34,407 nucleotides of DNA, taken from positions 1-34,407 of the forward strand of contig JANQKS010000046.1 of the NCBI GenBank assembly GCA_028281005.1, given 5' to 3'. The stretch's first letter is position 1; every line of letters begins with the position of its first letter. Made by a program: the position numbers and the translations under genes. Below, piece by piece: positions 1 to 34,407 of this stretch. Origin of the DNA: Pseudomonadales bacterium (GTDB lineage Bacteria; Pseudomonadota; Gammaproteobacteria; Pseudomonadales; Azotimanducaceae). The notes under the pieces are model-generated. The model was not told the DNA's origin. It searched no databases and worked only from the letters and a program-made list of their open reading frames with translations.

Positions 1-124
1 CTGTGGGGTCCTTGGGCGTTGTTGGCGCACCTTGATGGGGCCCAACCCCACCGGCGGTACGCCGTCTAGCCCAAAAACCCCACAGACCCGCTGATCCTAT
101 GTTTTCAAGTGGTTTGAGCACTAG
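1..124 (+). repeat. Right part of a MITE-like palindromic repeat
   Basis: Bases 91-124 form a 34-bp terminal sequence running from CTGATCCTATG to GAGCACTAG. It matches the reverse complement of 34240-34273 at 33 of 34 positions. Inside it, bases 1-9 (CTGTGGGGT) pair with 77-85 (ACCCCACAG), and the arm 77-91 (ACCCCACAGACCCGC) is the exact reverse complement of 34375-34389. Bases 1-27 equal 34381-34407. I read this as the right part of a short non-autonomous element whose other part is at the far end of the window. No ORF lies inside it. The family is not one I recognise by name. Confidence 0.75.
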
Positions 125-140
125 TGCAAAACCACTTCAA
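121..140 (-). repeat. Degenerate inverted copy of the repeat end sharing the same CTAG
   Basis: Reading rightwards from the CTAG at 121-124, the bases CTAGTGCAAAACCACTTCAA resemble the repeat terminus CTAGTGCTCAAACCACTTGA. Thus 107-114 (AAGTGGTT) pairs perfectly with 130-137 (AACCACTT) around the palindrome GCACTAGTGC. This looks like two repeat ends placed head to head on one CTAG, the second one decayed. It lies directly upstream of the marR promoter. Confidence 0.45.
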
Positions 141-148
141 TCATTTAC

Positions 149-180
149 TTGCATATTACTTGATTAGTCACGTATTATGC
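149..180 (+). promoter_or_regulatory. Candidate marR promoter with overlapping inverted repeat
   Basis: TTGCAT (149-154) and TATTAT (173-178) are separated by 18 bases and resemble a sigma70 promoter. The expected start of transcription falls at about 185, the ATG of the MarR gene, so the transcript could be leaderless. The octamers GCATATTA (151-158) and TATTATGC (173-180) form a 7/8 inverted repeat embedding both promoter boxes, a plausible autorepressor operator. Prediction only. Confidence 0.45.
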
Positions 181-184
181 ACGA

Positions 185-610
185 ATGAATGACATTGAAC
201 TCATCGAATATCTGCTTGCCACCAGTGATGTGGTGGAACGCCGCTTGGATCGAGGGTTGTCCTTTTTACGTGGGGTGAGCTATCGCGAGTATCGCCTGCT
301 GAAATGTATCCACGACAGCCCCCAACAAAAAATGACTCGGGTCGACCTTGCCGCAGCCGTGGGCCTCACTCCGTCAGCGGTGACGAGGGCATTAAAACCC
401 CTGGAGAAAATGGGCTACGTCACCACCGAGAGAGGGGTGCGCGACGCCCGTCAAAATCTTGCGGTGCTTAGCGCCGGCGGTATTGAATTGCTGCAGGACA
501 CCGGCTCCGCCGTGGCCGACATGGTCGAACAGCTGCCGGTAAAACAATGGACAGCGGCGGAGAAAGACCGTTTGCTGAAACTGTTAACCAGCTTGCGTGA
601 CGCTGTATGA
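185..610 (+). CDS. MarR-family winged-helix transcriptional regulator
   Basis: A 141-residue protein of usual MarR length. Residues about 35-95 hold the winged helix-turn-helix, with a recognition-helix region like LTPSAVTRALKPLEKMGYV followed by a wing containing the conserved D-A-R (RGVRDARQN). Proteins of this family bind DNA as dimers and usually repress their own operon, releasing DNA when a small ligand binds. Its stop codon overlaps the ATG of the carotenoid oxygenase (ATGA at 607-610), so the two are almost surely co-transcribed and translationally coupled, making the oxygenase the likely target. No clear Shine-Dalgarno precedes the start, which fits a leaderless message. The ligand is unknown; an aromatic or apocarotenoid compound is only a guess. 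Confidence 0.85.
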   Translation: MNDIELIEYLLATSDVVERRLDRGLSFLRGVSYREYRLLKCIHDSPQQKMTRVDLAAAVGLTPSAVTRALKPLEKMGYVTTERGVRDARQNLAVLSAGGIELLQDTGSAVADMVEQLPVKQWTAAEKDRLLKLLTSLRDAV

Positions 611-1932
611 GCGCCGATCTCAACAGCGGCGTGCTGGCACCCGTGAGCGACGAGCAAACCTTTACAGATCTTGCGGTCAGCGGCGTTATACCCAGTGAGT
701 TGCAAGGGACGCTGCTACGCAACGGGCCAAACCCTTTTAGCGGGCGCTTTCAAGGTGAAGGTGTCACTTCCTGGTGGCCGCAGGCCGCGATGTTACATGC
801 GGTCGATCTGCGTGCCGGTCGTGCGAGCTACAAAAATCGTTGGGTGCGGACATCCGCATATTGCCGGTTTTTTGAGCAACCGGACCACCGGGCGATCGAC
901 AGCAACCCCAACGTCAACGTTATCCGCCACCGCGGTGACCTCTTAGCGCTGGCTGAAGGTGGGCCGCCGGTGCAAGTCAATCAGGGATTAGACACACTGG
1001 GTCAGGCCACCAATCCAAGGCTCCCCTGGCCCGGCGAAACCGCGCACCCAAAGGTCGACACCCGCACCGGCGAATACATGACGTTTCTTGGTAGTTGGGC
1101 CGCACCACACCTACGTTACGGTGTGCTCGATGCCGAGGGAAATGTGGCAGTAGACCTGGTGATTGACCAGCCGGTGGCGTCGATGATGCACGACATGGCC
1201 ATCACCGAGCACTACAGTGTTTTGCTCGACCTCAACGTCGGCTACGACTTCAGCATGCTGGATCGAGGCCACAGTATGCCCATCCGTTGGCTGCCGGAAA
1301 AATCTTGCGATTTGATCATTGTTCCGCGCCGGGGTGGAGAAGTAGTGCGGGTGGCTATCGAATCCTGTTTTATTCAGCACGTAGTGAATGCTTACGAATC
1401 TGCGCAAGATCATCTCATTTTCGACGCCGTGCGTTATCCGCACTATTTCGTATTGGATGAGCACAGCGACCAGTACCAACCCGATCCTTTGGGCGCCCTG
1501 TGGCGTTACGAGATTGATCTCCAGCAAAAAGTCGCGCGCGAGAGCAAACGCCTGCAGGCTCACGTTGAGCTGCCGCGCATTAACGAAAGCTTCACCGGCT
1601 ACCCCTATCGCTACGCTTATATGGTCGCGCAACCCACAGATAAAGAAATGCGTGGGCTGCTGCGTTACGACTTTCAGACCGGACAGACCAATATGCACAA
1701 CATTGCCGCCGGGGACCAAAACAGTGAACCGGTGTTTGTGCCGCACCCAAACGCTTTGTCGGAAGACCACGGGTGGGTGCTGACCGTGGTTTATCGCGGT
1801 GCCGAAGACCGCTCAGATTTACTGATCCTCGACGCCGCAGACCTCACAGCTGCACCTGTGGCTACAGTACATCTACCGCGGCGTATCCCGGCGGGCTTTC
1901 ACGGCGCCTGGTGTGCGGGGTGTCAGGAATGA
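607..1932 (+). CDS. Carotenoid oxygenase (RPE65/CCD/lignostilbene dioxygenase family)
   Basis: A 441-residue non-haem iron dioxygenase that cleaves C=C bonds in carotenoids, apocarotenoids or stilbenes. The four iron-binding histidines of the seven-bladed propeller are visible at about H147 (TAHPKVD), H195 (MMHDMAIT), H258 (IQHVVNAYE) and H432 (GFHGAW). The N-terminus has the typical LRNGPNP motif. No signal peptide is seen, so it should act in the cytosol or at the membrane face. It starts inside the MarR stop codon (ATGA), indicating a two-gene operon controlled by that regulator. The protein ends only nine residues after the last histidine, short but compatible with the family. The substrate cannot be read from sequence, and no carotenoid synthesis genes are in the window. 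Confidence 0.9.
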   Translation: MSADLNSGVLAPVSDEQTFTDLAVSGVIPSELQGTLLRNGPNPFSGRFQGEGVTSWWPQAAMLHAVDLRAGRASYKNRWVRTSAYCRFFEQPDHRAIDSNPNVNVIRHRGDLLALAEGGPPVQVNQGLDTLGQATNPRLPWPGETAHPKVDTRTGEYMTFLGSWAAPHLRYGVLDAEGNVAVDLVIDQPVASMMHDMAITEHYSVLLDLNVGYDFSMLDRGHSMPIRWLPEKSCDLIIVPRRGGEVVRVAIESCFIQHVVNAYESAQDHLIFDAVRYPHYFVLDEHSDQYQPDPLGALWRYEIDLQQKVARESKRLQAHVELPRINESFTGYPYRYAYMVAQPTDKEMRGLLRYDFQTGQTNMHNIAAGDQNSEPVFVPHPNALSEDHGWVLTVVYRGAEDRSDLLILDAADLTAAPVATVHLPRRIPAGFHGAWCAGCQE

Positions 1933-1974
1933 ACCGACGAAGCTGCCCGTGCCCGGCGATGGACTGGCGTTTAG

Positions 1975-1985
1975 TTGAGCACTAG
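1975..1985 (+). repeat. Possible remnant of the CTAG repeat end at the CaiB stop codon
   Basis: TTGAGCACTAG is identical to the outermost 11 bases of the terminal repeat at 91-124. It sits between two convergent genes, and its CTAG contains the TAG stop of the CoA-transferase gene (1982-1984). Eleven bases is short enough for chance, so this is listed only because longer copies sit in similar places. Confidence 0.3.
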
Positions 1986-4453
1986 TTCACGACGTTGTCG
2001 GCAAACAGTTGCACAAAGGCGTCATCATCCAAGCTGAGGATATCTTGCAGCACGTACTGGTTATGTTCCCCCAGCATGGGCGCTCGTTGTAACTCCAGCT
2101 CCGCACCCACCCAGCGGGCAGCTTCGCGGTCAATAGGAATATCAATTTCAGGTGCTACCGGTTGCCGGACCTGTTGATAGTGCCTTGGTAACTGCGGGTC
2201 AACTTCCAGCATGTCCTTCAGGTGTTCCACCGGCGCGGCGGCAATACCTGCATCCTGTAAGCTGTCTGCCAGGCGCCATTTATCCTGCGCGGCACTCCAC
2301 TCGGCAATCAAACTATCAAGCTCGTCTTCATGCTGCTTACGCAGGGCGTGGCTTGTAAAACGGAGATCCTGGCTAAGCTCCGCCCGGCCCATCAAGCAAC
2401 ACAAGGCCTGCCATTGCTCATCGTCCGCCACCGCCAGCGCCACCCAGGCATCCATATCCGGGTCGCTCTCTACCAAAGTCGGATAAACGCCATGCGGACA
2501 GTAATTAGGGTTGCGGTTGGCATTTCGCGGTGGTTGCCGTCCGCTGGCTTTGTATTGCATCCATTCGCACCCCAACACCGACAACATGCCGGACAGTTGG
2601 GTGAGATGCAGCTGTTGGCCGCGACCGGTGGCGTGCCGCTGACGTATGGCCGCCAATATGGTGGCCACCAACAAATGTGGTGAGGTGAAATCTGGGTAAG
2701 CAATGCCAACGCCGCGCGGTCGCTCATCCGCAAAGCCGGTGAGCATATTAAAACCGGAGGCCGCCATCAGTATGTTGCCCATGCTAGGACGCTGCGCCCA
2801 CGGCCCTTCCCGATGCGCACCCGGAAGGTTCAACAACACGATATCCGCTTTCAGACCCCGTAAAACATCGTAGCCCAGGCCCATCTTCTCCAGCGCCCCA
2901 GGGCGGAAGTTGTTTACCACCACGTCCGCGGTGGCAATGAGGTCTTTGACTATTTGCAAACCTTGCGGTTGCGTCAGATCAAGGGTTAGAGATTTTTTCC
3001 CGGCATTTACGGAATTAAACAAGCCACCCAAATCCACATGAGGTTTCCCATCCGGGCCCGCTTGACCCCGCGTGGAGTCCGGTTTGGTTGACGATTCAAC
3101 ACGGATCACTTCGGCGCCAAAACTGGCCAGCAAACGCGTGCCGATGGGCGCGGCCAACACCCAGCCAAAATCCACCACACGCAAGCCTGCTAGAGCTTGG
3201 TTAGGCGACACTGCGGTGAGATCGACGAAGTGGTTAGGAAGCGACGTCTCCAGGTCATCCAACAATTGCTGATGCTCGCCAAGCAGCGGCGCGCGCCGCA
3301 GCTCCACGCCGTCAGCCATGGCATTGACCGGAGAACGAACGTAACCTAAAGGAGCGCCTAGTACTTCGTGCTCAACTTGCTGGAATTCACTGTTCACCAG
3401 GTACTGTTGTGTTTGTTCGAGATCGGGAAAGTCGAGTACCGGCAAACACACAATGTCCGCTTCGAGCGCACCGTCGACAAACTCATCCCGGGTTAACGCA
3501 TCGGCCAACGCCAGAGTTGTGGCAGTCACCGGATTACCCGCTCGCGGCGCATCCAGGCGTGCCCAACGCCAATCTTCAGACGTCATTCCATGCTCTATGC
3601 CGACCCGGTCTGCCCACGCCATAAACTGATCGAACCGCTCGGGACGTACAAGAAGGCTGACAAACTTTCCATCTTTACACGGCATGGCGGCCGACAAACC
3701 GGGGCGCCGCGGGATACGTTTAAACCACTGCCATTGCACCGGGCAACTGGTCTGCATAACCGCCAACGCAGTGGCTTCCTGCATCGACAGATCAATGTGG
3801 ATACCTCTACCGACATCCGCACTAAAATCTCGCTGATGTAGGGCAATAGTAATGGCTGAAGCCGCGGCTAAGCCGGACATGGTGTAGGACGGATGCGCCC
3901 CGCCTTGGGTAGGCACGCCGCGGGGCGATCCTGACACTTGAATTAAGCCGCCGGCAGCCCCTGCCACCAAGTCGTTCGCCAGGCGATCTCTCCAGGGTGT
4001 GGTCAAACCAAACGGTGTAACCGAACATTGAATGAGATCCGGTTTGATCGCGCGCAGCTCAGCGTGACCCAGGCCACGTTTGTCCAACCAACCTGGCGCA
4101 GCACTGTCTACGAAGACATCAGCGGTTGCCAGCAATGCGAGGAATGTCTGCCGCTGTGCGGCGTCGTCCAGGTCGAGCACCACAGATTGTTTGTTGGTGT
4201 TCAGGTATAAATGCCCAAAGCCCCGCTCAACTTGGGCTGCGTCGTCAATTCCGTCCGTAGTTCCGCCCATAGTTCCGCCCATAGTTCCGCCCATAGTTCC
4301 GCCCATAAAGGGTGCTTCGTGACGGAGTGGTGACCCCTGCGGTGGCTCTACCAAGATGACCTGGGCGCCCAAGTCCGCCAGGATGCGCCCAGCCAACGCT
4401 GCCGAGCGATTACAAAACTCCAGCACCCGGATGCCGCTTAACGCAGTGCTCAA
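1982..4453 (-). CDS. Two-domain CaiB/BaiF (family III) CoA-transferase
   Basis: An 823-residue protein with two family III CoA-transferase halves. Each begins with the signature for nucleotide-fold entry: GIRVLEFCNRSAALAGRILADLG near residue 7, and GLRVVDFGWVLAAPIGTRLL near residue 425. Single-domain members have about 400 residues, so this is an in-line duplication, known in the family. The catalytic aspartate is visible in half two (AYPDFT), but the matching place in half one reads HPSYTMSG with no Asp, so half one is probably structural. The start is TTG, overlapping the stop of the upstream dehydratase (TTGA). A (MGGT) repeat tract lies in half one after residue 50. It probably moves CoA between carboxylic acids; the substrates are unknown. 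Confidence 0.88.
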   Translation of the reverse strand: MSTALSGIRVLEFCNRSAALAGRILADLGAQVILVEPPQGSPLRHEAPFMGGTMGGTMGGTMGGTTDGIDDAAQVERGFGHLYLNTNKQSVVLDLDDAAQRQTFLALLATADVFVDSAAPGWLDKRGLGHAELRAIKPDLIQCSVTPFGLTTPWRDRLANDLVAGAAGGLIQVSGSPRGVPTQGGAHPSYTMSGLAAASAITIALHQRDFSADVGRGIHIDLSMQEATALAVMQTSCPVQWQWFKRIPRRPGLSAAMPCKDGKFVSLLVRPERFDQFMAWADRVGIEHGMTSEDWRWARLDAPRAGNPVTATTLALADALTRDEFVDGALEADIVCLPVLDFPDLEQTQQYLVNSEFQQVEHEVLGAPLGYVRSPVNAMADGVELRRAPLLGEHQQLLDDLETSLPNHFVDLTAVSPNQALAGLRVVDFGWVLAAPIGTRLLASFGAEVIRVESSTKPDSTRGQAGPDGKPHVDLGGLFNSVNAGKKSLTLDLTQPQGLQIVKDLIATADVVVNNFRPGALEKMGLGYDVLRGLKADIVLLNLPGAHREGPWAQRPSMGNILMAASGFNMLTGFADERPRGVGIAYPDFTSPHLLVATILAAIRQRHATGRGQQLHLTQLSGMLSVLGCEWMQYKASGRQPPRNANRNPNYCPHGVYPTLVESDPDMDAWVALAVADDEQWQALCCLMGRAELSQDLRFTSHALRKQHEDELDSLIAEWSAAQDKWRLADSLQDAGIAAAPVEHLKDMLEVDPQLPRHYQQVRQPVAPEIDIPIDREAARWVGAELELQRAPMLGEHNQYVLQDILSLDDDAFVQLFADNVVN
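4249..4308 (-). repeat. In-frame 12-bp tandem repeat inside the CoA-transferase gene
   Basis: Five successive 12-bp units of TTCCGCCCATAG occur on the + strand. The first unit (TTCCGTCCGTAG) is diverged, and the last ends AA instead of AG. Read on the coding strand they give the tetrapeptide repeat MGGT four times followed by TDGI. The length is a multiple of three, so copy-number change would keep the frame. This is a likely slippage site in a surface loop of the first CoA-transferase half. Confidence 0.9.
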
Positions 4454-5376
4454 ACCAGCGGCACCGTCACTTCACCCACCATAGCGGTAGCGCCCAATTC
4501 CAGGGTTGCTTCAATGTCAAACACCACACGGTCCGCCGTCGCCGCGCTGACAGACACACGTGGAAGTATCGTTAACCCTGCATAGACCGGCGCCTTCCAG
4601 CGCACGTCAAAGCTGGCGCCATGCAGCAGCGCGTGACGTCCAGCATGCTGCAGAATCAGCTCTAACACGAAAGCCAACACATGGGAGCCGCCTGCAATGG
4701 GTTTCTCCAAGCCGGCTTTTTTCGCAAGTTCGGGATCAGAATGGATTGGGTTGTCGGGTTTCTTAGTGTCCCGCGCCTCCATCAGATCAAGCCCAACCAA
4801 CACCGGCTCGCCGCTGAATTCATCGCCTTTGCACAGCGCTTTCAACGTCTCCAGACACGGGTTTGCCCCAGCGGCTTGCCAATCCGGCTGCGGGGTTGGA
4901 ATTTCGTCCGGAGCTTGGCCTTCCAAGGTGTCTGCCAACCCCTCTTCAACTTTATACGCCAACAGACCGGTGGTGACATTAGTGCCCACCAGTTCACCCG
5001 ACGTGTTGAAGGTTTGACAGCGGTTGGTGCCGTAGCGGCGTCCCTTATGTACATGACGACCCACCGATTCACCTTTGACGATAAACGCTTCGCTACGCGT
5101 CAACGGGCGGTGAATAGTGAAGCGCTCACGCACCCAAACTCCACCAGCCACGCCACCCCCTCCACCGGGGATTTTCTGTTTACCCGGCTCGCGCTTCTGG
5201 CTGGACAACAAAAACAACGTCAGCCCAGTCATGATGTCTGGGGGCACCAAATCGTCTGCCACCAGCGCCTGTGTCTGCTCGCCCCACTGCCCCATACCTT
5301 CTGCCGCACCATCGAGTTTGTCCGCCCGAATTGGGCCACTTGCCGGTGTTAGCTGTTTCGGCCAAATCGCAGCCAT
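4450..5376 (-). CDS. MaoC-like / FAS1-type dehydratase (double hot-dog hydratase)
   Basis: A 308-residue protein resembling FAS1-like/MaoC dehydratases that add or remove water on acyl-CoA thioesters. The N-terminal half (about 20-160) carries a DLVPPDIM start and a glycine run (PGGGGGVAGGVW) then FTIHRPLTRSE. The C-terminal half (about 200-308) carries a hot-dog region with HSDPELAKKAGLEKPIAGGSHVLAF, which places H-D/P-G elements where MaoC proteins have them. A strong GAGGAGGGG ribosome site lies just before the ATG. It is the first gene of a pair with the CoA-transferase, with a TTGA stop/start overlap, suggesting that one acid is activated to its CoA ester and hydrated or dehydrated. The exact substrate is not evident. 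Mesaconyl- or itaconyl-CoA type chemistry is possible but unproven. Confidence 0.75.
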   Translation of the reverse strand: MAAIWPKQLTPASGPIRADKLDGAAEGMGQWGEQTQALVADDLVPPDIMTGLTLFLLSSQKREPGKQKIPGGGGGVAGGVWVRERFTIHRPLTRSEAFIVKGESVGRHVHKGRRYGTNRCQTFNTSGELVGTNVTTGLLAYKVEEGLADTLEGQAPDEIPTPQPDWQAAGANPCLETLKALCKGDEFSGEPVLVGLDLMEARDTKKPDNPIHSDPELAKKAGLEKPIAGGSHVLAFVLELILQHAGRHALLHGASFDVRWKAPVYAGLTILPRVSVSAATADRVVFDIEATLELGATAMVGEVTVPLV

Positions 5377-5553
5377 TTCCCCTCCTCATTCGCCACCTTA
5401 TCTGCACGCCATCCTACCGAACTTGTGGCACTTTGCGAGGCTGCTTCGGTTCTTGCGTATGGATAGCGCAAGATCTCCCCGTTACCGTCAAAGCAATGAA
5501 CAATCCTAACCGTTCAGCACCGTGGCCATAATCAGCATACCGCACCCAAAACG

Positions 5554-7209
5554 ATGTTGACCGTCATCGGTACACTGCTAGGCGGTCTAGGCTTGTTTCT
5601 GCTGGCCGTCGCCATGATCACCGACGGCCTCAAGCTGGCAGCAGGGGAGGCATTGCGTGACATCCTGGCACGGTCCACCAGCACTCGGTTGCGCGGCATC
5701 GCGTCCGGTATTTTGGTCACCGGCGCGGTGCAATCTTCAAGTGCGGTAACCGTCGCCACTATCGGTTTTGTCAACGCCGGCTTACTTAACATCCGCCAGG
5801 CGTTGGGTATTGTCTACGGTGCCAACATTGGCACCACCATGACCGGATGGTTGGTGGCGGCAATTGGTTTCAATTTCAAAATAGAAGCCGTGGCGCTGCC
5901 GCTGATTGGATTGGGTATGGCTGCCCGGCTACTGGGTCAAAACACTCGTATCGGCGCCTTAGGCGAAGCCTTGGCAGGGTTTGGTCTATTTTTTGTTGGC
6001 ATCGATTTCCTCCGCGAGGCATTTGAAGGTGTCTCTGCTTCGCTAGAGGTTGCTGACTTATCAACAGGTTCTGGTTTTGGCATCTTGCTCTACGTGGTAT
6101 TCGGATTTGTCGCCACCTTGGTGACACAAAGCTCAAGTGCGGCAATTGCGTTGACGTTAACGGCAGCCACAGGCGGTGTCCTTGCGCTCGACGCCGCCGC
6201 GGCCATGGTTATCGGCGCTAACGTAGGTACCACTTCCACCGCGGCGTTGTCCGTCATCGGTGCCACCGCAAACGCCAAGCGAGTGGCGGCAGCGCACGTG
6301 ATGTTCAATCTATTAACCGGGATGTTAGCGCTCATCTTGCTGCCTGCACTCCTGGCGTTAGTGAGTGTTACCGGCAAAACCTTAGGGCTTGACGAAGCGC
6401 CGGCTGTCTCTTTGGCCTTATTCCACTCAGTATTCAACATCCTCGGGGTGGCGGCCATGTGGGTCATCACCAGTCGGCTGGCCAACTTTCTGGAGGGCTG
6501 CTTTGTGACAACAGCGGAATCCCTTAGCCGGCCGCAGTATTTGGACAAGACAGTCGCGATTACCCCCGCGCTGGCGATCGACGCTTTGTTGCTTGAGTTA
6601 ACCCGCACGGCGCAAATGACACATGAGCTTGTCACACAGGCGCTGCACTCGGCTTCGCACAAAGCCGCTACTACCGTTGAGCCCACTTTTCAGGCGGTGC
6701 AGTCCCTCACCGATGCGGTAGAGAATTTTGTCAGCACCATGGAGCGGGAACGTATGGCTGCAAGCCTGTCCGAACAGTTGCCGCAGATATTGCGGATTAA
6801 CTCCTACTTGGAGGAGGTGGCGAACCTAGCCCACGAAGTCCAACTGCATCGCAGCGACATTGACAACCTGTGTGTGGGGGAGGCTGCGGACAGCATCCAT
6901 GAATTCATGCAACACATCACGCAGCTGCTCGCGCACATGGACCCAGCGTTGGACACTTTCGATGCCAAACAGCTGGATGTCCGCTATGACCGGCTGCGCG
7001 AAGAGTGGCACAGCCTCAAGACGCTGTTGCTCAACGCCGCCGCTCAACGCCAGTTACCTATCTCCTCCCTCAACGTTGGCGTGGATAGGCTACGCGCTTG
7101 TTTACGTATCGCAGAACAGCTGATCAAAGCCAGTTCGCGTATTCACAGACTGAGTGCTGCCAACCGGCCCCAACCAGCCGATACGCCACATACGCTTGAG
7201 AATCGTTAG
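5554..7209 (+). CDS. Na/Pi cotransporter family protein with PhoU-like C-terminus
   Basis: A 551-residue inner-membrane protein of the NptA/YjbB type. Two inverted Na/Pi repeats are visible, each with the signature QSSSA: the first near residue 60 (GAVQSSSAVTVATIGFVNAGLL), the second near residue 190 (TLVTQSSSAAIALTLTAA). Each is followed by a G-A-N-[IV]-G-T-T motif (YGANIGTT, IGANVGTT). Hydrophobic segments run to about residue 315. The last 200 residues are a soluble helical region like PhoU, with hydrophilic heptads (TAQMTHELVTQAL, QLPQILRINSYLEEVANLAHE). The family exports or imports phosphate with sodium. The gene has its own upstream region (5377-5553) and overlaps the convergent lipoprotein gene by four bases. 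Confidence 0.9.
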   Translation: MLTVIGTLLGGLGLFLLAVAMITDGLKLAAGEALRDILARSTSTRLRGIASGILVTGAVQSSSAVTVATIGFVNAGLLNIRQALGIVYGANIGTTMTGWLVAAIGFNFKIEAVALPLIGLGMAARLLGQNTRIGALGEALAGFGLFFVGIDFLREAFEGVSASLEVADLSTGSGFGILLYVVFGFVATLVTQSSSAAIALTLTAATGGVLALDAAAAMVIGANVGTTSTAALSVIGATANAKRVAAAHVMFNLLTGMLALILLPALLALVSVTGKTLGLDEAPAVSLALFHSVFNILGVAAMWVITSRLANFLEGCFVTTAESLSRPQYLDKTVAITPALAIDALLLELTRTAQMTHELVTQALHSASHKAATTVEPTFQAVQSLTDAVENFVSTMERERMAASLSEQLPQILRINSYLEEVANLAHEVQLHRSDIDNLCVGEAADSIHEFMQHITQLLAHMDPALDTFDAKQLDVRYDRLREEWHSLKTLLLNAAAQRQLPISSLNVGVDRLRACLRIAEQLIKASSRIHRLSAANRPQPADTPHTLENR

Positions 7210-8288
7210 TTCCCTAAAGGCAAGGTCAGCAGCGGAGAATCCGATTGGCCCTCAACAGCAACCAAGGAGAATAACTGCCCGATCAACATCAGCGTGGATT
7301 TGGAATGTAGATCGCTGTCCGCCACAAAGAACCATTGATCACGGTACTTAACCGATACCGCCGCCGCCGACGGCGGCTCGGCAGATACCTCAACTCGAAA
7401 CAGATCTTGTGTGACTTGCTGCCAATCAAAAAGATCACCCCTCTCGTCGCGGGTGAGGGTCACCAAACCAGCATCTTGATCAGCCGCCGAAACTTGCACG
7501 GCCTGGGCAACAAAATTCAGCACCCCGGTCATGGAGCGCATTTGCACGTTAAAGTCACGGCACGGCGACTGCAACTCACAAGCGATTTCAAAGGTTCGCG
7601 CTTGAGCTTGTAAACCGAGAAGTTCAGCCAGTTCTTCGAACGTACTACTAGCCGCTCCTTCGGCTGTTACGTGAAGCAACGGCACCTTTCGGGCTGCATC
7701 AAAGCCGAACTCGATACCACGCGATTGCTGCAAGGTCCGCAGCAGACGCGCCACACGCAGGAAATCCTCGAATTCCGGTGCGGCGTCCGGTGTGGGCCCC
7801 GCGGCTGTCGGCGCGTTAACCACACCATTAATTCGATGCACAACCAGGCGTAGGATGCGTTCGATGCTCCACCCGGAGTTTGCCAGTAGGACAAGGTGTT
7901 CTGCGGGAATCGGACGCAGCATACGCTTTGCGAATTCTTCGCCCTGCAAGGGCACGTAACTCACTGTTGGTTGCGCTTCCAAGCCGACACTGCCGCTCAC
8001 CAACAAATCCTGTTCTATCGCGGGTGAACCCAGCGCGCCGATTAGGCCCGCTTGCGGTGCAATACTGAATTGAGTAGCCAAGGAACTGGTTTCAAGGAAA
8101 TAGGGTCGGTCGCGATAACGCAAACGCACCAAATTCAGCAACAATTGCTGATCCTCCGCACTTTGCATGGCAAGGTTGTACTGATACCTCTCGGTTGCCA
8201 CCACGCGCGGCCCCAAAGAAGCACAACCCACGACAGCAGTCATACCAAACAAACAGACCAAGGCGCGAACTATTCCAGTTTTATTCAC
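7206..8288 (-). CDS. Conserved lipoprotein of unknown function
   Basis: I chose the GTG at 8286-8288, which gives 360 residues and puts a signal sequence (NKTGIVRALVCLFGMTAVVGC) at the N-terminus. Cys22 in VVGC-A would be the lipidated residue. An upstream in-frame start at 8363 would add a non-hydrophobic stretch and bury the signal. The mature part contains the conserved-looking block QLLLNLVRLRYRDRPYFLE and later FAKRMLRPIPAEHLVLLANSGWSIERILRLVVHRINGV in two parts, a pattern I associate with uncharacterised gammaproteobacterial lipoproteins. No enzyme motif was seen. It lies 78 bases after TamB on the same strand, so it may be co-transcribed with tamAB, and shares its stop region with the convergent Na/Pi gene. 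Confidence 0.6.
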   Translation of the reverse strand: MNKTGIVRALVCLFGMTAVVGCASLGPRVVATERYQYNLAMQSAEDQQLLLNLVRLRYRDRPYFLETSSLATQFSIAPQAGLIGALGSPAIEQDLLVSGSVGLEAQPTVSYVPLQGEEFAKRMLRPIPAEHLVLLANSGWSIERILRLVVHRINGVVNAPTAAGPTPDAAPEFEDFLRVARLLRTLQQSRGIEFGFDAARKVPLLHVTAEGAASSTFEELAELLGLQAQARTFEIACELQSPCRDFNVQMRSMTGVLNFVAQAVQVSAADQDAGLVTLTRDERGDLFDWQQVTQDLFRVEVSAEPPSAAAVSVKYRDQWFFVADSDLHSKSTLMLIGQLFSLVAVEGQSDSPLLTLPLGN

Positions 8289-8366
8289 GACGATCCCAAT
8301 CTCCAACCGACACACATCGAGTAATGTGGTCCAGGGGCGCCTCTTCTTCGCTCCTATACACATTGG

Positions 8367-11360
8367 CTAGCGAGCAAACTCATACAACAAATCCATAGAT
8401 GAATTTACATCATTGGTCGCTTCTAAGCGCCACCGCTCGTTCAGATGATAGCGAATGATCAAAGCACTCACCGCAGAAAGGGCGTTGTAGCTGTAGCGCA
8501 CATAGAGATCTTCGGTAATTCTTTTGCCGGCAACAATGGCGACGTCGTTCTGCTCCGCGGCGAGGGCCGAAAGCTCATCTAAGCCCAGCGCACCGCGCAG
8601 TTGCTCCACCACACCTTGGGTTTGGGACAGCCCCAGACTAATGGCAGCCGACAGTAACTGGTTACTGTCGGCGTCCGAAGCTTCGTTAAAGTCTCGCCCT
8701 AACACCAAAAAAGACAGCGCTCTGGTTTCGTTCATCACCGGTTGTGAATACACGCTTGTTTTAAGCGCGTCCGCGCGTCCGCTGATGCGAAGGCCAACTT
8801 GTAAAGGTGGTGTGTAGTCCTTGATGTCCCGCGTGGCGATTAAGTCCACGTACGGAAGATTGGGATCACCTGAGAAGAGAATACGGCCTTCTTTGACTTT
8901 AAGCGTCTGCCCGCTGGCGCTCAACGACCCATCAGCCACGGTTAACTCACCGTGCAAGGCCACCACCTCGGTGCCGGAAATTTGCGCTTCCACGGTGCCG
9001 GTTAAACGCACCGCTAAGGCAAGTAGATCCAACCGCACATCATCCCCCAACGACACCTGTAAGGTGCCTTGCACAGTGTTTGTCGATGCATTCGCCTCTG
9101 GCAGCGAACGCCCTCGGACACGCACGTCTGCCACTGGTTTGGGTAAGGAGGTGGGCAAGGTTTTCACCGTCACTGCCGCGGATGGAATATGCGCTTGACC
9201 GGTAAAGCGGGCCTGACCCTGTCGCGCGATAAGGTGTGCGGAAGGAATGGCGGTCACATCCCACATGTCCGATTGCAGGCGCAACCCTGTGCTGGCGACA
9301 TCCGCTTGCATGTCGGCATCCAGTCTGTAGCCATCACCCTGCCCGCGGATGGACAGGGCGCCGCCTTGTTCGGATTGTGCCGTGCCTCGCACCTGCCAAC
9401 CTTGTTCATCCGCTTGCCAAGCCAAATCAATCTCTGAGAGCTCCAGCGCCGGATCAGACCATTTAAACGCGCCTTGCTGCCAGGTTCCCTGGGCAGCGAG
9501 GCGCGGTTCACCGATTCTGCCGGAAAGCTCGGCGTCCGCGTGGATGGCGCCTTGTAGATGTTGTAAGGCCAAGGCGTCTTGATCCTGTAGCGGCAAAGTT
9601 TCCGCATCTAACTCAACCCGAAGGCTGCCTTGTATCTGGCTATCCCTCGACCACCCATCCGCTTCAAGGTTGGCCTGCCATTGCAAGCCTGGCTGCGCGG
9701 CGGATGCATCCAGCAAAACCGACGCAGATGAGAACCGCGTCTTAAGCGTTGCGTCGGGCAGCCAGTCAAAGCGGCGTCCCCCGGCGCTGAAATCGAGACC
9801 CTGGGTGCTCAACTCAGCTTCTCCACGCCAATCGTGGCCCTGCAGCTGCCAGCGCCACGATCCGTTGAGACGAGTGCCATCGGCAAAAGTGAGCTCGCTG
9901 GTACCGTTCAGGACAGCCAGAGGGAAATCGGACACGCGGCCCTGCATCGAAGCACTTGATTCCGACAAGGTGCTGGCCTCGATGCACACTTCGCCAAAAC
10001 CGGTCCAGCAATGTGGCGTCACGTTCCACCACGCACCGCGGCGCTGCACCACAAAAGCAGCGGTATTCCGCAGGCGCAAATCCGCATAGGTGACCTGCGC
10101 ACCGCTTTCAATAGCGATGCTGGTTTGCTCACTGAGCACTTCACGAAGAACCCCTTTAACCGTGCCTTCTCGCCATTGGGCGTCAAATACCAGCTCATTA
10201 ATGGGCCCCTGAGCAGACACCTTGATGGTTTCAACAGCCATTTGATTGGTAGTCAGTCGCGTCGACTCGAGGGCCAGCTCAAGTTGATCGTTTTGCCAGT
10301 CCAATTGCAGCACAACATCTCCACCAACACCGATCTCTAGCGGGGCTACGTCGGTGCTGGTGATTCTGAAGCGGGCTTGCGGCTCCGGTTGCAGACTCAC
10401 TTGTCCCGCCAGATTCAAAACTTTAGCCAACTTGGCATCGCCGACGGTCAGCAACATAGCCTCGCCCAAGTCCGCATCCACCTGGCCTTGCACTGCATAA
10501 CCCAAGATGCGACCGTCCGTATCGATACGCCAGGATTCACCGCTCCCCACCACTGCGGTAGATAGACTTAATGCGGGATCGTTGCTGCTGTGCTGTAACT
10601 CAGCGTGAATGGTCGGCCAATCCCGCAACTCAAGAACCCCTTCGCTGAGCACAGGAGAATGCTCTAACAAGTGTAAACGGTGCGTCACGGTTAACCGCGT
10701 CAATGGTCCTTCTGCGGTCAAGCGGCCACGCGCTTCTTCGCGAAACCAGGTGAGGGCAAGGTCTATGTCCATAGGGGCTGCGGTGATGCTTCTTAAGGCC
10801 ACGCGCCCATCCACTTGTATACCCGAGCTGGCCAGGCGCACGTCGCTTAACTCCAGCCCCGCATCGGTCCAAGCCCCGGTTAAGTGCAAATCGCTGAGCG
10901 TGGTGGCGTCATAGGTCACTTTTTTCAGGTGCGCTGAGTGCAGGTACACCGATAAAGGCAAAGTCGGCAGCGATAAGTCCGCCAAAACCAGCGCGGATGA
11001 TGCCGCTGTAGTTGCCGAAGCATCTGCTGGAACGTTAGCCAAAGTATCAATTTGTAGTTCGCCGACTGCGAGGCTTGTGACCTGTAAGGCCTGTAAATCA
11101 AGCAGCGGCCAAAGCTCAACCTCAACCTTTACGTCGCGCAACACCACGCTCGGCTCCGCCGCGTACCGCACCCGTGTGATGTGCACGCCGTCAATAAGAT
11201 TACCGCTCAGTTCGCCAAGCTCTAATCCAGGCACGCGTTTGACGACTTCACTGCCAAGCAACTGGGTACCGCGATCGGTGGCAAGCAGCCAGGTTGCCGC
11301 GGCCGCCAGCATCGCGCCCAACAACAGCACCAGCGCCAATAGCAGCCCAAACCAGCGCAT
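8367..11360 (-). CDS. tamB: TamB, inner-membrane translocation/lipid-transport subunit (DUF490)
   Basis: A 997-residue AsmA-like/TamB protein. It opens with a single membrane anchor (MRWFGLLLALVLLLGAMLA), continues as a long beta-rich repetitive region predicted to form a hydrophobic groove across the periplasm, and ends with the DUF490 domain (about 650-997), whose final stretch is NERWRLEATNDVNSSMDLLY. TamB works with TamA in outer-membrane protein insertion and is also linked to phospholipid movement. The preferred start is the ATG at 11358-11360, which shares one base with the tamA stop (TGATG); a TTG one codon upstream is possible. The length is somewhat shorter than the 1259 residues of E. 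coli TamB, within the range for the family. Confidence 0.92.
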   Translation of the reverse strand: MRWFGLLLALVLLLGAMLAAAATWLLATDRGTQLLGSEVVKRVPGLELGELSGNLIDGVHITRVRYAAEPSVVLRDVKVEVELWPLLDLQALQVTSLAVGELQIDTLANVPADASATTAASSALVLADLSLPTLPLSVYLHSAHLKKVTYDATTLSDLHLTGAWTDAGLELSDVRLASSGIQVDGRVALRSITAAPMDIDLALTWFREEARGRLTAEGPLTRLTVTHRLHLLEHSPVLSEGVLELRDWPTIHAELQHSSNDPALSLSTAVVGSGESWRIDTDGRILGYAVQGQVDADLGEAMLLTVGDAKLAKVLNLAGQVSLQPEPQARFRITSTDVAPLEIGVGGDVVLQLDWQNDQLELALESTRLTTNQMAVETIKVSAQGPINELVFDAQWREGTVKGVLREVLSEQTSIAIESGAQVTYADLRLRNTAAFVVQRRGAWWNVTPHCWTGFGEVCIEASTLSESSASMQGRVSDFPLAVLNGTSELTFADGTRLNGSWRWQLQGHDWRGEAELSTQGLDFSAGGRRFDWLPDATLKTRFSSASVLLDASAAQPGLQWQANLEADGWSRDSQIQGSLRVELDAETLPLQDQDALALQHLQGAIHADAELSGRIGEPRLAAQGTWQQGAFKWSDPALELSEIDLAWQADEQGWQVRGTAQSEQGGALSIRGQGDGYRLDADMQADVASTGLRLQSDMWDVTAIPSAHLIARQGQARFTGQAHIPSAAVTVKTLPTSLPKPVADVRVRGRSLPEANASTNTVQGTLQVSLGDDVRLDLLALAVRLTGTVEAQISGTEVVALHGELTVADGSLSASGQTLKVKEGRILFSGDPNLPYVDLIATRDIKDYTPPLQVGLRISGRADALKTSVYSQPVMNETRALSFLVLGRDFNEASDADSNQLLSAAISLGLSQTQGVVEQLRGALGLDELSALAAEQNDVAIVAGKRITEDLYVRYSYNALSAVSALIIRYHLNERWRLEATNDVNSSMDLLYEFAR

Positions 11361-13090
11361 CAAATGTCTGGGCCCAAGGAGATGTGTAACCTAACCAGTT
11401 GATCCGAATCTTGCATGGGGTGGGCAAGATCGACACGTATCGGGCCCAGCGGAGAAAACCAGCGTAGGCCCACGCCAAAACTCTGACTGAAGTTAGGCTT
11501 GTCTATGAAGGCGCTGCCTACATCTGTAAAGAGCGCCATCGACCAACGACCGTTTATCGGGGTGTCAAATTCCAGCGAACCGACCACCAGGCGGTCACCG
11601 CCGATCACACGACCGGTATCATCCTCTTCCCCCAGCGACTCCAGCGCGTAACCGCGCACCGAGCGATCGCCTCCGGCAAAGAAGCGCAGGGATGCCGGTA
11701 ACTCGGCAAAACTGTCCTGCCAACTGTAGCCCGCCTCCGCCCGCAGCAACACGCGGCTACGGCCAATAAAGGGCAATATTTGCTTCGCGCTGATACGCAG
11801 CTGAATAACATCGTTGTCCGAGAGCAGTGACTCACTGCCGCCTCGGATGTCCACGCTGAAGCGTCTACCGCCGCGGGGACGCGGCGCATCTATGCTACTG
11901 GTGTAGCCGAAGTTACCGCCCAGTAGCAGCAGTTGCGAACGACCCTCTTGATCCGAGACGTCAAAATCTTCGACCCGATAATCCAGGTAGGTGGTCTGGG
12001 TCCAATGACGGCTGAGCCGAGACGTTCTACGCAGTCCCATGCCGAGGGTGTCGCTTTTAGCCGTATCGGTATCTTCGTAGGCATAACGCGCGTCCAGGGC
12101 ATACCATTCGTGGTTCGGATTCCCGTAAGGCCAGCGGTATTCAGTTTTTATGTTTCCGGACACCGGTGACAGTAGCGACGATAATCTTAGTCGGTGGCCG
12201 TGTTTGTTGAGGTAGCGGGAATCCGCTTCGGCCCGCACTCTGGGGCCGGTATCGGTGGCAAATCCGGGTCCGGCGAGATACGACCACTGATTGGCGGGCG
12301 TGGCCGTGATGCTCACCGGCACCTTGCCGTTTGTGCGCCGGTCTAACGCCGGGGAGACACGCACCGAGCCGAAGTAATCGCTGCTGATGAGATTGTTGTA
12401 GGTTTGCAGCACTTGTTCGTTGACGAGGAAATCGCCTTCATCAAACTCAATAAACGCTTGCATGAGATCATCGCGCAGGACCGTTTGTTCGATTTTCAAA
12501 GGATCGATGACGTAGCGCGGGCCCGGCTTTACCAGCCAATTTACTGCGGCGCGATTGTCCGCCAAGTCGACGTCCACCTCGGCCTGCTCAAAAACGGCAT
12601 CTATATATCCGGCATCAGTTAACGCAACTAGATAAGACTGTTTGATGGCATTGTACGCTTGGGGATCAAACGCGGTGGGCAATCCCGGCAACACTTGCTG
12701 CACCCGGGCGAGCGTAGGCTCGGCAACGCTACCGCTATATGCCAATTGCCATTCGGTCAGCTGCGCACGTTGGCCCAGTTGCACCAGCAAACTGCATCGC
12801 TCTGCCGTCGAGTCGGCAAACTGAATCTGGGCGGCAAAATAGCCGAGCGCATCCAGGGCTTCACGTGCCGTGTCCTGCACGTCGCGCTGATAGGCGGGCG
12901 TGGATGGGGCACACACCAGCTCGCGCTCCTCAAAATACGCTCTGATGATAGGCGTGACCGCGCGCGGGGTACCTTCGATTTTGATGGCAGCCATCGAGTC
13001 AGGCTGGGCAGTGGCGGTTGCGGCAAGCAGCACGCCCGTAACCAGCGCAAACCATCGAACTCCTCGCGCCGTTGCTCTTTTATTAGGCAA
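11360..13090 (-). CDS. tamA: TamA, outer-membrane BamA/Omp85-family protein
   Basis: A 576-residue protein with a signal peptide (about residues 10-28, WFALVTGVLLAATATAQ), three POTRA-like domains (about 30-265, including the G-Y-F/F-D pattern AGYIDAVFEQAEVDV and LISSDYFGSVRVSP), and a 16-strand barrel with the Omp85 features GGDRSVRGYALESLG, GSLEFDTPI, and the terminal VRLHISLGPDI. It pairs with TamB to assemble outer-membrane proteins, and the tamA-tamB gene order with overlapping ends is the usual one. The start appears to be TTG at 13088-13090, with GGAA seven bases upstream. No other in-frame start lies before the signal peptide. Confidence 0.93.
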   Translation of the reverse strand: MPNKRATARGVRWFALVTGVLLAATATAQPDSMAAIKIEGTPRAVTPIIRAYFEERELVCAPSTPAYQRDVQDTAREALDALGYFAAQIQFADSTAERCSLLVQLGQRAQLTEWQLAYSGSVAEPTLARVQQVLPGLPTAFDPQAYNAIKQSYLVALTDAGYIDAVFEQAEVDVDLADNRAAVNWLVKPGPRYVIDPLKIEQTVLRDDLMQAFIEFDEGDFLVNEQVLQTYNNLISSDYFGSVRVSPALDRRTNGKVPVSITATPANQWSYLAGPGFATDTGPRVRAEADSRYLNKHGHRLRLSSLLSPVSGNIKTEYRWPYGNPNHEWYALDARYAYEDTDTAKSDTLGMGLRRTSRLSRHWTQTTYLDYRVEDFDVSDQEGRSQLLLLGGNFGYTSSIDAPRPRGGRRFSVDIRGGSESLLSDNDVIQLRISAKQILPFIGRSRVLLRAEAGYSWQDSFAELPASLRFFAGGDRSVRGYALESLGEEDDTGRVIGGDRLVVGSLEFDTPINGRWSMALFTDVGSAFIDKPNFSQSFGVGLRWFSPLGPIRVDLAHPMQDSDQLVRLHISLGPDI

Positions 13091-13258
13091 AACTAATTCC
13101 GTTGTCGCTAAGCCGAACGCAGCCGCTGCTATCTTATCGTGTTGCCTACATCAGTTCTTCGGAGTGTTTTAACAGATTGTGACAGTACTGATGACCTACG
13201 GTTCAAAACTCTGCCCCTTTACCAGCGATTAATTCGATTTGATGGCACACTAGCTGCC

Positions 13259-14164
13259 ATGGAAAACATTTTGGTCTTTATAAACCAACCGCTGATTACC
13301 CTCGGCGACCAAACCATCACCATTGCACAACTATTGCTGGTGCCGGTTGTGCTGCTTGTCGGCTGGCTTGTTATCCGCTGGGGCGGCAAACTGATCAACA
13401 GCCGTTTGAGCAAAAACGAGGTCAATCCAGACGCGATCCAGCTCATCTCCAGGGCGTTTCACATCACTGCTATAGGCGTGTTGGCTTTGACCACACTGGA
13501 GTTGCTCAACGTACCGCTCACTGCGTTCGCCTTTGTCACCGGTGCCATCGCCATCGGTGTAGGTTTTGGTGCACAGAACATCATCAACAATTTCATCAGC
13601 GGCTGGATCTTGATGTGGGAACGGCCCATCAGGATCGGCGACTTTTTGGAAATTGGTGACACCCGCGGCACGGTGGAAACCATAAATACACGTTCTACCC
13701 GTATTCGCCGCATTGACGGCGTGCATTTGTTGGTACCCAACAGTCATCTGCTGGAGAATATCGTGGTTAACTGGACCTTGGTGGATCGCCTCGCAAGGTC
13801 AGTGGTGCGGGTGGGTGTGGCCTACGGTTCACCGGTTAAACGCGTGGCCGAACTCATAGAGCAAGCTGCCAGGGAAGAAACCGCGGTATTAGATGAGCCA
13901 AGCCCGCTGGTGATCTTTGAAGACTTTGGCGACAGCGCCTTAGTGTTCGACGTCTATTATTGGATTGAAGCCAACCGCGATAGGGATCTGCGCGTCATCC
14001 GCAGCAATCTGCGTTTCCGCATCGATGAGCTGTTCCGAGAAAACGACATCGTCATTGCCTTCCCCCAGCGCGATGTCCATATGGACGGCACCCTGCGCTT
14101 GGAACAACCCCTTGATGACGCATTAGAACCAGCGTTTGATCCAAAACAAAGCGACCACCGCTAA
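13259..14164 (+). CDS. Small-conductance mechanosensitive channel (MscS family)
   Basis: A 301-residue protein from the ATG at 13259. An upstream in-frame start at 13139 would add 40 residues without a membrane segment and is less likely. Membrane helices are at about 20-42 and 62-90, and the glycine/alanine-rich pore helix TM3 at about 88-115 (VTGAIAIGVGFGAQNIINNF). After it come the beta domain (RPIRIGDFLEIGDTRGTVETI with TRIRRIDGVHLLVPNS) and the alpha/beta cytoplasmic cage. The channel opens on membrane stretch to release solutes during hypo-osmotic shock. The gene is divergent from tamA and overlaps the convergent zntB by 42 bases, so its last 14 codons are antisense to the end of ZntB. 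Confidence 0.93.
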   Translation: MENILVFINQPLITLGDQTITIAQLLLVPVVLLVGWLVIRWGGKLINSRLSKNEVNPDAIQLISRAFHITAIGVLALTTLELLNVPLTAFAFVTGAIAIGVGFGAQNIINNFISGWILMWERPIRIGDFLEIGDTRGTVETINTRSTRIRRIDGVHLLVPNSHLLENIVVNWTLVDRLARSVVRVGVAYGSPVKRVAELIEQAAREETAVLDEPSPLVIFEDFGDSALVFDVYYWIEANRDRDLRVIRSNLRFRIDELFRENDIVIAFPQRDVHMDGTLRLEQPLDDALEPAFDPKQSDHR

Positions 14165-15082
14165 GCTAATCACGGCCATGATGCCGGACACAGCCCAAAA
14201 TGAGAGCTCTTCTTCAGTACCCGGCAGACCCGCTACATTCATGCCAAACAAGCCGGTAATAAAGGTGATCGGCAAGAAGATGGCAGCCACCACAGACAGC
14301 ACATACATGCGTGCGTTTTGTTCCTGAGCAATGCGATTAAGCAGTTCTTCCTGCACCACCAACGCGCGCTCTCGAACCAGATCCAAATCTTCCACGTAGC
14401 GCGTGATGCGATCTGCTTGTTCGCGCACCGCAAAGGCGTCTTCGTCGTTGAGGAGCCCTCGCGCGGACCGGTAGAGGTTTTCCAAGGCATCTCGCTGCGG
14501 CGCTAGATAACGTCGGACGACGGCTACCTGGCGGCGCAAGGCCGTGACCGCTTGACGCACTTCTGCGGCGCTGCCAACTTCGGCCTGGTCTTCAAACACC
14601 GCCATTTGCTCTTCTATCCCATCGACGACATCCGCAACGCGATCCGCCAAACGTTCGATGAGGGTCGCTACCAGGCTGGATACGTCTTTCGGCCCGCGGC
14701 CGTTTTGCAACGTTTGGCGCACGTCTTGCGCGGATAACAAACGTCTTTGCCGCACGGTGATGAGACGGTCCGGTTCGATCAACATACGCAGTGAAACCAT
14801 GTCTTCCGGATCAGCGCCCGGATTGAGGTTGACCCCGCGCAACACGACGACGGCACAATCCCCCACTTTAAAGGCGCGCGGGCGGGTATCAGTGCGGACC
14901 AGGCTTTCCGCAAGCATATGCTCGACACCCCTGCCGATCAGCCAGCTTTCCGCGTCACCGATGGAATAGTCTAGATGTAACCAGTGCTGCGCTTCATCAA
15001 CACCAGAAGGAGCTTCTGATATCTCAACGCCACCCCCTTCTCCGTCTAAACGCAGACCAAATACAAAACAATCATCAGACAA
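14123..15082 (-). CDS. zntB: ZntB-like zinc/divalent cation transporter (CorA superfamily)
   Basis: A 319-residue CorA-type protein. The soluble funnel occupies residues 1-255 with long charged helices. TM1 (about 260-279) ends in the GMN signature at 280-282 (LFGMNVAGLPG), followed by a loop with acidic residues (GTEEELSF) and TM2 (about 296-316). The C-terminus is KRWF. The VAGLPG after GMN and the overall length fit ZntB rather than CorA Mg2+ channels, and ZntB is described as a Zn2+ importer coupled to protons. The start is a TTG at 15080-15082 with GGAG seven bases upstream. The ion specificity is inferred from family resemblance. Confidence 0.85.
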   Translation of the reverse strand: MSDDCFVFGLRLDGEGGGVEISEAPSGVDEAQHWLHLDYSIGDAESWLIGRGVEHMLAESLVRTDTRPRAFKVGDCAVVVLRGVNLNPGADPEDMVSLRMLIEPDRLITVRQRRLLSAQDVRQTLQNGRGPKDVSSLVATLIERLADRVADVVDGIEEQMAVFEDQAEVGSAAEVRQAVTALRRQVAVVRRYLAPQRDALENLYRSARGLLNDEDAFAVREQADRITRYVEDLDLVRERALVVQEELLNRIAQEQNARMYVLSVVAAIFLPITFITGLFGMNVAGLPGTEEELSFWAVSGIMAVISLAVVALFWIKRWF

Positions 15083-15184
15083 ATACCAGCTCCAACCTGT
15101 CGCTATTTCCGAGTTTAGGGTGTTCTCCGTTATTGTCCACGCGCCGCGTTGAGACCTTGTCGACCTAGTGCATGCCGTCCGCGT

Positions 15185-15919
15185 TTACCAGGGCAAACGC
15201 TCACCCTGCGCTGTAAAAAAGCCACCGTGATGTGCGCTGTCAGCATGCTTCAATAGCTGATCCAGGTGTGCCGCCGTCTCGGCTGCTTGGCGCACCGGCG
15301 CCTTACGTTGACGCACGAAGGGCGCTGACAACTGCGACAACGTGGTGCCCGGATGCACGGCCATCACGACCGCATCGTTGCGCCAGCGGGCCGCTTCTAT
15401 GGCAAATGTCTTGAGGCCCATGTTCAGCGCTGCCTTAGACATGCGATAGCTGTACCACCCACCTAAGTGATTGTCCGCAATACTGCCTACCTGAGCTGAG
15501 AGCACCATTACTTTGGGCTGGTGTGATTTCTTCAACAACGGTTCTAAGCCGGCCAGCACCGCCAACGGACCTGCAGCGTTAATCTGGAACAGGCGATGCA
15601 TGTTGTGCTCGCGCAGCTGTTGCATGCGCTTTTCCGGTTTCAATTCGCCATCGTGCAACACACCGGCGGCACAAACGACAAAGTCGAGCGATGGCAAAGA
15701 CGCACACCAACGCTCGGTGTTGCGCTGAATGTTGTCTGCACATTCAAGATCCAGCGTCCGCCATGAGACTTTCTTAGCCTCACCTTCGCTATACAGAGGA
15801 ATGCGATGTGTGGCTTCAATATGCTCGATGCTCGCGTCCGTTGAGAATTGCGTCAGTAGCGCCCTGCCAATACCGCCATGTGCACCTAATAAAACACCGC
15901 TGCGGCTTTCTTTGTCCAT
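15185..15919 (-). CDS. Short-chain dehydrogenase/reductase (C-factor-like SDR)
   Basis: A 244-residue classical SDR. The nucleotide-binding glycine motif is GAHGGIG at 12-18, the NAG-equivalent VVCAAGVLHDGE is near 80-92, and the catalytic triad is Ser141 (VMVLSAQVG) with Tyr158 and Lys162 (YRMSK). HPGTTLSQLSAPF follows, as in C-factor-like members. It should use NAD(P)H to reduce or oxidise a carbonyl compound that cannot be named. The gene faces away from the MerR/photolyase genes across a 127-bp AT-rich control region. SDRs of this type are frequent members of LitR/photolyase light-response clusters, which is the likely context here. Confidence 0.88.
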   Translation of the reverse strand: MDKESRSGVLLGAHGGIGRALLTQFSTDASIEHIEATHRIPLYSEGEAKKVSWRTLDLECADNIQRNTERWCASLPSLDFVVCAAGVLHDGELKPEKRMQQLREHNMHRLFQINAAGPLAVLAGLEPLLKKSHQPKVMVLSAQVGSIADNHLGGWYSYRMSKAALNMGLKTFAIEAARWRNDAVVMAVHPGTTLSQLSAPFVRQRKAPVRQAAETAAHLDQLLKHADSAHHGGFFTAQGERLPW

Positions 15920-16046
15920 CTAAAGTCTCAAAAAACATATATATGGTGTCTATTTAGCCATATTATTCAGATTTGTCCATATTTAATGTTGACATATAGT
16001 AACTATTGTCCAAGAATTACACCCGTTCTTACCCGAGGTTAAAGAA
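15920..16046. promoter_or_regulatory. AT-rich divergent control region between SDR and MerR/photolyase genes
   Basis: This region is much richer in A+T than its surroundings. TTGACA at 15989-15994 is a full -35 consensus; a weak -10 (AAGAAT, 16012-16017) follows at 17 bases. The heptamer TTGTCCA occurs at 15973-15979 and 16006-16012, exactly 33 bases apart (about three helical turns) and flanking the TTGACA. CATAT pentamers recur across the region (CATATATAT, CCATATT twice, ACATATAG). These are candidate binding sites for the adjacent MerR regulator. No experimentally known operator was recognised. Confidence 0.5.
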
Positions 16047-16175
16047 ATGTCTAACTATCACGCGCAACCGCTTCCGCGCCCGCGCAACTCCGCAACACAG
16101 CCGCTTTGCTCACGTACCGCTGGTCACGCGGGCGGCATAAACCACCGTATTTGTAATTTCCTCAAACGATGTTAG
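16047..16175 (+). CDS. 42-codon leader ORF translationally coupled to the MerR gene
   Basis: An ATG at 16047 lies eight bases after GAGG (16035-16038) and opens a 42-codon frame ending in TAG at 16173-16175. The MerR ATG (16169-16171) lies inside its last codons (ATGTTAG overlap), whereas the MerR start has no clear ribosome site of its own. The peptide begins MSNYHAQPLPRPRNS and ends ICNFLKRC. It is basic, proline- and cysteine-containing, and resembles nothing I recognise. It may be a real small protein, or an upstream ORF whose translation opens the MerR start. If MerR starts at the in-frame ATG at 16211 the coupling would be weaker. Confidence 0.45.
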   Translation: MSNYHAQPLPRPRNSATQPLCSRTAGHAGGINHRICNFLKRC

Positions 16176-17092
16176 ACAATACTGCGACAACGAACGCACA
16201 GAGCCAGGCCATGCAACAACTCTCCATCGGGGCCGTCGCCCAACTCACCCAAATCCCCGCTCATACGCTACGCAAGTGGGAAAGCCGCCACGGCATCGCA
16301 ATTCCCTTGCGCAGCGATACCGGCCGACGAATTTACACCCAGGAACACGTAGAGCAGTTGCAGCTGATCAAGGCTTTGGTGGGCCGCGGCCATGCACTTG
16401 CGCACCTCGCTGAGTTGAGCATCGAACAACTGCGCGAATTGGCGGGCCTGCACGAACAACCCCAATCTCAAGTGCAGATCAGTTCCCTGAGCCTAGTTGG
16501 CCCTAACGTCTGTTGGTTGCTTAGCGGCAACGCTGTGGTCCAGCATCGCTACCCCGGCGAGTTGAGCGGATGGCGCACCCACAGCGGCTACGCAGACGCG
16601 GAAGCACTGGTCATTGAAAGTGACACCCTACCCCCGGAATACATCGACGTGCTGCTCGAGCTGCACACTGATCTGAGTTTGTTGGTTGTGGTGTACAAAT
16701 ATGCCTCGCGGCGCACCGTCGCTAAATTGCAAGAACATGGTGTGGTCACCCTGACCGGGCCCGTTGAAGATCGCGACATCCTCGCGCACCTGCAACCACA
16801 GGAGGCACAAGCGTTTAAGGCTTCCCCACAACGCTTCAGCAGCGAAGAGTTGGGCCGCATCGCAGCCATGAGCCCGGGGTTACAATGTGAATGCCCCAAC
16901 CATATTGCTAAGCTGCTTATGGACATCACCTCATTCGAACACTACAGCAACGAATGTGAGGACACCGACCCCGCGGAGCGCGCGCTGCATCAAAAGCTGG
17001 GCGAGATTTCCTCCCAAGCGCGGGCTTTGTTTGAAGATGCCCTGGTGGCGGTTGCGACAGCCGATGGTATCCAGCTCGCTCCTTCGCGCTAA
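16169..17092 (+). CDS. MerR-family transcriptional regulator (LitR-like, without B12-binding motif)
   Basis: A 307-residue protein with an N-terminal MerR winged helix (about residues 16-75: LSIGAVAQLTQIPAHTLRKWE, then RSDTGRRIYTQEHVEQLQLI). The start HTLRKWESRHG and context next to a photolyase resemble light-sensing LitR/CarH regulators. The C-terminal 200 residues include a possible Rossmann-like part (ALVIESDTLPPEY, LSLLVVVYKYASRRT), but the DxHxxG cobalamin motif is not seen, so it probably does not sense light through adenosylcobalamin. Likely targets are its own operon and the divergent SDR. An in-frame ATG at 16211 is an alternative start that would still keep the whole HTH. Confidence 0.8.
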   Translation: MLDNTATTNAQSQAMQQLSIGAVAQLTQIPAHTLRKWESRHGIAIPLRSDTGRRIYTQEHVEQLQLIKALVGRGHALAHLAELSIEQLRELAGLHEQPQSQVQISSLSLVGPNVCWLLSGNAVVQHRYPGELSGWRTHSGYADAEALVIESDTLPPEYIDVLLELHTDLSLLVVVYKYASRRTVAKLQEHGVVTLTGPVEDRDILAHLQPQEAQAFKASPQRFSSEELGRIAAMSPGLQCECPNHIAKLLMDITSFEHYSNECEDTDPAERALHQKLGEISSQARALFEDALVAVATADGIQLAPSR

Positions 17093-17113
17093 CTCGCGCT
17101 AAACCGAACCACC

Positions 17114-18637
17114 ATGCCAACCAACGCCGCCGGGGTTTTTTTCTTGCCGGGTAACCACCTCTACCCCTTGGAAAATCTCGCGGCTTTCAAGAACTCTCAT
17201 CTGGTCATGGTGGAAGACCCAGACCTCTGCACGCGCAGACCCTATCACCAGCAAAAACTGGCGCTTGTGCTCGGCGCCATGCGCGAACACGCGCAACAGC
17301 TGCAAGATGCCGGTTTTCATCTCAGCTACTTCCCTCTCGATTCGGGCCAGAGCATTGATTCGGCCTTGACTGCGGTGCTGCATGAAAGCGGCAGCAAACG
17401 CTTCGATAGCTTTGCCATCAGCGACCAAAAGCTGCAGCAGCGGCTCCAACGCTGGTGCCAAGCGCATAACGTGGTCTGGACAAAGGCGGGCGATCCCGGC
17501 TTTATCAGCAGCGTTGCATCGTTTCAGTCTTATGCCAAGGACAAACCGCGGTTGCGCATGGCCAACTTTTACAAGCGCCAACGCATAGATTTGGGTGTGC
17601 TCCTCAACGGCGACGGCACACCAACGGGCGGTCAATGGAGCTTTGATAGCGAAAACCGCAAAAAACTACCTGCCAAACAGAGTGTACCCATCATCGAAAC
17701 GGTGGAACACAGCGCCTGCACCCATGCCGTCATCGATGAGGTGTGCAAACGTTTTGCCGATCATCCCGGTAACGCCAAGCAACTGTGGTTACCCACCACC
17801 CGCACCGGTGCGCGGCACTGGCTCGAACAATTTTTGGCACAACGACTGGTCGGCTTCGGCACCTATGAAGACGCCATTACCACCCGTTCCGCCATCCTGT
17901 TTCACAGCGCTTTGTCACCGTTGATTAACTTAGGCCTGCTGACCCCAATAGAGGTGATCAGCGGGATCCAAGAATATGCCCGCACCCATGATGTGCCGCT
18001 CAACGATTTAGAAGGCATCCTGCGCCAGCTGATTGGCTGGCGCGAGTTTGTACGCGGCGTCTACACCCTACACGGTGACTCCATGCGCGCGGCCAACACT
18101 AGAGGCAATCGGCGCCAACTCACTCGACACTGGCACGAAGGCACGACTGGCATTCCACCGCTGGACGCAGCGATACAACATCAGCAGACACTGGGTTGGA
18201 ACCATCACATCAATCGCCTGATGGTTTTGGCTAACCTCATGAACCTCTGCGAGATCGAACCGACCACGGTCTATGAGTATTTCATGACTTACTACGTCGA
18301 CGCCTACGATTGGGTGATGGTGCCAAATGTGTATGGCATGGGTTTAAACAGCGAAGGTGGTGTTTTCGCCACCAAACCCTACATTTGCGGCTCCAATTAT
18401 CTGCTAAAAATGAGCGACTTTCGGCGCGGTGAATGGTGCGACGTGGTCGACGGGTTGTATTGGCGTTTTGTCGCCAAACACTTGGATGAGTTAAAACGTA
18501 ACAAGCGTTTAGCCATGTTCGCGAGTGGCTTAAACCGCTTAGAGCCCAGTAAAAAGGAACGCATTTTCGCCGCGGCGGAAACCTTCCTAGACCGCTGCAC
18601 ACTCACGCTTGATCCCAGCTCATTCAGCGTTTCGTGA
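17114..18637 (+). CDS. Cryptochrome/photolyase-related protein (FeS-BCP/PhrB-like family)
   Basis: A 507-residue member of the deoxyribodipyrimidine photolyase-related family. The N-terminal alpha/beta domain (1-140, starting GVFFLPGNHLYP) would bind an antenna chromophore. The C-terminal FAD-binding region is about 240-480, with LRQLIGWREFVRGVY, GWNHHINRLMVLANLMNL and DWVMVPNVYGMG. It uses blue light to repair (6-4) photoproducts or to signal. Family members normally carry four cysteines for a [4Fe-4S] cluster. Here I see C379 (NLCEIEP), C425 (YICGSN) and C442 (GEWCDVVDGLYW), but the usual YCxxC pair is absent and the loop is shortened. The gene follows the MerR regulator by 21 bases, so the two form an operon. 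Confidence 0.88.
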   Translation: MPTNAAGVFFLPGNHLYPLENLAAFKNSHLVMVEDPDLCTRRPYHQQKLALVLGAMREHAQQLQDAGFHLSYFPLDSGQSIDSALTAVLHESGSKRFDSFAISDQKLQQRLQRWCQAHNVVWTKAGDPGFISSVASFQSYAKDKPRLRMANFYKRQRIDLGVLLNGDGTPTGGQWSFDSENRKKLPAKQSVPIIETVEHSACTHAVIDEVCKRFADHPGNAKQLWLPTTRTGARHWLEQFLAQRLVGFGTYEDAITTRSAILFHSALSPLINLGLLTPIEVISGIQEYARTHDVPLNDLEGILRQLIGWREFVRGVYTLHGDSMRAANTRGNRRQLTRHWHEGTTGIPPLDAAIQHQQTLGWNHHINRLMVLANLMNLCEIEPTTVYEYFMTYYVDAYDWVMVPNVYGMGLNSEGGVFATKPYICGSNYLLKMSDFRRGEWCDVVDGLYWRFVAKHLDELKRNKRLAMFASGLNRLEPSKKERIFAAAETFLDRCTLTLDPSSFSVS

Positions 18638-18646
18638 CACAGGCGC

Positions 18647-19825
18647 TTGCGCCGACCTAGTGCTCAAACCTATTCCGTGGCGCCGCTACCCGATGGTGGG
18701 TTTCTAGTCACCGAAAAACTGTTTGGCTTAAGGCAAGTGGCCGCCGACGGCAGCGTGTCGGACCTCATCGAAGGGGCGCCCACCGGTTTTGGTGAAGCAC
18801 TTGAACTGTACGGGCTTGATGCCGACGTTGGGCACATTATGGAGGTGGCACTGCATCCAGATTTTGCCAACAACGGCTGGGTGTATCTGCACTACGGACA
18901 TCGCTGCGCGGACTGTAATGAAGCCGCACGGGAATCGCTGTTACCGATATCCATGAATCGCGTCATCCGCGGCCGTATAAAGGACCGTCGGTGGGTTGAT
19001 GAAGAAGTGATATGGCAAGCGGATCCGGCGTTTTATTCGTCCATGGTGGATACTGCCGCAGGCAGGCGTTTGGCATTCGACGGCGACGGCTACTTGTTTT
19101 TTAGTGTCGGCTTAAAAGGGCTTAGCAACTTCGAAGGCCCGCAAGACCTAACTTCTCCCTACGGTAAGATCATGCGGCTGCACGATGACGGCCGTCTCCC
19201 CAGCGACAACCCCTTTGTCGGGCAAGCCGATGCGATGCCTGAAATTTGGACTTACGGCCACCGCTCTCCCCAAGGCCTGGAATACGACCGGCGCACTCAC
19301 ACCCTGTGGAGCACCGAACATGGTCCTCGCGGCGGTGACGAGGTAAATCTGCTGCGTCCTGGGCGCAATTATGGTTGGCCGCTCTATTCCAAAGGCATGG
19401 ACTACAACCTTACCGAGGTGGAGTACGGCAAAAATCTACATCTAGAAATTGCGCTAGAAGACATCGAGCAACCCGCTTACGACCTCACGCCATCACCGGC
19501 GGTGTCAAATCTAATGATTTACCACGGTGACAAGTTTCCCGCGTGGCAAGAAAATCTATTTGTTGGCTCGCTGAAAGCATCCGATCTGTTCCGACTGGTG
19601 GTGGAAGACGGCCAAATTGTACATGCGGAAACCATCATCACCGGCTTGGCACGCATACGTGACGTGGAAATGGGCCCTGATGGCTTAGTTTACCTACTGT
19701 TGGAAAACGCAGCGGGCGGCAAACTGGTGCGCCTGGTTCCAGACGCAGCACCAGCCTTGAACACCCTGCGCTCAAGCAAAAGCGGGCGTACGTCGCTGAC
19801 GGGCGCGTTGACGCCGCTTTTTTAA
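18647..19825 (+). CDS. 5'-truncated PQQ-type sugar (sorbosone/aldose) dehydrogenase
   Basis: The body matches soluble aldose sugar dehydrogenases of the YliI type: a six-bladed propeller with VAPLPDGGFLVTEK, FDGDGYLFFSVG, YGKIMRLHDDG, EIWTYGHRSPQGL, TEHGPRGGDEVN, GRNYGWPL and IRDVEMGPDGLVYLL. The frame opens only ten bases after the photolyase stop, at a weak TTG (18647), and enters the propeller at once. The signal peptide and first strand (about 40 residues in relatives, ending HPW-S/A-[LV]AF) are missing. The break coincides with CTAGTGCTCAAACC (18657-18670), the end of the dispersed repeat. Without a signal peptide the protein could not reach the periplasm where PQQ enzymes work, so it may be non-functional. 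The 3' end overlaps the convergent HPF-like gene by 54 bases. Confidence 0.7.
   Translation: MRRPSAQTYSVAPLPDGGFLVTEKLFGLRQVAADGSVSDLIEGAPTGFGEALELYGLDADVGHIMEVALHPDFANNGWVYLHYGHRCADCNEAARESLLPISMNRVIRGRIKDRRWVDEEVIWQADPAFYSSMVDTAAGRRLAFDGDGYLFFSVGLKGLSNFEGPQDLTSPYGKIMRLHDDGRLPSDNPFVGQADAMPEIWTYGHRSPQGLEYDRRTHTLWSTEHGPRGGDEVNLLRPGRNYGWPLYSKGMDYNLTEVEYGKNLHLEIALEDIEQPAYDLTPSPAVSNLMIYHGDKFPAWQENLFVGSLKASDLFRLVVEDGQIVHAETIITGLARIRDVEMGPDGLVYLLLENAAGGKLVRLVPDAAPALNTLRSSKSGRTSLTGALTPLF
18657..18670 (-). repeat. 14-bp match to the CTAG repeat end at a gene break
   Basis: CTAGTGCTCAAACC equals the outer 14 bases of the repeat terminus at 34240-34253. It lies precisely where the sugar dehydrogenase gene loses homology to its family. 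The same orientation as the right-end copy would put the element body to the right, that is, over the missing region; only this tip remains. Chance is possible for 14 bases but unlikely given the position. Confidence 0.45.
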
Positions 19826-20110
19826 CTCACGCCGTACTAAAACTTTGCTGCGGCGGAGGCCGCGAAACAATGCGCGGGGCAGACGGCGGCTGCGATCCAC
19901 TACCAAAATTTCACCACCCGTGTTTAAAGTGGCTCGCACCACGCAAATCTTGTCACGCCCACCCTTAGAGCTGTTTTCATCACGTAGGCTTAAATGCAGA
20001 CGGCTAACATTGTCGCCAACGCGGCCCATGGCACGTTGTACACGGCTGCGCAGGCTTTCCAGGGAATGGGGAGGAAGGTCAACGTCCTGTGTTTCGATCT
20101 GTAGATCCAC
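19772..20110 (-). CDS. HPF/RaiA-like ribosome-associated protein
   Basis: A 112-residue protein with the single alpha/beta domain of hibernation factors. It begins MDLQIETQDVDLPPHSLESL, has the core VSRLHLSLRDENSSKGG-DKICVVRATL, and ends in a strongly basic tail (RRELKKRRQRARQRR) suited to binding rRNA. HPF/YfiA proteins sit in the 30S decoding channel and protect ribosomes in resting cells. The start is GTG at 20108-20110 with AAGGAG nine bases before it. It lies 108 bases after sbtB on the same strand and overlaps the convergent dehydrogenase fragment. It diverges from canonical HPF, so a specialised role is possible. Confidence 0.65.
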   Translation of the reverse strand: MDLQIETQDVDLPPHSLESLRSRVQRAMGRVGDNVSRLHLSLRDENSSKGGRDKICVVRATLNTGGEILVVDRSRRLPRALFRGLRRSKVLVRRELKKRRQRARQRRTPAFA

Positions 20111-20218
20111 GCTGCGGTCTCCTTGTTAGTGCAGTATTAATTTACTCAAACCGCCTTCCCTAACAAGTAGAATTAACCGCGCATCAGATTCGCTATTTTC
20201 TGCGCATAAGCGAGGTTC

Positions 20219-20515
20219 CTAGTGCCGCACCCACATGGCATCACTGACCAAACAAATCCCGCCAGAACGCGACAAAATGGGACGTACCCCATCGACAATT
20301 TGATCAATGATCTGGGGATCGTCACAGGCAATGATGAACACGCAGTTGGTGGACGTTCCGGTCGGTTCATCAGCCCGCCGCACCCCTCGGTCACCCATAC
20401 CGCCGGCGTGGTCAATCACGGTGTAGCCGGGTGCTTCCAGTTCCACCAGGCGTTGCGCCAAACGCTGGGCCAAAGGTTGTTCGATGACTATCTCTAAGCG
20501 TTTACATGGTTTCAT
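20219..20515 (-). CDS. sbtB: SbtB-like PII-family regulator of the bicarbonate transporter
   Basis: A 98-residue ferredoxin-fold PII-like protein. The block GYTVIDHAGGMGDRGVRR near residues 30-47 matches the nucleotide-binding and T-loop region of SbtB (GYTVID, G-G-x-G-x-RGVR). The C-terminal strand is GICLVSDAMWVRH. The cysteine-containing C-terminal loop (CGPxGC) of cyanobacterial SbtB is absent, since the protein ends at that point. SbtB binds adenine nucleotides, including cAMP in cyanobacteria, and gates SbtA. It follows sbtA by 26 bases with a good GAGGT ribosome site, so the two are co-expressed. The TAG stop is part of a CTAG. Confidence 0.8.
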   Translation of the reverse strand: MKPCKRLEIVIEQPLAQRLAQRLVELEAPGYTVIDHAGGMGDRGVRRADEPTGTSTNCVFIIACDDPQIIDQIVDGVRPILSRSGGICLVSDAMWVRH

Positions 20516-20541
20516 GATGGACCTCAGTGCTCACTTCGGCC

Positions 20542-21531
20542 TTAAGCCAGCCATTTCATGAGCTGATGGTAGAGAGGAATGCCAATAAGCAGATTAAACG
20601 GGAAAGTGATTGCCAGCGACATGGCCAAATAGACACTCGGATTCGCCTCCGGTAACGCCAACCGCATCGCGGCAGGTACCGCAATGTAGGACGCGCTGGC
20701 GCACAATACAATCAATAGGACCGCATCACCTTCCGACAGGCCCAGGGCAACCGACAATGCTGTGGCTAAAGCCGCATTGATCAGGGGGAAAGCGAGTCCC
20801 CAGGTGACCAGACCCATCGGACTTGCTCCTGCCGCCTTATTGCGCAGGTCCTGTAAACGGCGGGCGGCGACAATGCCCATGTCCAGCAGAAACAAACACA
20901 GCACGCCGATAAACAAGTCATCGATCATCGGGCTGACCTGTTGTGTACCCTCAGGACCGGCCAGCCAGCCGATAATTAGACTGCCGACGATCAGAAACAC
21001 CGAGCCATTGAAAAACGAATCACGCAGCAAGTCGCCGCGTTTCATCAGTTCCGGTAGCTCGTTTTCTTCCCGACTACCGTAAAGGCGGTACAACAACAAC
21101 CCGATCACTATCGCCGGAGATTCCATCAACGCCATGGCCGCCACCAGATGACCGCTCCAAGGCACGCCGTTGGCATCTAAGTAACTGGTTGCGGTGACAA
21201 AAGTAACCGCGCTAATAGAGCCATAGGTGGCCGCGGTGGCCGCCGCATCGGCGACTGAAAAACGCCGGCGCAATAGGAAAAACACATAAAACGGCACAAT
21301 CGAGGCCATCACCAGCGCCGCCAGTAGGCTAATAAAGATGGAGGCACTGAGCGGGCTTTCCGCTAACGCAAGTCCGCCCTTCAAGCCAATCGCAAACAAC
21401 AAGTACAGAGACAAAAATTTGGCGATCTGTTCCGGGATCTCCAGGTCACTGCGCACCAGGGTGGCGGCTATGCCGAGCAAAAAGAACAGCAGCGGCGGTG
21501 AAGTCAGATTTTCAAGAAACAAGCTTTCCAA
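20542..21531 (-). CDS. sbtA: SbtA-type sodium-dependent bicarbonate transporter
   Basis: A 329-residue inner-membrane protein with about ten hydrophobic helices in two inverted halves. It opens with FLENLTSPPLLFFLLGIAATL and SDLEIPEQIAKFLSLYLLFAIGLKGG, both hallmarks of SbtA. The second half has FIGVLCLFLLDMGIVAARRL and LIVLCASASYIAVPAAMRLALPEANPS. SbtA imports bicarbonate with Na+. The start is TTG at 21529-21531, seven bases after the purE stop, with sbtB immediately downstream. The link to purK and purE suggests that the bicarbonate is used for purine synthesis or other carboxylations rather than for autotrophy; no RuBisCO or carboxysome gene is present here. Confidence 0.88.
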   Translation of the reverse strand: MESLFLENLTSPPLLFFLLGIAATLVRSDLEIPEQIAKFLSLYLLFAIGLKGGLALAESPLSASIFISLLAALVMASIVPFYVFFLLRRRFSVADAAATAATYGSISAVTFVTATSYLDANGVPWSGHLVAAMALMESPAIVIGLLLYRLYGSREENELPELMKRGDLLRDSFFNGSVFLIVGSLIIGWLAGPEGTQQVSPMIDDLFIGVLCLFLLDMGIVAARRLQDLRNKAAGASPMGLVTWGLAFPLINAALATALSVALGLSEGDAVLLIVLCASASYIAVPAAMRLALPEANPSVYLAMSLAITFPFNLLIGIPLYHQLMKWLA

Positions 21532-21538
21532 GGAGAGG

Positions 21539-22027
21539 CTAACCTTCTGCTAGGGCGCGGGCTTTGGCTTCCACTGCCGCTTTCATGTCCGCCCTGAAGG
21601 CGCGGATCGCTTCGCGCACCGCTGGGTCACTGATACCTAACATCTGTGCGGCCAGCAAACCGGCGTTGCGGGCGTTATCGATGGCAACCGTGGCCACGGG
21701 TATGCCAGCCGGCATTTGCACAATGGATAACAGCGCATCTTGGCCTTCCAGCTTGGTGGCGCTGACCGGCACACCAATCACCGGCAAGGGCGTCAGCGAA
21801 GCCACCATACCCGGTAAATGTGCGGCCCCACCGGCGCCGGCGATAATCACTGAGATGCCGTTTTTTTCTGCGTCTTGAGCGTATTGGAACATACGCTCGG
21901 GGGTACGATGGGCACTGACAATGGCAACTTCGTTGTCTACACCGAGTTCGTTGAGGACCTGCTGCGCGGCGGACATGATGGGCAGATCAGAGTCGCTGCC
22001 CATGATGATGCTGACCCGTGCGCTCAA
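21539..22027 (-). CDS. purE: N5-carboxyaminoimidazole ribonucleotide mutase PurE
   Basis: A 162-residue class I PurE, which converts N5-CAIR to CAIR in de novo purine synthesis. Active-site motifs are visible: GSDSDLP at 10-16, SAHRTPERM at about 39-47, and [13 protein letters not shown] at about 64-76. Its length is typical. The start is TTG at 22025-22027, which overlaps the purK stop codon (TTGA), so translation is coupled to PurK, its metabolic partner. The order purK-purE is reversed relative to the common purE-purK order. Confidence 0.95.
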
Positions 22028-23175
22028 ACTACTTTACCGGGCGGTTGGGTCAATGCCTGCAGCGTATCTTCTGCACGTCGTGCAGCGGTATTGAGATCTT
22101 CGCCTACACTTGTGATGTGTCCCATTTTACGAAACTGCTTGCCACCGGTTTTACCGTACCAGTGCACGTGGGTGTATTGGTCCCAGCGATTGGCGCCACA
22201 GGCAAGTTTTGGCATCTCTGCCCAGCCATCGCTGTAGAGCATATTACTCATTACCGCCGCCTTAAATTGCTGTTCTTCTCCCAGCGGCAGGCCTGCAACG
22301 GCGCGCACATGTTGCTCGTATTGACAGGTGACGTTGGCCTCCATAGAGAGGTGGCCTGTGTTGTGTACTCGCGGCGAAATCTCGTTGACCAACAATTGTC
22401 CATCCGCTGTGAGGAACATCTCCACGGCGAACAAGCCCACACCGGCCAGGCGCGCCACTATGGCTTGGCCAAGGTTAAGCGCCTGCTCGGCAATATCTGC
22501 CGGGATGGCCGCGGGTGAGTGCGCTTGCAGCAGCACGTTGCCTTCTGGCTCAAATAACATCTCCACCACAGGATAACGGCACACATCTCCGTCTGCTGAA
22601 CGCGCCACCAACACGGCTATTTCGCGCTTATCGCCAATAAACTTCTCGGCCAACGCGCCAGCGCGCCACAACTCGTCCGCTTGTTCCGCAGAGCGGATGA
22701 CCTGCACACCTTTGCCGTCATACCCACCTTGATGCGCTTTCTGCACAAACGGTAAGCCAAATTGATCAATGAGTGCTTGTAGCGATACTTCTTCACCACA
22801 ATCTACAAACTCCGCGGTGGCAAACCCTTGTTCCTGCAGCCACTGCTTTTGACTGAGTTTGTCTTTTAGCAACCGCATCACATCGACGCTGGGAGCAACA
22901 CGGATCTGACCCGCCGCTTCAAAGCGGCTGATTTCGTCCAGGATCGCATCGGGAACGGCTTCAACCTCAAAGGTCAGCACATCTGTGGTGGCCAACAGCG
23001 CGTGCAGCGCGTGCACATCCGCAGGTGGCGCCACGATGCAGCGGTCAGCGAAACCTTTCGCCATGCTGTCTTCGGTAAAGGCGAGCACTGAACTGCTTAA
23101 ACCAAGGCGTGATGCGGCTTGGCACAAATAAGCGCCAAGCTGACCACCACCAAATATGCCGATACGTGAGGACAT
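22024..23175 (-). CDS. purK: N5-carboxyaminoimidazole ribonucleotide synthase PurK
   Basis: A 383-residue ATP-grasp enzyme that uses ATP and bicarbonate to carboxylate AIR to N5-CAIR. It has the N-terminal [12 protein letters not shown] motif, ATP-grasp elements ([28 protein letters not shown]), [28 protein letters not shown], and the C-terminal PurK domain with [18 protein letters not shown]. Its ATG shares a base with the stop of the upstream BI-1 gene (TAATG) and its stop overlaps purE. As the bicarbonate-using enzyme it gives a biochemical reason for the sbtA-sbtB genes downstream. Confidence 0.96.
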
Positions 23176-23882
23176 TAGCCCTCTTCACCACCGAGGAAGC
23201 CGAAGATGTGTAACAGGCTGGTGAATAAGTTGAACACCGATACGAACAGCGTCACCGTCGCCATGATGTAGTTGGTTTCTCCACCGCGCACAATGTTTTG
23301 CGTCTCCCACATGATGAGGCCGCTCATGAGCATGACAAACAGCCCGGAAACTGCCAGTGACAACATCGGTAGGGAAAAGAAAATCGCGGCAAGCCCCAAA
23401 CAGAACGCCACCAATATGCCAATAAATAGAAACGGCCCGAAGCGCATCATGTCCGGCGCTGCACTTGAGCGCGCGTACAACGACAGGCCCACAAAGGCCA
23501 CGGCGGTGGTGCCCATGGCTGTGGCGATCAAGGTGGCCCCGTTAGCCAGGCTCAGATAAGCGTTCAAAATCGGTCCGAGCGTGTAGCCCATAAAGCCGGT
23601 CAAGGCGAACACACTCACCAATCCCCAAGCGCTGTTGCGCAGATAGCTGGTGAGGAACAGCAAGCCGAAGTATCCGGCCAAGGTCAGCAGGATACCCGGA
23701 TGCGGCAAATTGAGGGCGGCTGAGCTAACCGCAGTGACCGCACTGAATGCCAACGTCATCGACAACAGCCGATAGGTGTTGCGCAACACGCCATTTTGTT
23801 CCAGTGCGTTCAGCGACGCAGCATCAGGTGCCGCTGCAGCTACTGCCGCTTGAGGTTTTTCCATACGAGAATTGATACTCAC
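23175..23882 (-). CDS. Bax inhibitor-1 / YccA family membrane protein
   Basis: A 235-residue protein with an N-terminal hydrophilic leader (to about residue 35), then seven hydrophobic helices and a short acidic C-terminus (HIFGFLGGEEG), typical of bacterial YccA/YbhL. The aspartates and WETQNIVRGGETNYIMATVTLF in the last third match the family's conserved pore region. Members are proposed to conduct ions or to modulate FtsH proteolysis. The start is GTG at 23880-23882, with AAGGAG seven bases upstream. It is the first gene of the purine/bicarbonate operon (one-base overlap with purK), a link whose meaning is not evident. Confidence 0.88.
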   Translation of the reverse strand: MSINSRMEKPQAAVAAAAPDAASLNALEQNGVLRNTYRLLSMTLAFSAVTAVSSAALNLPHPGILLTLAGYFGLLFLTSYLRNSAWGLVSVFALTGFMGYTLGPILNAYLSLANGATLIATAMGTTAVAFVGLSLYARSSAAPDMMRFGPFLFIGILVAFCLGLAAIFFSLPMLSLAVSGLFVMLMSGLIMWETQNIVRGGETNYIMATVTLFVSVFNLFTSLLHIFGFLGGEEG

Positions 23883-23995
23883 GAGACGCTCCTTCTAAGA
23901 ACAATATTCTACACGAGCGCACTCTATTTGATAGGAACAGAAGGTCCAGTCATTCTTTAAGAGGCTTTGTTTCGGTTTTCCCGAACCATCGCTAG

Positions 23996-24010
23996 TTCGA
24001 TAATATCGAA
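23996..24010. promoter_or_regulatory. Candidate LysR-type operator upstream of nhaR
   Basis: TTCGATAATATCGAA is a perfect inverted repeat of seven bases around one central A and fits the T-N11-A pattern of LysR-type sites. It lies 81 bases before the nhaR start, between nhaR and the divergent BI-1 operon, so it could control either. A second small hairpin, TTCGG-TTTTC-CCGAA, is at 23971-23985. Confidence 0.4.
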
Positions 24011-24090
24011 GTATATTGTTCGTGGAATCGACTGTATCTTGGGTTTAAGTCTATGCAAACTTCTCCTCAGTAAAGCGTTAAGGCCAATAC

Positions 24091-24990
24091 GTGAGACATC
24101 TAAACTACACCCACCTGCTGTATTTCTGGACGGTGGCGCGCGAGGGCAGCATTGCCCGCGCTTCCGAGGTACTGCACCTCACACCGCAAACCATTAGTGG
24201 GCAGCTTAAACTGCTTGAGCAAGCTGTGGGAGAGGCGCTGTTTGAGCGCGTCGGCCGTGGCTTAGCGCTCACCGACACGGGCCAGGTGGTCAATCAATAT
24301 GCAGATGAAATTTTTATGCTGGGTGCGGAGCTCACCCAGCGCGTAAAAAGCAGCCAGGCGCTGATTCCAACCACCTTAAACGTCGGTATCGTCAACTCCA
24401 TCCCAAAACTGATCGCGCTGCGCGTTATCGAGCCCGCCTTAAACATGGAGGACCCCGTCAAGGTCATCTGCCATGAAGGTGATCTAGACCACCTGCTGGG
24501 AGACCTGGCCGTGCATCGACTCGATCTGGTGATCTCCGATAGACCCATTCCAGCCGGCACCAACGTCAAGGCCTACAACCATACGCTGGGTGAAAGCCAC
24601 ATCAGTTTCTTTGCCCATCGCACCATCGCGCGCAAATACCAGAAGAAATTTCCAAACAGTTTAGACGGCGCGCCGATATTACTACCCATTCAAGGCAGCC
24701 CATTGCGGCGCGGTTTGGATGATTGGTTCGACAGCATCGACGTTTCCCCCTTAATCATGGCGGAATTTGACGACAGCGCCTTGCTGAAGGCATTTGGTGA
24801 GGCCGCGATTGGTGTTTATCCAGCGCCTAAGGCCATCGCCGAAGAAGTAGCCTCGATGTATCACTCGGTGGAGCTAGGAGCGGTGGAGACAATCCGCGAG
24901 AGTTTTTACGCAATCTCGCCGGAACGCAAGCTCAAACATCCCGCCGTGCTGCAAATCACCGAGCAAGCGCGCACCCGACTGCTTAACTAA
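24091..24990 (+). CDS. nhaR: LysR-family regulator NhaR
   Basis: A 299-residue LysR-type protein whose N-terminus (HLNYTHLLYFWTVAREGSIA, then RASEVLHLTPQTISGQLK) is the NhaR version of the helix-turn-helix. The effector domain occupies about 90-295. NhaR activates the Na+/H+ antiporter gene nhaA in response to Na+ in E. coli. The start is GTG at 24091, with TAAGG seven bases before it. No nhaA gene is in the window, so here it stands alone between the BI-1/purine operon and an HPF-like gene. The gene fits life in salt water. Confidence 0.88.
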   Translation: MRHLNYTHLLYFWTVAREGSIARASEVLHLTPQTISGQLKLLEQAVGEALFERVGRGLALTDTGQVVNQYADEIFMLGAELTQRVKSSQALIPTTLNVGIVNSIPKLIALRVIEPALNMEDPVKVICHEGDLDHLLGDLAVHRLDLVISDRPIPAGTNVKAYNHTLGESHISFFAHRTIARKYQKKFPNSLDGAPILLPIQGSPLRRGLDDWFDSIDVSPLIMAEFDDSALLKAFGEAAIGVYPAPKAIAEEVASMYHSVELGAVETIRESFYAISPERKLKHPAVLQITEQARTRLLN

Positions 24991-25011
24991 CCTGTTTACT
25001 GAACGCTTAGC

Positions 25012-25332
25012 CTAGCTGACCTGCAAGCCCAATTGCTTGTCGCGCACAATCTCGCGCCGCAGCCGCGCGGCAATGTCCGCGGCACACGCTTGTGGGTCTC
25101 TGTTGTTGACTTTCAGTACGTGTGAGCGTCCCGAGCGCAGCTTGGCTTCAAGCCGACAACTGTACAGAGAATGCACGCCTTGTTTACCCACCGAGCTGTT
25201 GTCGACATCAAACACCAAGACCAGGCGCTTGATCTGCCAATGCACGGAAGACAGCGTCAAGTCCAGCTGCCGTTCAATCTTGCTGCGCCACTCGGCTTCT
25301 AGTGCCGGTGGTAATACTAACTGCGTGACCAT
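25012..25332 (-). CDS. Second HPF/RaiA-like small protein
   Basis: A 106-residue protein with the one-domain pattern of hibernation factors: VHWQIKRLVLVFDVDNSSVG, then VHSLYSCRLEAKLRSGRSHV, and NRDPQACAADIAARLRREIV as a final helix. It is shorter and lacks the basic tail of the first copy at 19772-20110. AAGGAG lies five bases before the ATG at 25332. It is convergent with nhaR (21 bases between the stops). The assignment rests on the order of strands and helices and is less secure than for the first copy; another small alpha/beta fold remains possible. Confidence 0.5.
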   Translation of the reverse strand: MVTQLVLPPALEAEWRSKIERQLDLTLSSVHWQIKRLVLVFDVDNSSVGKQGVHSLYSCRLEAKLRSGRSHVLKVNNRDPQACAADIAARLRREIVRDKQLGLQVS

Positions 25333-25404
25333 ATGTGCTCCTTAATTCTGAGCACAATTCTGCGATTCCCGCTTGCGCAAACAAGCAGAGAAACTCAGAA
25401 GTCC

Positions 25405-25423
25405 GATTCGGTGAAGCCGAATC
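25405..25423. other. Small hairpin in intergenic DNA
   Basis: GATTCGG and CCGAATC pair over a 5-base TGAAG loop. There is no T-run on either side, so it is not an obvious intrinsic terminator. Confidence 0.5.
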
Positions 25424-25524
25424 ATTACGCTTCCGCACTGTTCGGTTATCTCTGCCAGGTGCGTAGAAACGAACTGATGGCGTGATGATGTGTCCTAACT
25501 GAAGATATTCGATGAGAAATTTTG

Positions 25525-25567
25525 GTGTCCTGTTTGGTTAATTCATTGAATTAACCAAACAGGACAC
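25525..25567. repeat. Perfect 43-bp palindrome (21-bp arms)
   Basis: The arm running from GTGTCCTG to TTAATTCA (25525-25545) is repeated exactly in reverse complement at 25547-25567, with one base (T, 25546) at the centre. It ends in GGACACTAG, so again against a CTAG. No T-run follows on either strand, so an ordinary terminator is unlikely. It could be a cruciform, a large operator, a very stable RNA stem before the YebE-like gene, or a collapsed mobile element. It lies 44 bases upstream of the next start codon. Confidence 0.9.
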
Positions 25568-25611
25568 TAGCTACATACATTTAGCGATATAGGTGATTAA
25601 GGAGCAACCAT

Positions 25612-26250
25612 ATGCCTATCGACAAACTACTCAAAAACCCCCAAGCAAGCACCGCACTGACTGGCGCCTTAAGCGGTGCAGCCGGAGGCGCGTTAGTCAG
25701 CGCTTTTACCAACAAGAAGTCCGCCAAAAAACTACTCAAGGGTGCGGGTTTGGTTGCCGTGGGAGGCATGGCTTGGAAAGCTTACCAAAGTTATCGAAGC
25801 AACAACGCCCCGGCACAACAAGAGGACCCAGCCATCACGCAGCGGGAGTTTGAAGCGGTGGTTGCGCCGGAAGCAACGGACACAGCGCCGTTGATTTTGC
25901 AGGCCATGATTGCAGCCGCCCACGCCGACGGGCACTTAACCGCCGAAGAACAGCAGCGCATTTGGCAGCAGGCGCTAGATCAGGGACTACCCACAGAGCA
26001 GCTGGAAACACTGCAACAGCAAATGCAAACCCCACCGTCACTCGAGCAGCTGGTTGCATCTTGCCCAGACTTGGCCACTAAAATAGAAGTGTATACCGCA
26101 TCGCTGCTGGCGCTTGATGAGCACTGCGCTGCCGGTCAAGCCTACCTGGCGACGCTGGCGGATGGGTTAGGTTTACCCGCCCCCCTGGTTAACACGTTAC
26201 ACCAACAGTGTGGTCACAGCGGGGAACCCCAGCTGTCCGAAACGGCCTGA
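25612..26250 (+). CDS. YebE-like protein (DUF533, TerB-like fold)
   Basis: A 212-residue protein of the DUF533 family. The N-terminus has small-residue-rich, weakly hydrophobic segments (ALTGALSGAAGGALVSAF and LLKGAGLVAVGGMAWKAYQSY), as in E. coli YebE, which is predicted to sit in the inner membrane. Residues 90-205 are helical and TerB-like: LILQAMIAAAHADGHLTAEE, then EVYTASLLALDEHCAAGQAYL. Function is unknown; in E. coli yebE responds to envelope stress. AAGGAG lies eight bases before the ATG. The message would begin close to or within the 43-bp palindrome upstream. Confidence 0.8.
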   Translation: MPIDKLLKNPQASTALTGALSGAAGGALVSAFTNKKSAKKLLKGAGLVAVGGMAWKAYQSYRSNNAPAQQEDPAITQREFEAVVAPEATDTAPLILQAMIAAAHADGHLTAEEQQRIWQQALDQGLPTEQLETLQQQMQTPPSLEQLVASCPDLATKIEVYTASLLALDEHCAAGQAYLATLADGLGLPAPLVNTLHQQCGHSGEPQLSETA

Positions 26251-26596
26251 CACCCTCACGCTGATATCGCAGCGTCTGACATCCAGTCAGCATACAACTT
26301 TTGCCGCGCGTCTTTGCCGTGCACAGCGGGCGCGGCCCTCACGACGTGACAAATCCCGCACGTGCGTCCTTAGAGATGGGGAGAAATGGGGAAGAAAGTT
26401 GGGATGGTGTGGCGCGATCAGTTTCTACTTGTTCACGCGCTGAAGATTTGTCGTTCATCAGCCTACCCCGATAGGTGCCTTTCGCACACTATCGGGTAAG
26501 CTCAAATGTTTACCTAGGGAGCCTCTGCATAAGTCTCAAAAGCTCAGAGGCTCCCTAACTGTTTATCGCCAAGTATTTATTCGGAAATTCCGTAGT
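26251..26596. other. Gene-free interval with two strong inverted repeats
   Basis: No convincing ORF was seen. The interval holds two hairpins between the YebE-like gene and the small membrane protein gene, which converge on it. The first (26467-26496) is a 12-bp stem with one bulged A and a CTTTC loop. The second (26515-26557) is a 13-bp perfect stem, TAGGGAGCCTCTG with its complement, around a 17-base loop. Neither has a T-run, though either could end transcription from one of the converging genes. Confidence 0.6.
26515..26557. repeat. 13-bp inverted repeat, possible IS/MITE relic
   Basis: TAGGGAGCCTCTG (26515-26527) and its exact complement (26545-26557) flank 17 bases. The left arm continues as CATAAGTC, giving a sequence of the style GAGCCTCTGCATAAGTC that resembles terminal repeats of some IS elements. 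The flanks are CTAG on the left and CTAA on the right, compatible with a YTAR target duplication. The similarity is from memory and unverified. Confidence 0.4.
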
Positions 26597-26782
26597 TTAG
26601 TTTACCGCTGCTCCCATGGCCCAAATGCCGGACAGCACCAGGGTGGAGGCTACCGCAGGGATCACAATACCCACTACCACAGAGGCGGAAGGATCATCAA
26701 TCCAGCGGGACAGACGCTGACCAAAGGTTAATTCTTCAGTGACAACGGGTGCTTCATGTACTTCTTGGTTGGTGTCGCTCAT
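26597..26782 (-). CDS. Small single-span membrane protein
   Basis: A 61-residue protein with an acidic, hydrophilic N-terminus (SDTNQEVHEAPVVTEELTFG), then one hydrophobic segment at about 33-59 (ASVVVGIVIPAVASTLVLSG) and a C-terminal asparagine. TAAGG precedes the ATG by eight bases. It is not recognised. The clean membrane helix and good start favour a real gene, perhaps a small regulator or subunit of a membrane complex. It stands alone, convergent with the YebE-like gene and divergent from the sulfatase. Confidence 0.55.
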   Translation of the reverse strand: MSDTNQEVHEAPVVTEELTFGQRLSRWIDDPSASVVVGIVIPAVASTLVLSGIWAMGAAVN

Positions 26783-27109
26783 TAGGTCAGCCTTACTTTC
26801 GTGTTTGTGTATTTTGTGCGAACAATACGTTTGTGCGCTTGTTATTGACGAACAGCTACCGCCGCCGCCGCGAGCATTCTATGGCGCAAAGGCTGCAGCA
26901 CAACTCGGCTGAACCGCTAATATTTTTCGGCTGAGCCGAACTATGGAAAAAGTGGGGTACAGGTCACATTTCGTCTGCCGTGGAGGCACCCTTTCATGCA
27001 AAATTGCAGGCTCAAGCCGCTGCAAGCGTCGTCTGCTGACACGACGAGCTTACAAAATCAGAGCAAAAAGAAAAGCGACAGCAAACCACAGCAAGGAATA
27101 GGGGAGGCC

Positions 27110-28756
27110 ATGTTTTCAGAGACAATGTCGCAACACCCGCCGGCGCACGCAACCGGCCGCGTGATTACCTCTTTTATCTTCATCCTGTGCAGCATCTGCC
27201 TAGCCCCTTGGGGATACGCAACCCATAGCGAAGGTCATCCGCCTAACATCGTTTTCATCCTGACCGACGATCAGCGTTACGACGAAGTAGGTTTTCTTAA
27301 TCCGGTATTGGAAACGCCCAACATGGATGCGTTAGCCGCTGAGGGCGTGCATTTCAAAAACGCCTTTGTCACAACCGCGCTGTGTTCCCCCAGCCGCGCC
27401 AGCATCCTCACCGGGCAAATGATGCACAACCATGGGGTGATCGATAACAACCGACCGTTGCCAACCGGTCTCGAACTATTTCCCGAGCGAATGCAGGCGG
27501 CGGGCTATCAAACAGCATTTGTCGGCAAATGGCACATGGGCGGGGCAATAGCCGACCCGCGACCTGAGTTTGACTATTGGGTGAGTTTTGCAGGCCAAGG
27601 CAACTACTATCCCTTAAACGCCTTTGGCGCGCGCAGTATGCTGAACGTCAACGGTGAAAATGTTCCGCAGCAAGGATACATCACCGATGAGTTGACCGAT
27701 TACGCACTGCAGTTCCTCACCCAACGCGATCCCGAAAAACCTTTCTTTCTATATCTTTCTCACAAAGCGGTGCACGCGAATTTAGACCCGGCCGAGCGCC
27801 ACAAAGATCAATATGCTGACGCGGACATCAAAATCGGTGAGCCGCCTGCCGAAGACGCTGATGTGCCGATGTGGGTACACAACCAACGCAACAGCTGGCA
27901 TGGCGTGGACTTCCCCTACCACAGCGACCTGCCGCTGAAAGAGTTTAAACGCCAGTACCATCGTGCACTGAGCGCTGTAGACGACAGCCTCGGTCGCTTG
28001 CAGCAGTGGTTGGAGACACAGGGTTTGCACAAAAATACCGTGGTGATTCTCATGGGAGACAACGGCTTTCTATTTGGCGAGCACGGTCTGATCGATAAAA
28101 GAAACGCTTATGAGGAATCCATGCGGGTGCCGCTGCTCATGTCCGGCCCAGGGCATTTCCCGGCAGGGTCTGTGGTATATGAAATGGTGGCCAACATCGA
28201 CATCGCCCCGTCGCTGCTGACCTTGGCTGGCGCAGAGATCCCAACCCACTATGACGGCGCCAGCTTCATCGGTTTAGCAAAAGCCGACGCCGCAACAAAA
28301 CCCACCTGGCGCGACACGCTGACTTACGAGTACTACTGGGAATTTAACTACCCACACACCCCCACGGTGTTCGCCCTACGCACGGATCGCTTCAAGTACA
28401 TTCAATACCACGGTGTGTGGGATACCGAAGAGTTGTTTGACCTGCATGCCGATCCGCAGGAAGCCAACAATCTGATTGAGGATCCGGCGCTGCTCGCCAC
28501 CAAGCTAAAAATGCGCGAACAGCTGTACGCCTCTCTCGCTGACCAAGAGGGTCAACACAACATCCCGTTTTCGCGAAAATTTAATCAAGGCGCTGTGTTC
28601 CGGCATACAGATCGCAGCCAAGCGGCGGAATATCCGGACAAATGGCTGCGCCGAGGTGATGCTCCGGACCGTTGGGAGCACATCCTGCCGGACAGTGAGC
28701 AGAAGACGGAGCAGCTAAAGACAGTGAATGAAGTGCTGAACCAACGCGAACTCTGA
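27110..28756 (+). CDS. Secreted sulfatase (type I, formylglycine-dependent)
   Basis: I chose the ATG at 27110 (548 residues), preceded by GGGGAGG, because it puts a signal peptide (VITSFIFILCSICLAPWGYA) near the N-terminus; the longer frame from 26996 adds a polar stretch. The catalytic signature CSPSRASILTG begins at Cys92, which a formylglycine-generating enzyme must oxidise. Calcium ligands include NIVFILTDDQR (D53, D54) and later GDNGFLFGEHG. GKWHMGG is the conserved lysine/histidine block. It cleaves sulfate esters, likely of algal polysaccharide or another sulfated compound, in the periplasm or outside. No formylglycine-generating enzyme is in the window. The last codons (CGC GAA CTC TGA) belong to the 41-bp repeat that follows, so the natural C-terminus may have been altered. 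Confidence 0.9.
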   Translation: MFSETMSQHPPAHATGRVITSFIFILCSICLAPWGYATHSEGHPPNIVFILTDDQRYDEVGFLNPVLETPNMDALAAEGVHFKNAFVTTALCSPSRASILTGQMMHNHGVIDNNRPLPTGLELFPERMQAAGYQTAFVGKWHMGGAIADPRPEFDYWVSFAGQGNYYPLNAFGARSMLNVNGENVPQQGYITDELTDYALQFLTQRDPEKPFFLYLSHKAVHANLDPAERHKDQYADADIKIGEPPAEDADVPMWVHNQRNSWHGVDFPYHSDLPLKEFKRQYHRALSAVDDSLGRLQQWLETQGLHKNTVVILMGDNGFLFGEHGLIDKRNAYEESMRVPLLMSGPGHFPAGSVVYEMVANIDIAPSLLTLAGAEIPTHYDGASFIGLAKADAATKPTWRDTLTYEYYWEFNYPHTPTVFALRTDRFKYIQYHGVWDTEELFDLHADPQEANNLIEDPALLATKLKMREQLYASLADQEGQHNIPFSRKFNQGAVFRHTDRSQAAEYPDKWLRRGDAPDRWEHILPDSEQKTEQLKTVNEVLNQREL

Positions 28757-28786
28757 TCCTAAGTTTTCAAGTGGTTTGAGCACTAG
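28746..28786 (+). repeat. Solo 41-bp copy of the CTAG repeat end
   Basis: All 41 bases, from GCGAACTCTGATCC to GAGCACTAG, equal the reverse complement of 34240-34280. The match stops abruptly on the left, so only one end of the element is here. It fills the gap between two convergent genes: it contains the sulfatase stop TGA (28754-28756), and its CTAG contains the TAG of the VOC gene (28783-28785). Confidence 0.92.
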
Positions 28787-29178
28787 ATCCGCTTTATGAA
28801 ACCCCACTGATAACCCATACCGTCGTCGACGGTGAGCATACGCACGCCAAATTCGCGGTCCACCGGAGCGTCGCACGCCACCCCTGCGGCACACACACGT
28901 TCATACACCGCATCCACATCTGCGACCCATACGCCCATCCAGGTGGGTCGAGTATCTTGTTCTGAACGTTTGCCGGAGCCATCCAACCACAACTCCGTGT
29001 CACCGACACGCATCTCCGCGTTCTGAACCTGACCTGCCTGATCCTCCCATCGCCCAATCTCTGTGAATCCAAACACACGGGTGTACCACTCCATGGCCGC
29101 CTCGACATCGTCGTAATACAGATAGGGCACAATGCCCCGATAACTGTCTGTCATACGGTCTGTCAAACGTTCCGTCAT
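28783..29178 (-). CDS. VOC-superfamily (glyoxalase/bleomycin-resistance-like) protein
   Basis: From the ATG at 29176-29178, preceded by AGGGG at a good distance, the protein has 131 residues, the normal size for a one-module VOC protein. It has the paired beta-alpha-beta-beta-beta pattern: VPYLYYDDVEAAMEWYTRVFGFTEIGRWED, in which YYDDVEAAMEWY is typical, then MGVWVADVDAVYERVCAAGV and VDDGMGYQWGFIKRI. This subgroup resembles PhnB/glyoxalase-like proteins. Metal ligands are not all obvious and the substrate cannot be named. Its TAG stop is formed by the CTAG edge of the neighbouring repeat copy. Confidence 0.82.
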   Translation of the reverse strand: MTERLTDRMTDSYRGIVPYLYYDDVEAAMEWYTRVFGFTEIGRWEDQAGQVQNAEMRVGDTELWLDGSGKRSEQDTRPTWMGVWVADVDAVYERVCAAGVACDAPVDREFGVRMLTVDDGMGYQWGFIKRI

Positions 29179-29238
29179 GCTGTTCCCCTTCCGGTACCTG
29201 TGCGGTGCAACACTAAGCGCTGCACAGTGTTGTCGGCT

Positions 29239-29478
29239 ATGATACCCGACGTGCACATCGTCAGATCAATTCATGGCTGCTGCTGTTTGCTGCTGGCCCT
29301 CCCTTTGGTCACTACAGATGCAGCCAACGCAGTGGCCGGCGTCCGCGCCAACGATTGCGACACCGACATGCCCTATGGCGGCCCGGCGCAGGCCGGACCC
29401 TTGTTCTACCGAACTTTGTTGTCTTCGGCTTGTCCTACCGAGCTTTATCCGACTAGACAGGGTAATGATATATCGTAA
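29239..29478 (+). CDS. Small ORF with possible signal peptide (doubtful)
   Basis: A 79-codon frame from ATG 29239. It has a hydrophobic stretch (GCCCLLLALPLVTTDAANA) after a short basic start, followed by about 45 residues including NDCDTDMPYGGP. It might be a small secreted protein or the 5' remnant of a longer secreted enzyme whose remainder is lost. No ribosome site is evident and its end runs into the candidate Zur box, so it may be chance. Not recognised. Confidence 0.25.
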   Translation: MIPDVHIVRSIHGCCCLLLALPLVTTDAANAVAGVRANDCDTDMPYGGPAQAGPLFYRTLLSSACPTELYPTRQGNDIS

Positions 29479-29480
29479 CA
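29466..29480. promoter_or_regulatory. Candidate Zur box upstream of the ZnuD-like receptor gene
   Basis: TGATATATCGTAACA matches 11 of the 14 defined positions of the gammaproteobacterial Zur core TGTTATANTATAACA. It lies about 200 bases before the receptor start, leaving a long leader (29481-29676) without other recognisable sites. Zur with zinc would repress the gene. Comparison was made by eye with the consensus as I know it. Confidence 0.4.
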
Positions 29481-29676
29481 ATATCCTCCTGAAGCGCTGT
29501 GTCGCGGTACCTCAATTGAATTGTGCTTAGCACTGTCAGAAGCGAACCGCTGTTGTGGAGAGCACTGTTGTTGACGCGCGTGGTGGCATCCAAAGCACCA
29601 TCGCACAGCAACTGAGCATTGGCGTTTTTCAAAGCTGCGACCACGTCGCCGCGAAAACTATAAGTCAGGAAAAACT

Positions 29677-31755
29677 ATGGAAATCAGAAGCTTGCTCTTA
29701 TTGAGCATGAGTTTTGTGGGGGTCACCACCGCGGCAATGGCCGACGACACGCCTGAAATTGTGGAGGAGGTGGTTGTTATTGCCCACCCCCTCGCTGCTG
29801 ACGGCCTGTCCCAGGCGTCCTCGGTGTTAACCGGTCAACAGTTACATAGAAACGCATCAAACGGAATCGGGGATACGCTCGGCCGGCAACCCGGCATCCA
29901 GTCTGCACAATTCGGATCTGCCGTCAGCCGGCCCGTTATCCGCGGTCTAGCCGGACCCAGAGTGCGTATCATGGAAGATCGTATTGACGCGCTCGACGTA
30001 TCGGTTACCAGTGCTGACCACGCAGTGACGATCGAACCGTTTCTCGCTGAGCGCATTGAGGTGCTCAAAGGCTCCAGCACCTTACTGTATGGCTCCGGCG
30101 CCATCGGCGGGGTTGTAGACATCGATACCGGGCGCATTCCAAGCAGTGTGCCAGATGCCCCCATCACCGGTGGAGTCGAAACGCGTTATGACGATGCGTC
30201 AGACGGCAACAACACCATCATCAAATTAAACGGCGGTATTGGCGAACATTTCGCCTGGCACCTGGATGGCAACTGGAAAGACGGCGACGACTATGAAATT
30301 CCGGGCTTTGCGGAATCACGCCGCCTGCGCGCTCTAGAGGAAGAAGAGCACGAAGAAGGTGAGGAGGAACACGAAGAGGAAGAGGAAGCACGTGGAGAAC
30401 TGCCCGGCAGCGCTTTTGATTTCGAATCTTATGCGGGTGGTGTTTCCTACGTCGACGACTGGGGTTTCTTCGGCGTCGCCGTAAGCCGCATCGAAGCCGA
30501 CTACGGCCTGCCCGGAGGTCACGAGCATGAGCACGAAGGCGAAGAAGGTGGCGAAGAAGAAGAGGAAGAAGAAGAAGGCAATCCGATCCTCGATATGGAG
30601 CAGACCAGAATCGACCTTGAGTTAGACGTGCGAGACCCTTTTGGTCCGTTTAACGCCCTCAACCTGCGCTTGGGCATCAATGATTATGAGCACACGGAAA
30701 TTGAAGGCAATGGCGAAGCAGCCATCGACTACAGCAACGAAGCCTGGGAATTACGCGGCGAGTTAACCTATGAAGAAGGTAACTGGCTCGGGGTTGTAGG
30801 TTTTCAGCACAATGACCGAGAGTTCTCCGCCATCGGCTTTGAAGAGGAAGCCTTTACACCCCCGGTCGATTCCACCGACACCGGTATATTCTGGTTGGGT
30901 GAACGTTCCTTCGACAATTGGGATTTGGAAACCGGCGTACGTGTAGGACGGGTAGAACACGATCCCGAAGCCAATTCCAGCGAAAGTTTTACCACCTATG
31001 CGTTCTCAATCGGCGCGGTAGTACCGCTTAGCGACAGTTTGCGGTTAGGGCTGCTGCTTGACCAATCTTCACGAGCGCCGATCAGCGAAGAGCTGTATTC
31101 CAACGGGCCGCACATTGCTACCAACGCATTTGAAATTGGGGATCCCAATCTCGACAACGAGGTAGCGACCGGGCTGTCGGCCACATTGAACTTCACAGGA
31201 GGCGTGTGGGAAGGCGAGGCAACGGTGTACTACAACCGCTTCAGCGACTTTATCTACGAGCAAGCCAACGGTGAGGTCGAAGATGGGCTACCGGTATATG
31301 AGTGGCTGCAAGACGATGCCGACTTCATGGGTGTGGACCTTGAGGCCAGCGTTCGTGTGGCGCAGTGGGAAGGCGGCGAAGCCCGCGTACGGGGCATGTT
31401 TGACTACGTGAGCGCAGAAGTCGACATCAGTGGTGACGACGATCTACCGCGCATCCCACCATTACGTTATGGCGGTGGAGTATCTCTGCAGTTCGGCCCG
31501 GTATTGGCTGCTGTCGACTACCTCAGAGTTCAGGAGCAACGGGACACAGCGGAGTTTGAGTTGCGCACCGACAGCTATAATGACCTGCGCGTCTACATCG
31601 GCGCCGACATTCCGGTGGGTGAAACCACCGTCGGGGTGTTTTTGCACGGCAAAAATCTGACCGACGATGAGCAGCGCAATCACGCTTCATTCATCAAAGA
31701 CGTTGCACCCGCACCTGGGCGCACCGTTGAAGCAGGGGTACGGATACAGTTCTAA
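29677..31755 (+). CDS. ZnuD-like TonB-dependent outer-membrane receptor (zinc uptake)
   Basis: A 692-residue receptor with a signal peptide (EIRSLLLLSMSFVGVTTAAMA), a plug domain (about 28-155, with VEEVVVIAHPLA near the TonB box, PVIRGLAGPRVRIMEDRI and IEVLKGSSTLLYGSGAIGGVVDI) and a barrel ending in the aromatic RIQF. Two loops are extremely rich in glutamate and histidine: residues about 221-237 (EEEEHEEGEEEHEEEEE) and about 282-300 (HEHEHEGEEGG then eight Glu). Such loops are typical of ZnuD zinc receptors and could gather metal at the surface. AGGA precedes the ATG by six bases. The candidate Zur box upstream supports zinc rather than iron. Copper or nickel as substrate cannot be excluded. 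Confidence 0.85.
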   Translation: MEIRSLLLLSMSFVGVTTAAMADDTPEIVEEVVVIAHPLAADGLSQASSVLTGQQLHRNASNGIGDTLGRQPGIQSAQFGSAVSRPVIRGLAGPRVRIMEDRIDALDVSVTSADHAVTIEPFLAERIEVLKGSSTLLYGSGAIGGVVDIDTGRIPSSVPDAPITGGVETRYDDASDGNNTIIKLNGGIGEHFAWHLDGNWKDGDDYEIPGFAESRRLRALEEEEHEEGEEEHEEEEEARGELPGSAFDFESYAGGVSYVDDWGFFGVAVSRIEADYGLPGGHEHEHEGEEGGEEEEEEEEGNPILDMEQTRIDLELDVRDPFGPFNALNLRLGINDYEHTEIEGNGEAAIDYSNEAWELRGELTYEEGNWLGVVGFQHNDREFSAIGFEEEAFTPPVDSTDTGIFWLGERSFDNWDLETGVRVGRVEHDPEANSSESFTTYAFSIGAVVPLSDSLRLGLLLDQSSRAPISEELYSNGPHIATNAFEIGDPNLDNEVATGLSATLNFTGGVWEGEATVYYNRFSDFIYEQANGEVEDGLPVYEWLQDDADFMGVDLEASVRVAQWEGGEARVRGMFDYVSAEVDISGDDDLPRIPPLRYGGGVSLQFGPVLAAVDYLRVQEQRDTAEFELRTDSYNDLRVYIGADIPVGETTVGVFLHGKNLTDDEQRNHASFIKDVAPAPGRTVEAGVRIQF

Positions 31756-31792
31756 GCTGTATCACGTGAACGATAGACAGCGCTAATTGCAG

Positions 31793-31826
31793 TAATAGAT
31801 ATAATTCATTATATATATTGTCTTGG
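31793..31826 (+). promoter_or_regulatory. AT-rich promoter region of the peroxiredoxin gene
   Basis: The stretch ATAGATATAATTCATTATAT is strongly A+T-rich and includes TATAAT. ATAGATATAATTCAT partly fits one half of the OxyR pattern ATAGNTNNNANCTAT, while the following half is poor. It may be a simple promoter; OxyR control is only a suggestion from the nature of the gene downstream. Confidence 0.3.
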
Positions 31827-31869
31827 ATCCTTATGATGACCAGTGTCAATCATTAAGGAGCCCAAGACA

Positions 31870-32448
31870 ATGCAATTTGCTGCTACCAACCACGTCCCCC
31901 ACGCAGTCTTCAAAACCCGCGTACGCGACGAATCCATTGGCGGTGACAACCCGTTTCGCTGGCAGGACGTAAGCTCAGAAGAGATCTTCAACAACCGCCG
32001 CGTGGTGGTATTCGCGTTACCTGGCGCGTTTACGCCGACCTGTTCTTCTACCCACTTGCCGCGGTTCGAAGAACTGTACGACAAATTCAACGCCCACGGC
32101 GTCGATGACATTTATTGCCTCTCGGTTAACGACGCGTTTGTGATGTTCCAGTGGTCCAAACACATCGGCGCAGACCGCGTGAAGATGTTACCCGACGGCA
32201 ACGGCGAATTTACGCGCAAGATGGGTATGTTAGTGAACAAAGAAAACCTCGGTTTTGGTCCACGCTCATGGCGCTACGCCATGGTGGTGAACAATGGTGA
32301 AATTGAGCAGATCTTTGTGGAGCCCGGCCTTGAAGATGACTGCCCCACGGATCCGTTTGAGGTATCCGACGCAGATACGGTTCTGGCGTGGATAAAAGGT
32401 GAAACCGCTCCGGCTGAGAAACCAGCGCGCGCTGCCTTTGTCGGCTAG
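31870..32448 (+). CDS. Peroxiredoxin (Prx5/AhpE-like redoxin)
   Basis: From the ATG at 31870, nine bases after AAGGAG, it has 192 residues. The peroxidatic cysteine is C58 in PGAFTPTCSSTHLPRF, the Prx5-type signature. A second cysteine, C83, is in DDIYCLSVND, and a third, C158, in LEDDCPTDPFEVSDADT. It should reduce hydrogen peroxide and organic peroxides in the cytosol. The redoxin core resembles the peroxiredoxin-glutaredoxin hybrids but no glutaredoxin domain follows; the adjacent convergent gene encodes a GST. The stop overlaps the GST stop by four bases (CTAG), with each gene using the TAG on its own strand. Confidence 0.92.
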   Translation: MQFAATNHVPHAVFKTRVRDESIGGDNPFRWQDVSSEEIFNNRRVVVFALPGAFTPTCSSTHLPRFEELYDKFNAHGVDDIYCLSVNDAFVMFQWSKHIGADRVKMLPDGNGEFTRKMGMLVNKENLGFGPRSWRYAMVVNNGEIEQIFVEPGLEDDCPTDPFEVSDADTVLAWIKGETAPAEKPARAAFVG

Positions 32449-33062
32449 GGAGCCTGCCAAGGACAATGTTCCCGCGCCATTAAGCGTGCCTTATACGCCT
32501 GCAGGTGCTCAAAACCGTCCAGCAAGTGGCGTTCTTCTCCCCAATGCAAAACATATCCGACGTAGATATCCGTCACTGAGAATCGATTGTCCACCAGGTA
32601 GTCTGTTTGCCCCAGCGCCTCGTTCAGCGCAGCGGCCGCCTTTCTATAAAACATATCGTTCTGGGCAAGAATGTCCGGCACATGTTGGCTAGGCGGTATG
32701 ATGAAATCGATGCTGTTCACCTCACTGCTCTGCACAAACGCTTCCATTTCGGACTGCGCAAAACTGACCCACTGCTCGTGCAGATAGCGCGACCAGCTAC
32801 CAGGTGTTGCGATCAGCTTTTTGTCCGGCACCAAGTCCGCTACCGCCGCTAAGATCGCGGCCGATTCAAACAAAGGCCGGCCATCAATCACCGCCGCCGG
32901 TAGTTTGCCCAGCGGGTGCACCTCACGCAGAGCCGCTGAGCCGATGATACTGACGTCGTTACCCACCGACTCATACGGCAGTTCCGCCTCCAACAAGGCC
33001 CATCGCACGCGCGATGAGCGTGTCGGTGCTAGCTCAAACAGTTTGATGTCCGGGGCATGCAA
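32445..33062 (-). CDS. Glutathione S-transferase family protein
   Basis: A 205-residue protein with the two-domain GST layout. The N-terminal thioredoxin-like domain (1-75) has IKLFELAPTRSSRVRWALLE, LGKLPAAVIDG (the cis-proline region) and LFESAAILAAVAD (the ES motif for glutathione). The helical C-terminal domain (90-200) has FSVTDIYVGYVLHWGEE, the N-capping S/TxxD motif. It likely uses glutathione for conjugation or peroxide detoxification. The start is TTG at 33060-33062, without a strong ribosome site. It is convergent with the peroxiredoxin, with stops that share one CTAG. Confidence 0.88.
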   Translation of the reverse strand: MHAPDIKLFELAPTRSSRVRWALLEAELPYESVGNDVSIIGSAALREVHPLGKLPAAVIDGRPLFESAAILAAVADLVPDKKLIATPGSWSRYLHEQWVSFAQSEMEAFVQSSEVNSIDFIIPPSQHVPDILAQNDMFYRKAAAALNEALGQTDYLVDNRFSVTDIYVGYVLHWGEERHLLDGFEHLQAYKARLMAREHCPWQAP

Positions 33063-33128
33063 GACTCTATCCCAAAACCATAAACCCGGTCCATGTTAGC
33101 ACGCCGCCGGACACCGCCACGGACGAGC

Positions 33129-33854
33129 CTACGCGACTGCGCAGATCTCAATCTCTCCGTCACCCAAGAAACAAGCTGTGTCAAACAGCTTCAAATCCAA
33201 CGGATTTGGTAAGCGTACATCCGACAATCCAGGTAACTTATGCGCGGCGAGTTCAAACTCTCGCTCAACCTGAGCGATAAACACCATGATCAACCCACGC
33301 CGTTGCGCAAACTGCCGCAGTTGACTCACTTGTTGTTGTAACGGGGGATGGATGCGTTTCAGATCAAGCTGCTGCAGATAGTCGATGACCACCAGAGAAT
33401 TGCTCTGCGCTTGCACGAGCGTTTGAGTGATATAAGCGGCACAAATATCTTCCGAGCATTCCGCGTTAAAAAGCTGAGCCATATTTTGCAGCGCTTCACC
33501 TTGGTTCTGCACTACCTCCGAGACCAGATGCATAGCTTGGTCGTTGGTGTATTCCAGGGTGTAGAAGTGAGCCTGATGACCCACGCGCATGGCTTGAACC
33601 GCCAGCTCCAGACCCAACATCGTTTTGCCTTGGCCGGGTCTGGCCGCCAGCAGCAGAAGATCACCCGGATGCAACTGGGCGTACAAACGCGCTGCGGGTG
33701 GGGAGCGATGGTGTTGCGCCGACAACAGACTCCATTGCGCCAAACCCTCGCGGCGCGCGATGGCATCTAGAGCTTCATGGAGCGGAATGTTCTGGGCGCG
33801 GGCGAGCCGTTTAGCGTGGCGCTTCAGCCGATAAAGTGGTGCGGATAATTTCAT
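33129..33854 (-). CDS. Stand-alone DnaB/RecA-like ATPase
   Basis: A 241-residue protein with an N-terminal helical segment (LKRHAKRLARAQNIPLHEAL and REGLAQWSLL, residues 9-44), then a RecA-fold core: Walker A ARPGQGKTM at 71-79, EYTNDQA (catalytic-glutamate strand) near 101-107, and Walker B SLVVIDYLQQLD at 153-164. FIAQVEREFE in the later part resembles the sensor strand of DnaB. It lacks the DnaB N-terminal domain and is half the length of a replicative helicase. It may act in DNA metabolism as an accessory ATPase; the function is unknown. A strong TAGGAGGT ribosome site lies six bases before the ATG. Confidence 0.75.
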   Translation of the reverse strand: MKLSAPLYRLKRHAKRLARAQNIPLHEALDAIARREGLAQWSLLSAQHHRSPPAARLYAQLHPGDLLLLAARPGQGKTMLGLELAVQAMRVGHQAHFYTLEYTNDQAMHLVSEVVQNQGEALQNMAQLFNAECSEDICAAYITQTLVQAQSNSLVVIDYLQQLDLKRIHPPLQQQVSQLRQFAQRRGLIMVFIAQVEREFELAAHKLPGLSDVRLPNPLDLKLFDTACFLGDGEIEICAVA

Positions 33855-34239
33855 GCTTAAACCTCCTAAACCGAGTGGGTTTGGCGATCCCTCCTAACGT
33901 ATGCCACTCAATTAGACAGATTTAAATGAGAATTCACCCGGCGCGTAGCGCGCTTTCCCAGTGGAGGGGGGGTAGGGGTGCTCTACCTTGCGCACAGTAT
34001 CACCGCGAACTGCCAAGCTGTCAGCTGTTTTTTTTCGCCGCAGCATCCAACCGGGTCGACGCAACAGCGTCTCAACGTAACCGGCCACTAGTGCTCATAG
34101 ATCATGAGCGCGGATACGTTGACTGCAGCCATGGCCCCAAATTACACGCCAGCATAATTTCATGCTGCTCCCCTCAAGACGTGAGGGTCAAAATCCTACA
34201 CGCACCGCGCAGCAATAGCGCACGATTTTCTAAAAGCCC
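33855..34239. other. Gene-free interval before the right-end repeat
   Basis: No convincing coding frame was seen. It holds a G-rich run (33961-33977), an eight-T run at 34028-34035, a short perfect hairpin CCCTCA-AGACG-TGAGGG near 34174-34190, and CTAGTGCTCA (34088-34097), a 10-base match to the repeat end that may be chance. The promoter of the ATPase gene must lie at its left side. Confidence 0.5.
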
Positions 34240-34407
34240 CTAGTGCTCAAACCACTTGAAAACTTAGGATCAGAGTTCGCCAGCTTTGGGCTGGCAAGGA
34301 AGCGTGAGGAGTCATATCCGGATATTGCGACGAGCAATGACGCAGTTAGCGTAAAGCTGGCGATCTCCCACAGGGCGGGTCTGTGGGGTCCTTGGGCGTT
34401 GTTGGCG
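34240..34407 (-). repeat. Left part of the MITE-like palindromic repeat
   Basis: It starts with the terminus CTAGTGCTCAAACC and continues to CTTAGGATCAG (34240-34273), the inverted partner of 91-124. Inside are GCCAGC-TTT-GGGCTGGC (a small hairpin near 34280-34297), a second GCTGGC at about 34356-34361, and GCGGGTCTGTGGGGT (34375-34389), which is the exact complement of 77-91. The final 27 bases repeat 1-27. No ORF is present. It is a structured, non-coding, multicopy element or element half. Confidence 0.8.

Follow-up and report, generated by a model that had tools for sequence, protein, structure and literature searches.

A gene-less 265-bp MITE with a CTAG target, recurrent short scars and solo ends in a Pseudomonadales genome

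The window, by which we mean the whole stretch of DNA analysed (34,407 nucleotides, the entire contig C56 of the 5.14-Mb, 135-contig genome G000), carries at its two ends parts of a repeat that we confirmed as a real mobile element, 265 bp long, gene-less and of an otherwise ordinary kind. It has several of the features by which MITEs are recognised, namely a short body without a transposase, terminal inverted repeats (TIRs), a target site duplication and multiple similar dispersed copies. We consider it likely (a probability of roughly 0.8) that this MITE family is moved in trans and that its copies decay by short-repeat deletion into scars and solo ends. The parts of the repeat at the window ends are the following.

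1..124, plus strand: MITE copy that the contig start cuts into, leaving its right part (element positions 142-265); placed by alignment.
91..124, minus strand: right terminal inverted repeat, with the target CTAG at 121-124.
121..137, plus strand: diverged TIR-like stretch (CTAGTGCAAAACCACTT) just outside the right end; assigned from its sequence.
34240..34273, plus strand: left terminal inverted repeat, with the target CTAG at 34240-34243; 33 of 34 bases identical to the reverse complement of 91-124.
34240..34407, plus strand: MITE copy that the contig end cuts off after its left 168 bp (element positions 1-168); placed by alignment.

A sequence-only reading of this DNA had reported 34-bp inverted repeats agreeing at 33 of 34 positions and judged the symmetry hard to explain by chance. 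Both statements held: recounting 34240-34273 against 91-124 gave the same figure, and in 20 single-base shuffles the best inverted 34-mer between the window ends reached only 22. The nested 15-bp inverted repeat that it described (34375-34389 with 77-91) is exact, and its 265-bp unit (34240-34380 plus 1-124) recurs with the same anatomy in five uninterrupted copies of the genome (C47:45642-45906, C70:60675-60939, C75:35356-35620, C43:9498-9762 and C59:3091-3355). The span to which it assigned the repeat, 34240..34407, covers one half, the other half being window 1-124. The five full copies are 87.5-95.8% identical to one another (mean column identity 95%), and within a copy the TIR ends match each other at 30-34 of 34 bases; window 34240..34407 is 88-97% identical to these copies over 168 bases, and window 1..124 is 91-99% identical to the other listed copies. 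The ends scanned depart from their consensus at 0-4 of 34 bases. All edges of the full copies read CTAG, with the exception of the right edge of the C59 copy (CTGG), and contig C35 holds an internally shortened copy of 161 bp. None of the five full copies has a reading frame open throughout, in keeping with a short and gene-less MITE, and no transposase domain was found among the 20 window ORFs scanned; together with the high copy number, these observations bear out the earlier description of the repeat as MITE-like and non-autonomous.

A search for the repeat in its own genome, a check proposed with that description, returned several copies with CTAG edges, among them the five full ones. The 14-base end CTAGTGCTCAAACC has 134 exact occurrences there (66 + 68); the reversed control of this end gave 0. 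The same 14 bases were absent from all 199 other genomes of the same family covered by the search (another count of the family gives 206). The 141-bp left part matched one of 58 genomes, which was its own, the full element had no match in plasmids or phages, and a 22-base end pattern had none in viral contigs. Across 84,980 species genomes, a collection that possibly does not include the window's own genome, the 22-base pattern had two exact matches, in Methyloversatilis and Paenibacillus contigs; both lack CTAG and the element body, and we set them aside as chance. Judged by these searches, the element is a lineage-specific MITE family.

Two interrupted genes define the target. In contig C12, a 19-bp scar (C12:12647-12665; CTAG-11 bp-CTAG) lies within a D-aminoacylase-like gene whose two halves correspond to directly adjacent residues in four solved homologues (1m7j 70/71, 3gip 68/69, 9g5m 64/65 and 9kb3 70/71, the positions being ungapped extrapolations from the residue at which the right piece first aligns); against the Pfam profile, the alignment around the scar is looser (positions 20 and 32). 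By the homologue comparison, this scar adds 15 bp and the original gene had a single CTAG. In contig C59, a luciferase-like gene is interrupted by a full copy between Pfam positions 64 and 68, the two intervening codons being derived from one CTAG; this insertion point is good to about one residue, the left piece being a weak match (E 0.006). As read from these two genes, CTAG is a 4-bp target duplication that was present once before insertion, and the element proper therefore comprises 257 bp plus two CTAGs. The earlier account of inverted repeats ending in CTAG was correct as to the edges and needs amending in that CTAG is duplicated target outside the 257-bp element. Empty sites in relatives had been offered there as a sign of mobility: protein contiguity supplies one at C12 and, approximately, at C59, and no DNA-level empty site was seen in a relative. 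By eye, the flanks of the five full copies contain no duplication longer than CTAG, and the target has no strong consensus beyond it; the base just outside is most commonly A (47% of 102 unique flanks).

Interior places with a single element end number at least 34 (33 from one listing, plus one in contig C28). This count leaves out every match running to a contig end, the contig-end copy at C81:3298, in which a base is missing, and weak chance matches at C42:626 and C56:4443; the end searches detect remnants that retain some 14 bases of an end, and shorter scars escape them. Eleven of these places are stereotyped scars, six of 19 bp (C12, C19 twice, C34, C42 and C97) and five of 27 bp (C32, C55, C74 twice and C95, one of the C74 scars having one changed base), which read CTAG-11 bp-CTAG and CTAG-19 bp-CTAG and amount to net insertions of 15 bp and 23 bp. 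The far edge of the element is GCACTAG; the 19-bp scar fits a deletion between CACT in one TIR and the CACT of this edge, and the 27-bp scar a deletion between ACT and the ACT of the same edge. The other 23 places retain roughly 14 to 60 bp from one end, left in some and right in others where the sides are distinguishable, and a clear second CTAG is absent. Among them, the 28-bp end in C29 might represent a further, third type of scar, formed at a TAG microhomology; it is placed with the 23 because this sequence belongs to the element as well. Very short scars were sought in 433.7 kb (20 stretches plus window 301-34000, mostly long contigs), where TGC followed 21 of the 894 CTAGs (2.3%), compared with 1.0-1.8% for six control 4-mers; the match past CTAG extended over 3 bases in 15 cases, 13 in two, and 4, 7, 10 and 30 in one each, and no large class of very short scars was apparent in this sample. 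The two solo ends of the window itself, with the gene beside one of them and two possible short scars, are listed below.

1975..1985, minus strand: weak candidate for an 11-bp scar, CTAGTGCTCAA, located at the stop codon of a CoA-transferase gene.
18657..18670, plus strand: solo end, CTAG plus 10 bp of the element, joined directly to a GSDH gene whose 5' part is missing.
18671..19825, plus strand: host gene truncated at this solo end, with a glucose/sorbosone dehydrogenase (GSDH) domain (PF07995 positions 6-331).
28746..28786, minus strand: 41-bp solo end, from the left side of the element alone, with a sulfatase gene and a glyoxalase-like ORF as its neighbours on either side.
34088..34097, plus strand: possible 10-bp scar CTAGTGCTCA; weak.

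The solo end at 28746..28786 provides the final codons and the stop of the sulfatase ORF (sulfatase by domain, glyoxalase-like by sequence reading). At 18657, the GSDH frame begins at the domain and is without the anchor-like and cytochrome c motif part of its relatives. In the relatives from G009 (81% identical, 541-aa frame) and G030 (74% identical, 523-aa frame), an anchor-like stretch and a CxxCH motif lie upstream of the GSDH domain; this upstream part ends ...KTYSVAPLPDG in G009 and ...NTYSVAALPEG in G030, and the window resumes at that point after CTAGTGCTCAAACC. The G009 protein has 148 residues from its likely start to the junction that are absent from the window gene, a loss of about 148. 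ACC is a possible junction microhomology at 18657, where G030 reads ACACCTATTCC. The photolyase-like gene upstream of 18657 has no match at the relatives' loci within about 1.5 kb of flank. Extrapolating from this locus, deletion past the far edge into the flank may also have produced the other 22 of the 23 solo ends. The genome holds four GSDH-gene matches (C56, C81, C132 and C19), of which the one examined, C81, keeps the CxxCH-motif part.

We weighed other accounts of the repeat and of its remnants. The window ends are correctly oriented and agree over 27 identical bases (34381-34407 = 1-27), as they would in a 34-kb circle with the 265 bp as one copy at its closing point. However, any two similar repeat copies would often agree likewise, at least 43 of the 135 contigs begin within a repeat copy (hand count), other contigs also end in the repeat, many after 98-99 bp of it, and the contig has purE and purK type genes; we rejected the circular replicon on these grounds and hold it to be extremely improbable. 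Contig breaks in the repeat are what we would expect of a short-read assembly unable to cross it, and the window probably begins and ends in separate copies. Because the contig ends have only 27 bases in common, the joined 265 bp is a reconstruction only, and because the assembly breaks inside the repeat at many contigs, the join is no physical evidence for one copy. The sequence-only reading was thus right that both ends belong to one family, whereas its join does not stand as proof of one copy. Since so many contigs end in it, the repeat accounts for much of the assembly fragmentation. The hairpin in turn raises the question of a selected RNA or regulatory element, REP/BIME-like and no transposon: a long branched hairpin is predicted for one strand of the C47 copy (RNA -163 kcal/mol, z -15; DNA fold -88.5 kcal/mol, z -13), and 6 of 104 hairpin pairs have changed on both sides among the five copies. 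Covariation over these copies nevertheless gave a slightly unfavourable term (+1.08), with several pairs broken in some of them, and leaves selection on the hairpin unsupported; no Rfam family reached the gathering level in the window, and an intact copy gave only a microRNA match far under threshold. The target duplication, the insertions within genes (C12, C59) and the absence from relatives instead fit transposition, and a regulatory origin seems to us highly improbable.

As for the remnants, the solo ends might be rearrangement junctions, formed by inversion or translocation between copies or by one-ended transposition, and not deletions. The 47-bp remnant at C27:13556-13602 speaks for such an origin, having an esterase-like fragment on one side and, on the other, an unrelated stretch that looks coding and has no Pfam match; against it, the six 19-bp and five 27-bp scars retain CTAG at both edges and the C12 scar entailed no loss of host sequence, two points that are silent on the other 23 places. 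We regard rearrangement as unlikely. A further proposal concerns the parent of the family: the MITE would be a miniature IS701-family form, mobilised by a transposase of that family, for example the 402-aa protein encoded in contig C80. The C80 element (C80:2476-3866; L186:1386-2776) is intact-looking, with 1383 bp between CTAG repeats, a transposase matching NF033540 at 426 bits, ends TGCT/TACT and the end sequence TGCTACTGTGTTATAAAA; its CTAG duplication followed by TGCT is seen likewise in the MITE. A decayed fragment 91% identical to this element lies at C28:32217-32420. IS701 members are known to make repeats of 4 or 5 bp, with 4-9 bp for two members reported in the same source (PMC8024623). 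We examined 15 IS701 loci (12 plasmid, G072, G173 and C80), 13 of which have inverted ends near a ACTGTGTCA-like motif, the script giving no convincing inverted end pair for the Rhizobium and G173 loci; a 4-bp YTAR duplication, the class to which the CTAG of the MITE belongs, was among the three best end pairs at 8 of the 15 (C80 included; scoring favoured duplications). Past TGCT, however, C80 reads ACTGTGTTATAAAA and most relatives ACTGTGTCATAAA or close to it, whereas the MITE reads CAAACCACTTGAAAAC or CAAACCACTTTATAAC; among the 15 loci the MITE has only TGCT in common, with C80, the family motif ACTGTGTCATAAA is absent from it, and it differs from the family in having no transposase, so that ends homologous to those of an IS701 member were not found. 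Moreover, three PF01609 loci, L170 (C68), L171 (C64) and L172 (C74), also have CTAG-flanked inverted ends (12/16, 16/16 and 15/16; search limited to YTAR flanks), so CTAG by itself is not diagnostic of IS701. We consider the IS701 derivation doubtful.

A transposase gene with the same ends as the MITE, which the sequence-only reading had suggested looking for, did not come to light at the PF01609, PF13683 and PF13546 loci of the genome. Transposase profile matches numbered 8 for PF01609, 8 for PF13683 and 2 for PF13546. At none of the 16 PF01609 and PF13683 loci is the gene flanked on both sides by MITE-like ends; L176/L177 and L178 have single MITE ends only, and the C28 region of the PF13546 fragment holds only the single MITE end counted above.

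Our preferred reading, that of a MITE family moved in trans whose copies decay by deletion, would proceed as follows. A 257-bp element between CTAG duplicates, with TIRs of about 30 bp inside the CTAG, would be moved by a transposase encoded elsewhere, probably one of the DDE type. Copies would then decay via deletion between very short repeats. Where a deletion starts within one TIR and stops exactly at the outer edge of the other, CTAG-11 bp-CTAG or CTAG-19 bp-CTAG would remain; where it continues beyond the far edge and takes host DNA with it, only a solo end would be left, as in the one case next to a truncated gene. This instability probably stems from the long hairpin, through slipped replication or hairpin cleavage. 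A repair route through Ku and NHEJ was considered and rejected: the Ku match at C55:23072-23281 (L188) spans only profile positions 100-177 in a short frame, which is possibly a decayed NHEJ gene, and an apparent MITE scar next to it proved not to be one.

We advance only tentatively, and hold to be rather improbable as a whole, an extension of this reading to a self-pruning MITE, in which the hairpin body would make copies so prone to deletion that the family turns over into a few fixed scars, these scars would keep or add CTAG targets that new copies re-enter, and other deletions would erode neighbouring genes. Re-entry is suggested by a copy seated in the CTAG of a scar (C42:97-130) and by another directly at the CTAG of a 35-bp remnant (C24:1-127). 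Window 121-137 looks alike and may be an older scar sharing its CTAG with the right end.

In near-precise excision of Tn10 and Tn5, the element is lost between short direct repeats near its inverted ends and a stub remains. A stub likewise remains here, known from genome reading and with 11 or 19 bp between the CTAGs. Correia elements, ERIC and RUP are high-copy small TIR elements in a bacterial lineage that duplicate TA; the present MITE is likewise small and high-copy, with TIRs, but duplicates CTAG. The Chunjie MITE of Geobacter uraniireducens is reported as Chunjie-1 with a further 37 copies of 178-235 bp and 57 partial ones (PMC10969869). As described there, Chunjie is similar in being short and gene-less, with TIRs and direct repeats and with many partial copies besides the full ones; in contrast to that element of another host, the family described here has a CTAG target, is 265 bp long in each of its five full copies and shows exact scars that recur. 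The main text of the same review of prokaryotic MITEs does not contain the terms footprint, deletion, CTAG or IS701 (PMC10969869). In the literature searched, as judged by titles and the openings of abstracts and with few subscription papers, we recognised no account of such bacterial MITE scars.

Because one genome combines intact copies, exact scars and truncated-gene remnants, it offers a seldom available view of what becomes of a bacterial MITE once it has inserted, a fate that can be followed in the sequence and is open to testing. If the self-pruning reading is true, the family would measurably drive the loss of genes in one lineage.
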